Assembly (NCBI RefSeq): GCF_009687845.1
Contig: NZ_BLAD01000106.1
Coordinates: forward strand, 1-33,739
From: Acrocarpospora corrugata
GTDB lineage: Bacteria; Actinomycetota; Actinomycetes; Streptosporangiales; Streptosporangiaceae
Reading direction: 5' to 3'
DNA length: 33,739 nucleotides
The notes beneath the pieces were generated by a model. It was not told the DNA's origin. It saw only the letters and a list, made by a program, of their open reading frames with translations, and did no database searches. A program made the position numbers and the translations under genes. Positions 1 to 33,739 of this stretch are shown in pieces; the first letter of the stretch is position 1; each line of letters starts with the position of its first letter.

Positions 1-433
1 CGTCGGACACAAGACAGCATGATCGAGGATCACGTCCCGGCGATCAAACCGAGGTCGCGCCGCAGGTCACGAGATCCCGTGAATGGACACCCTGTCGGAG
101 GTCGCGAAGACCATCGTCCTTGCCCAAAACTGGGGCTGCTGACGCGGCAGCGCATTCGTGCCGCGAACCCCTTGGGGCAAGGCTTTCCAGGTGGCAGCGG
201 GGTATCCCCAGGTCGCTTCCATGAGAGCCAGTGCGGTCGATTTTCCTGTTCGAGATTCACGGAATCCTAAGCGCAGGTATTCCGGATGAGCATTTCGGAA
301 GCGTACGGAAATGAATGAATATAGCTTGTGCCCCTCTCCGCCAAATCTGTACCGGCTCCCTGGACGCCTCACGACGCCCATGTAAACGATGGTTCCTATC
401 GCAAGTGTCAGGCGAATCCAGGAGGAGACGTTC
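1..433. other. No gene recognised
   Basis: I see no convincing gene here. Open frames on both strands overlap each other and resemble no family I know. The last 20 bases hold the ribosome binding site of the Gly-His peptide gene. A decayed gene cannot be excluded. Confidence 0.4.
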
Positions 434-736
434 ATGGACCGTAAGCGACTGTCACAGCTGAGCGCAGCACTGCTCGGAGCCGCGACCCTGGTGATGGGCC
501 AGGTAGCCGAGGCGTCAGCCAGCCAGAGTCCGGTGAACACGACATCCATCAACACCTCAACGGTTTCTGCAAGGAACGCGGTGTCCCCGCTGGACCCCCC
601 TCCTCATCGCGACGGCCACGGGCATGGACACGGGCATGGACACGGGCACGGCCATGGGCACGGACACGGACACGGACACGGACACGGACACGGACACGGA
701 CACGGACACGGACACGGACACGGACACGGCCGCTAG
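434..736 (+). CDS. Secreted Gly-His repeat peptide (probable metal binder)
   Basis: A 100-residue protein with an N-terminal signal peptide (basic MDRKR, hydrophobic stretch about 9-22, cleavage probably near the AEASAS segment) and a short Ser/Thr/Asn-rich linker. The tail is 19 consecutive Gly-His dipeptides ending in Gly-Arg. The ATG at 434 is chosen because AGGAGG lies just upstream and the signal peptide begins there; an ATG 45 bases upstream is in frame but has no such site. His-rich tails of this type bind Ni, Zn or Cu, so an extracellular metal-sequestering role is inferred. The last 11 dipeptides are coded by the same hexamer (GGACAC), so the tract is prone to slippage. No neighbour is clearly linked to it. 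The family is unknown to me. Confidence 0.8.
   Translation: MDRKRLSQLSAALLGAATLVMGQVAEASASQSPVNTTSINTSTVSARNAVSPLDPPPHRDGHGHGHGHGHGHGHGHGHGHGHGHGHGHGHGHGHGHGHGR
614..727 (+). repeat. Hexanucleotide tandem repeat coding (Gly-His)19
   Basis: Nineteen hexamers of the form GGN-CAY. The first eight vary (GGC/GGG/GGA with CAC/CAT) while the last 11, from 662 to 727, are identical GGACAC units. The uniform distal block suggests recent expansion by replication slippage. Copy number may be strain-variable and could be mis-assembled. Confidence 0.9.
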
Positions 737-950
737 GCATCGGAAGGCATGAGGCGGGCTGCCGCAGGATCGTGACCTTGTGTTTGCAGCCCACCTCGGC
801 GGCCAATCGAACGGGCCGAGGACTGAAAGGCATGGGACCGAACCGGCCATTGATATTTGGTCCGCGCTGGCTTTCCGAATGAGGCATTCAACCTCCTCCG
901 GCAGGGCTGGCATATACGTGACGGTCACGACAGTTTCACTCGCGCGGATC

Positions 951-983
951 GGTGGTGGCGTTGCCCAGGGCGACGCCACCACC
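951..983. promoter_or_regulatory. Strong hairpin ahead of the methyltransferase gene
   Basis: Two arms beginning GGTGGTGGCG and ending CGCCACCACC pair over 16 bases with one G-T wobble around a single central A. It lies 26 bases before the methyltransferase start and 215 bases after the Gly-His gene. There is no T-run, so a simple intrinsic terminator is uncertain. It could be a Rho-independent stop of the kind lacking a U-tract, or a leader structure. Confidence 0.45.
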
Positions 984-1008
984 TGAATTCGGGGCTATTG
1001 TGCACCGC

Positions 1009-1647
1009 ATGCGCGTCCCCGATTGGCTCGACGACACCCGGACCTCCTACGACACGGTGGCGGTCAGCTACGCCGACCTGCTGCGCGATGCTCTCGCTGG
1101 CGCTCCGTTCCAACGGGGCATCCTGGCGCTCTTCGCCGAACTAATCCACGCCCAGGGGAACGGACCGGTCGCCGATGTCGGCTGCGGTCCAGGCCGGATC
1201 ACCGCCCACCTACACGGCATCGGCCTGGACGCGTTCGGCATCGACCTGTCACCCGCGATGATCGAGGTGGCCAGGCGGGACCATCCCGGCCTGCGCTTCG
1301 AGGTCGGCTCCATGACGGACCTCGAACTGGCCGACGGTTCTCTGACCGGCCTGCTGGCCTGGTTCTCCCTGATTCACGTCCCCGACGACCAGGTACCCAC
1401 AGTCTTCGCCGAGTTCCACCGGGTACTGCGGCCCGGCGGGGTCATATTGCTCGGCTTCCACACTGGCGACGACAGCCGACTCAAGACCGAAGGCTACGGC
1501 GGCCACCCGATGAACGTCTACGTGCACCGTCGCCCACCGGGCCGGGTCACGGACTGGCTGAACGCCGCCGGCTTCACCGTCGAAGCCGAGATGCTGCACC
1601 GCCCAGACCAGAACACCGAGGGCGCCTTCCTCTTCGCCCATCGATGA
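1009..1647 (+). CDS. Class I SAM-dependent methyltransferase
   Basis: A 212-residue Methyltransf_11/25-type Rossmann enzyme. Motif I is VADVGCGPG at residues 54-62, and the acidic residue that binds the ribose of SAM is D79 in GIDLSPAM. Motif IV-like LLAWFSLIHVP follows at about 115-125, then a VLRPGG turn typical of the family. The start at 1009 (MRVPDWLDDTRTSYDTV) gives the usual N-terminus of this actinobacterial group; GTG at 1000 is possible. The substrate is unknown, and such enzymes act on small molecules. It follows the Gly-His peptide gene by 272 bases on the same strand, but the strong hairpin between them argues against one operon. Confidence 0.88.
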   Translation: MRVPDWLDDTRTSYDTVAVSYADLLRDALAGAPFQRGILALFAELIHAQGNGPVADVGCGPGRITAHLHGIGLDAFGIDLSPAMIEVARRDHPGLRFEVGSMTDLELADGSLTGLLAWFSLIHVPDDQVPTVFAEFHRVLRPGGVILLGFHTGDDSRLKTEGYGGHPMNVYVHRRPPGRVTDWLNAAGFTVEAEMLHRPDQNTEGAFLFAHR

Positions 1648-1961
1648 GAAGCATCGATGATTGCGGCGGGCCGGACGGCTTGCTCGCCACCTTTACCTAT
1701 CAGGACACTGGCGGAAGGAATGCAGGCCGGTGGGCCAATCAAGGTCCTCGTACTGACGCTTCGGGTCGTCCTCGAAGAGCCTCGTACTGGGGCGATGACA
1801 CCGGGATGATCCGGCTTCGACCCCAACACCTACGGTGCTTCTGCCCGCGCCGCGATCATCCCGGAGTCGGAGCACCCTCGTCGGGGAGGCGAAAAGGGTT
1901 GGCCCGGCCAGCGCTCTGGCGTGGAGTATCGGCGCTTGTGGGGATGTTCAGCGTTGTGAGG
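1648..1961. other. Non-coding or degraded stretch
   Basis: No supported gene. The first bases repeat the palindrome CATCGATG twice (about 1638-1660), spanning the methyltransferase stop. The open frames here are overlaps in several phases without family resemblance. The stretch leads into a truncated zinc-ribbon fragment and the tRNA-derived att scar, so it probably belongs to the same decayed zone. Confidence 0.4.
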
Positions 1962-2087
1962 ATGCCCGAACCGCTTGTCTGTCCGAAGTGCGGGGAGACG
2001 GGTACATGGCGAGCGCAGTTCAAGTTCGGTGCTCTCGACCTGGATGAGTACGAGGTCGGCCAGAGGCTGAATTGGGACTACACGTGA
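1962..2087 (+). pseudogene. Short zinc-ribbon protein fragment
   Basis: A 41-codon frame starting MPEPLVCPKCGETGTW and continuing with a region rich in aromatic and acidic residues (FKFGALDLDEYEVGQRL). It reads like the N-terminus of a small actinobacterial zinc-ribbon protein, with one CxxC knuckle, and then stops. The second CxxC expected for a complete ribbon is absent and no clear continuation is found in the other frames. I take it as a truncated gene near the left end of the decayed element. It could instead be a genuine very small protein. Confidence 0.4.
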
Positions 2088-2321
2088 GATGTGGAAGGCG
2101 AACGCGGACATCACCGCGTGCTGGCCCAGGGTGCTCTGCCTGGGCGCGGCCGAACTGCCGGCGGCCAAGACCGGCCCCCAGGCCGCCTGCCCGGGTGCCT
2201 AGCGTAGGACCGCGAGGCGGCGCGGAGCGCCGCCTCGATGGCGGCGGAACCGTACATGCGGACGCGTTGAACGCGGCGAAGCCTGACAGCAACTGCAACC
2301 TTCGCCGTCCCTGAAGATCAA

Positions 2322-2356
2322 AATGGCCCTCTTCCCGGTCTGGGGAGAGGGCCATT
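2322..2356 (-). terminator. Intrinsic terminator beside the tRNA-Ser 3' fragment
   Basis: Arms AATGGCCCTC.TCCC and GGGGA.GAGGGCCATT pair over 15 bases with one G-T pair around a GGTCT loop. On the minus strand it is followed by TTTTGATC. It sits 6 bases from the displaced tRNA-Ser 3' half, so it is probably the original terminator of the tRNA gene before an element inserted. Confidence 0.7.
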
Positions 2357-2361
2357 GAACT

Positions 2362-2418
2362 GCGGAGGTTCGGGGATTTGAACCCCGGATGGACTTGAGA
2401 CCCAAACCGCATTAGCAG
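2362..2418 (-). repeat. tRNA-Ser 3'-half fragment, att scar (distal copy)
   Basis: 56 of 57 bases match 4425-4481, the 3' half of the intact tRNA-Ser(GCU) gene; the one difference is at 2393 versus 4456. It runs from the position after the discriminator base, through the T-arm and variable arm, and ends exactly inside the anticodon loop. Beyond that the sequences diverge completely. A duplicated tRNA 3' half in direct orientation is the classical product of integration by a tyrosine recombinase. Confidence 0.88.
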
Positions 2419-2552
2419 CTACAAGCTCGATCGTGCAGACTCGTTCGACACGGACCAACGAGCGTCCCCGGTCCTCCTGGAACGACCTGGCATCGCGGTG
2501 AACTGCAACCCGAACCGCCACCCGTCGACGGGTCCCAACCCACGGCCGCCCT

Positions 2553-3716
2553 TCACTCGCAGGACTTGAGGACCATTGTGGCGAGGTGGCGAGCAATGTC
2601 GTTGGTGTTGGTGTCTTGCACGTTGCTGAGCACGACTACCGCGATGTCATCATCGGGCAGGTACATGTTGCTCGCCGCGTAGCCCTGGAGAAGACCTGGG
2701 TGGTACCGGAGCCGGTGTCCGTGGAGCTGGTCGACGAGCCAGCCGAAGGCGTACGCGCTCGAAGGTAGGTTGAGGCAGCCATTGGAGGGGCATTTTGCCT
2801 GGGGCGTGAACGCCTGTTTGACGGTGGCGGGTGGCGCGACCAGGTGCGCGCCGAATGACCGGTCCCAGCGGACGATGTCGTCGGCGTTGGCGTAGATACC
2901 GGTCGCGGAGAACGCCTGGGAGCCGTTGATGGGCAGGGCCGGTGATCCGACCGTGAAATAGCCCCTCGCGTACCCGGCGGGCGGATTTCTCCTGCTGTAG
3001 CCGGTGTGCCGAAGGCGGAGCGGGCCGGTGATCTCGTCGTGCAATACGGTGCCGTACGGTTCGCGCGTCACCGCCTGGATGATCGCCCCGGCCAGGATGT
3101 AGCCGCTGCTGCTGTACTTCCAGCTGGTGCCGGGCTTGAAGTCCAGCGGCTTGTTCACGAACCGCTGGATGAGCTTCCTGGTCGTGGTCGGTTGCGAAAG
3201 CTTGGCATAGAAGTCGGGAAGCTCCTGGATGTCTGGGATGCCGGAAGTGTGCGTCACGATCTCGCGGATCGTGATGGGCTTCCACGCTTGCGGGCAGGTC
3301 TTGATGTACGCCGGGGAAAGATACGGGCAGACCGGGTCGTCCAGGCCAAGCAGCCCACGGTCGCGCAGCTTCAGCACGAGCATTGAGGTGAATTGCTTGG
3401 TGACCGAGGCGATCCGGAAGACCGTATCCGGCCGGTTGGGGATGCGCTTCTCTTCGTCGGCCGCGCCGGCAGCGGCACGCACCAGCACCTTGCCGTGCCG
3501 TACTACCAGGGCCGTGCCGGTGAACTTCTTCTCCTCGGCCAGATCCTGCAGGTATTCCCGCATCTCCTCAGCGGTCTCACTCAGCGGGTCCGATTTCTTG
3601 GTGGGATGGCTCGAGACGGCGGATACGGCGACGGCGGGGGTGCCCATGGGCATGGCTCCACCAGCCAGTGCGGCACCGATCGCAAGAAACCAGGCAATAT
3701 TAGGACGCTTATGCAT
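2553..3716 (-). CDS. Secreted serine hydrolase, beta-lactamase/DD-peptidase fold
   Basis: A 387-residue class C beta-lactamase-family protein (Pfam Beta-lactamase). A signal peptide covers about residues 1-33. The catalytic S-x-x-K is S104-V-T-K107. The second motif is Y201-S-S in place of Y-x-N. The third is H339-P-G, where true penicillin-binding enzymes often have KTG and many esterase/DD-peptidase relatives have HxG. GGGGGAG precedes the ATG at 3716. It may be a D-alanyl-D-alanine carboxypeptidase, esterase or peptidase of the cell surface; substrate cannot be set from sequence. It is the only intact gene inside the tRNA-Ser element and may be cargo. Confidence 0.9.
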   Translation of the reverse strand: MHKRPNIAWFLAIGAALAGGAMPMGTPAVAVSAVSSHPTKKSDPLSETAEEMREYLQDLAEEKKFTGTALVVRHGKVLVRAAAGAADEEKRIPNRPDTVFRIASVTKQFTSMLVLKLRDRGLLGLDDPVCPYLSPAYIKTCPQAWKPITIREIVTHTSGIPDIQELPDFYAKLSQPTTTRKLIQRFVNKPLDFKPGTSWKYSSSGYILAGAIIQAVTREPYGTVLHDEITGPLRLRHTGYSRRNPPAGYARGYFTVGSPALPINGSQAFSATGIYANADDIVRWDRSFGAHLVAPPATVKQAFTPQAKCPSNGCLNLPSSAYAFGWLVDQLHGHRLRYHPGLLQGYAASNMYLPDDDIAVVVLSNVQDTNTNDIARHLATMVLKSCE

Positions 3717-3890
3717 TCTCTCCCCCTGGAACGTGCCGCAGTCCCGAAATTAGGACATTTCCCGAATCGGGCGAGTGTCGTTCGGGAACGTCGGCGGGCC
3801 ATTCTTCTGGGGTTGCTTACCGTTCACTAGAGCCAGAAACGGCGATAGACGCCTTTTTCCTTCTGCATATCCCTTTGTTGGAGCTACTCG

Positions 3891-4184
3891 ATGGCAGCTG
3901 GCCATCTCACCCAAATATCAACTATTACCGAATCGACCTCCAGCCACCTCGCGCTGGCCATCGCCACAACCTCCTGGCCGATCATCTTTGCGCTGACGGT
4001 CGGCGTGGCCAGGGTTGTCCTAGTCCGCCAGATGCTGATCAGATTCCGCCGGTGCCTGGCGAGCGCTGGATCAAACTCAGGGCGGATCTTCACTGACGGG
4101 CGGGCCGCTGCGCGAGAAGTACCCGAACGAGCGCTTCGCTGTGGTGGTGAGAGCGGCGAGTCTGCCGCCGATCCGGTTCCATGA
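3891..4184 (+). CDS. Possible small membrane-protein frame running into the integrase remnant
   Basis: An open frame of 97 codons with GGAG seven bases before its ATG. Residues about 20-48 form a hydrophobic segment (LALAIATTSWPIIFALTVGV) followed by basic residues, which looks like a one-helix membrane protein of the kind found in actinomycete plasmids. From about 4085 the frame overlaps the decayed integrase in another phase, so its C-terminus is probably artificial, created by a deletion. It could be chance. Confidence 0.25.
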   Translation: MAAGHLTQISTITESTSSHLALAIATTSWPIIFALTVGVARVVLVRQMLIRFRRCLASAGSNSGRIFTDGRAAAREVPERALRCGGESGESAADPVP

Positions 4185-4329
4185 TCCGGGGCGGCTTCAA
4201 ATGATCTTGTCAGCCGGGGTGAACATAAAGGTCGTCTTGGCGACCCTCGGCCATGCGAAGTACAGCTTCACTGCTGTCACCTACGCCCATACCCTGCCTG
4301 ATCTCGCGCAGTCGGCGGCCAAGCCCTGA
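4085..4329 (+). pseudogene. int: C-terminal remnant of a phage/ICE-type tyrosine integrase
   Basis: The frame ending at 4329 reads LPPIRFHD, then a damaged patch, then AGVNIKVVLATLGHA and FTAVTYAHTLPDLAQSAA. That is the catalytic C-terminus of a tyrosine recombinase: the LGH box and the Tyr of TYAH are kept, but the HDLRH box has become HDPGR, so the catalytic Arg/His are lost. Upstream, TDGR and PLREKYPNERF lie in different phases, showing a frameshift near 4095-4105. The N-terminal two thirds are missing. It ends about 95 bases from the tRNA-Ser att site and points to it, as expected for the integrase of the element. Confidence 0.8.
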
Positions 4330-4375
4330 ACCCCGGGCGCGGCGCGGCGTGCTCAGGTCATGATCTGAAAAGTTT

Positions 4376-4419
4376 GATGGGGCTTCTCCCGAAGGTCTGC
4401 CTTCGGGAGAAGCCCCATC
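4376..4419 (-). terminator. Perfect 20-bp hairpin after tRNA-Ser
   Basis: Two 20-base arms, starting GATGGGGCTTC and ending GAAGCCCCATC, pair perfectly around a TCTG loop. On the minus strand the hairpin is followed by AAACTTTTC. It lies 6 bases from the discriminator base of the tRNA gene and is likely its present terminator, brought in by the element. It would also stop plus-strand reading from the integrase remnant. Confidence 0.82.
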
Positions 4420-4425
4420 TTTGGG

Positions 4426-4515
4426 CGGAGGTTCGGGGATTTGAACCCCGGATGGGCTTGAGACCCAAACCGCATTAGCAGTGCGGCGCCATAGACCGGA
4501 CTAGGCGAAACCTCC
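4426..4515 (-). tRNA. tRNA-Ser (anticodon GCU)
   Basis: A 90-base class II tRNA on the minus strand. Acceptor arms GGAGGTT/AACCTCC; D-stem GCC/GGC; anticodon stem CCGCA/TGCGG with loop CTGCTAA, giving anticodon GCT; long variable arm with stem TGGG/GCCCA; T-stem CGGGG/CCCCG with loop TTCAAAT. Discriminator G; CCA is not encoded. Its 3' half is part of the direct repeat that bounds the decayed element. Confidence 0.96.
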
Positions 4516-4538
4516 CGGTAGCCGATGCGGCTCAGGAC

Positions 4539-4567
4539 AGAGTACCGGCGATCGCGCGAGGCAGCAA
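4539..4567 (-). promoter_or_regulatory. Housekeeping-type promoter of tRNA-Ser
   Basis: On the minus strand TTGCTG (4567-4562), a 17-base spacer and TACTCT (4544-4539) form a good -35/-10 pair. The predicted start is roughly 16 bases before the mature tRNA 5' end at 4515. Confidence 0.7.
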
Positions 4568-4629
4568 AGTGAATTGGGGCGTGGCGCAGTGATCATGGAA
4601 AGCGAGGCCGAGTAGCAGGTACTTACAAA

Positions 4630-4672
4630 GCGCACAGCCCTTATCCACAGGCTGTGGATAAGGGCTGTGCGC
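4630..4672. repeat. 43-bp palindrome with two inverted DnaA boxes
   Basis: Two 21-base arms pair perfectly about a central G at 4651. Each arm contains a consensus DnaA box, TTATCCACA at 4641-4649 and its complement TGTGGATAA at 4653-4661. The arms start GCGCACAGCCC. It may be a DnaA-binding site, for example a titration site or plasmid-origin relic, or a hairpin terminator for the minus-strand YceI gene, since TTTGT follows on that strand. Confidence 0.75.
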
Positions 4673-4837
4673 AAGGAGTGGACGGACCCGGAGGTCATTC
4701 CACCTGAGGTCAGAGCGGCTACCGGCCTTGATCGGACGGAACCGTGATAGGCGAGCTCGCCTCGATGGCAGACCGGCGGTCAGTGTGGGCGGGTTTGGGA
4801 GAACGAAGGCCCGGCTGCACGCGCCTGTCCTGATGGC

Positions 4838-5404
4838 TCAGCCCTGCTGCCGTACCGCTTCGCCTTCGATCTCGATCTTAACCTTCTTGCCGACGAGGAC
4901 GCCGCCGGCCTCCAGGGCCTGGTTCCAGGTCAGGCCGAAGGCCTCGCGGTCGATCTCGGTGACGGCGGTGAAGCCGAAGATCTCCTGGCCCCACGGGTTG
5001 GTGGCGGCGCCGCCGAACTCGGCCTTGAAAGCGACCTGCTTGGTGACGTCGCGGACGGTGAGGTCACCAACCAGGGTGAACTCGTCGCCGCTGAAGTTCT
5101 GGACGGCCGTGCTGCGGAAGGTGATCTCGGGGAACTTGTCGACCGACAGGAAGTCGTCGCCGCGGAGGTGACCGTCGCGGTCGTTGACGCCGGTGTTGAT
5201 GCTCTCGGCCTTGAGGGTGACTTCGACGGCGGACTCGAGCGGGTTCTCAGCGACGACGATCTTGCCGCTAAACTCGGCGAAGTTGCCGCGGACCTTGCTC
5301 ACCATCATGTGCTTGGCGACGAAGCCGACCCGCGTGTGCGCCACATCGAGGGCGAACTCGCCGGCGACCGGAATGTTCAAGCCCTGCCACTCACGAATGC
5401 TCAT
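4838..5404 (-). CDS. YceI family lipocalin-like protein
   Basis: A 188-residue YceI-family protein. The fold is an extended beta-barrel that binds polyisoprenoid-like lipids in studied members. Typical features are FALDVAHTRVGFVAKHMM near the N-terminus, VRGNFAEFSGKIVV, the DRDGHLRGDDF segment, FPEITF and GDLTVRDVTK. There is no signal peptide, which is common for actinobacterial YceI proteins. The ATG at 5404 is chosen because GGAGATC precedes it and the protein then has family length; the frame remains open another 95 codons upstream into the MarR gene. It is divergent from the MarR gene over a 101-base spacer, and the MarR protein probably controls it. Confidence 0.9.
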   Translation of the reverse strand: MSIREWQGLNIPVAGEFALDVAHTRVGFVAKHMMVSKVRGNFAEFSGKIVVAENPLESAVEVTLKAESINTGVNDRDGHLRGDDFLSVDKFPEITFRSTAVQNFSGDEFTLVGDLTVRDVTKQVAFKAEFGGAATNPWGQEIFGFTAVTEIDREAFGLTWNQALEAGGVLVGKKVKIEIEGEAVRQQG

Positions 5405-5420
5405 AGCTGATCTCCAGAGA

Positions 5421-5497
5421 TTGTTGCCTTGCGGATGTTTGCAGCAACAAAGGTCTACAGGAGGAATATTCCCCGCGTCAACTACTGTCGCGTAGAC
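5421..5497. promoter_or_regulatory. Divergent promoter/operator region yceI-marR
   Basis: Two inverted repeats lie between the divergent genes: TTGTTGC (5421-5427) with GCAACAA (5444-5450), and GTCTAC (5453-5458) with GTAGAC (5492-5497). Either could bind the MarR protein. TAGACT at 5493-5498 resembles a -10 box placed so that transcription would begin at or near the ATG at 5506, suggesting a leaderless marR mRNA. Confidence 0.4.
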
Positions 5498-5505
5498 TCG
5501 TGGAC

Positions 5506-5997
5506 ATGGATGCTTTCGAAGATCCTCGGCTGACAGCGATGGGCCTGTTCGCTGAGGTTTATACCGGCATAGCGGACAAGGCCAACGCCGGGTTCGCCAA
5601 GGCGGGGCTGTCGGACGTCGACTTCGAGACGTTGATCCGACTGGCCCGGTCTCCTCGACAGAGCCTGCGGATGAGCGATCTCGCGGCACAGACGTCGCTG
5701 TCGACGAGCGGAATCACCCGCGTCGTGGACCGGCTGGAGCGGGAAGGCTTAGTGGTACGCGAAGCGTGCGCGACCGACCGGCGCGCGTCGTACGCGGTGA
5801 TCACCGATGCGGGCAACGCACGGCTTCAGCAGGTGCTCCCCCAGCACCTGGAGGACATCGAACTCTGGTTCACCGGCCTGCTGTCCTCCGAGCAGCTCAC
5901 GGCATTTCTGGACACGCTCCGGCTTATCCGTGATGTTGTACGCCCCTGCGCGACCGCCGGAGTGATCAACCCAAGGATCGACGCTGCTCAGGGATGA
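5506..5997 (+). CDS. MarR family transcriptional regulator
   Basis: 163 residues with the MarR winged helix at about 40-105: LRMSDLAAQTSLSTSGITRV is the recognition helix region, then REGLVVREACATDRRASYAV is the wing. Flanking helices for dimerisation are present. No ribosome binding site precedes either GTG 5500 or ATG 5506; the -10-like TAGACT just upstream favours leaderless initiation at 5506. The divergent YceI gene is the likely target. The 3' end overlaps the convergent sigma factor gene by 32 bases. Ligand unknown; C87 could be redox-sensitive, which is only a guess. Confidence 0.9.
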   Translation: MDAFEDPRLTAMGLFAEVYTGIADKANAGFAKAGLSDVDFETLIRLARSPRQSLRMSDLAAQTSLSTSGITRVVDRLEREGLVVREACATDRRASYAVITDAGNARLQQVLPQHLEDIELWFTGLLSSEQLTAFLDTLRLIRDVVRPCATAGVINPRIDAAQG

Positions 5998-6466
5998 GCA
6001 GGTCCCCCCGGAGTTTCGCCATCGCCCGGGACACCGTGCTCTTCACGGTCCCCACGCTGATCCCGAGCGCTTTGGCGATCTCGGGTTCCGTCATGTCCTC
6101 GTAGTACCGCAGAACGATCGCCGTACGCTGCCGGACCGGTAGCCGGCTCAGCGCGTGTTCCAACTCGTCGTACCGATGACCGGGGTCCTGATAGACGGGA
6201 ATGTCAGGAATTTCGTCGGATGGATACTCTTCCAGCTTTCGCCGGCGCCACCACGAGATGTTGATATTGACCATCGCCCGCCGTACGTATCCGTCGAGTG
6301 CGGCGCGATCCTGAATCCGGTCCCACGCCACGAAGGTCTTGGTGAGCGCGGCCTGCAAAAGATCTTCGGCGTCCGCCGGGTTGCCCGTCAGCTGGTTCGC
6401 CGCGCGCAGCAGCGCCGCCCCGCGAGTCACCACATACTCGCGGAACTCCTCGTGGCTTGCGATCAT
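5966..6466 (-). CDS. SigE family RNA polymerase sigma factor (ECF type)
   Basis: 166 residues. Region 2 spans about 18-78 (LTGNPADAEDLLQAALTKTF, then NINISWWRRRK). Region 4 spans about 103-155 with RLPVRQRTAIVLRYYEDMTE and the helix-turn-helix IAKALGISVGTVKSTVSRAM. The ATG at 6466 gives family length; the frame is open to a TTG at 6538 with no better ribosome site. No anti-sigma gene is adjacent, which is common in this actinobacterial sigma group. It converges on and overlaps marR, and is divergent from the Cys-rich barrel/MauE operon over about 240 bases, so it might drive that operon. Confidence 0.9.
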   Translation of the reverse strand: MIASHEEFREYVVTRGAALLRAANQLTGNPADAEDLLQAALTKTFVAWDRIQDRAALDGYVRRAMVNINISWWRRRKLEEYPSDEIPDIPVYQDPGHRYDELEHALSRLPVRQRTAIVLRYYEDMTEPEIAKALGISVGTVKSTVSRAMAKLRGDLLIPEQRRSLG

Positions 6467-6649
6467 GCGAATCAGAATCTCAGCCGGAGCCGTTCGCCCG
6501 GCCGAACCGGAATCTAGGTTTCGTTCACCTGACCGCAAAGATCACGCAAGCCCGCTGACACCTTGAACCCGGTTCTTTTCGGGTACGGCGCAGCCGGTTG
6601 GGGTCGGGTTTGCCCTGAGTCGGGGTCGCCGGATTCCACCAGGAGTGGG

Positions 6650-6684
6650 AATTCTGCTACCACACAGGACCCAGCGCCAGAATT
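6650..6684. promoter_or_regulatory. Inverted repeat ahead of the barrel/MauE operon
   Basis: AATTCTG (6650-6656) and CAGAATT (6678-6684) are perfect inverted arms 21 bases apart, ending 25 bases before the GTG start of the operon. The block is more AT-rich than its surroundings and may hold an operator. Confidence 0.3.
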
Positions 6685-6709
6685 ATGCCTCTATCAGGAG
6701 AGACATCAT

Positions 6710-7660
6710 GTGAGGCTGGTGGGCGTGGCGATGCATGTTGAGCGTAGGCGCGCGCTGGCGGCAGCCGTACTGGGTCGGGATCCTGATCCGCCGCGGCTGA
6801 CGGCCGACGACGGCGTGATGCTGGACGCGGTCAGTGGCGTGATTCTGGACGTCAGTCCGCACCTGATCATCGTGGAGACCGATGACGGTGACGAGGAGCG
6901 GCTCGTGATCGCGCCGTGGGCGACCGCGTGGCGGGGTGGGGCGACGGCTCCGGCGGATCTTCCTATCGGGTCCCGTGTGATCATCAGGGCGCTGCGGTCG
7001 GGCAAGGTGGTGGATCGGATCTGGGCGGACATCACCCGGATGACGGGCATCATCCGGTCGGTCAGCGGCCGGACCGACCTCGCTGTCGAGCTCGACTGCG
7101 GGCCACATCGCGGCCGGCGGTCGATCGTCATCCCTTACCGATCGTCTGGGCGGGTTCGGGTGCGGTATCCCAAGCTGGAGCCGGGCTATCTTTTCGACGC
7201 TATCGGCGTGATCCGCGATGGTGCTCCCCTCGTTCAGCTCCCGGCCACGTCGCAGCCCGCCTATCGGGCCGGATCGGTGCCGCCACCGCCCCCGGCCTAC
7301 GGCGGCGCCCAGTCGAAGATCTCCGGGACGGCGGTGTGGTCGGACTTCACCGATCGGGGTGCGGCCTATGCGATGTTGGAGCGCTCCGACAGTGGCTGCG
7401 AGGATGCGGGCGTCTCCTGCGCGGGGCTGCCCTATCTGGCGCTCGGGTCGATGTTGTATGTGCGCAATGTCTGCGCGGGGCGGGCGACGGCGCTGCCGAT
7501 CGTGGCGTGTGGCTGCATGGCGGGGCGGTTCTGCGATCGATGTGTGGAGTGTGGGACCTCGCCACGCGGCCGGATCGTGGAACTCTCGGCCACGTCCTAC
7601 GTCGAGCTCGGCGGGGACCTGATCAAGGGGTGCTTCAACGCGCGGGTGGGGTTGACGTGA
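6710..7660 (+). CDS. Cys-rich protein with RlpA/expansin-like double-psi barrel end
   Basis: 316 residues from the GTG at 6710, selected because AGGAGAG sits seven bases upstream. Residues about 36-175 look like two small beta-barrel (OB/KOW-like) modules. A Pro-rich linker follows (190-197). The C-terminal 110 residues resemble a double-psi beta-barrel: SGTAVWSDFTDRGAAYAM, LPYLALGSMLYVRN, then GRIVELSATSYVELGG, which parallels the GR.IDLS...LGG signature of RlpA/expansin proteins. Ten cysteines are present, nine of them at 230, 237, 255, 267, 269, 275, 278, 281 and 308, suggesting disulfides or metal binding. No signal peptide is seen, so its location is unclear. The MauE gene follows after 34 bases. 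Barrel assignment is by pattern only. Confidence 0.65.
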   Translation: MRLVGVAMHVERRRALAAAVLGRDPDPPRLTADDGVMLDAVSGVILDVSPHLIIVETDDGDEERLVIAPWATAWRGGATAPADLPIGSRVIIRALRSGKVVDRIWADITRMTGIIRSVSGRTDLAVELDCGPHRGRRSIVIPYRSSGRVRVRYPKLEPGYLFDAIGVIRDGAPLVQLPATSQPAYRAGSVPPPPPAYGGAQSKISGTAVWSDFTDRGAAYAMLERSDSGCEDAGVSCAGLPYLALGSMLYVRNVCAGRATALPIVACGCMAGRFCDRCVECGTSPRGRIVELSATSYVELGGDLIKGCFNARVGLT

Positions 7661-7694
7661 CGCGCGACGGCTCGGGGCTGAAGGAGGATGTTCG

Positions 7695-8501
7695 GTGAGC
7701 GAGACGATCGCGGCGGCGGCACAGCCGATTGTGGTGTTCATGTTCGTGCTGGGCGGCGCGGCCAAACTGGCCAGCGTCGGCAGCGAAACCGAGCCAGGCG
7801 CGCTCGGTCGGCTCGGGCCGGCGGTGCTGGTGCCCGAACGGTTCCGCGGGCCAGCGATGATCTTCTGCGGGGTGGCGGAGTTCGGCCTCGCGATCGGGTT
7901 GGTCTTCTTCGACCATCCCATTCCGCGCTGGATGACGGTCGCGTTCTTCGCCGTGTCCACATACGTGCTGTGGGACCTGCGACGACGTCGCCCCGATGTC
8001 GGTTGCGGCTGTTTCGGCGAGGTCAGCGGGAGGCCGGTCGGCTTGCGATCCATCGGCCGCACGGTCGTGCTGACCGCGATGGCGATCATGATCGCGCTCC
8101 ACCAGACCAGCGGCCTGCCGGGGCTGTCGTGGACGTTCGCGGCCTGGTTCGGCGGCGGCATCATGCTGCTGTTGATCCTTTCGCCCGAGATCGAAGAATC
8201 CTGGGCCCGGCTGCGCTACCGAGCCCCCTGCGAGCAGCGGCCGTTCCCTGCCGACCGAGCCCTCTCCCGGCTGCGGTCGAGCACGGCCTGGCGCACGCAT
8301 TACCCGATGCTGAGATCGGAGGAGCCCTCCGACAGCTGGCGTGAACTCTGCTGGCGTTTCTACGCGTTCGACAGTGTCAACGGATCGGATGTCGTCTTCG
8401 CGGTCTACCTCAGTGGCCGTCGCCCGCCCGTCCGCGCGGCGATAGTGGGCGCGGACGGGCGGCAAGCGCCTCTGCAGGAATCTATCCCTGTATCAGCCTG
8501 A
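7695..8501 (+). CDS. MauE/DoxX-type redox-associated membrane protein
   Basis: 268 residues from the GTG at 7695 with AAGGAGG upstream. The N-terminal 165 residues carry about five hydrophobic helices (7-27, 53-72, 80-95, 122-138, 145-163) in the MauE/methylamine-utilisation pattern. The C104-G-C106-F motif lies in the loop before the fourth helix, where members of this family keep a redox cysteine pair. The last 100 residues are soluble and unassigned. MauE relatives are thought to pass electrons or disulfides across the membrane to a partner; here the only candidate partner is the Cys-rich barrel protein encoded just upstream. It is convergent with the AAA ATPase gene. Confidence 0.75.
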   Translation: MSETIAAAAQPIVVFMFVLGGAAKLASVGSETEPGALGRLGPAVLVPERFRGPAMIFCGVAEFGLAIGLVFFDHPIPRWMTVAFFAVSTYVLWDLRRRRPDVGCGCFGEVSGRPVGLRSIGRTVVLTAMAIMIALHQTSGLPGLSWTFAAWFGGGIMLLLILSPEIEESWARLRYRAPCEQRPFPADRALSRLRSSTAWRTHYPMLRSEEPSDSWRELCWRFYAFDSVNGSDVVFAVYLSGRRPPVRAAIVGADGRQAPLQESIPVSA

Positions 8502-8502
8502 C

Positions 8503-8590
8503 GCTAGAGAGCCGTAGATTCCTGAATCGAGGCACGGGCAATCAAGCTCTCTACGGCTCTCTAGCTTCCCCGCTAGAAAGCCGTAGAGAG
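8503..8590. repeat. Three copies of an 18-bp motif between convergent genes
   Basis: GCTAGAGAGCCGTAGA at 8503-8518, its inverse TCTCTACGGCTCTCTAGC at 8548-8565, and GCTAGAAAGCCGTAGAGA from 8572. Copies 2 and 3 form an 18-bp hairpin with one mismatch and a TTCCCC loop; copies 1 and 2 can form a competing hairpin. The simplest role is a two-way terminator for the MauE and ATPase genes, but three copies are more than a terminator needs. Confidence 0.7.
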
Positions 8591-8607
8591 ATCAATGAGC
8601 CCTGCCG

Positions 8608-9789
8608 TCAGAGCGGCTGGGCACGTAAGAACCTCCCGAAGTGAGGGACGGTGAAGGCGATCTGCCCCCGTTCGGCGCTGTAGATCAGGCCCTTTTTGAT
8701 AAGGCTGTCGCGCGCCGGGGAAAGGCTGGACGGTTTGCGGCCGAGGGCGTCGGCCACGTCGGCGGTGGGCACGGGGTCGTCCCCGAGTTGCGCCATCGCG
8801 TGCATGTAGTCGCGTTCGGCCGGGGTGGCTCGCTCATACCGGCTGCCGAAGAAGCCGACCGCGAGTTCCTCCTCGGCCTCCGGGGCGGACACCTTGATGT
8901 CTTCGGCGGTGATCGGGCTGCGCGGGGCGAGATCCCAGGCGACCTTGCCATACGCCTGGACGAAGTAGGGATAGCCGTCGGCCGCCTCGTAGAGCGCGTC
9001 GAGCGCTTCCGCGGTGAAGGCGACGCCTTCCTCCTCGGCGGGGGCGATCAGTGCCAGGTCGGCGGCTTCTCGGTCGAGCCGGTCGATTCTCGCGTACCTG
9101 AACAGTCGTTCGGAGTAGCTCTTGCTGGCGGACAGGACCGAGGGAAGGTGCGGGAGACCCGCGCCGACCACGATCAACCGGCCGCCGGTCTGGGACAGTT
9201 CGTGGCAGGCGGCGCAGAGGGCGGAGACGTCGGCGGGCTGCACGTCCTGCATCTCGTCGATGAACAGGGCGATGCCGACGCCGAGGTCGGTGGCCACACT
9301 CGCCGCGTCCACAAACAGCTCGGTCAGGTCGATTTCCAGGTCGCCGGAGTCGGCGCGGCCTCGGCTGGCGGGGACGTCGATGGCGGGCGACCAGTGTGAG
9401 GTGCCCTTGGCCGCCGCCGGGTCGCGCATCGCGAACGCCTTGAGGACGCCGAGGAACTCGTCGATGCGCTCGGGGCCGCGATGCCGGGGGGCGAGTTCGC
9501 GGATCGCCATGTGCAGGGCGGCGGCGACCGGGCGGCGGATCGACTGATCCGGCCGGGCCTCGATCTTGCCGGTGCCCCAGAGCCGCTGGATGGCCATCGA
9601 CTTGAAGGTGTTGAGCAGCACGGTCTTGCCGACGCCGCGCAGACCGGTCACGACCATGCTCCGCTCCGGGCGGCCGCGGGCGACCCGTTCGAGGACGACC
9701 TCGAACTGCTGGAGTTCACGATCGCGGCCCGCGAGTTCCGGGGGACGCTGGCCGGCGCCGGGGGCGTAGGGGTTGCGCACAGGGTCCAC
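8608..9789 (-). CDS. AAA ATPase (ORC/Cdc6-like ATP-binding protein)
   Basis: 393 residues. Walker A is GLRGVGKT at 49-56. Walker B is LFIDEM at 175-180 with a following Gln-Asp. A sensor-1-like VVGAG is at 207-211. The C-terminus after about 320 is a winged helix (ADVADALGRKPSSLSPARDS) ending in a hydrophobic strand. This is the pattern of the archaeal/actinobacterial AAA_16/AAA_22 NTPases. The GTG at 9789 matches the common N-terminus DPVRNPYAPGAGQRPPELAG, although no good ribosome site precedes it; the open frame continues upstream to 9915. Role unknown: related proteins occur alone or near mobile DNA. Related short CGTAGA motifs flank the gene on both sides. Confidence 0.85.
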   Translation of the reverse strand: MDPVRNPYAPGAGQRPPELAGRDRELQQFEVVLERVARGRPERSMVVTGLRGVGKTVLLNTFKSMAIQRLWGTGKIEARPDQSIRRPVAAALHMAIRELAPRHRGPERIDEFLGVLKAFAMRDPAAAKGTSHWSPAIDVPASRGRADSGDLEIDLTELFVDAASVATDLGVGIALFIDEMQDVQPADVSALCAACHELSQTGGRLIVVGAGLPHLPSVLSASKSYSERLFRYARIDRLDREAADLALIAPAEEEGVAFTAEALDALYEAADGYPYFVQAYGKVAWDLAPRSPITAEDIKVSAPEAEEELAVGFFGSRYERATPAERDYMHAMAQLGDDPVPTADVADALGRKPSSLSPARDSLIKKGLIYSAERGQIAFTVPHFGRFLRAQPL

Positions 9790-9821
9790 GCTGTCGGACT
9801 TTATGACCGGATATAGCGGCC

Positions 9822-9850
9822 GTCGTAGATTTCCGTAGAAAGCGCTACGG
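9822..9850. promoter_or_regulatory. CGTAGA-containing repeat upstream of the AAA ATPase
   Basis: CGTAGATTTCCGTAGAAAGC followed by GCTACGG: two direct CGTAGA units and an inverted CCGTAG/CTACGG pair. It lies 33-61 bases before the ATPase start and shares its core with the three repeats beyond the gene's 3' end. A binding site for autoregulation is possible. Confidence 0.35.
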
Positions 9851-9974
9851 CGTGTCGCGGAACGGCGGACGCCGGGGTATCGGGGGGGCGGGATCGGAGC
9901 CGCGAGCAGAGCCATGCGTTACTCCTCACCTGCGCGTTCGGGCGACCGGCTCTCGCGGGAGGCTGGTACGAACC

Positions 9975-10050
9975 CATGTTCGATCCGATGTCGATGACTG
10001 TAGCGCGGGTCGAACATGTGCGCGAGCTTTTCCCGAGAAAAGCTCGCGCA
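9975..10050. repeat. Two abutting inverted repeats
   Basis: The first has 9-base arms CATGTTCGA/TCGAACATG with a 26-base spacer. One base later a perfect 14-base hairpin begins (TGCGCGAGCTTTTC, loop CCGA). There is no T-run on either side, so a standard terminator is doubtful. Confidence 0.5.
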
Positions 10051-10322
10051 AAGATCGTTTAGACCCGGCTATGTCGGGATATATGGCGACACGGAACCCG
10101 GCCCTCGCCGCGAGCACAGCCAGCCCCGAGTCATCCACCAGGACACCAACGGTCTGGCAACCCAAGGGATTCCGATATCTACCCAAAAAGCTAGGCAAGA
10201 GCCGGTGCGGGGTTCGTGTCCCATCCGGCGGCTCGTGGGCCCGGATATCCCGCCTGACCAGGCATTACAGCCATCTTTTCGTTCCCCGGACCTGCACGAA
10301 CGACGTAGGTACCCTCAAACCC

Positions 10323-11048
10323 ATGTCCACCCGCAGGTCAGCCATCGTGATCGCCCTGGCGCTCCTCGGCGCGTCCGCGTGCGGAGCCGAGACCGCCTCC
10401 CAGGCGACCCCCACTCCGGAACCGACCCAGGCGACCTCGGAATCCTCGTCACCAGCCGCCACCCCGACCCCGGCGGCTCCCCCCGAATTCATCGCCAAGA
10501 TCACTAAAGTCACTCGCGACCAGGTCAAATACTCCTGGCGCGAAGGCTGCCCCGTCACTCTGAACGACCTGCGGCTGGTCACCATGACCTACTGGGGCTT
10601 CGACAAGAAGCCCCACACCGGCGAAATGGTCCTCAACGCCTCAGTCGCCAAGGACGTCGTCTCGGTCTTCCACAAGCTGTACGACGACCGCTACCCGATC
10701 CGTCGCATGGAACTCGTCGACGTCTACAAGGGCGACGACTACGACTCGATCGACGCCGACAACACCTCCGCCTTCAACTGCCGCGCGGCCACCGGTTCAA
10801 CCCACTGGTCCCAGCACGCGTACGGCTTCGCCGTCGACCTCAACCCCCTCGAGAACCCGTACCTCAACGCGGACGGCTCCAATGCCCACAAGAACGCCGA
10901 CGCCTACGTCAAGCGCCCCCTCAAGAAGCCCGGCGTGATCAATCCGGGCGACGAGGTCGTGCGCGCCTTCGCGGCCATCGGCTGGGGCTGGGGCGGCGAC
11001 TGGTCCGGCATCAAGGACTATCAGCACTTCTCCATGAGCGGCCGGTAG
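10323..11048 (+). CDS. M15 family (VanY-like) metallopeptidase lipoprotein
   Basis: 241 residues. A lipoprotein signal ends at the lipobox LGASAC with C20, followed by a Thr/Pro/Ala/Ser-rich linker to about 55. The catalytic domain carries the M15 zinc site: H165 and D172 in SQHAYGFAVDLNP, and H235 in DYQHFS. The preceding R/S-rich ATGSTHWSQ is typical. Enzymes of this family cleave D-Ala-D-Ala or related bonds in peptidoglycan. It should act outside the membrane, anchored by lipid. The ATG at 10323 begins the signal peptide; the upstream ribosome site is weak. It is monocistronic or joined to the small gene 40 bases downstream. Confidence 0.92.
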   Translation: MSTRRSAIVIALALLGASACGAETASQATPTPEPTQATSESSSPAATPTPAAPPEFIAKITKVTRDQVKYSWREGCPVTLNDLRLVTMTYWGFDKKPHTGEMVLNASVAKDVVSVFHKLYDDRYPIRRMELVDVYKGDDYDSIDADNTSAFNCRAATGSTHWSQHAYGFAVDLNPLENPYLNADGSNAHKNADAYVKRPLKKPGVINPGDEVVRAFAAIGWGWGGDWSGIKDYQHFSMSGR

Positions 11049-11088
11049 CTCGACGAGAACTGTCGGTGCCGCCTGACAGGATCAGGCC

Positions 11089-11253
11089 ATGGCTTTCCCG
11101 CTCGATCTCCTCCCGTGCCCGGCCTCCGGCGACGTCATCCTCGTCCCCCGGGGTCTCGTCCACGCCCGGCTCACGCCCGCCGACCGGCGGGAGCTCATCG
11201 AGCAACTCCAAGCCCTCGACTTGCGCGAACCGGTTGGCTGCTTAGCCGGCTGA
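11089..11253 (+). CDS. Small 54-residue hypothetical protein
   Basis: A 54-codon frame starting MAFPLDLLPCPASGDVILV, with AGGATCAGG in front of its ATG and strongly GC-biased third positions, which supports coding. The C-terminal half is a predicted helix (TPADRRELIEQLQALDLR). It carries a TTA leucine codon near the end, rare in this genome type and dependent on the bldA tRNA in streptomycetes. No family recognised. Confidence 0.55.
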   Translation: MAFPLDLLPCPASGDVILVPRGLVHARLTPADRRELIEQLQALDLREPVGCLAG

Positions 11254-11377
11254 CCCGCCGCGGCCCGCCCATTCCGTTCCGATGGACAAGCCGGATCATC
11301 ACGCAGCGGGAACTCATGTCATCCAAGGGCCTCTGCGACCCCACCGCCGAGACTCGAAGAGTCCGCGGGCTCAAGCG

Positions 11378-11773
11378 TCACTCAGGGGTGCACCACATGC
11401 TGACCGCGACCACGAAGGTCTCCGCCTTCGGCAGGTCCAATGCCAGCTGGTCGGCCGCGAACTGGGAGAACGTCATGGGGTCGTCGGGCGAGGCGAGGAT
11501 CTTCTCGCACACCTGGGTGCCGACCGAAATGGCCTGGGCCTCGTCGGCGGCCAGCCCGGCGTCGACGTCCTTCAGCGCCGTGAAGAACTCCTGCTTCTGC
11601 GCGTCCGACATCTCGGGCGCGGCGGCGATCGTGACGGCCGACTCCGACGGGTTCGCGACCGCCGGGTTGGAGGTGCCGGAGTCACCGGTGGCCGCGGTGC
11701 CCGCCGGGTCCGTCCCGGAGCACCCAGCCAGAGCAAAGATGGCAACAGCAAAGATTGGAACGAGTCGATTCAT
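11378..11773 (-). CDS. Small lipoprotein, DUF732-like
   Basis: 131 residues. Signal peptide with lipobox ending in LAGC (C18). A Ser/Thr/Ala/Asn linker is followed by an alpha-helical domain from about 55: EFFTALKDVDAGLAADEAQA, then a VGTQVCEKIL segment and a closing WC. The FLxxL...G..VC...C layout matches DUF732-type exported proteins of actinobacteria, whose role is unknown. AGGGTGA precedes the ATG at 11773. Confidence 0.8.
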   Translation of the reverse strand: MNRLVPIFAVAIFALAGCSGTDPAGTAATGDSGTSNPAVANPSESAVTIAAAPEMSDAQKQEFFTALKDVDAGLAADEAQAISVGTQVCEKILASPDDPMTFSQFAADQLALDLPKAETFVVAVSMWCTPE

Positions 11774-11788
11774 GAAAAATCACCCTAA

Positions 11789-11818
11789 CGCCCACCCCAC
11801 CACAAGGTGGGGCGGGCG
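11789..11818 (-). promoter_or_regulatory. GC-rich hairpin in the leader of the DUF732-like gene
   Basis: Arms CGCCCACCCCACC and GGTGGGGCGGGCG pair over 13 bases with one mismatch around an ACAA loop. On the minus strand it ends about 10 bases before the ribosome binding site and is followed by GATTTTT. It could terminate transcription from further upstream or hide the translation start. Confidence 0.5.
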
Positions 11819-12040
11819 AGGAATGTCGTGCTATCGACAGCCCACTACTGCTTGAAGTGGCAGATCGCAGGTGAGGGACCATACGTTAACCCTCGGACGC
11901 GGACAGATCGGGAAGGATGGCTTACCACTCCATAACGATCAGCCATCGGCCGCGTCACAAGCTAGCGGTATCGGCTCTGGCACGGTCAACTGCTTGCGGC
12001 GACCGTGGTCAAGGATGACGCGGCGCGACAGGAGACGACG

Positions 12041-12286
12041 ATGCAACAGTGGCTCCGTTCGAGCCCCCTACCGACGATCTGGCCCGCGGATCGGTACGAG
12101 GTGCGCTGCACCCGTCCGGCCCCGGACTTCACCACCGTGGATCGCTACCATTTCGCCGAGCTTGCTCATGAAGCGGCGGAAGGGGTCCAGGCTGCCGGCC
12201 TGGCCTCCCAGATCGTGGTGGTCCGCCTGGAGGACGGCATCGTCCTGTTCGAGCAAGGGATGACGGTTCCGTTAGAAGCCTGGTAA
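12041..12286 (+). CDS. Hypothetical 81-residue protein upstream of Nudix-NYN gene
   Basis: Starts at ATG 12041 with AGGAGA upstream (a GTG at 12005 is in frame). The sequence is a mixed alpha/beta small protein: YEVRCTRPAPDFTTVDRYHF, a helix of AELAHEAAEGVQAAG, then two strands IVVVRLEDGIVLFEQG. No family recognised. The Nudix-NYN gene begins 14 bases after its stop, so the two are likely cotranscribed. Confidence 0.7.
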   Translation: MQQWLRSSPLPTIWPADRYEVRCTRPAPDFTTVDRYHFAELAHEAAEGVQAAGLASQIVVVRLEDGIVLFEQGMTVPLEAW

Positions 12287-12300
12287 GCGAAACTGGACTC

Positions 12301-13170
12301 ATGGCGGAAAAGGACGGTGACGGCTGGGCCCGATGTGATCGGGGGCACCAACATTGGGGCGTGCACGGCGCGGCCGGCCTGCTCGCTGTCCACCACACCC
12401 CCGAAGGTCCGTTCGTGCTGATGCAGAAGCGCTCCTGGTGGAGCCACCACGGCGGGACGTGGGGGCTGCCCGGTGGAGCGCGCGACAGCCACGAGGACGC
12501 GATCAGCAGCGCCCTGCGCGAGGCCCACGAGGAAGCCGCGCTCGTCGGTGATCTACTCCGCGTGCAGGGCGTCTACCTCGACGATCATGGCGGCTGGTCG
12601 TTCCATACCGTGATCGCCGAGGCGGCCGAACTGCTCCAGGCCGCGCCCGCCAACAGCGAAAGCGTCGCTCTGTCGTGGGTGTCCGCCGACCGGCTCAACG
12701 AGAAGAAGCTCCACCCCGGCTTCGCCGAGACCTGGCCCCTGGTCCGGCCCACGATCGACCCGGTCGTCCTCGTTCTGGACATGGCCAACATCATCGGGGC
12801 CCGCGCCGAGCACGGCTGGTGGCGGGACCGGGCGGGCGCGGCCACCCGACTGCTCGTCGAGGTGAGCTCCCTCGCGGACCGGGGCCTGCAACGCCAAATC
12901 GAGGGTCTGCCCGACATCACCTGGCGATATCCCCGCATCGTGGCCGTCGTCGAGGGCGCGGCCCGAGCCGCGACCCCGCCGCCGCTCAATCCCGCTCTGT
13001 CCGTTCTGCCCGCGCCGGGCAGCGGCGACGACGCGATCGTCGAGGTCGTCCGCGCGGTACGCCCCTGGGAACGCGCCCTGGTCATCACCGCCGACCGCGG
13101 CCTGCGCGACCGGGTCACCGGGTTGGGCGCCCTCGTCGTCGGACCGAGCTGGCTGCTGGCACAGCTCTGA
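12301..13170 (+). CDS. Nudix hydrolase fused to a NYN/PIN-like nuclease domain
   Basis: 289 residues in two domains. The N-terminus has a possible zinc knuckle (RCDRGHQHWG, residues 11-20). The Nudix box runs from G59 to about 81 with G59, E65, R73, E74, E77 and E78 in the canonical GX5EX7REX2EE spacing; the usual final Gly is Ala. The second domain (about 153-289) has the NYN/PIN pattern: VVLVLD160MANIIGA, the acidic pair D243/D244 in GSGDDAIVE, and TAD265RGLRDR. So both active sites look intact. Nudix enzymes hydrolyse nucleoside-diphosphate-linked compounds; NYN domains are RNA-cleaving. A joint role in RNA or nucleotide quality control is inference. Confidence 0.85.
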   Translation: MAEKDGDGWARCDRGHQHWGVHGAAGLLAVHHTPEGPFVLMQKRSWWSHHGGTWGLPGGARDSHEDAISSALREAHEEAALVGDLLRVQGVYLDDHGGWSFHTVIAEAAELLQAAPANSESVALSWVSADRLNEKKLHPGFAETWPLVRPTIDPVVLVLDMANIIGARAEHGWWRDRAGAATRLLVEVSSLADRGLQRQIEGLPDITWRYPRIVAVVEGAARAATPPPLNPALSVLPAPGSGDDAIVEVVRAVRPWERALVITADRGLRDRVTGLGALVVGPSWLLAQL

Positions 13171-13239
13171 ACGGCACGGCCTCCGGGCTCAACCGTTCGG
13201 GTCAAGCTGGGTGCTCACACAAACCTGGACCACTGCCGA

Positions 13240-13273
13240 TGACCTGGTGGTATTCGGGCAAAAGCCAGGTCAG
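13240..13273. promoter_or_regulatory. Inverted repeat upstream of the permease pair
   Basis: TGACCTGG (13240-13247) and CCAGGTCA (13266-13273), 18 bases apart, lie about 45 bases before the permease start. Further half-matches CCACTG/CAGTGG extend the symmetry. It may be an operator for the permease operon. Confidence 0.35.
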
Positions 13274-13318
13274 TGGAGCACCAACTCTTGGTCTTGACCG
13301 CGTGGATGATCTGCCACG

Positions 13319-14341
13319 ATGGGACGCATGGCTGACCGGGCGGCGATGACGAACTCGGCGGAGATTCCTCCGGCCGAGTGGGGGCGGCGTGCTCCCGTTG
13401 CCCCGGTCGCGCCATGGATGTTCGTGGTCGTCATCGGTTTGCTGGTGGTCGGGCGCTTCGTGCTCTCGCCGTACCTGACGGCACCGGCCCTGCAGACGTG
13501 GGCGACCATCTTCGTGGCGATCTGTGTGCAGGCGTTGCCGTTTCTTGTCTTCGGTGTGCTGCTCTCCGCCGCGATCACGGCATTCGTCCCGCCGTCGTTC
13601 TGGACCCGGGCTCTGCCCAAGCGCCCGATCATGGCGGTTCCCGTCGCCGGGGCGGCCGGCGCCGTGCTGCCCGGCTGTGAGTGCGCCTCGGTTCCGGTGG
13701 CGTCGGGGCTGATGGCCCGGGGTGTGGCCCCGGCCGCGGCGCTGGCGTTCCTGCTGGCCTCGCCCGCGATCAATCCGGTGGTCGTGGTGGCCACCGTGGT
13801 CGCGTTTCCCGGCCAGCCGATGATGGCCGTCGCCCGGTTCGGTGCGTCCTTGCTGGTCGCGGTCCTGGCCGGATGGCTGTGGCTGAGGTTCGGCAAATCC
13901 GACTGGCTCAGAATCCCGTCGCGTCCGGCTGACGCCGGGTCGAAGTGGGCGAACTTCCGGGACGCCATGCAGCACGACTTCCTGCACGCCGGCGGGTTCC
14001 TCGTGGTCGGTGGGATGACCGCGGCGACCATGAACGTGATCGTGCCGCGTTCCTGGCTGGACGCGGTCGCGGGCGTGCCCTGGCTGTCGGTGCTGGCCCT
14101 CGCGCTGCTGGCCGTGATCCTGTCGATCTGCTCCGAGGCGGACGCGTTCGTGGCGGCTTCGCTCACCGCGTTCTCGCCGACCGCCCGGCTGGCGTTCCTG
14201 GTGGTCGGCCCGATGGTCGACCTCAAACTGATCGCTCTGCAGGCTGGCACGTTCGGTCGCCGGTTCGCGATTCGATTCATTCCGGTCACGTTCGCGTTGG
14301 CCGTACTCGTCAGCGTGGCGGTCGGTGGGGTGTTGCTGTGA
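13319..14341 (+). CDS. Permease, DUF318/YraQ family
   Basis: 340 residues with about eight membrane helices. The hallmark AVLPGCECASVPVASGL lies in the first half, followed by ALAFLLASPAINPVVVV; a second related block reads LSICSEADAFVAASL. This is the predicted permease family (COG0701). Actinobacterial members are usually paired with a TIGR03943 protein, exactly as here, where the next gene starts within this gene's stop codon (GTGA overlap). Transport substrate is unknown; zinc or other metal involvement has been suggested for this pair in firmicutes from recollection of Zur-linked contexts. Start at 13319 or the in-frame ATG at 13328. Confidence 0.88.
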   Translation: MGRMADRAAMTNSAEIPPAEWGRRAPVAPVAPWMFVVVIGLLVVGRFVLSPYLTAPALQTWATIFVAICVQALPFLVFGVLLSAAITAFVPPSFWTRALPKRPIMAVPVAGAAGAVLPGCECASVPVASGLMARGVAPAAALAFLLASPAINPVVVVATVVAFPGQPMMAVARFGASLLVAVLAGWLWLRFGKSDWLRIPSRPADAGSKWANFRDAMQHDFLHAGGFLVVGGMTAATMNVIVPRSWLDAVAGVPWLSVLALALLAVILSICSEADAFVAASLTAFSPTARLAFLVVGPMVDLKLIALQAGTFGRRFAIRFIPVTFALAVLVSVAVGGVLL

Positions 14342-15039
14342 GCAGATTGGCGCAGAGTCTCCTGCTTGTCCTGCTCGGGGGTGCGGTCCTTCGGATCAGC
14401 CTGCTCTCGACGACCTACCTGAACTATGTGAAGCCCGGCTTTCGGCCGTTCCTGGTGGCGGCCGGGCTTGTCGTGTTCGTTCTCGGCGCGGTCGGGCTCT
14501 TTCAGGAGTGGCGTGGGAAGGCGTCAGCGGGTCACTCGCACGGGCCTGGTGTTGCCTGGCTGCTCGGGTTGCCTGTTTTCGCGATCTTCTTGATCGCGCC
14601 GCCGGCGCTGGGGGCGTTCGCCGCCCGCTCGGAGGAGGCGCCCGCGCGACCTCCGGCGGTCGCGCTGGACGCCTATGGTCCGCTGGCCTCCGGCCAGGTG
14701 ACGGACATGCCGCTGAGCGAGTTCATCGGCCGCGCCTGGGGTGATTCCGGCCGTTCTCTGGCCGGGAGACCGGTCCGGCTCACCGGATTCGTGGTGCCTT
14801 CGAAGAAGAAGGACCGTTGGTATGTGGCCCGCATCCAGATCGCCTGCTGTGCCGCGGACGGGATTCCGTTGAAGGTCGCCGTGCTCGACGCGGACAGGCC
14901 GCCGGAGAACACCTGGGTCGAGGTGACCGGCACCTGGATCGACCCAGAACTTGAGGAGCTCCCCCAGGGGACGGTCGCTCCTGAGCTGACGGCCACCTCC
15001 GTGACCGTGATTCCGGCGCCGGTGGAACCGTACGAATAG
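14338..15039 (+). CDS. TIGR03943 family permease subunit
   Basis: 233 residues from a GTG that overlaps the permease stop by four bases. Three hydrophobic segments (about 5-22, 36-55, 71-93) precede an extracytoplasmic domain. A His motif GHSHGP lies between the second and third helices. The outer domain (105-233) has LAGRPVRLTGFVV, an ARIQIACCAADGIP segment with C170-C171, and VEVTGTWI, typical of TIGR03943/DUF1980. Overlapping genes and known family pairing support one membrane complex with the DUF318 permease. Confidence 0.88.
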   Translation: MSRLAQSLLLVLLGGAVLRISLLSTTYLNYVKPGFRPFLVAAGLVVFVLGAVGLFQEWRGKASAGHSHGPGVAWLLGLPVFAIFLIAPPALGAFAARSEEAPARPPAVALDAYGPLASGQVTDMPLSEFIGRAWGDSGRSLAGRPVRLTGFVVPSKKKDRWYVARIQIACCAADGIPLKVAVLDADRPPENTWVEVTGTWIDPELEELPQGTVAPELTATSVTVIPAPVEPYE

Positions 15040-15044
15040 TAAAT

Positions 15045-15089
15045 ACCGGGGCAGACGTCGAGCAGAGGGATCTCGGCGTCCACCCCGGT
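15045..15089. terminator. Bidirectional terminator hairpin
   Basis: Outer arms ACCGGGG/CCCCGGT with inner pairs GACG/CGTC and GAG/CTC form an interrupted stem between the convergent TIGR03943 and CHAP genes. On the minus strand it is followed by ATTTACTATT. Confidence 0.6.
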
Positions 15090-15099
15090 TCCGGGTCTC

Positions 15100-15753
15100 C
15101 TAGCGCCTGACGCGCGGGACCAGCGGGGAGAGAATCTTGCTCAGGTGGCCGTGCTTCTTGGCGTACGCGAAGATCAGCGCGACGGGGAGGAGCAGGGTGC
15201 CGGCGGCCACGGGGTCGGGGCCTGCGGCGTCGCCCGGCAGGGAAGGAACGGGCTTGGAGTGGGCGGTGACCGCGACGGTCTGCGTCTGCTGGTTGTCGCG
15301 GACCTTGTCCGGGTATCCGTAGCCAACGATCGTGCTGTGGTCGCGGATCTTGCTCACCACCGCGTCGGAGATGTTGCCCTCGATCGTGCGGACCGTGGTG
15401 CTGTTGATAACGGACTTCACCAGGCCGACATGGTCGATCGCGTTGATGTTCTTCGAGTGGCCCCAGTCGAAGAAGACGACCGCGCCGGGCTTGGGCATGC
15501 TGCCCCAGGCGCCATGCTGCTGGAACCACTTGGCATGGTCCGGGGTCCAGGCGAACTGACCGACGTGCGCGGCCATACCGGCCTGGTGGGCAGCCCAGGA
15601 GACGAACATGTCGCACCAGGCGGCGTCTTTGTAGCCGGGCTTCTTGGCCACGGTCTTGCCGAACCACTCACCGAACTTCGATGCACCATTCACTTCGGCG
15701 TACCCCAGCTGGGAGTTGGCCATCTTGAGCAGGGCGTCGCTGTAACTCGTCAT
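15100..15753 (-). CDS. CHAP domain amidase/peptidase with C-terminal membrane anchor
   Basis: 217 residues. The CHAP (NlpC/P60-like) domain fills about 5-150: catalytic C47 in DAAWCDMFVSWAA, H108 in AIDHVGLV, and the polar EGN at 125-127. A linker follows, then a hydrophobic helix at about 183-198 and a basic tail (KKHGHLSK, RVRR). CHAP enzymes cut peptidoglycan amide or peptide bonds. There is no N-terminal signal peptide, which is odd for a wall enzyme; the single C-terminal helix suggests a tail anchor. ATG 15753 is preferred to TTG 15762 because GGA lies just before it. It is convergent with the permease operon. Confidence 0.85.
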   Translation of the reverse strand: MTSYSDALLKMANSQLGYAEVNGASKFGEWFGKTVAKKPGYKDAAWCDMFVSWAAHQAGMAAHVGQFAWTPDHAKWFQQHGAWGSMPKPGAVVFFDWGHSKNINAIDHVGLVKSVINSTTVRTIEGNISDAVVSKIRDHSTIVGYGYPDKVRDNQQTQTVAVTAHSKPVPSLPGDAAGPDPVAAGTLLLPVALIFAYAKKHGHLSKILSPLVPRVRR

Positions 15754-16169
15754 GGGTTCCAATGCGATACTCCGGCTTTACGTGACCGCGCCGCAGGGCG
15801 GTAAGCCTGGAGCTGCTTTTTGTAGACAGTGGGGCTGCGTCCGCTTTGCCAAATGGGGCTGGTCGGAGGGCGGACCTTGCGGCTTCTTGGGTCGAGGATT
15901 AACCGCGACAGCTCCAACATATCCACGCTCAAGCCCAGGTCAACCCAGGTACGCAGAACTTTGCCTTCGCGGCCGTATTCCTGTGATCGAGTAAAACGCT
16001 GAAGTCTGGGCGATTGTTTACCTGCCGCAGTCCGCGGAATCACACGCGTCCGCACACGGGTGAGTGCGTATTTTTGCGCAGTACAAGGGGATGCCGGGCT
16101 TCTATCCTCGTCCCAATCTCACCGTCCCGGCGATCCCGGTCCGGCCTCTGGTAAAGGACGAGCACCATC
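15754..16169. other. Intergenic region between divergent CHAP and membrane-protein genes
   Basis: About 400 bases with no supported gene. I looked for a ydaO-type c-di-AMP riboswitch, often found ahead of actinobacterial wall hydrolases, and did not see its conserved segments. AAAGGACGAG at the right end is the ribosome site of the next gene. Confidence 0.45.
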
Positions 16170-16937
16170 ATGTGGCCACCTCAACCGCCCCAGGGGCAGC
16201 AGCGACCAATCGAAAACCCCTGGCAACAGCCGGCGCCGCCACCGGCGTGGGGATATCAGCAGGACGGCTTTCCGCCGCCGATGCCGCCCAGGCCGAAGAC
16301 CTCAATCGCCGCGTGGATCGTGGGCGTGGCCGCCCTGGTCGGCGTGGCGGCGATCCTGGTCGCGTCCATTGTGGCGGCGGGCAATAGGGCCACCACCGGC
16401 AAACCCTCGGCGACAGCCTCAACCCAGGCGGCCGAAACCAGTACTCCCGAAACCCGTGCCCCCGAAACCAGCGCCGCTGAATCCGCGACCGCGGCGCCCA
16501 CCCGCAAAGTCGTCGTGGCCGATGACCAGTCCAGCCAGGTGACCGTCCCCAACGGCTGGAAGACCTACGAACTCAATCCGATCGGCAAGATCGAGCTAGT
16601 GGATCCGACGGTCACGCAATATCTCCTGGTGTTGTCCCAGCCCAGGGAGGACTTCGAGGTCGATCTGCAGGGCTTCGCGGACCTCAGCATCAAGGAGTTG
16701 TCGGCCGCGGCGGAAGTGACCGATCTGGCCACCCCCAAGAACCTCAGCATCAACGGCGCCCCCGCGCTGGAATACGAGTTCAGTCTCACCCTGAACGGCT
16801 TGCGATTCGCGTACTGGCTCACCGTGATCGAAGGGCCGACGAACTACCACCGAGTGATGACCTGGACCTTCGCCTCCGACGCGGACCGATACCGCCCCGC
16901 CCTCCGCCGAATCACCCAGTCCTTCAAAGGCATCTGA
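16170..16937 (+). CDS. Single-pass membrane protein with extracytoplasmic domain
   Basis: 255 residues. The first 43 are Pro/Gln-rich and cytoplasmic, one helix spans about 44-71, and a Thr/Ala/Glu-rich stalk runs to about 110. The rest is an exported alpha/beta domain: VPNGWKTYELN, then IKELSAAAEVTD and the final TFASDADRYRPALRRITQSF. The domain resembles the PsbP/LpqN/DUF1795 group of exported proteins, an assignment by pattern only. AAGGACGAG precedes the ATG. It seems monocistronic. Confidence 0.75.
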   Translation: MWPPQPPQGQQRPIENPWQQPAPPPAWGYQQDGFPPPMPPRPKTSIAAWIVGVAALVGVAAILVASIVAAGNRATTGKPSATASTQAAETSTPETRAPETSAAESATAAPTRKVVVADDQSSQVTVPNGWKTYELNPIGKIELVDPTVTQYLLVLSQPREDFEVDLQGFADLSIKELSAAAEVTDLATPKNLSINGAPALEYEFSLTLNGLRFAYWLTVIEGPTNYHRVMTWTFASDADRYRPALRRITQSFKGI

Positions 16938-17025
16938 CCAAACCATGACTCGGCAACCTGTTACTCAGCGCTGCCACAGGGGAGAAGGTGACTACTCAAA
17001 GTAATTGTTCCCGTGGAGAGTGCCC

Positions 17026-17349
17026 ATGTTCCATCGCCTGGTAATCACCTCCCTCCTCACCACGCTCGCCATCATGGGCTCGGCCACCACCTCATCCGCC
17101 GCCGCCCGAGACCCGCAGCCCAACTTCGGTCTCCCCGGCGTGGATATCGCCGCCAAGGCAGTGGACCAGACCGCCGCTTTCCTGCACAGCCTTTCCGCGA
17201 TCCCCGGCGTCTCCATCGGCGCGACCGCCACCTGCGGCGCGGCCAACCTTCTTTGGGCCCTGGCCGGTAAGCCGGCATCTACCTGCGGTAAGGAACCCGC
17301 CGTCTTCGAGGGAATCGCCGACATCATCGTCGAGGTGGAAGAACCCTGA
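17026..17349 (+). CDS. Small secreted hypothetical protein
   Basis: 107 residues from ATG 17026, five bases after GGAGAG. A signal peptide covers about 1-28 (LVITSLLTTLAIMG, cleavage near TSSAAA). The mature part has two cysteines that could pair and is mildly hydrophobic (ATCGAANLLWALAG). No family recognised. It follows the membrane protein gene by 88 bases on the same strand. Confidence 0.7.
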   Translation: MFHRLVITSLLTTLAIMGSATTSSAAARDPQPNFGLPGVDIAAKAVDQTAAFLHSLSAIPGVSIGATATCGAANLLWALAGKPASTCGKEPAVFEGIADIIVEVEEP

Positions 17350-17435
17350 GAGGTCTGTGGCGCGCCGTATTATCTGAGCTCGCGGACAATCCTGTCTGCC
17401 GTCATTGACGCTCAGCGGCTGGCACACTGCACGCC

Positions 17436-18670
17436 ATGAGTGATCACAATGTCCTGACAGGATTGGACGAGATCCGCTGGGCAGAACTGGAGCACGCCTA
17501 CGGTCCTGCGGAGGACGTTCCGAGGCTGCTGCGGGCCCTGCGCTCCGAATCACCGAAGGAGCATGAAGCCGCCCTTTACGAGTTGTACGGCAACATCTTT
17601 CATCAGGGCAGCCGCTATCAGGCGACCGCGCACGCCGTCCCATTTCTGGCACGTCTGGCCATCGATCCGGCGACCCCTCAACGGGACCAGCTCGTGCAAC
17701 TGCTGGTCGCGGTGGCGATCGGATACGACGAGGAGTACCTGCCGAACGGCGTCAACATCGCAGGCTGGCGGGCCGAGATCGAGCGGATGCGTGCACCGAC
17801 CCCGCCGAAGAGCAGCGCAAGATCGACGAGTGGGTCGAGGCGGCCCAGAACGAAGGTGAACGACAGGTCAGGAACATGCGGCGTGCGATGTTCGAGCACC
17901 CCCAAGCCCTGCAATCCGCACAGCACGTGCTGGACGCCTACGAAGCCGTGCAAGCCGAGCTTCCCGCCCTGCGCCGACTGCTGGGTGACGATGATCCGCG
18001 GATCCGGGCCGCCACCGCGTACCTTCTGGGCTGGTTTCCGGAGGAAGCGGAAGGTTCCGTCGCCGCACTCCGTACATTGCTCGAATCCGAGGCCGTCATC
18101 GGCGTCTTGGCCAACGCGGTCGTCTCCGCCGGGCTGCTGTCAGACGCGGAGCTGGTTCCGCGTCTGCGTGAACTCCTTCGCGGCTCTGAGCCGCTGCTGC
18201 GCTGGGCCGCCGGGATAGCCCTCGCGCAGTTGAATGTCATTGAGCCCGAAGTGATCGGCGTATTGGCCGCGGCGAGCGCCGACCCTCCGAAGGCGGACGT
18301 GGAACCTGCGGTGCACTTCCTGGATGGCGACCTACGCGGCTACGCGTCGCAGACGTTGGCGATGCTCGACGACCGCATACCACCAGAAACCGTCGGTGCC
18401 GTGGTCGAGGGATTGTCACGAACCTCAGAAATCGCCGCGTTCACGACGACCGCCGCGGCGCTTCGGCTGACATTCCCGGGCGGCGCGCCCCGTCCCCTGC
18501 CATCGTTCGCGGAACTGACGGAACCGCAGCAGCGGGTCGTACGGGTCCTGGCGGAGCTAAGCCCGGAGACCTGGCGATGGGCCAATTTCACGTCGATCAT
18601 GCAGAACTGGCATCTGCCGAACAGGCATGCGGAGTGCCGGGCCTACGCGGGCCTTGACGTACTGGGATGA
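17436..18670 (+). pseudogene. HEAT-repeat-like protein gene with one frameshift
   Basis: The first part (17436 to about 17793) reads a helical repeat protein: EIRWAELEHAYGPAEDVP, then AVPFLARLAID and NGVNIAGWRAEIERM. The same protein continues in another phase from about 17795 (TDPAEEQRKIDEWVEAAQNE) to 18670. A single lost base near 17793 explains the change. Together they give about 411 residues of HEAT-like alpha-helical repeats, e.g. LRRLLGDDDPRIRAATAYLL. Such proteins act as binding scaffolds; role unknown. It could be a real mutation, a sequencing error or, less likely, programmed shifting. The downstream half alone could start at ATG 17876. Confidence 0.75.
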
Positions 18671-18976
18671 GGCCGAATTCGTGCGGATGGGTACCGAGAA
18701 ATGGGCCGACGTGGATCACGCTCTACTAATTACATACAGGTGTGGCTGATCGTATTGGCGAGCTGGCGTGTCCGCTCCGGTCCGCGGAAATGAAACTTTC
18801 AGCGGTCACGCCAGATTTCCCAGAACCGCAATTCCCCAGGTCGCCACAAGAACAGTATGACCAATGATGCGTGAGGTGCCTTTGAGATTGGAGCCTCAAA
18901 TCGCCATACTGGACTGTTCAAGATCCTATATATAACCTCCGGGCGTTCCCTCACTCCTGAATTGATGAGGTGTGAA
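18671..18976. other. Intergenic region with AT-rich promoter patch
   Basis: No gene is supported. TTTGAG and CTCAAA form a short inverted repeat around 18880-18900, and TATATATAA near 18925 is a likely -10 region for the secreted protein that follows. Confidence 0.4.
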
Positions 18977-19465
18977 TTGACCGAACGCTCGTGGGGACGT
19001 CGCCTGACGACGTCGATCGCACTCGCCGTAACGGCCTTGGCCGTCACCTTCCTGCCCGCCACTCCCGCCCACGCCGCGTACAGCGCGGACCAGCAGGTAT
19101 ACGTGCAGGTGCTCGCCAACGACGGCTCCGGGATGCAGTTGGCCCGCCTGGAAGGGACCGTCGCGTTCGATGATTCCAACACGAAGTACCGCTACACGCT
19201 GAGCCTGTGCTGGCAGAACGCCTACCCCCAGCCGTCCTTCCTCATCAAGGTCAACGGCACGACCACGAACTACCCGGCCTGGACCGGTTCCACCTCGGCT
19301 AGCGGGTGCCAGCAGGTCGCCCTGTACGGCGGCGAAAACAACTTCGGCGGCACCGTCTACAACCTCCGCTTCGACGTGACCGCCGGCTGGTTCAGCGCCA
19401 GCAACGGATATCAGTACATGACACGCACCAAGAGCAGCGGCACCTTCGACAACCCCTTCAACTGA
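18977..19465 (+). CDS. Secreted beta-rich hypothetical protein
   Basis: 162 residues from a TTG at 18977 with GAGGTG just upstream; ATG 18965 is in frame. A clear signal peptide ends near TPAHA-AYS (about residue 34). The mature 128 residues are rich in Tyr, Thr, Asn and Gly with alternating hydrophobic residues, suggesting a beta-sandwich, and hold two cysteines (LSLCWQN and ASGCQQV) likely to form a disulfide. No family recognised. A hairpin terminator follows, so it is monocistronic. Confidence 0.75.
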   Translation: MTERSWGRRLTTSIALAVTALAVTFLPATPAHAAYSADQQVYVQVLANDGSGMQLARLEGTVAFDDSNTKYRYTLSLCWQNAYPQPSFLIKVNGTTTNYPAWTGSTSASGCQQVALYGGENNFGGTVYNLRFDVTAGWFSASNGYQYMTRTKSSGTFDNPFN

Positions 19466-19492
19466 GCCGACACCAGCTGACCAACAACACAA

Positions 19493-19523
19493 CCGCCCTG
19501 TTCCTTGATCGGGAACAGGGCGG
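19493..19523 (+). terminator. Intrinsic hairpin after the secreted protein gene
   Basis: 12-base perfect arms CCGCCCTGTTCC and GGAACAGGGCGG with a TTGATCG loop, 28 bases after the stop codon. The T-tract is weak (ATTGG). Confidence 0.65.
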
Positions 19524-19564
19524 ATTGGACCCACCTCAGGCGCGATTGAGCTTTGAGCAGATGG

Positions 19565-19912
19565 TCACGATCGCCGAGCACGCCGGCGCAGGATGGCGCC
19601 TACGGTGAGAAGCGCGACGACGGCAACAATCTGACCACCCAGGACGATCCTGTTGTAGTCGATCGCGGGATGCCAGTGGACGGTGTCGTCCTTGATGACG
19701 AATACACCGGTCGGCGAGACTGCCACCCCGAAGCCGCCGCCCGAGCCCTCGCCGGGCTGATCACCGTCCCGGCTGCCGCCGCCACCTCCGCCACCCCCAC
19801 CGACACGGGCCGCGGGAATGACCGTCACACCATTCGAGGTGATCGGTTCGCCGAAAGCGCGCCGGACTGTGGCGGCATCTCGTACTTTTTCGAGCAATTC
19901 AGCGACGTCCAT
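19565..19912 (-). CDS. GerW/YtfJ family sporulation-type protein
   Basis: 115 residues. The family pattern is complete: helix ELLEKVRDAATVRRAFGEPI, then GVTVIPAARV, a glycine run (nine G in a row), SGGGFGVAVSPTGVFVIKD, and a final membrane helix VLGGQIVAVVALLTVGAIL with a basic end. GerW/YtfJ is spore-associated in Bacillus; the role in actinomycetes is not settled. AGGAGGACC precedes the ATG. It lies 57 bases behind the MFS gene on the same strand and may be the last gene of that run. Confidence 0.88.
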   Translation of the reverse strand: MDVAELLEKVRDAATVRRAFGEPITSNGVTVIPAARVGGGGGGGGGSRDGDQPGEGSGGGFGVAVSPTGVFVIKDDTVHWHPAIDYNRIVLGGQIVAVVALLTVGAILRRRARRS

Positions 19913-19969
19913 TTGGTCCTCCTGGTGCAGCGTCTGCCGACATCGTCCTGGTCTCAGGTTCCGGCATCG

Positions 19970-21229
19970 TCAGGTGATCGACAAGGTTGAAGCCGCGCCT
20001 CCGATCACTCTTGGCTTCACCCGGGCGACGGTCACGACGTACAGCAGCAGACCAGCGGACGTGAGGACGAAGCCAGCCCAGACGGTAGAAAGCGTCCCCC
20101 AGCCCGCTTCCAGGGTGATCGCCCCACCGATCGCGCCGAGCGAGTTGGCCAGATTGAGCGCGGCCAGATTGAGCGCGCCCATCAGGGTCGGGGCGTCCGG
20201 CGCGAAACCGGTCAGCCGCACCTGAATGGTGGGGATCGCCAGCATCATGGTCGCGCCGACGCCGAACAGACAGGGCAGCAGTATCAGCAAGTTACTCCCG
20301 GCCACGCCGATCAGCACCAGGAGTGCCAGCACGCCGCCGTACCCCCAAATCAGACCCCCGTGCTCGTATCGGTCGGCGACACGTCCACCGAGCTGGTTGC
20401 CGACCGCCATGCCGAGGCCGAACACGGCGAGTGCGACCGGAATGAGCGCGGCGTCCCGCAGCGCCGCGTCAGTGACGAAAGGACCGATGAACGTATAAAC
20501 GGCGAAGATGCTGGAGATGCCGAGCGAGGCGACGGTGACCATCACCCAGACGTTGAGCCGGCGCAGGCCGTTCAGCTCGTTCCTGATGGAACCACCGCGC
20601 AAATCGTCGGTACGGGGCAACCAGGCCACCAGGGCGGCACCGGCGAGCAGGCCAACGGCGACCACGGTCCAGTACATGACGCGCCAGCCGGCGTGCTGCC
20701 CGATGAAGGTGCCGAGCGGCGCCCCGGCGATGGTGGCGACGGTGAGTCCCCCCATCACCGTGGCGAACGCCTTGCCTCCCTGGCCCGGGCCGTACACGTA
20801 CGCCGCGACCACCGCCCCAGCGCCGAAGAACGCCCCTTGAACGCTGCCCGCCACGAACCGGAAGACGACGAGCAGCGCGATATTCGGCGCCAGCGCGGAC
20901 AGCCCGTTGCCGGCCAGGAAGAGCACGACCAGGCCGAGCAGCAGCGTGCGCCGGTTGACCCGGGCGGCGAGCAGAGTGATCGCCGGAGAGCCGATCACCA
21001 CCCCGAAGGCGTAGGCGGTGATCGCGTACGTGGCAACCGGGATCGACACGTCCAGGTCGGACGCGAAAAGCTGGATGATTCCGTTGCTGCCGAACTCGCC
21101 GGTGCCGATCGCGAAGGTGCCCAGCGCCAGCGCGAACAGCGTCAGCTTCGGATTCCTGATGAGCGATCTGGCAGCGGTGTGCCGCGTCTCCTCAGCGGTG
21201 CACTGGCCTTCGTACGCACGTACATGCAT
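19970..21229 (-). CDS. MFS transporter (DHA1-type drug exporter)
   Basis: 419 residues with 12 predicted helices. Motif A is seen as GSPAITLLAARVNRRTLLLG between helices 2 and 3, and the family signature FVAGSVQGAFFGAG in helix 4. The TGEFGSNGIIQ segment in helix 1 is typical of the AraJ/CmlA-like DHA1 group of exporters. The start lies only 7 bases after the hydrolase stop, so translation is probably coupled. Substrate unknown; co-expression with the hydrolase suggests export or processing of a small ester-type compound, which is inference. Confidence 0.92.
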   Translation of the reverse strand: MHVRAYEGQCTAEETRHTAARSLIRNPKLTLFALALGTFAIGTGEFGSNGIIQLFASDLDVSIPVATYAITAYAFGVVIGSPAITLLAARVNRRTLLLGLVVLFLAGNGLSALAPNIALLVVFRFVAGSVQGAFFGAGAVVAAYVYGPGQGGKAFATVMGGLTVATIAGAPLGTFIGQHAGWRVMYWTVVAVGLLAGAALVAWLPRTDDLRGGSIRNELNGLRRLNVWVMVTVASLGISSIFAVYTFIGPFVTDAALRDAALIPVALAVFGLGMAVGNQLGGRVADRYEHGGLIWGYGGVLALLVLIGVAGSNLLILLPCLFGVGATMMLAIPTIQVRLTGFAPDAPTLMGALNLAALNLANSLGAIGGAITLEAGWGTLSTVWAGFVLTSAGLLLYVVTVARVKPRVIGGAASTLSIT

Positions 21230-21236
21230 GGTGATC

Positions 21237-22028
21237 TCAGCGCGCGGCGCGCTTGATGAGGTCGGCGGTCGCGGCCGGCTCCGAGATCATCGCGACGTGC
21301 GAGGCGCCGATCTCGCGGACCTGTGACCCGGCCCGCTTCGCCATGAACCGCTGGGCCGCGGCGGGGAGCACCTGGTCGTTGCGGGCGACGAGGTAGTAGG
21401 AGGGAATGGTCTTCCACGCCGGGGCGCCGGACGGCTCCCCGAGCGTGCGCGCGTCGGCGGGCCGCTGACCTGCGTGCATCAGGTCGGTGGTCGCCTTCGG
21501 CACGTCACCGGCGAAGACGCTGCGGAAGAACTCCTTCTTGATGTAGCCGTCGACGAGGCCCTCGGCGTAAGGACGAAAGTCCAGCGCCGCCTCGTTGAGC
21601 TTGCTTCCCGGGAACTGCGTCTGCAGTTGCAGCAGCGACTCACCCTCGTCGGGAGCGAACGCGGCCACGTACACCAGTGCCTTCACGTTCGGGTTGCCGG
21701 CCGCGGCGTTCGTGACGACGATCCCGCCGTAGGAGTGGGCGGCCAGGACGATCGGGCCACTGAGGGTGGCGAGGACGGAGGCCAGGTAAGCGGAGTCGGT
21801 GGCCACGCTGCGCAGCGGGTTCGCCGGGGCGATGACCGGATAATTCTCGCGGATGAGCTTGGCGGCGACGTCGTTCCAACCGGAGGCGTCGGCGAACGCG
21901 CCGTGCACGAGCACCACGGTGGGTTTGGTTTCCGGTCGGGGACGGGCCTGCGCCTCGGACGTTCCCAGCAGGGCTCCGGTCGCGACCGCGGCGGATCCGG
22001 CCAGCACCGCTCGGCGAGTCGTCGTCAT
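21237..22028 (-). CDS. Tat-exported alpha/beta hydrolase
   Basis: 263 residues from ATG 22028 with GAGAGG upstream; the longer open frame to 22115 has no signal or ribosome site. The N-terminus MTTTRRAVLAG and the hydrophobic run to SEAQA form a Tat signal. The triad is S99 in AAHSYGG, D218 in VARNDQV and H244 in GASHVAM. VLVHGAFADASGWNDV is the oxyanion region of the salicylate-esterase-like group common in actinobacteria. It heads an operon with the MFS exporter. Confidence 0.92.
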   Translation of the reverse strand: MTTTRRAVLAGSAAVATGALLGTSEAQARPRPETKPTVVLVHGAFADASGWNDVAAKLIRENYPVIAPANPLRSVATDSAYLASVLATLSGPIVLAAHSYGGIVVTNAAAGNPNVKALVYVAAFAPDEGESLLQLQTQFPGSKLNEAALDFRPYAEGLVDGYIKKEFFRSVFAGDVPKATTDLMHAGQRPADARTLGEPSGAPAWKTIPSYYLVARNDQVLPAAAQRFMAKRAGSQVREIGASHVAMISEPAATADLIKRAAR

Positions 22029-22102
22029 AATGTGGACCTCTCTACGTGTTCGCACCTCGATTGCTGGGTCAATGTAGAGCGCGGGCAGTTGACGACCACT
22101 GA

Positions 22103-22119
22103 ACGAGCGATTCACTCGT
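22103..22119. promoter_or_regulatory. Palindrome in the hydrolase / 2TM divergent region
   Basis: ACGAG (22103-22107) and CTCGT (22115-22119) around CGATTCA, with partial symmetry inside. It sits between the divergent hydrolase and 2TM genes and resembles a TetR-type operator. No TetR gene is in the window. Confidence 0.35.
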
Positions 22120-22148
22120 CATCCAGTACGCCGATCTAGCCTGCGGGC

Positions 22149-22364
22149 ATGAATTACAAGAAGAGCGAGGCCGCCAAAATATGGGGTCTGCGGATCCACC
22201 TGGTTTCCTATGTCGTGGCCAATCTGGCCCAGGTCGTGGTGTGGCTCGTCTACGACCCGGAGCACTTCTTCTGGCCGCTGTGGTCGATCGTCTTCTGGGG
22301 CATCGGACTGGTCTTCCACATCTGGGCCGTCTACTCGCCACCCAAATCGAATATCGAGCGCTGA
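22149..22364 (+). CDS. 2TM domain membrane protein
   Basis: 71 residues with two hydrophobic helices (about 17-35 and 42-63) joined by YDPEHFFWPLWS. This is the small 2TM domain family, often fused to histidine kinases or standing alone in actinobacteria; function unknown. The short N-terminal KKSEAAK and the helix start GLRIHLVSY are typical. It converges on the BTAD regulator with a 4-base gap. Confidence 0.8.
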   Translation: MNYKKSEAAKIWGLRIHLVSYVVANLAQVVVWLVYDPEHFFWPLWSIVFWGIGLVFHIWAVYSPPKSNIER

Positions 22365-22368
22365 ACTA

Positions 22369-25300
22369 TTACTCGGTCAGGTCGGCGATCAGTCGCTTGG
22401 CGCGGTGGGCGAACAGGTGCGCTTCACGTTCGACGGACAGTGTTCGCGCCCGTTCGGCGGCGGCCCGGACGGCGGCGGAAGGCGCACCGCGCGCCTGCGT
22501 CAGCCGCGCTTTCAGCAGGAGCAGCAGCCCCTCGGAGTCGCGCTCGCCGTATGCGTCGAGTAGCAGGTCGGCCCGGTCGAGGGCGTCGGCGGCCTCGTCC
22601 AGCTTCCCGGCCGCCAGCCACATCTCACCGAGCAGTGTGCACCAGGTGGCCAGCACAGAACGCGGCGGATCGGACAGCGCTACGGCGATGATTCCCTGCG
22701 CCTCCGCCGCGGCGCCGGCCGGATCGTCGCCGGTCACGGCGCGCGCCCAGCACCGCGCCAATCGCTGGTAACTGCCGAAGAAGACGAAGGAGAACTCGGG
22801 ATCCAGCGCTATCCCCCGCTCCGCCGCGCGCAACGCCCAGGCCGGGTCGCCCGCCTGCGCCGCCAACGTGACGGCGAAGGCGGCCCAGACCGTGACGACA
22901 TAGGGGTCATCGCCCGCTGCGGCCTCCAGCCGGTCCAGCAGAGCGCGCGCTCCATCGACGTCACCGTGCAGTCCGGTCATCAGCGCGAGCATCACGGGTG
23001 AGAGGAACTGCAGGTCGTGCCTGAGAAGATCTTCATCGCGCCGGGCCATGTCGTCGCGCATGGTCGAGGTCGACTGGCTGAGGTACCGGAACGCCTCGCC
23101 GATGTTGCCGATGCCCCACTGGTGCATGCCCCAGGCGTGCTGGCCATAGGCGCGTACGATCGGATCGGTGGACATCTCGCCCTGCGCGAGCAGCCGGCCC
23201 GCCAACTGGCCGGCGTGGTCCAGCTGAATGCCCTGGGCGTACGCGGCCCAGCGGGAGAAGAGGAAGTCGGTGGCCTCCCGTTCCCTGCCGAGGTCACGGG
23301 CCAGGTGCTCGGCGCGTTCCAGCATCTCCAGCGCCGAGCCGACATACCCCGCCCGCATCCCGCCGACCGCGGTGAGCAGCGCGAGGGCCGACAGTTCCAG
23401 CTCCACCAGGCCCGCTGCCCGCGCCACCTGCGCGGCCGCCCGCAGATGCCGGGAGGCGGCCTCGATCGCGGACTTTTTGCCCGCGGAGCGGCCTGCGCGG
23501 ACCAGCGCACCCGCGGTCCGGGCCGGATCCGCCAGCGGACCGGCGGCCCACAGGTGGTGGGCGAGGCGCTCGTCCTCGGCGGCCATGCGCTCCAGCGCGT
23601 CCGCCACCCGCAGGTGCAATTGAGTCAGCCGCGGCGTGCTCCCGGCGACCGACTCGCGGACCAGGTCGTGCGCGAAGCGGAACGTGTACGGGTCCCCGGG
23701 CGAAGGTTCGAGCAGGCCGAGCGCCTCCAACGGTTCCAGACCGTCGAGACACGCCTGCAGGTCAAGACGGGCAGCGCGGGCGAGCAGCGCGAGGTCGACG
23801 TCCCGGCCGATGAGCGCGGCGAGCTGCAACAGCTCGCCGGCGTCGTCGTCCAGACCGGCGATGCGGTCACGGACGACGTCCCGCACGGTGGCGGGCACCC
23901 CGGTCCGCGCCACGGCGTCCTCGCTGAGCTCACCGTTGTCGGCGAGAAACCGGGACAGCTCCCGGACGAAGAACGGGTTGCCGGCCGTACGAGCGTGGAT
24001 GCTGCGAGCGGCGCCGGGACCGGGATTGTGGCCGGTCTCGCGGCGGACCAGCTCGGCCACCTCGTCCGGGCCGAGCTGACCGAGCCTGATCCGGCGGTGA
24101 CCGGGCAGCCGGCTCGCCGCGGCCAGCATCCGCGCCAGCTCGGAGCCGGGTACGGGCGCCCGGTCGCGGAGCGCGCCGACGATCACGGTGCCGCCCGGCA
24201 GCCGGGCCGCCAGGTGACTGAACAGCTCCAGCGAGGCCACGTCGGCCCACTGGAGGTCGTCGACCACGAGCACCACCGGCCGCCGTACCGACACGTGGCC
24301 GACGAGGGCCACCGCCCGCTCGAACAGGCGGAACCGGGCGCCGTTGTCGGGCAACAACGGCGTACCGGAGTCCGGTTCCACGAGGCGGCTCAGCTCACTG
24401 GCCTGCCAGTCCGCCCGCGCCGGGACCGGCAGGCTGTCGAGGACCGCGCCGACAACCTGCAACCACGGCCACATCGACGGCGTGCCGTCCCCCGCCAGGC
24501 AGCGGCCCCAGACCACGAGGGCGCCGCGCCGTTCCGCCTCGGCGCCGGCCTCCTCCAGCAGGCGGGTCTTGCCCACCCCGGGCTCTCCCTCGACGATGAC
24601 GAGCCCCGAGCCTCCGGCGAGCGCCTGCCGCAACACCGCCAGTTCGTCGTCCCGGCCGACCAGGCGAGCGGCGGGCGGCGGCGCGTGGTCCGGCGAGGGC
24701 TCGGTTTCCACGGCCGGTACGGGTTCCAGCACGCGCCGGTGCGCGGCCACCAGCACCGGCCCGGGATCGATGCCGAGTTCCTCGGCGAGCCGGATACGGA
24801 CCGTCCCGAACATCGAAAGGGCCTCTGCCTGCTGACCGGCGGCCGCCAGGGCGGAGATGAGACTCGCCTGCACGTTCTCGTGCAACGGCGCCATCCGGGC
24901 GGCAAGGTGCAGCGAACGGAGCACGCGTGCGGGCTGGCCCTGTGCCATCGCGAGCTCGGCCGCCGCCACGCACGCGCCGAAGAACTCGTTGTCCAGCGCG
25001 GCGAAAATCGTCATCGCCGTCGATCCGTGGGCCAGCCCCTCACCTGCGGAACCGTGCCAGATCCCGAGCGCCTCCACGTATCGGTCGAGCGCCGCATCGG
25101 GCCGCCGCTCCGCGATGCCGGCCTTGGCCGCTGCGACCAGCTCACGGAACGTGACGACGTCGAGCATGCCGGGCGCGGACGCGAAGAAGTACCCGTTGCC
25201 GCGGCGCTGCAGGTAGGAGCCGGTTCCACGGAGGGGCAGCGCAGGCTCAAGCAGGCGCCGGAGCGCGCCGACGTACTTCTGGAGAATGTTGACGGCCGAG

Positions 25301-25488
25301 GCCGGGACGTCGTGATCCCAGATCAGATCGATCAGTTCGCTCGTGCTGATCGGCTTGCCCGCCCGGGCGAGCAGCAGGGCGAGCAGGTACGCCTGCTGCC
25401 GAGGCCCGGCGTCCAACTCGACACCGTCTCGCCAGAGCCGCAACGGACCCAGAATCTGCAGACGCAGATGTCCCCCGCTGGAAGCCAT
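22369..25488 (-). CDS. BTAD/AAA large transcriptional regulator (SARP-like)
   Basis: About 1039 residues. An OmpR/SARP winged helix occupies the first 100 residues (LRLQILGPLRLWRDGVEL, then NILQKYVGALRRLLEP). The bacterial transcriptional activation domain (BTAD) runs from about 110 to 255, ending AEELGIDPGP. An AAA_16 ATPase follows, Walker A GEPGVGKT near 301-308 and Walker B VVLVVDDLQWAD near 405-416. The rest is helical TPR-like repeat to the end. No LuxR helix-turn-helix is present at the C-terminus. Such proteins activate secondary-metabolism or stress genes. ATG 25488 is chosen since GAGGA touches the ATG at 25500 with no spacing. No biosynthetic cluster is in the window, so targets are unknown. 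Confidence 0.9.
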   Translation of the reverse strand: MASSGGHLRLQILGPLRLWRDGVELDAGPRQQAYLLALLLARAGKPISTSELIDLIWDHDVPASAVNILQKYVGALRRLLEPALPLRGTGSYLQRRGNGYFFASAPGMLDVVTFRELVAAAKAGIAERRPDAALDRYVEALGIWHGSAGEGLAHGSTAMTIFAALDNEFFGACVAAAELAMAQGQPARVLRSLHLAARMAPLHENVQASLISALAAAGQQAEALSMFGTVRIRLAEELGIDPGPVLVAAHRRVLEPVPAVETEPSPDHAPPPAARLVGRDDELAVLRQALAGGSGLVIVEGEPGVGKTRLLEEAGAEAERRGALVVWGRCLAGDGTPSMWPWLQVVGAVLDSLPVPARADWQASELSRLVEPDSGTPLLPDNGARFRLFERAVALVGHVSVRRPVVLVVDDLQWADVASLELFSHLAARLPGGTVIVGALRDRAPVPGSELARMLAAASRLPGHRRIRLGQLGPDEVAELVRRETGHNPGPGAARSIHARTAGNPFFVRELSRFLADNGELSEDAVARTGVPATVRDVVRDRIAGLDDDAGELLQLAALIGRDVDLALLARAARLDLQACLDGLEPLEALGLLEPSPGDPYTFRFAHDLVRESVAGSTPRLTQLHLRVADALERMAAEDERLAHHLWAAGPLADPARTAGALVRAGRSAGKKSAIEAASRHLRAAAQVARAAGLVELELSALALLTAVGGMRAGYVGSALEMLERAEHLARDLGREREATDFLFSRWAAYAQGIQLDHAGQLAGRLLAQGEMSTDPIVRAYGQHAWGMHQWGIGNIGEAFRYLSQSTSTMRDDMARRDEDLLRHDLQFLSPVMLALMTGLHGDVDGARALLDRLEAAAGDDPYVVTVWAAFAVTLAAQAGDPAWALRAAERGIALDPEFSFVFFGSYQRLARCWARAVTGDDPAGAAAEAQGIIAVALSDPPRSVLATWCTLLGEMWLAAGKLDEAADALDRADLLLDAYGERDSEGLLLLLKARLTQARGAPSAAVRAAAERARTLSVEREAHLFAHRAKRLIADLTE

Positions 25489-25537
25489 CCCAGTTCCCAT
25501 TCCTCATGTTGCGGCTTCGGTCAACTTTGATCGTCGC

Positions 25538-25710
25538 GTGCCTGCCGTCAACGGGTCCGCTGCCTTCGATCAATCCGACTCGTCACCACCGGCCGCTGGT
25601 GCCATGCTGCACCGCGGCCTCACGTCGCGCCAGATCGGGATGCTCACGATCGGCGGCATCAGGGCTGTTCCTCGGCTCAGGCCTCGCCGTGTCCATGGCC
25701 GGCTCACGGC
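25538..25710 (+). pseudogene. N-terminal remnant of an amino-acid permease
   Basis: From a GTG at 25538 the plus strand reads a hydrophilic start, then LHRGLTSRQIGMLTIGGI, which is the beginning of APC-family amino-acid permeases. After a shift of phase it continues as GLFLGSGLAVSMAG. The usual sequence joins these with about three residues (GTGL), which are lost. Everything after about residue 55 is gone; the next sequence belongs to the convergent membrane-protein gene. It lies divergently behind the BTAD regulator start, suggesting deletion of a permease once adjacent to the regulator. Confidence 0.7.
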
Positions 25711-26492
25711 TGCACGGTGTCGGTGGCGTTCGGTTTTGGGAAGGGGTCGGTCGCGTCTGCCCGGTCATAGACGCCGACCGCCCATGCCCCTGGCTGCGAC
25801 TCGGTCTCCTCGGCCAGTTTCTCCAGAACACCAGGCATCTTTACCAGGAGATTCATCAGGTACTTGCCGTCGCACCAGCCCACGTCCTTCCTAGCCACCG
25901 TGCATCCGGCGTACGGGTCGGGACCGGTGGGTCGCATCGGCTCGTGGACCGGGAGGTCTGCGGGCAGCACCCAGACCTCGAACTCCTGTGTGCGCTCCAA
26001 CCACCCCGGCGACGCCGACCGCTTGCTCTCGCTGACGATAAACGAGCCCTGCTGGCCGCACCGGCTCACGGCGCCGCCCCTCGACCGCGTGATCACCCAC
26101 GCATCCGGGTCGGCGCAGACGATCATGTACGAGGTGAAGAAGCTCAACGGCTGGAACTCCACCGTCTTGCCGGCGAGTACGGTGTCGGATGACCGGCTCG
26201 CGATCAACGGAGCGGGGGGCGCAGCTCGGGTGTTCTCGGGCGGCAGACTGGGCGCCACCGAGGCCGTCGCCGTCGTCGTCGGCGGTCGTTGCGCCACCTG
26301 GACCGGACCTACCCAGACGTGCTGAACCCCCAAGGAAGCGGCGGCGGCCGCGGCGAGGCCCGCGAGCGCGAGACCCGCCCTCCTACGCCGTTTGATGCGG
26401 CGACCCCGCCGGACGATCTGCTGCACGTCAGGAGACCCCGGGATGACGCATTCGGCCAGCGCCTCGCGCAGCTGCTCTTCGGTGTAGTTCAC
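25704..26492 (-). CDS. Membrane protein encoded with a SigE-family sigma factor
   Basis: 262 residues from a GTG that overlaps the sigma factor stop codon (GTGA), with GGAGGTGG in front. A short N-terminal part (MNYTEEQLREALAECVI) and a strongly basic patch RRGRRIKRRRR precede one helix at about 39-57. The outer part is 200 residues with five cysteines and no recognised domain. The arrangement is like sigma/anti-sigma pairs of this sigma group, so an anti-sigma or sensor role is inferred. No zinc-binding HxxxCxxC motif is seen. Confidence 0.78.
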   Translation of the reverse strand: MNYTEEQLREALAECVIPGSPDVQQIVRRGRRIKRRRRAGLALAGLAAAAAASLGVQHVWVGPVQVAQRPPTTTATASVAPSLPPENTRAAPPAPLIASRSSDTVLAGKTVEFQPLSFFTSYMIVCADPDAWVITRSRGGAVSRCGQQGSFIVSESKRSASPGWLERTQEFEVWVLPADLPVHEPMRPTGPDPYAGCTVARKDVGWCDGKYLMNLLVKMPGVLEKLAEETESQPGAWAVGVYDRADATDPFPKPNATDTVQP

Positions 26493-26980
26493 AGTTCCAC
26501 CTCCGCTGGCTGGATTTCCGGATCGACGCGGAGCCGTTTCAGTGCGCGGCCGAGCTGCGTCTTGACTGTCCCGAGCGAGCATCCGAGCACTTCGGCGCAC
26601 TGGATGAGCGTCAACTGCTCGAAGTAGTGCAGCACGACGATTACCCGCTGTTTCCTCGGCAGGCCGCCGACCGCCGCCAGGAGCGCCTGCCGCTGTACCA
26701 CCTCGGTGGTGAAGTCGTAAGGGTCGGGATGCTCGGGCAGTTCCAGGGAGGGCAGCTCATTGCGCCATTTCCTGCGCCACCAGGAGATATGGGTGTTCAC
26801 CACGATCCGGTACACATAGGAATCGGGGTTGGTATTGATCCGCCCCCACGCAGCCCATGCCTTCGCCAGCGCCGTCTGCACTATGTCTTCAGCGGTCGCG
26901 AGGTCTCCCGTAAGCAGAAAGGCCGAACCTCGTAACCGGTCGTAGCGTTGCACTACGAAGCTGTCGAAATCATCGTCCAT
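26489..26980 (-). CDS. SigE family RNA polymerase sigma factor (ECF type)
   Basis: 163 residues. Region 2 at about 16-70 (LTGDLATAEDIVQTALAKAW, NTHISWWRRKW). Region 4 at about 105-153 with GLPRKQRVIVVLHYFEQLT and the helix-turn-helix CAEVLGCSLGTVKTQLGRAL. GGAG is eight bases before the ATG at 26980. It is translationally coupled to the membrane protein gene. It resembles, but is not a copy of, the sigma factor at 5966-6466. Confidence 0.92.
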   Translation of the reverse strand: MDDDFDSFVVQRYDRLRGSAFLLTGDLATAEDIVQTALAKAWAAWGRINTNPDSYVYRIVVNTHISWWRRKWRNELPSLELPEHPDPYDFTTEVVQRQALLAAVGGLPRKQRVIVVLHYFEQLTLIQCAEVLGCSLGTVKTQLGRALKRLRVDPEIQPAEVEL

Positions 26981-27264
26981 CCACGAACTCCGTCCTCAGG
27001 TGTCATAGGTATCGACGCTGTGGAGGACCGGTTCCGGATGACAACGAGACCCGTGTTTCGTGAGGGACGTCGTCGCCCTACTCGGCTACGAGAACCTCCG
27101 ACGCCACACCGTGCGACAGCCGCGATCCTGCGAGCCTCCCTGATTCGCCGGGATCGACTGGATTACCCAGTGAACGTCCTGGTGCGAGCTTTGGTGCGGG
27201 GAGTCCCGTACTGGCTCGCGCCTAGCAGAACGCGCTCTGGAACCGCCGGCAACTGACCATCCGG
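26981..27264. other. Intergenic region upstream of the sigma factor
   Basis: No gene seen. GGAACCGG on the minus strand around 27025-27035 resembles a -35 element of ECF promoters, which would suit autoregulation, but the spacing to a -10 element is not convincing. Confidence 0.35.
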
Positions 27265-28935
27265 CTACAGCTGGATGATGTTGTAGTAGTCGAGGCGGTC
27301 GACGGTCAGCTTCAGCTTGCCGTGCCGGCAGGAGAATGCCGGCGACTTCGGCTGCGGGAAATCTGGCGAGATCAACGAGACGCGGCGCGGGCAGGAGTCC
27401 AGGTCAGCCTTCACCGTGAACCCTGCCTGGGGTGTGACGCCCTGGCCGTAGTTGTGGTTGACGAGGTGGATGGAGCGCTTGCCGGTGCCGCGCTGCACGA
27501 GCACACTCGCCGCGACATTGGCCGCACCGACCTGTACCGCCTGGGTGCCGATCTCATTGTCCTTGAAAATCGCGCGATGGTCCTTGTAGAAGCGGGTGTA
27601 CGTCTTGAAGAAGTCCATCATTCCGAGGTCCGTCGCGGTGGGGCTGCCCACGGTGTCCTTCAGATGGAAGGCAGGGAAGATGCCGTTCGCGTACGCCTCG
27701 GCGCCGAAGATCCGCCAGTAGTCCTTCTTCTCCTGCAGCGGCAGGTTGAGGTAGTTGGTCATCATGTCGTTCGGCCAGTCGATGAACACGACGACCGGAA
27801 CGTGACCTGCGATCCGGACACTCTGCGTCTTCAGGTAGCGGTACTGCGACTGGAGTGACTTGGCGCCGTTGAGGTGACCGTCGACCACCGGCACGTAGTC
27901 GGCGCCGCGGAAGTCGGGCGTCTGCTCGTCCGGGTTCCACGGGTACATGCCGACGCTGTTGAAGTCCACATAGGGCCATAGCCCGTTCGAGGAGATGAGA
28001 ATGCTGCGGTGCCGGGTGCGCCAGGCGTACGCCCGCATTTTGTCGACAATCTCTTTCCAGTACCGGCGGATGTACGTTGCGGTGAACGATGTGTCCTCGG
28101 CGTACATGCGGTTGGCGACCACCCGGCCCCACTCGGGAGCGAGCGGATTCGCCGCGTTCAGGGGGTCGAGATTCCAGCCGCCGGCCCGCAGGTAATCGCG
28201 GTAGTTGAAATTGGCCGCCAGGTCGCCGGCCGGCACGTCGCGACGGAGGATGTTGTCGCCGGTCATACCGAAGCGCGACGACCAGTCCGCAGCGGTGAAG
28301 GTCGGATACTTCGCCAGGAGGTACCGGTTGAAGTCGGCGATCGCGTAGTCGTCGAAGCCCTCGTTGCCGTTGAAGCCGTACTTCAAACCGCCGCTGAATC
28401 CGGCGTTGATCTCGTCGAAGTTGAGCCCGTCGACTCCGCCGTCGACCTGGATGCGCGCCCAGGAAAGGAGATACTCGCGGTACTTGGGGTTGAAGATGTT
28501 GCCCCGCCGTGCCGGCTCCGGAAAACCGAATTCGTCATGGGGCACCGGACTGCCGTCCGCGTCGCGCGTCGACATGTCGTCGAAGATCTGGGCGGTGGCG
28601 AAGTCCTTCGGGAAGATTATGCTCGCCGTGCCGCTTCCCATGAAGTTGATGCCCTTGGCGTGGTAGCGGCCGATCTGCGTGAAGTTGTAGTCAGCTGCCT
28701 CATCGCCCGCCGTGGACCACTTCCCGATCGCGCGGATAGTGGTGTCCGGGTCGAGTTCGTAGACCTGCGGGTCCTCCTCGTGCACGTCCGACTGGCTGAA
28801 CCCGTACACGACGAAGTCCCCCGCCCCGGACGGGCTTCCGGTGGCGCCTACGGCCGCCGACTGTCCCGACGCGACGAACGCGACCGCCACGATGCCCGCA
28901 GACCAGCGCAGTACCCCAGATCGCCGTGGCATCAT
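27265..28935 (-). CDS. Secreted TIM-barrel glycoside-hydrolase-like protein
   Basis: 556 residues with a signal peptide to about residue 31 (VGATGS). The body looks like a TIM barrel: KGINFMGSGTASIIFPKDF, a VDGLNFDEINAGF strand end with clustered acids that could be catalytic, then RHRSILISSNGLWPYVDF and GHVPVVVFIDWPND. The last 100 residues look like a beta-sandwich (KRSIHLVNHNYGQGVTP). This layout is common to carbohydrate-active enzymes acting outside the cell. I cannot name the GH family. AGGGGGAC precedes the first of two ATGs. It stands alone. Confidence 0.65.
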   Translation of the reverse strand: MMPRRSGVLRWSAGIVAVAFVASGQSAAVGATGSPSGAGDFVVYGFSQSDVHEEDPQVYELDPDTTIRAIGKWSTAGDEAADYNFTQIGRYHAKGINFMGSGTASIIFPKDFATAQIFDDMSTRDADGSPVPHDEFGFPEPARRGNIFNPKYREYLLSWARIQVDGGVDGLNFDEINAGFSGGLKYGFNGNEGFDDYAIADFNRYLLAKYPTFTAADWSSRFGMTGDNILRRDVPAGDLAANFNYRDYLRAGGWNLDPLNAANPLAPEWGRVVANRMYAEDTSFTATYIRRYWKEIVDKMRAYAWRTRHRSILISSNGLWPYVDFNSVGMYPWNPDEQTPDFRGADYVPVVDGHLNGAKSLQSQYRYLKTQSVRIAGHVPVVVFIDWPNDMMTNYLNLPLQEKKDYWRIFGAEAYANGIFPAFHLKDTVGSPTATDLGMMDFFKTYTRFYKDHRAIFKDNEIGTQAVQVGAANVAASVLVQRGTGKRSIHLVNHNYGQGVTPQAGFTVKADLDSCPRRVSLISPDFPQPKSPAFSCRHGKLKLTVDRLDYYNIIQL

Positions 28936-29068
28936 GTCCCCCTGGGAGCTTCGGCGGTGATCATCGGCAGATTTTCGCCAGCATATGCCCGGGTTTTCGA
29001 TACTGGAAGCGCTCGATCCGGCTCGGGCCGTAAGGCTCCCGCGCCGCGACTAGAGACTGTTTCTCGGG

Positions 29069-29280
29069 TCAGGTACGGAGCCAGTAGGCCGACGCGGCAA
29101 GGGTGATAGTCCCGAGGTAGAGGCACGTTTTGTCGTAGCGGGTGGCTATCGCCCGAAAGTTCTTCAGTCGGTTGACGCCCGCTCAACGACGTTGCGCTTC
29201 TTTGTAACGTTCAGCGTCGAACCCGGTCAGACGGCTTCCGACCGAGCCGCGCCTAAGGCGGCTGGCTCTCATCCCGGAGC
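29069..29280 (-). pseudogene. C-terminal remnant of an IS5-family transposase
   Basis: Read on the minus strand in three phases: LRRGSVGSRLTGFDAERYKE, then RNVVERA, then NRLKNFRAIATRYDKTCLYL up to a stop at 29069. These pieces in order are the C-terminus of an IS5-group DDE transposase, with the RNVVER block and the ATRYDK block. Two frameshifts lie near 29195 and 29180. The N-terminal catalytic part is absent and I could not find terminal repeats. Confidence 0.78.
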
Positions 29281-29390
29281 GGAAAGCCTCTCGGAAAGCG
29301 AGATCATGACAGGGTGTTCCCATTTTGCTCCCATCGGGAGCGCCTCGCCGATGGTCACGAAGACTTGCTCTCAACGTCTTCCCTGTTCAC

Positions 29391-29451
29391 CGGAGAGCGT
29401 GGGATTCGAACCCACGAGACCGGTCACCCGGCCTAGCGGTTTTTCAAGACC
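29391..29451 (-). pseudogene. tRNA-Ser (UGA) 3'-half fragment
   Basis: Minus-strand sequence with acceptor 3' strand GCTCTCC plus discriminator G, T-stem GTGGG/CCCAC with loop TTCGAAT, a long variable arm, and an anticodon loop CTTGAAA (anticodon TGA). One extra A lies after the loop compared with the usual sequence. The 5' half is missing; homology ends in the 5' side of the anticodon arm. This is the same breakpoint as in the tRNA-Ser(GCU) scar at 2362-2418, and is consistent with an att remnant of another element. Confidence 0.75.
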
Positions 29452-29601
29452 AGTATGAAATCTACGCCGATATGACCTCTCACCTGCGGCTAGACCGCAC
29501 CCAGATACCTATCCAGTGAAGATCATCCCGCAGATATCCCGTGTCGCCGGACTACCCAATCCAGCGAATGACCCACCGTCCAGTAACAACCGACATGAGC
29601 T

Positions 29602-29619
29602 TCGGGCCGCCAGGCCCGA
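29602..29619 (-). terminator. Possible terminator of the lipoprotein gene
   Basis: TCGGGCC and GGCCCGA arms with a GCCA loop, 65 bases after the stop codon of the minus-strand lipoprotein. The stem is short and there is no T-run. Confidence 0.3.
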
Positions 29620-29683
29620 GCGCTGGCCTAGTGCCATGGGTGCCTATTGATCTTTGGTTGTGATGCCGTATGGCTCTCGCTTG

Positions 29684-30439
29684 TCAGGTGGTTGTGTCGT
29701 TCTTCGGCGGTGGTGCGATTTCCGATGGGGTTCCCCAGGAGGAGAAGCGGATGTCGCTCTTCTTCTCCAGGGGGCCGAGAGTGTATTCGGGGTCGGAATA
29801 GCTCGTGAGCAGTCGTGTCGGTAGCCCGTCCTGGCCCAGTGACATTCGCCAGGACATCACCAGTGCAGCCTCTCGGGTGTCAGTCAGGTCCTCGGTCTGG
29901 AATGACGGCGATACCGCGTGGAGAGCGCCCAGAGTGATCGTTCCCTCGTACAGGCCGCCGGACTGCTTCGCCGTCGTCGCCAGTACGGCTTTGAGGGTGG
30001 CGGGTTCGAGGATCAGCATTGGGCTGAAGAACGGGGTTCGCTTCTCCGGTTCGCTCTTCGACTGCAGCCACGTCTTGCCGTCGGGCAGCGCGTCCGCGAT
30101 CGCTCCGCCGGACTGGTAGGAGTAGGAGCCGATGGCGAGCGTCCGGATGGGGGTGTCCATCAGCTCGGTTTTCATCGTGTACTCGTATCCGGCGACGCCG
30201 GTGCCGCTGAACTCCACGATGCCGTCGCGGTTCCCGCTGTTGAAGAGTTCGCCGTCGACGTGGGTCTCCTGAATTTCGCTGACCTTCACCCCACGCTTGG
30301 CCACGAGTTGCGTCTCCAGCGCCGCCATCGGGCTGACCGTTGGGCTGGCCGCCGCGTCGGCAGGTGCGTCGGCTGGGGACCCACATCCGGCGGTGAGCAC
30401 AACCAGGGCCATACCGGCATACGTGATTAATCGTCGCAA
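29684..30439 (-). CDS. Lipoprotein, LppX/LprG-like
   Basis: 251 residues. Signal with lipobox LTAGC (C19), then an Ala/Pro/Asp-rich linker. The body is alternating beta-strands: VDGELFNSGNRDGIVEFSGT, YEYTMKTELM, LPDGKTWLQSKSE and a closing FSSWGTPSEI. This half-barrel pattern recalls the LppX/LprG/LolA-like exported lipid-binding lipoproteins of actinobacteria (by pattern). A TTG at 30439 with GGAG five bases ahead is the chosen start. The fourth sense codon after the start region is TTA (MRRL), which would make expression depend on the TTA-reading tRNA. Confidence 0.78.
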   Translation of the reverse strand: MRRLITYAGMALVVLTAGCGSPADAPADAAASPTVSPMAALETQLVAKRGVKVSEIQETHVDGELFNSGNRDGIVEFSGTGVAGYEYTMKTELMDTPIRTLAIGSYSYQSGGAIADALPDGKTWLQSKSEPEKRTPFFSPMLILEPATLKAVLATTAKQSGGLYEGTITLGALHAVSPSFQTEDLTDTREAALVMSWRMSLGQDGLPTRLLTSYSDPEYTLGPLEKKSDIRFSSWGTPSEIAPPPKNDTTT

Positions 30440-30688
30440 GGGTGCTCCAGTGATTAAATGATCATTAGCTGGCGCATACTATCGTTATTCGTGTTGCTGC
30501 GGCTCTCGCGGCCCTCTGGTTGATCAGGGCTGGCGGACATGGCGCGCACCCAACGGCAGCCCTGCTCGGAGGGGCCTTTCCTCGTGAAGTCTCAGCAAGT
30601 CAGACGCGCTGCGGAACCCGTGGGACGATGCGGACGCCTCGATCCTCGCGTGATGGCTTCGGAGTTCTTGTCGACCGGCTGCGGTTTG

Positions 30689-30820
30689 TTATTCGGGCCA
30701 GGATGAATTCTGGATGGTTTCGACGAAGTCGCCGCGGGTGAAACCGGGAACGAAATGCTGGAGGACGTCTGCATTCACGTTTCCGAACGTGGTCTCCAGC
30801 TTGGAGGCAGGGCCGAAGCG
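30689..30820 (-). pseudogene. C-terminal fragment of an unidentified protein
   Basis: About 44 codons ending at the TAA 30691-30689: KLETTFGNVNADVLQHFVPG followed by FTRGDFVETIQNSSWPE. The amphipathic, well-ordered sequence with GC-biased wobble positions looks like the genuine end of a protein. Upstream it meets an in-frame TGA and the end of the transposase remnant, so an insertion or deletion removed the rest. Confidence 0.45.
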
Positions 30821-30823
30821 TGT

Positions 30824-31494
30824 TCACATCGTGGACCCGAACCATTGAAGAGCATGGGCGGGATTGGCCCGGTAGTGCTCGGTGGCCTCGGCGACGTTGC
30901 TCCAGCCGATGGCGCCGATCAGGCCGATCGCCAGGTTGCGGAAGGGTGGCCATGGCGCGGGGTGCGGTTCCGCTGCGCGTGCGGCGTCCTCGGCGTAGGT
31001 GACGTCGCGGATGTGATGGAGGGTTTCCACCTGCCAGTGGCCGAGCATGAGTTCGCCGGTCCGGGCGGGGGTGGCGCGGCCGGGTTTGATGCTGGTGATG
31101 GCGTAGACCGTTTTGATCGTGACCTTCATGGCTTGGCGGGTGCGGCGGCGTTGACCTGGACGGCCTGGACGGCTCTGGGGAAGGGCAGGCCGGGGTGAAC
31201 GCCGCACATTTTGATCCGGCGGATCTCGCCGCGGCCGTGGCCGGTCCCGGTGGTGCGTGCGCCGAGCGGGATCTGGTTCCAAGGCAGGTCTTTGAGCTGC
31301 CGCAGCAGGGAGGGCCGGTTGGCCTTGACCATGAGGATGTAGTCGCCGCCTTGGGCGAGGATCTGCTTGGCGTGGCCGGTCTGGGTGTGCATCGCGTCGG
31401 CTGTTATGACGATGTTGGTCAGGTCGAGGCCGGCCAGGAGCGGTCCGAAGGAGGGGATCGCCGCTATAACTGTGACGGATACGCCGTTCACCAC
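30824..31494 (-). pseudogene. ISAs1-family transposase, 5'-truncated and frameshifted
   Basis: First piece 31494-31126: GPLLAGLDLTNIVITADAMH and DYILMVKANRPSLLRQLKDL, the central DDE region with the second Asp in ADAMHTQ. The second piece, in another phase, reads VTIKTVYAITSIKPGRATPA, LMLGHWQVETLHHIRDVTY with the last catalytic Glu, and FRNLAIGLIGAIGWSNVAEA. The phase change is near 31155. The N-terminus with the first Asp is missing. The frame stops abruptly where the PP2C fragment starts. Confidence 0.88.
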
Positions 31495-32115
31495 CTCCCC
31501 GGTTCTGATGTGGTGGGGGCCGCGATTGTCGACGGCATCGCGCGCTTCGCCCAGATCGCGGCCGAGGTCGCCTCCCGAGTCGGCCCGCGCAAGACGCCGA
31601 CGCTCGGCATTCTCGCCGCGGCCGAGCTCGCGGCCTTACCCGGGACGGTCCCGATCACGCCCGATGGGGTCGCCGTGCTCGCGGTTGCCCAGCCGGGTGA
31701 GGAGACGGGCATCGCCTGGACCGGCGATTCGCGGGTCTATGGATGGGATGGCGAGCAGTTGGTGCAGCGGTCGACGGATCACACGGTGGGCCAGTACCTG
31801 CGTGTCAACGGTATCCCGGTCGAGCTAGCCAAGGAGCATGACAACTGGATTCGGTGCTCGCTCGGCCGCGCGTCGGTGGCGACGGTGCATTTCGCGCGGA
31901 TCGCCGATCCGCTGGTGCTGCTGACGAGCGACGGCGTGCCTGACGGCATCCCGCATGCCGAGCTGGAAAGGCTCGTCCGCGAGCACCGGGGCGAGCCGCA
32001 GGCGCTCGCCGACGCCATCGTGGCCGCCACCCGGGGGAACGAGGAGGGGTATCGGGACGACGCGACCGTGGTTGTCCTCGCCCAGCCCCGGATGGATGGA
32101 ACGCCAGGTTGTTGA
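31495..32115 (+). pseudogene. PP2C-type protein phosphatase, N-terminally truncated
   Basis: About 206 codons of a PP2C/SpoIIE-like Ser/Thr phosphatase. It begins at the first metal-binding block (VGAAIVDGIARFAQ) and retains GIAWTGDSRVYGWDG, ADPLVLLTSDGVPDGIP and the final YRDDATVVVL. The N-terminal strands and the upstream promoter are gone, replaced by transposase sequence at about 31495. The open frame seems to extend leftward to 31195, but that part is antisense to the transposase. Confidence 0.82.
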
Positions 32116-32135
32116 CCGCTCTCCGATATGAGCAT

Positions 32136-32164
32136 GCCCCCGTCGGCACAAGGCCGACGGGGGC
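32136..32164 (+). terminator. Hairpin terminator after the phosphatase fragment
   Basis: 12-base arms GCCCCCGTCGGC-type and GCCGACGGGGGC with an ACAAG loop, 20 bases after the stop at 32115. No T-run follows. Confidence 0.6.
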
Positions 32165-32245
32165 GCGCGCCGTCCCGTTGTTCGGGTAACCAGCCCGAAG
32201 GGGCGGCGCGATTGCGTCCCAACCGGACAAAGGTTGAAAGGACGT

Positions 32246-32365
32246 CTACAGCCTATTGGGCGGTACGGGGGCCAGCTGGGAGATTCGCTGGTGGGACAAG
32301 CGCAGGGCTCCACCGGCGTCACGGGTACTCCATCCCGCGTCCGCGATGAGGTCGTACGGCACAAC
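32246..32365 (-). pseudogene. Helix-turn-helix fragment
   Basis: Minus-strand frame reading AGWSTRDAGGALRLSHQRIS then QLAPVPPNRL and a stop. The first part is a typical helix-turn-helix. No plausible N-terminus is found upstream, so a truncated regulator or recombination-directionality protein is possible. Confidence 0.3.
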
Positions 32366-32419
32366 GCGCTCTCGCCCCGCCGCTCCGGGATCCCCGCCGC
32401 GACCTTGGCCGTCCTCTTC

Positions 32420-32521
32420 GCCGCCGGGTGGATCACCCACGACGAGACAGACGCGGACAGGATGAACGGGTACCGACTGGTTCTCACCGACGTCGGCCGG
32501 GCCGCTCTGGGAGCGGGATGA
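32420..32521 (+). pseudogene. Possible winged-helix C-terminal fragment
   Basis: Plus-strand frame AAGWITHDETDADRMNGYRL then VLTDVGRAALGAG and a stop. It resembles the wing and last helix of a small regulator. The frame upstream overlaps the helix-turn-helix fragment on the other strand and is not convincing. Confidence 0.25.
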
Positions 32522-32801
32522 CCTTGAACAGATCGGCCAGCGCCACGTACTAGGCCGCCTCCGGGGGGCGGCGGATCTTAGATAGGCGCCATGGTGTGTT
32601 CTGCCAGCTCATATACCTCACCTATACCGACGTCTCCGATGCTTGCCCGAACCGGTTTCCCGGCTTCATGTTCGCCTCGCGCCGGTGAAAACTCAGGCAT
32701 TGAGGGAGCCGACACGAAGGGAGGGTGATCATGAAGCGTAGTAGGAAGTGGATCATATGACTGTAGCAGGCCTGGTCCTACGTATGCCAGGTAACGCGAA
32801 A

Positions 32802-32831
32802 ACGCCCCGCCACCGGAAGGTGGCGGGGCGT
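32802..32831 (-). terminator. Intrinsic terminator of the small membrane-protein operon
   Basis: Perfect 13-base arms ACGCCCCGCCACC/GGTGGCGGGGCGT around GGAA. On the minus strand it is followed by TTTTCGC. It lies 30 bases after the stop at 32861. Confidence 0.85.
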
Positions 32832-32860
32832 ACTCATGTCGTGCATGTTACTCGTGATGA

Positions 32861-33010
32861 TCACGAATTCGGTGGGTCCTCCTCACGCCGCTGCCTGACC
32901 TCGATCTGCCACCGCTTCCGAAGCTGCGTCACGATGCACCAGTACGTCAGGGCACCGCTGACCACGAACGTGATCGCCGCACCTACACCGGTGTCCCATG
33001 CCGTCTCCAC
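32861..33010 (-). CDS. 49-residue single-helix membrane protein
   Basis: A short frame from GTG 33010: METAWDTGVG, a hydrophobic helix AAITFVVSGALTYWCIVTQL, then a charged tail KRWQIEVRQRREEDPPNS. Codon bias supports coding. It begins 6 bases after the stop of the preceding gene and is followed by a good terminator, so it is the last gene of a small operon. Topology is probably N-out/C-in given the basic tail. No family recognised. Confidence 0.65.
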   Translation of the reverse strand: METAWDTGVGAAITFVVSGALTYWCIVTQLRKRWQIEVRQRREEDPPNS

Positions 33011-33016
33011 CCCGCC

Positions 33017-33280
33017 CTAGAGCAGCTGCCACGAGACGAGCCCCCAGGTCCGGACCTCCGACTTCAGGACCCAGCACGCAAGCCGATGCGACCTGAAGAA
33101 CCGCGACCGGTCTGGTGCTTTGAGCGCCGCGCGAAGCTGCCACACGCGGCGCAACTGCTCGACCGCGTACACGATCTGCATAGCTTTGCTGGCCTTCGCT
33201 TGGGCAAGGTCGCTCAGTTCTGCTCGCAATTCCTCCTGGTATCTCGGACGGTGACTGTGGGGTAGCAGGACAATCGTCAA
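33017..33280 (-). CDS. Small hypothetical protein with helical core
   Basis: Up to 87 residues. The core RYQEELRAELSDLAQAKASK and AVEQLRRVWQLRAALK is helical and matches short proteins seen in actinobacterial accessory DNA. The tail is basic and aromatic (RFFRSHRLACWVLKSEVRTW). The start is uncertain: TTG 33280 opens the frame, while a strong AGGAGGAA lies within it, two bases before TTG 33229. It is followed closely by the 49-residue membrane protein. Confidence 0.6.
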   Translation of the reverse strand: MTIVLLPHSHRPRYQEELRAELSDLAQAKASKAMQIVYAVEQLRRVWQLRAALKAPDRSRFFRSHRLACWVLKSEVRTWGLVSWQLL

Positions 33281-33291
33281 GTGGATCAGGC

Positions 33292-33739
33292 TTATCGCCG
33301 AATTGGCGACACGGCTAGGTCTCGCACTAAGACCGGCCGAGGGTTCATGGCGTGAGCGAGGTCGAGGACGACTTCCTGAGATAGAAGGCGCGCTCGGTGG
33401 AGACCTCCGAGAACAGCGTGGTGGGACTCAGATGTGGCGTCGAGCTCAGCGACACAGCGGAAGGCTTCGTCGGCGTCATGCATGAGCAGCCCCGCATGGC
33501 GATGGGCCACCCCGAGCGCCCTACGGTAGTCGTCATTGGCGGCGGTTGACCTGGTGACGTTCCGGCCGACTTTGCGAGCATGTTCAACGGCGGCCCCCAA
33601 CTCAACGGTCCGGCCGAAAACAGAGTCGATTGCGCTGTCGAGCTCAGCAGGAAGGCGGACTTCGTTACGACTTACAACGCGAAAGCGCTCACTGCCGAGG
33701 CTGTTTCCCTCGACAACCACCTCACGACCGAGGACCCGA
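33292..33739 (-). CDS. Hypothetical helical protein, partial at window edge
   Basis: At least 142 residues; the frame is open to the window end, with a GTG at 33720 as one possible start. The sequence is alpha-helical with many charged residues: LDSAIDSVFGRTVELGAAVE, AGLLMHDADEAFRCVAELDA, ending LAVSPIRR. No domain recognised. It lies 11 bases ahead of the 33280 gene on the same strand and probably belongs to the same operon. Confidence 0.55.
   Translation of the reverse strand, partial: RVLGREVVVEGNSLGSERFRVVSRNEVRLPAELDSAIDSVFGRTVELGAAVEHARKVGRNVTRSTAANDDYRRALGVAHRHAGLLMHDADEAFRCVAELDATSESHHAVLGGLHRARLLSQEVVLDLAHAMNPRPVLVRDLAVSPIRR

Follow-up and report, generated by a model that had tools for sequence, protein, structure and literature searches.

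Probable stacked and mostly deleted remains of mobile elements at a tRNA-Ser(GCU) gene of Acrocarpospora corrugata

Introduction

How many mobile elements have contributed to the short stretch of DNA that lies between an intact tRNA-Ser(GCU) gene and a displaced copy of its own 3′ half in Acrocarpospora corrugata? The window (the whole stretch of DNA that was analysed, 33,739 nucleotides) is the entire contig C106 of genome G000, which comprises 9.27 Mb; the contig begins 2.4 kb left of the repeat, and the outer left flank lies outside the sequence. The available part of PMC3218068 describes AICEs (actinomycete integrative and conjugative elements) in the 3′ ends of tRNA genes, as well as tandem AICEs with integrases of different sub-families. 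A sequence-only reading of the locus had proposed a pSAM2-type scar, produced by one element that shrank to about 2 kb. The evidence described below suggests a different origin: the locus looks like what is left of at least two mobile elements, stacked at one tRNA gene and for the most part deleted.

The tRNA gene and its repeated half

The target gene, the two repeat copies and the hairpin beside each copy are as follows.

4424..4515, minus strand: intact tRNA-Ser(GCU), the target gene (ARAGORN)
4425..4481, minus strand: right repeat copy, the tRNA 3′ half, attachment core adjoining the clade I integrase relic
2362..2418, minus strand: left repeat copy, the displaced tRNA-Ser 3′ half
2322..2356, minus strand: left terminator hairpin, of the type found directly 3′ of the tRNA in congeners (−26.4 kcal/mol, z −4.1)
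4376..4419, minus strand: right terminator hairpin (fold −43.5 kcal/mol, z −9.2)

The Rfam tRNA model places a tRNA-Ser at 4426–4515 (54.4 bits), and the gene is 98–99% identical to its counterparts in four congeners and 100% identical to that of G036. A direct repeat of the tRNA 3′ half, broken in the anticodon loop and accompanied by a hairpin at each copy, had been noticed from the letters alone, and each of these observations is borne out: 2362–2418 and 4425–4481 are identical at 56 of 57 bp (98%), the repeat has its first base at tRNA position 35, where the anticodon loop begins (located by hand on the sequence), and both hairpins fold stably, being unlike each other in sequence. The inner boundary of the right copy coincides with that of the elements in G202 and G012. 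When the genome was queried with 91 bp of the tRNA, two matches were obtained at E ≤ 0.001, and these are the two repeat copies. As the copies are a tRNA gene and its half, chance is not at issue for the 57-bp repeat; a shuffling control (20 shuffles, 34–54 of 57 positions against the 56 observed) mixed the sequence insufficiently and was dropped as a null.

The left end

The left copy is followed by sequence of a recurrent kind and is flanked on both sides by the same short motif.

2419..2524, plus strand: element-side (P′) arm of an AICE-type attachment site, matched in family genomes
2501..2510, plus strand: AACTGCAACC, candidate AICE arm-type site, +83 from the left core, at the same offset in G129 and G195
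2291..2300, plus strand: AACTGCAACC, −71 from the left core, at the same offset in G129

A query comprising 2415–2552 was matched in at least 30 of 200 genomes of the family Streptosporangiaceae, the window's own included, and this count is a lower bound because the arm was missed in G003, G036, and G026, though visible there by alignment. The P′ arm directly follows a half tRNA in 15 of the 29 other loci scanned, five of these halves consisting of only the last 17–21 bases. Over both strands of the 33.7-kb contig, exact AACTGCAACC occurs only at 2291 and 2501, flanking the left core, and it is absent from the right end of the window even when one mismatch is allowed. The same motif lies at fixed distances in other elements: in G129 it is found, exact, at +83/+95 after the core and at −83/−71 before it; G195, for which the evidence is an intact integrase, the element's other genes being unscanned, has the same offsets with one mismatch at −71; G145 has the motif at +94/+106 and −82/−70, and G194 has one site per side with a mismatch. 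Among 38 units, the motif (with at most one mismatch) is present on both sides in 15, on the left only in seven, one of which is the window, on the right only in four, and on neither side in 12. Comparison of the arms by longest common substring was noisy except for the motifs.

The site at 2291 is the probable integrase-side arm of a third, older AICE, and the left copy (2362..2418) is the probable junction between the end of this older AICE and the end of the AICE that carried the hydrolase. Farther to the left, window positions 2137–2234 are similar (80–86%) to L175 (G121), L135 (G109), and L182 (G192), which are loci with AICE-type ends, and judging from these matches the left flank of the window may be element-derived too. 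Positions 389–736 hold a small ORF that starts with a leader-like sequence and ends in a long tail of HG repeats.

The right end

The right copy adjoins an integrase remnant and a motif of another kind.

4054..4329, plus strand: C-terminal relic of a clade I tyrosine integrase (tblastn and profile)
4349..4355, plus strand: GTGCTCA, candidate arm-type site of the clade I integrase, 76 bp before the core

The ruined tyrosine-integrase C-terminus previously read beside the intact tRNA is confirmed by its similarity to the G132 integrase (tblastn E 5.6e-25, window 4054–4323) and by its damaged conserved RH region, which reads ‘FHDPGRLQ’ instead of ‘FHDLRHCAAT’. Pfam detects the relic weakly (PF00589, E 0.03, 14.6 bits, below the cut-off of 27.1). 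The relic scores 88.9 bits against a clade I profile and 14.4 bits against a clade II profile, the former built from six sequences chosen as the best matches of the relic, which favours the clade I score, and the latter from 11 sequences. Thirty-five sequences entered the profile comparison, namely the window, A. phusangensis, and 33 of 37 loci, from which L214 and L220–L222 were left out. The GTGCTCA 7-mer, a single 7-base site in the window, lies at −76 there and at both −75 and −86 in each of G132 and G202; the arm motifs of G012 and G204, located at −76/−65 and −90/−79, differ from it. On these features, the right end of the window looks like the end of a prophage. Because the left copy carries AICE arm motifs and the right copy adjoins an integrase of another clade with a motif of its own, the two 57-bp copies probably mark the outer limits of stacked elements that a deletion has joined, rather than one attL/attR pair.

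Two integrase clades sharing tRNA-Ser(GCU)

Intact relatives of both ends are found in the same tRNA gene elsewhere in the family. With the relic as the query, open clade I integrase frames of 418–501 aa and 55–58% identity were recovered from six genomes; the best four matches after the window itself (G132, G012, G204, and G202) adjoin tRNA-Ser(GCU), and the fifth and sixth frames lie at contig ends. Over all 29 loci scanned outside the window, eight are at tRNA-Ser(GCU), six at another tRNA, and 15 at no tRNA. The half-tRNA partner is located at a distance of 39 kb in G012, 57 kb in G202, and 12.5 kb in G132, and was not found for G204 and G154 within the stretches examined. Phage-gene matches are present in G012 (portal and capsid) and in G202 (YqaJ, RecT, and capsid), and these two elements are therefore prophages. 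Each of them has arm pairs that agree, by eye, between its own two ends, namely TTGTGCTCAC and CGTGCTCAC in G202 and GGACTCAC and GGCCTCAC in G012, and the clade I motif pairs on the integrase side are spaced by 11 bp.

The clade II C-terminus, taken from the relics of G036 and G026, is matched in 75 of 200 family genomes at E ≤ 0.01 and in none of the five Acrocarpospora genomes, and an intact AICE of this type is not known from the genus. Of 30 clade II loci examined, 25 adjoin an intact tRNA-Ser(GCU) and the other five a half copy, which is partial in one case and about 1 kb off in another. The intact clade II elements of G129 and G145 possess RepSA, FtsK/SpoIIIE, and the integrase, which is the gene set of pSAM2-type AICEs. 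Defence-like cargo was observed in such tRNA-Ser(GCU) AICEs (L217 and L219), comprising Shedu SduA and an AbiEii-like AAA protein in G129 and a NACHT NTPase in G145.

Ends of both kinds also occur together. In the 12.5-kb unit of G132, the left end is AICE-type and the right one carries an open 418-aa frame of a clade I integrase, a mixture for which a mosaic element would also account; no phage family was detected in the three ORFs of this unit that were scanned. In G275, a 1.8-kb clade I unit at the tRNA, the ends of which share a 20-bp motif pair, stands beside a clade II relic unit, and this layout is the arrangement expected before a fusion of the window's kind. A 52-kb stretch of G361 (L206/L207, G361:C1:7539801-7591926) holds five half copies in addition to an intact tRNA-Ser(GCU), which probably represent five stacked units in one genome.

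Empty and occupied sites in Acrocarpospora

Four other Acrocarpospora genomes were compared: A. phusangensis (G003), and A. pleiomorpha, A. macrocephala, and A. catenulata (G001, G002, and G004). The earlier reading had predicted that, in relatives lacking the insert, the left hairpin should directly follow an undivided tRNA-Ser, and this is what is observed; the left-type hairpin lies directly 3′ of the undivided gene in G001 and G002 (95–96% over 105 bp) and, less alike, in G004 (88% over 107 bp). The sites of G001 and G002 are not pristine, as a further short relic is visible by eye left of the hairpin. The intact tRNA of the window probably now uses an element-borne 3′ half and hairpin, as had been proposed; the 3′ half of the tRNA-Ser(GCU) gene was probably supplied by the youngest element. 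Synteny on the 5′ side of the tRNA extends to all 14 relatives compared (14 of 17 loci; L069, L070, and L072 were left out), and window positions 1–2275 could be aligned to none of the 14.

A. phusangensis carries an insert of about 2.3 kb with the same hydrolase gene, and both of its flanks are common to G001 and G002. The AICE motif is found at +70 (one mismatch) and −73 (exact) at the ends of this insert, which also contains a clade II integrase relic (23.1 bits), and about 130 bp intervene within the left tRNA half. Together, the comparisons with these relatives support an insertion at tRNA-Ser(GCU).

On the other side of the tRNA gene, 115 bp upstream, positions 4630–4672 of the window form a near-perfect 43-bp palindrome with two inverted TTATCCACA motifs, which we take to be DnaA-box-like. 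The palindrome is identical by eye in G001, G002, and G003, the flanks of which are 87–89% alike, and among 11 other relatives one TTATCCACA motif is kept in five and none is present within 340 bp in six. It may serve as the terminator of the YceI gene or as a DnaA-binding site.

The serine hydrolase

The only cargo gene of the window unit, and the region that travels with it, are the following.

2553..3716, minus strand: serine hydrolase of the beta-lactamase family (PF00144, Pfam E 1.8e-64), probable AICE cargo
3717..3930, minus strand: upstream region of about 215 bp that accompanies the hydrolase gene in other genomes

The hydrolase is probably secreted, its leader having been judged by eye. 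The dN/dS values of four pairs that include the window copy are 0.31–0.55, and the constraint on the gene is purifying and moderate, not strong. Each of the five Acrocarpospora genomes has one copy at E ≤ 1e-60, two of them at tRNA-Ser(GCU) and three elsewhere. The hydrolase was considered as a core gene of this place, an arrangement that would have spoken against an element origin, and was rejected as such; it lies at the tRNA in only two of the five genomes and elsewhere in the other three.

The hydrolase tree joins the copies of the window and A. phusangensis and separates them from the three copies elsewhere (100/99), whereas the core tree places the window nearer to A. pleiomorpha and A. 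macrocephala (93/96). The disagreement of the trees implies that the insert dates far back in the genus and has disappeared from some lines, or that it was exchanged; for the lines of A. pleiomorpha and A. macrocephala, loss of the insert, or transfer, must be assumed.

When the A. pleiomorpha hydrolase locus was compared with 13 others, it shared parts of a block of about 1.4 kb (the gene and at most 215 bp upstream), and nothing common was found outside this block; A. macrocephala and A. catenulata have some additional downstream sequence in common at their hydrolase loci. The surroundings of the gene with its upstream region of about 215 bp (L032, L034, and L053, around 5785–7180) differ between A. 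pleiomorpha and the pair A. macrocephala/A. catenulata. Within about 6 kb on each side of the hydrolase, these three loci contain no tRNA and no match to a clade I or II integrase at E ≤ 1e-3, and the same flanks show no convincing bracketing repeat, with two exact 15-mers in L053 and none in L032 and L034.

Alternative explanations

One alternative is the in-place reduction of one AICE to about 2 kb, with the 57-bp copies as the attL and attR of that element. The paired half tRNA, the integrase tail pointing towards the tRNA, and the hydrolase in between agree with such a history, relics with AICE motifs at both ends do exist in G036 and G026, and comparable relics in Streptomyces are described in the available part of PMC9513070. 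However, the integrase tail belongs to the other clade, the right end is devoid of an AICE arm motif, and A. phusangensis retains an AICE-type right end next to the same hydrolase. On the mismatch of the ends in both profile scores and arm motifs, a single shrunken element is largely refuted and is considered unlikely. Of the pSAM2-type scar originally proposed at tRNA-Ser(GCU), the left side, with its AICE arm motifs, stands; the idea of one element reduced to about 2 kb does not. Less probable still is one mosaic element that had swapped its own integrase module for one of phage type and decayed afterwards. G132 shows the same mixture of an AICE-type left end and a clade I integrase at the right, but the motifs of the two ends agree in G202 and G012, and a mosaic with mismatched ends should fail to integrate and would be dead on formation; this history is given very little weight.

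Another possibility is that units of 1–3 kb, that of the hydrolase included, are non-autonomous cassettes resembling CIMEs, which are cis-mobilizable elements, and that they are moved by an AICE integrase acting in trans or in cis, the window copy having lost its right end; such a reading may coexist with the preferred one. A search for the junction pattern matched 84 of 341 genomes, against 19 matches in a backward control, so some of the one-mismatch matches may be due to chance; G000 and G002–G004 gave no match and G001 gave one. In the spacing measurement, which left out G235, G236, and G242 of the 84 (their sole match was mismatched in the last bases; the similar G015 was kept), short spacings proved recurrent, with 16 under 3 kb outside the window as counted by hand, and the AICE motif is present on both sides in eight of 19 tested units under 3 kb, A. 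phusangensis among them. Nevertheless, the clade II relics of short units start at varying positions (256, 262, 356, 383, 416, 434, 436, and 447 of 464, the last three being weak), and several short units are without any clade II relic, which is what independent deletions would leave and therefore speaks against cassettes. Moreover, the window and A. phusangensis are about as alike in the hydrolase block (87.6%) as in the core flank (87.1%), which indicates no recent movement. Mobile mini-cassettes thus gain no support from the truncation points of the integrase or from the block and core-flank identities, and the cassette reading is judged improbable. The same low credence applies to the wider idea that tRNA-Ser(GCU) of the Streptosporangiaceae hosts many single-cargo units of about 1–3 kb with AICE arms at both ends that integrases of resident AICEs can still mobilise, the hydrolase unit, which has both arms in A. 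phusangensis, being one and its window copy captured by a later phage. The short units are better regarded as products of decay, although there is a low probability that resident AICEs mobilise some of them.

Proposed history of the locus

The best explanation, which is also the simplest history and to which we assign a probability of roughly 0.8, is the insertion of an AICE, then of the hydrolase AICE and later of a phage-like element, followed by a fusing deletion. What kind of end lies on each side, which sites are empty or occupied, and the presence of intact relatives of either kind in this tRNA gene are directly observed; we infer from them the order of events and the fusing deletion, of which no intermediate was seen in Acrocarpospora. 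In the proposed sequence, an old AICE would have left only its right end, consisting of an arm motif, a hairpin, and a tRNA 3′ half. A second AICE of this same pSAM2 type, carrying the hydrolase, would then have inserted before the split of the window species and A. phusangensis. Subsequently, an element of the unrelated clade, most likely a temperate phage, would have inserted in the window lineage and given the tRNA its present 3′ half and hairpin. Finally, the body and the left end of this element would have been lost by a deletion that also took away the right end of the hydrolase AICE, so that the integrase tail came to adjoin sequence upstream of the hydrolase. The remaining unit is very likely immobile, and the hydrolase would have been retained as a host gene.

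Relation to known elements

The left end of the window is like that of pSAM2-type AICEs, of which two intact relatives in the same tRNA carry RepSA (the pSAM2 replication initiator), FtsK/SpoIIIE, and a tyrosine integrase. The window differs from them in retaining only attachment ends and cargo: its three scanned ORFs contain no RepSA-like replication initiator, no FtsK/SpoIIIE-type transfer protein, and no phage structural gene, and there is no integrase of the AICE clade. With respect to the tyrosine integrase and tRNA 3′-end attachment site that mark an AICE, the window shows an AICE-type arm at the left end and an integrase relic of another clade. The right end resembles the Streptosporangiaceae prophages in tRNA-Ser(GCU) (G012 and G202) in its integrase clade, its tRNA half, and a motif near the G202 offset, whereas the scanned ORFs hold no phage gene except the integrase tail. 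With CIMEs the window has in common att-like ends without a whole integrase; matching attachment sites were not found, the arm motifs of the two ends being different and apparently belonging to two integrases, neither of which alone would be expected to mobilise the unit. The term CIME itself occurs in the abstract of PMC10767825.

The features of a decayed accretion array are present, namely two half-tRNA copies, ends of different elements, and a partial integrase. According to the available part of PMC9513070, AICEs with different integrases accrete at one tRNA-Arg in Streptomyces, and their decay leaves behind two repeats with cargo and a partial integrase. The window is like these in the partial integrase and cargo between two direct repeats and in the stacking at one tRNA; in the decay example given in that part of PMC9513070, however, the remains relate to one AICE, whereas the right end of the window belongs to a clade found in prophages and its repeats come from different elements. 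Among the papers listed by a literature search, none had a title or abstract opening on Streptosporangiaceae tRNA-Ser(GCU) elements. Accretion and decay at tRNA sites are already in print for Streptomyces, and the window scar is ordinary in kind and unusually readable; in our judgement, its only unusual point is the mixture of an AICE end with a prophage end.

Significance

Paired repeats of a tRNA half do not necessarily bound a single element. Fixed distances between the core and the arm motifs assign each end to its integrase, by which stacked and fused relics become separable, and the assignment of arm motifs is a cheap check on the calling of islands from repeats only. For the Streptosporangiaceae, tRNA-Ser(GCU) emerges as a target common to AICEs and prophages.
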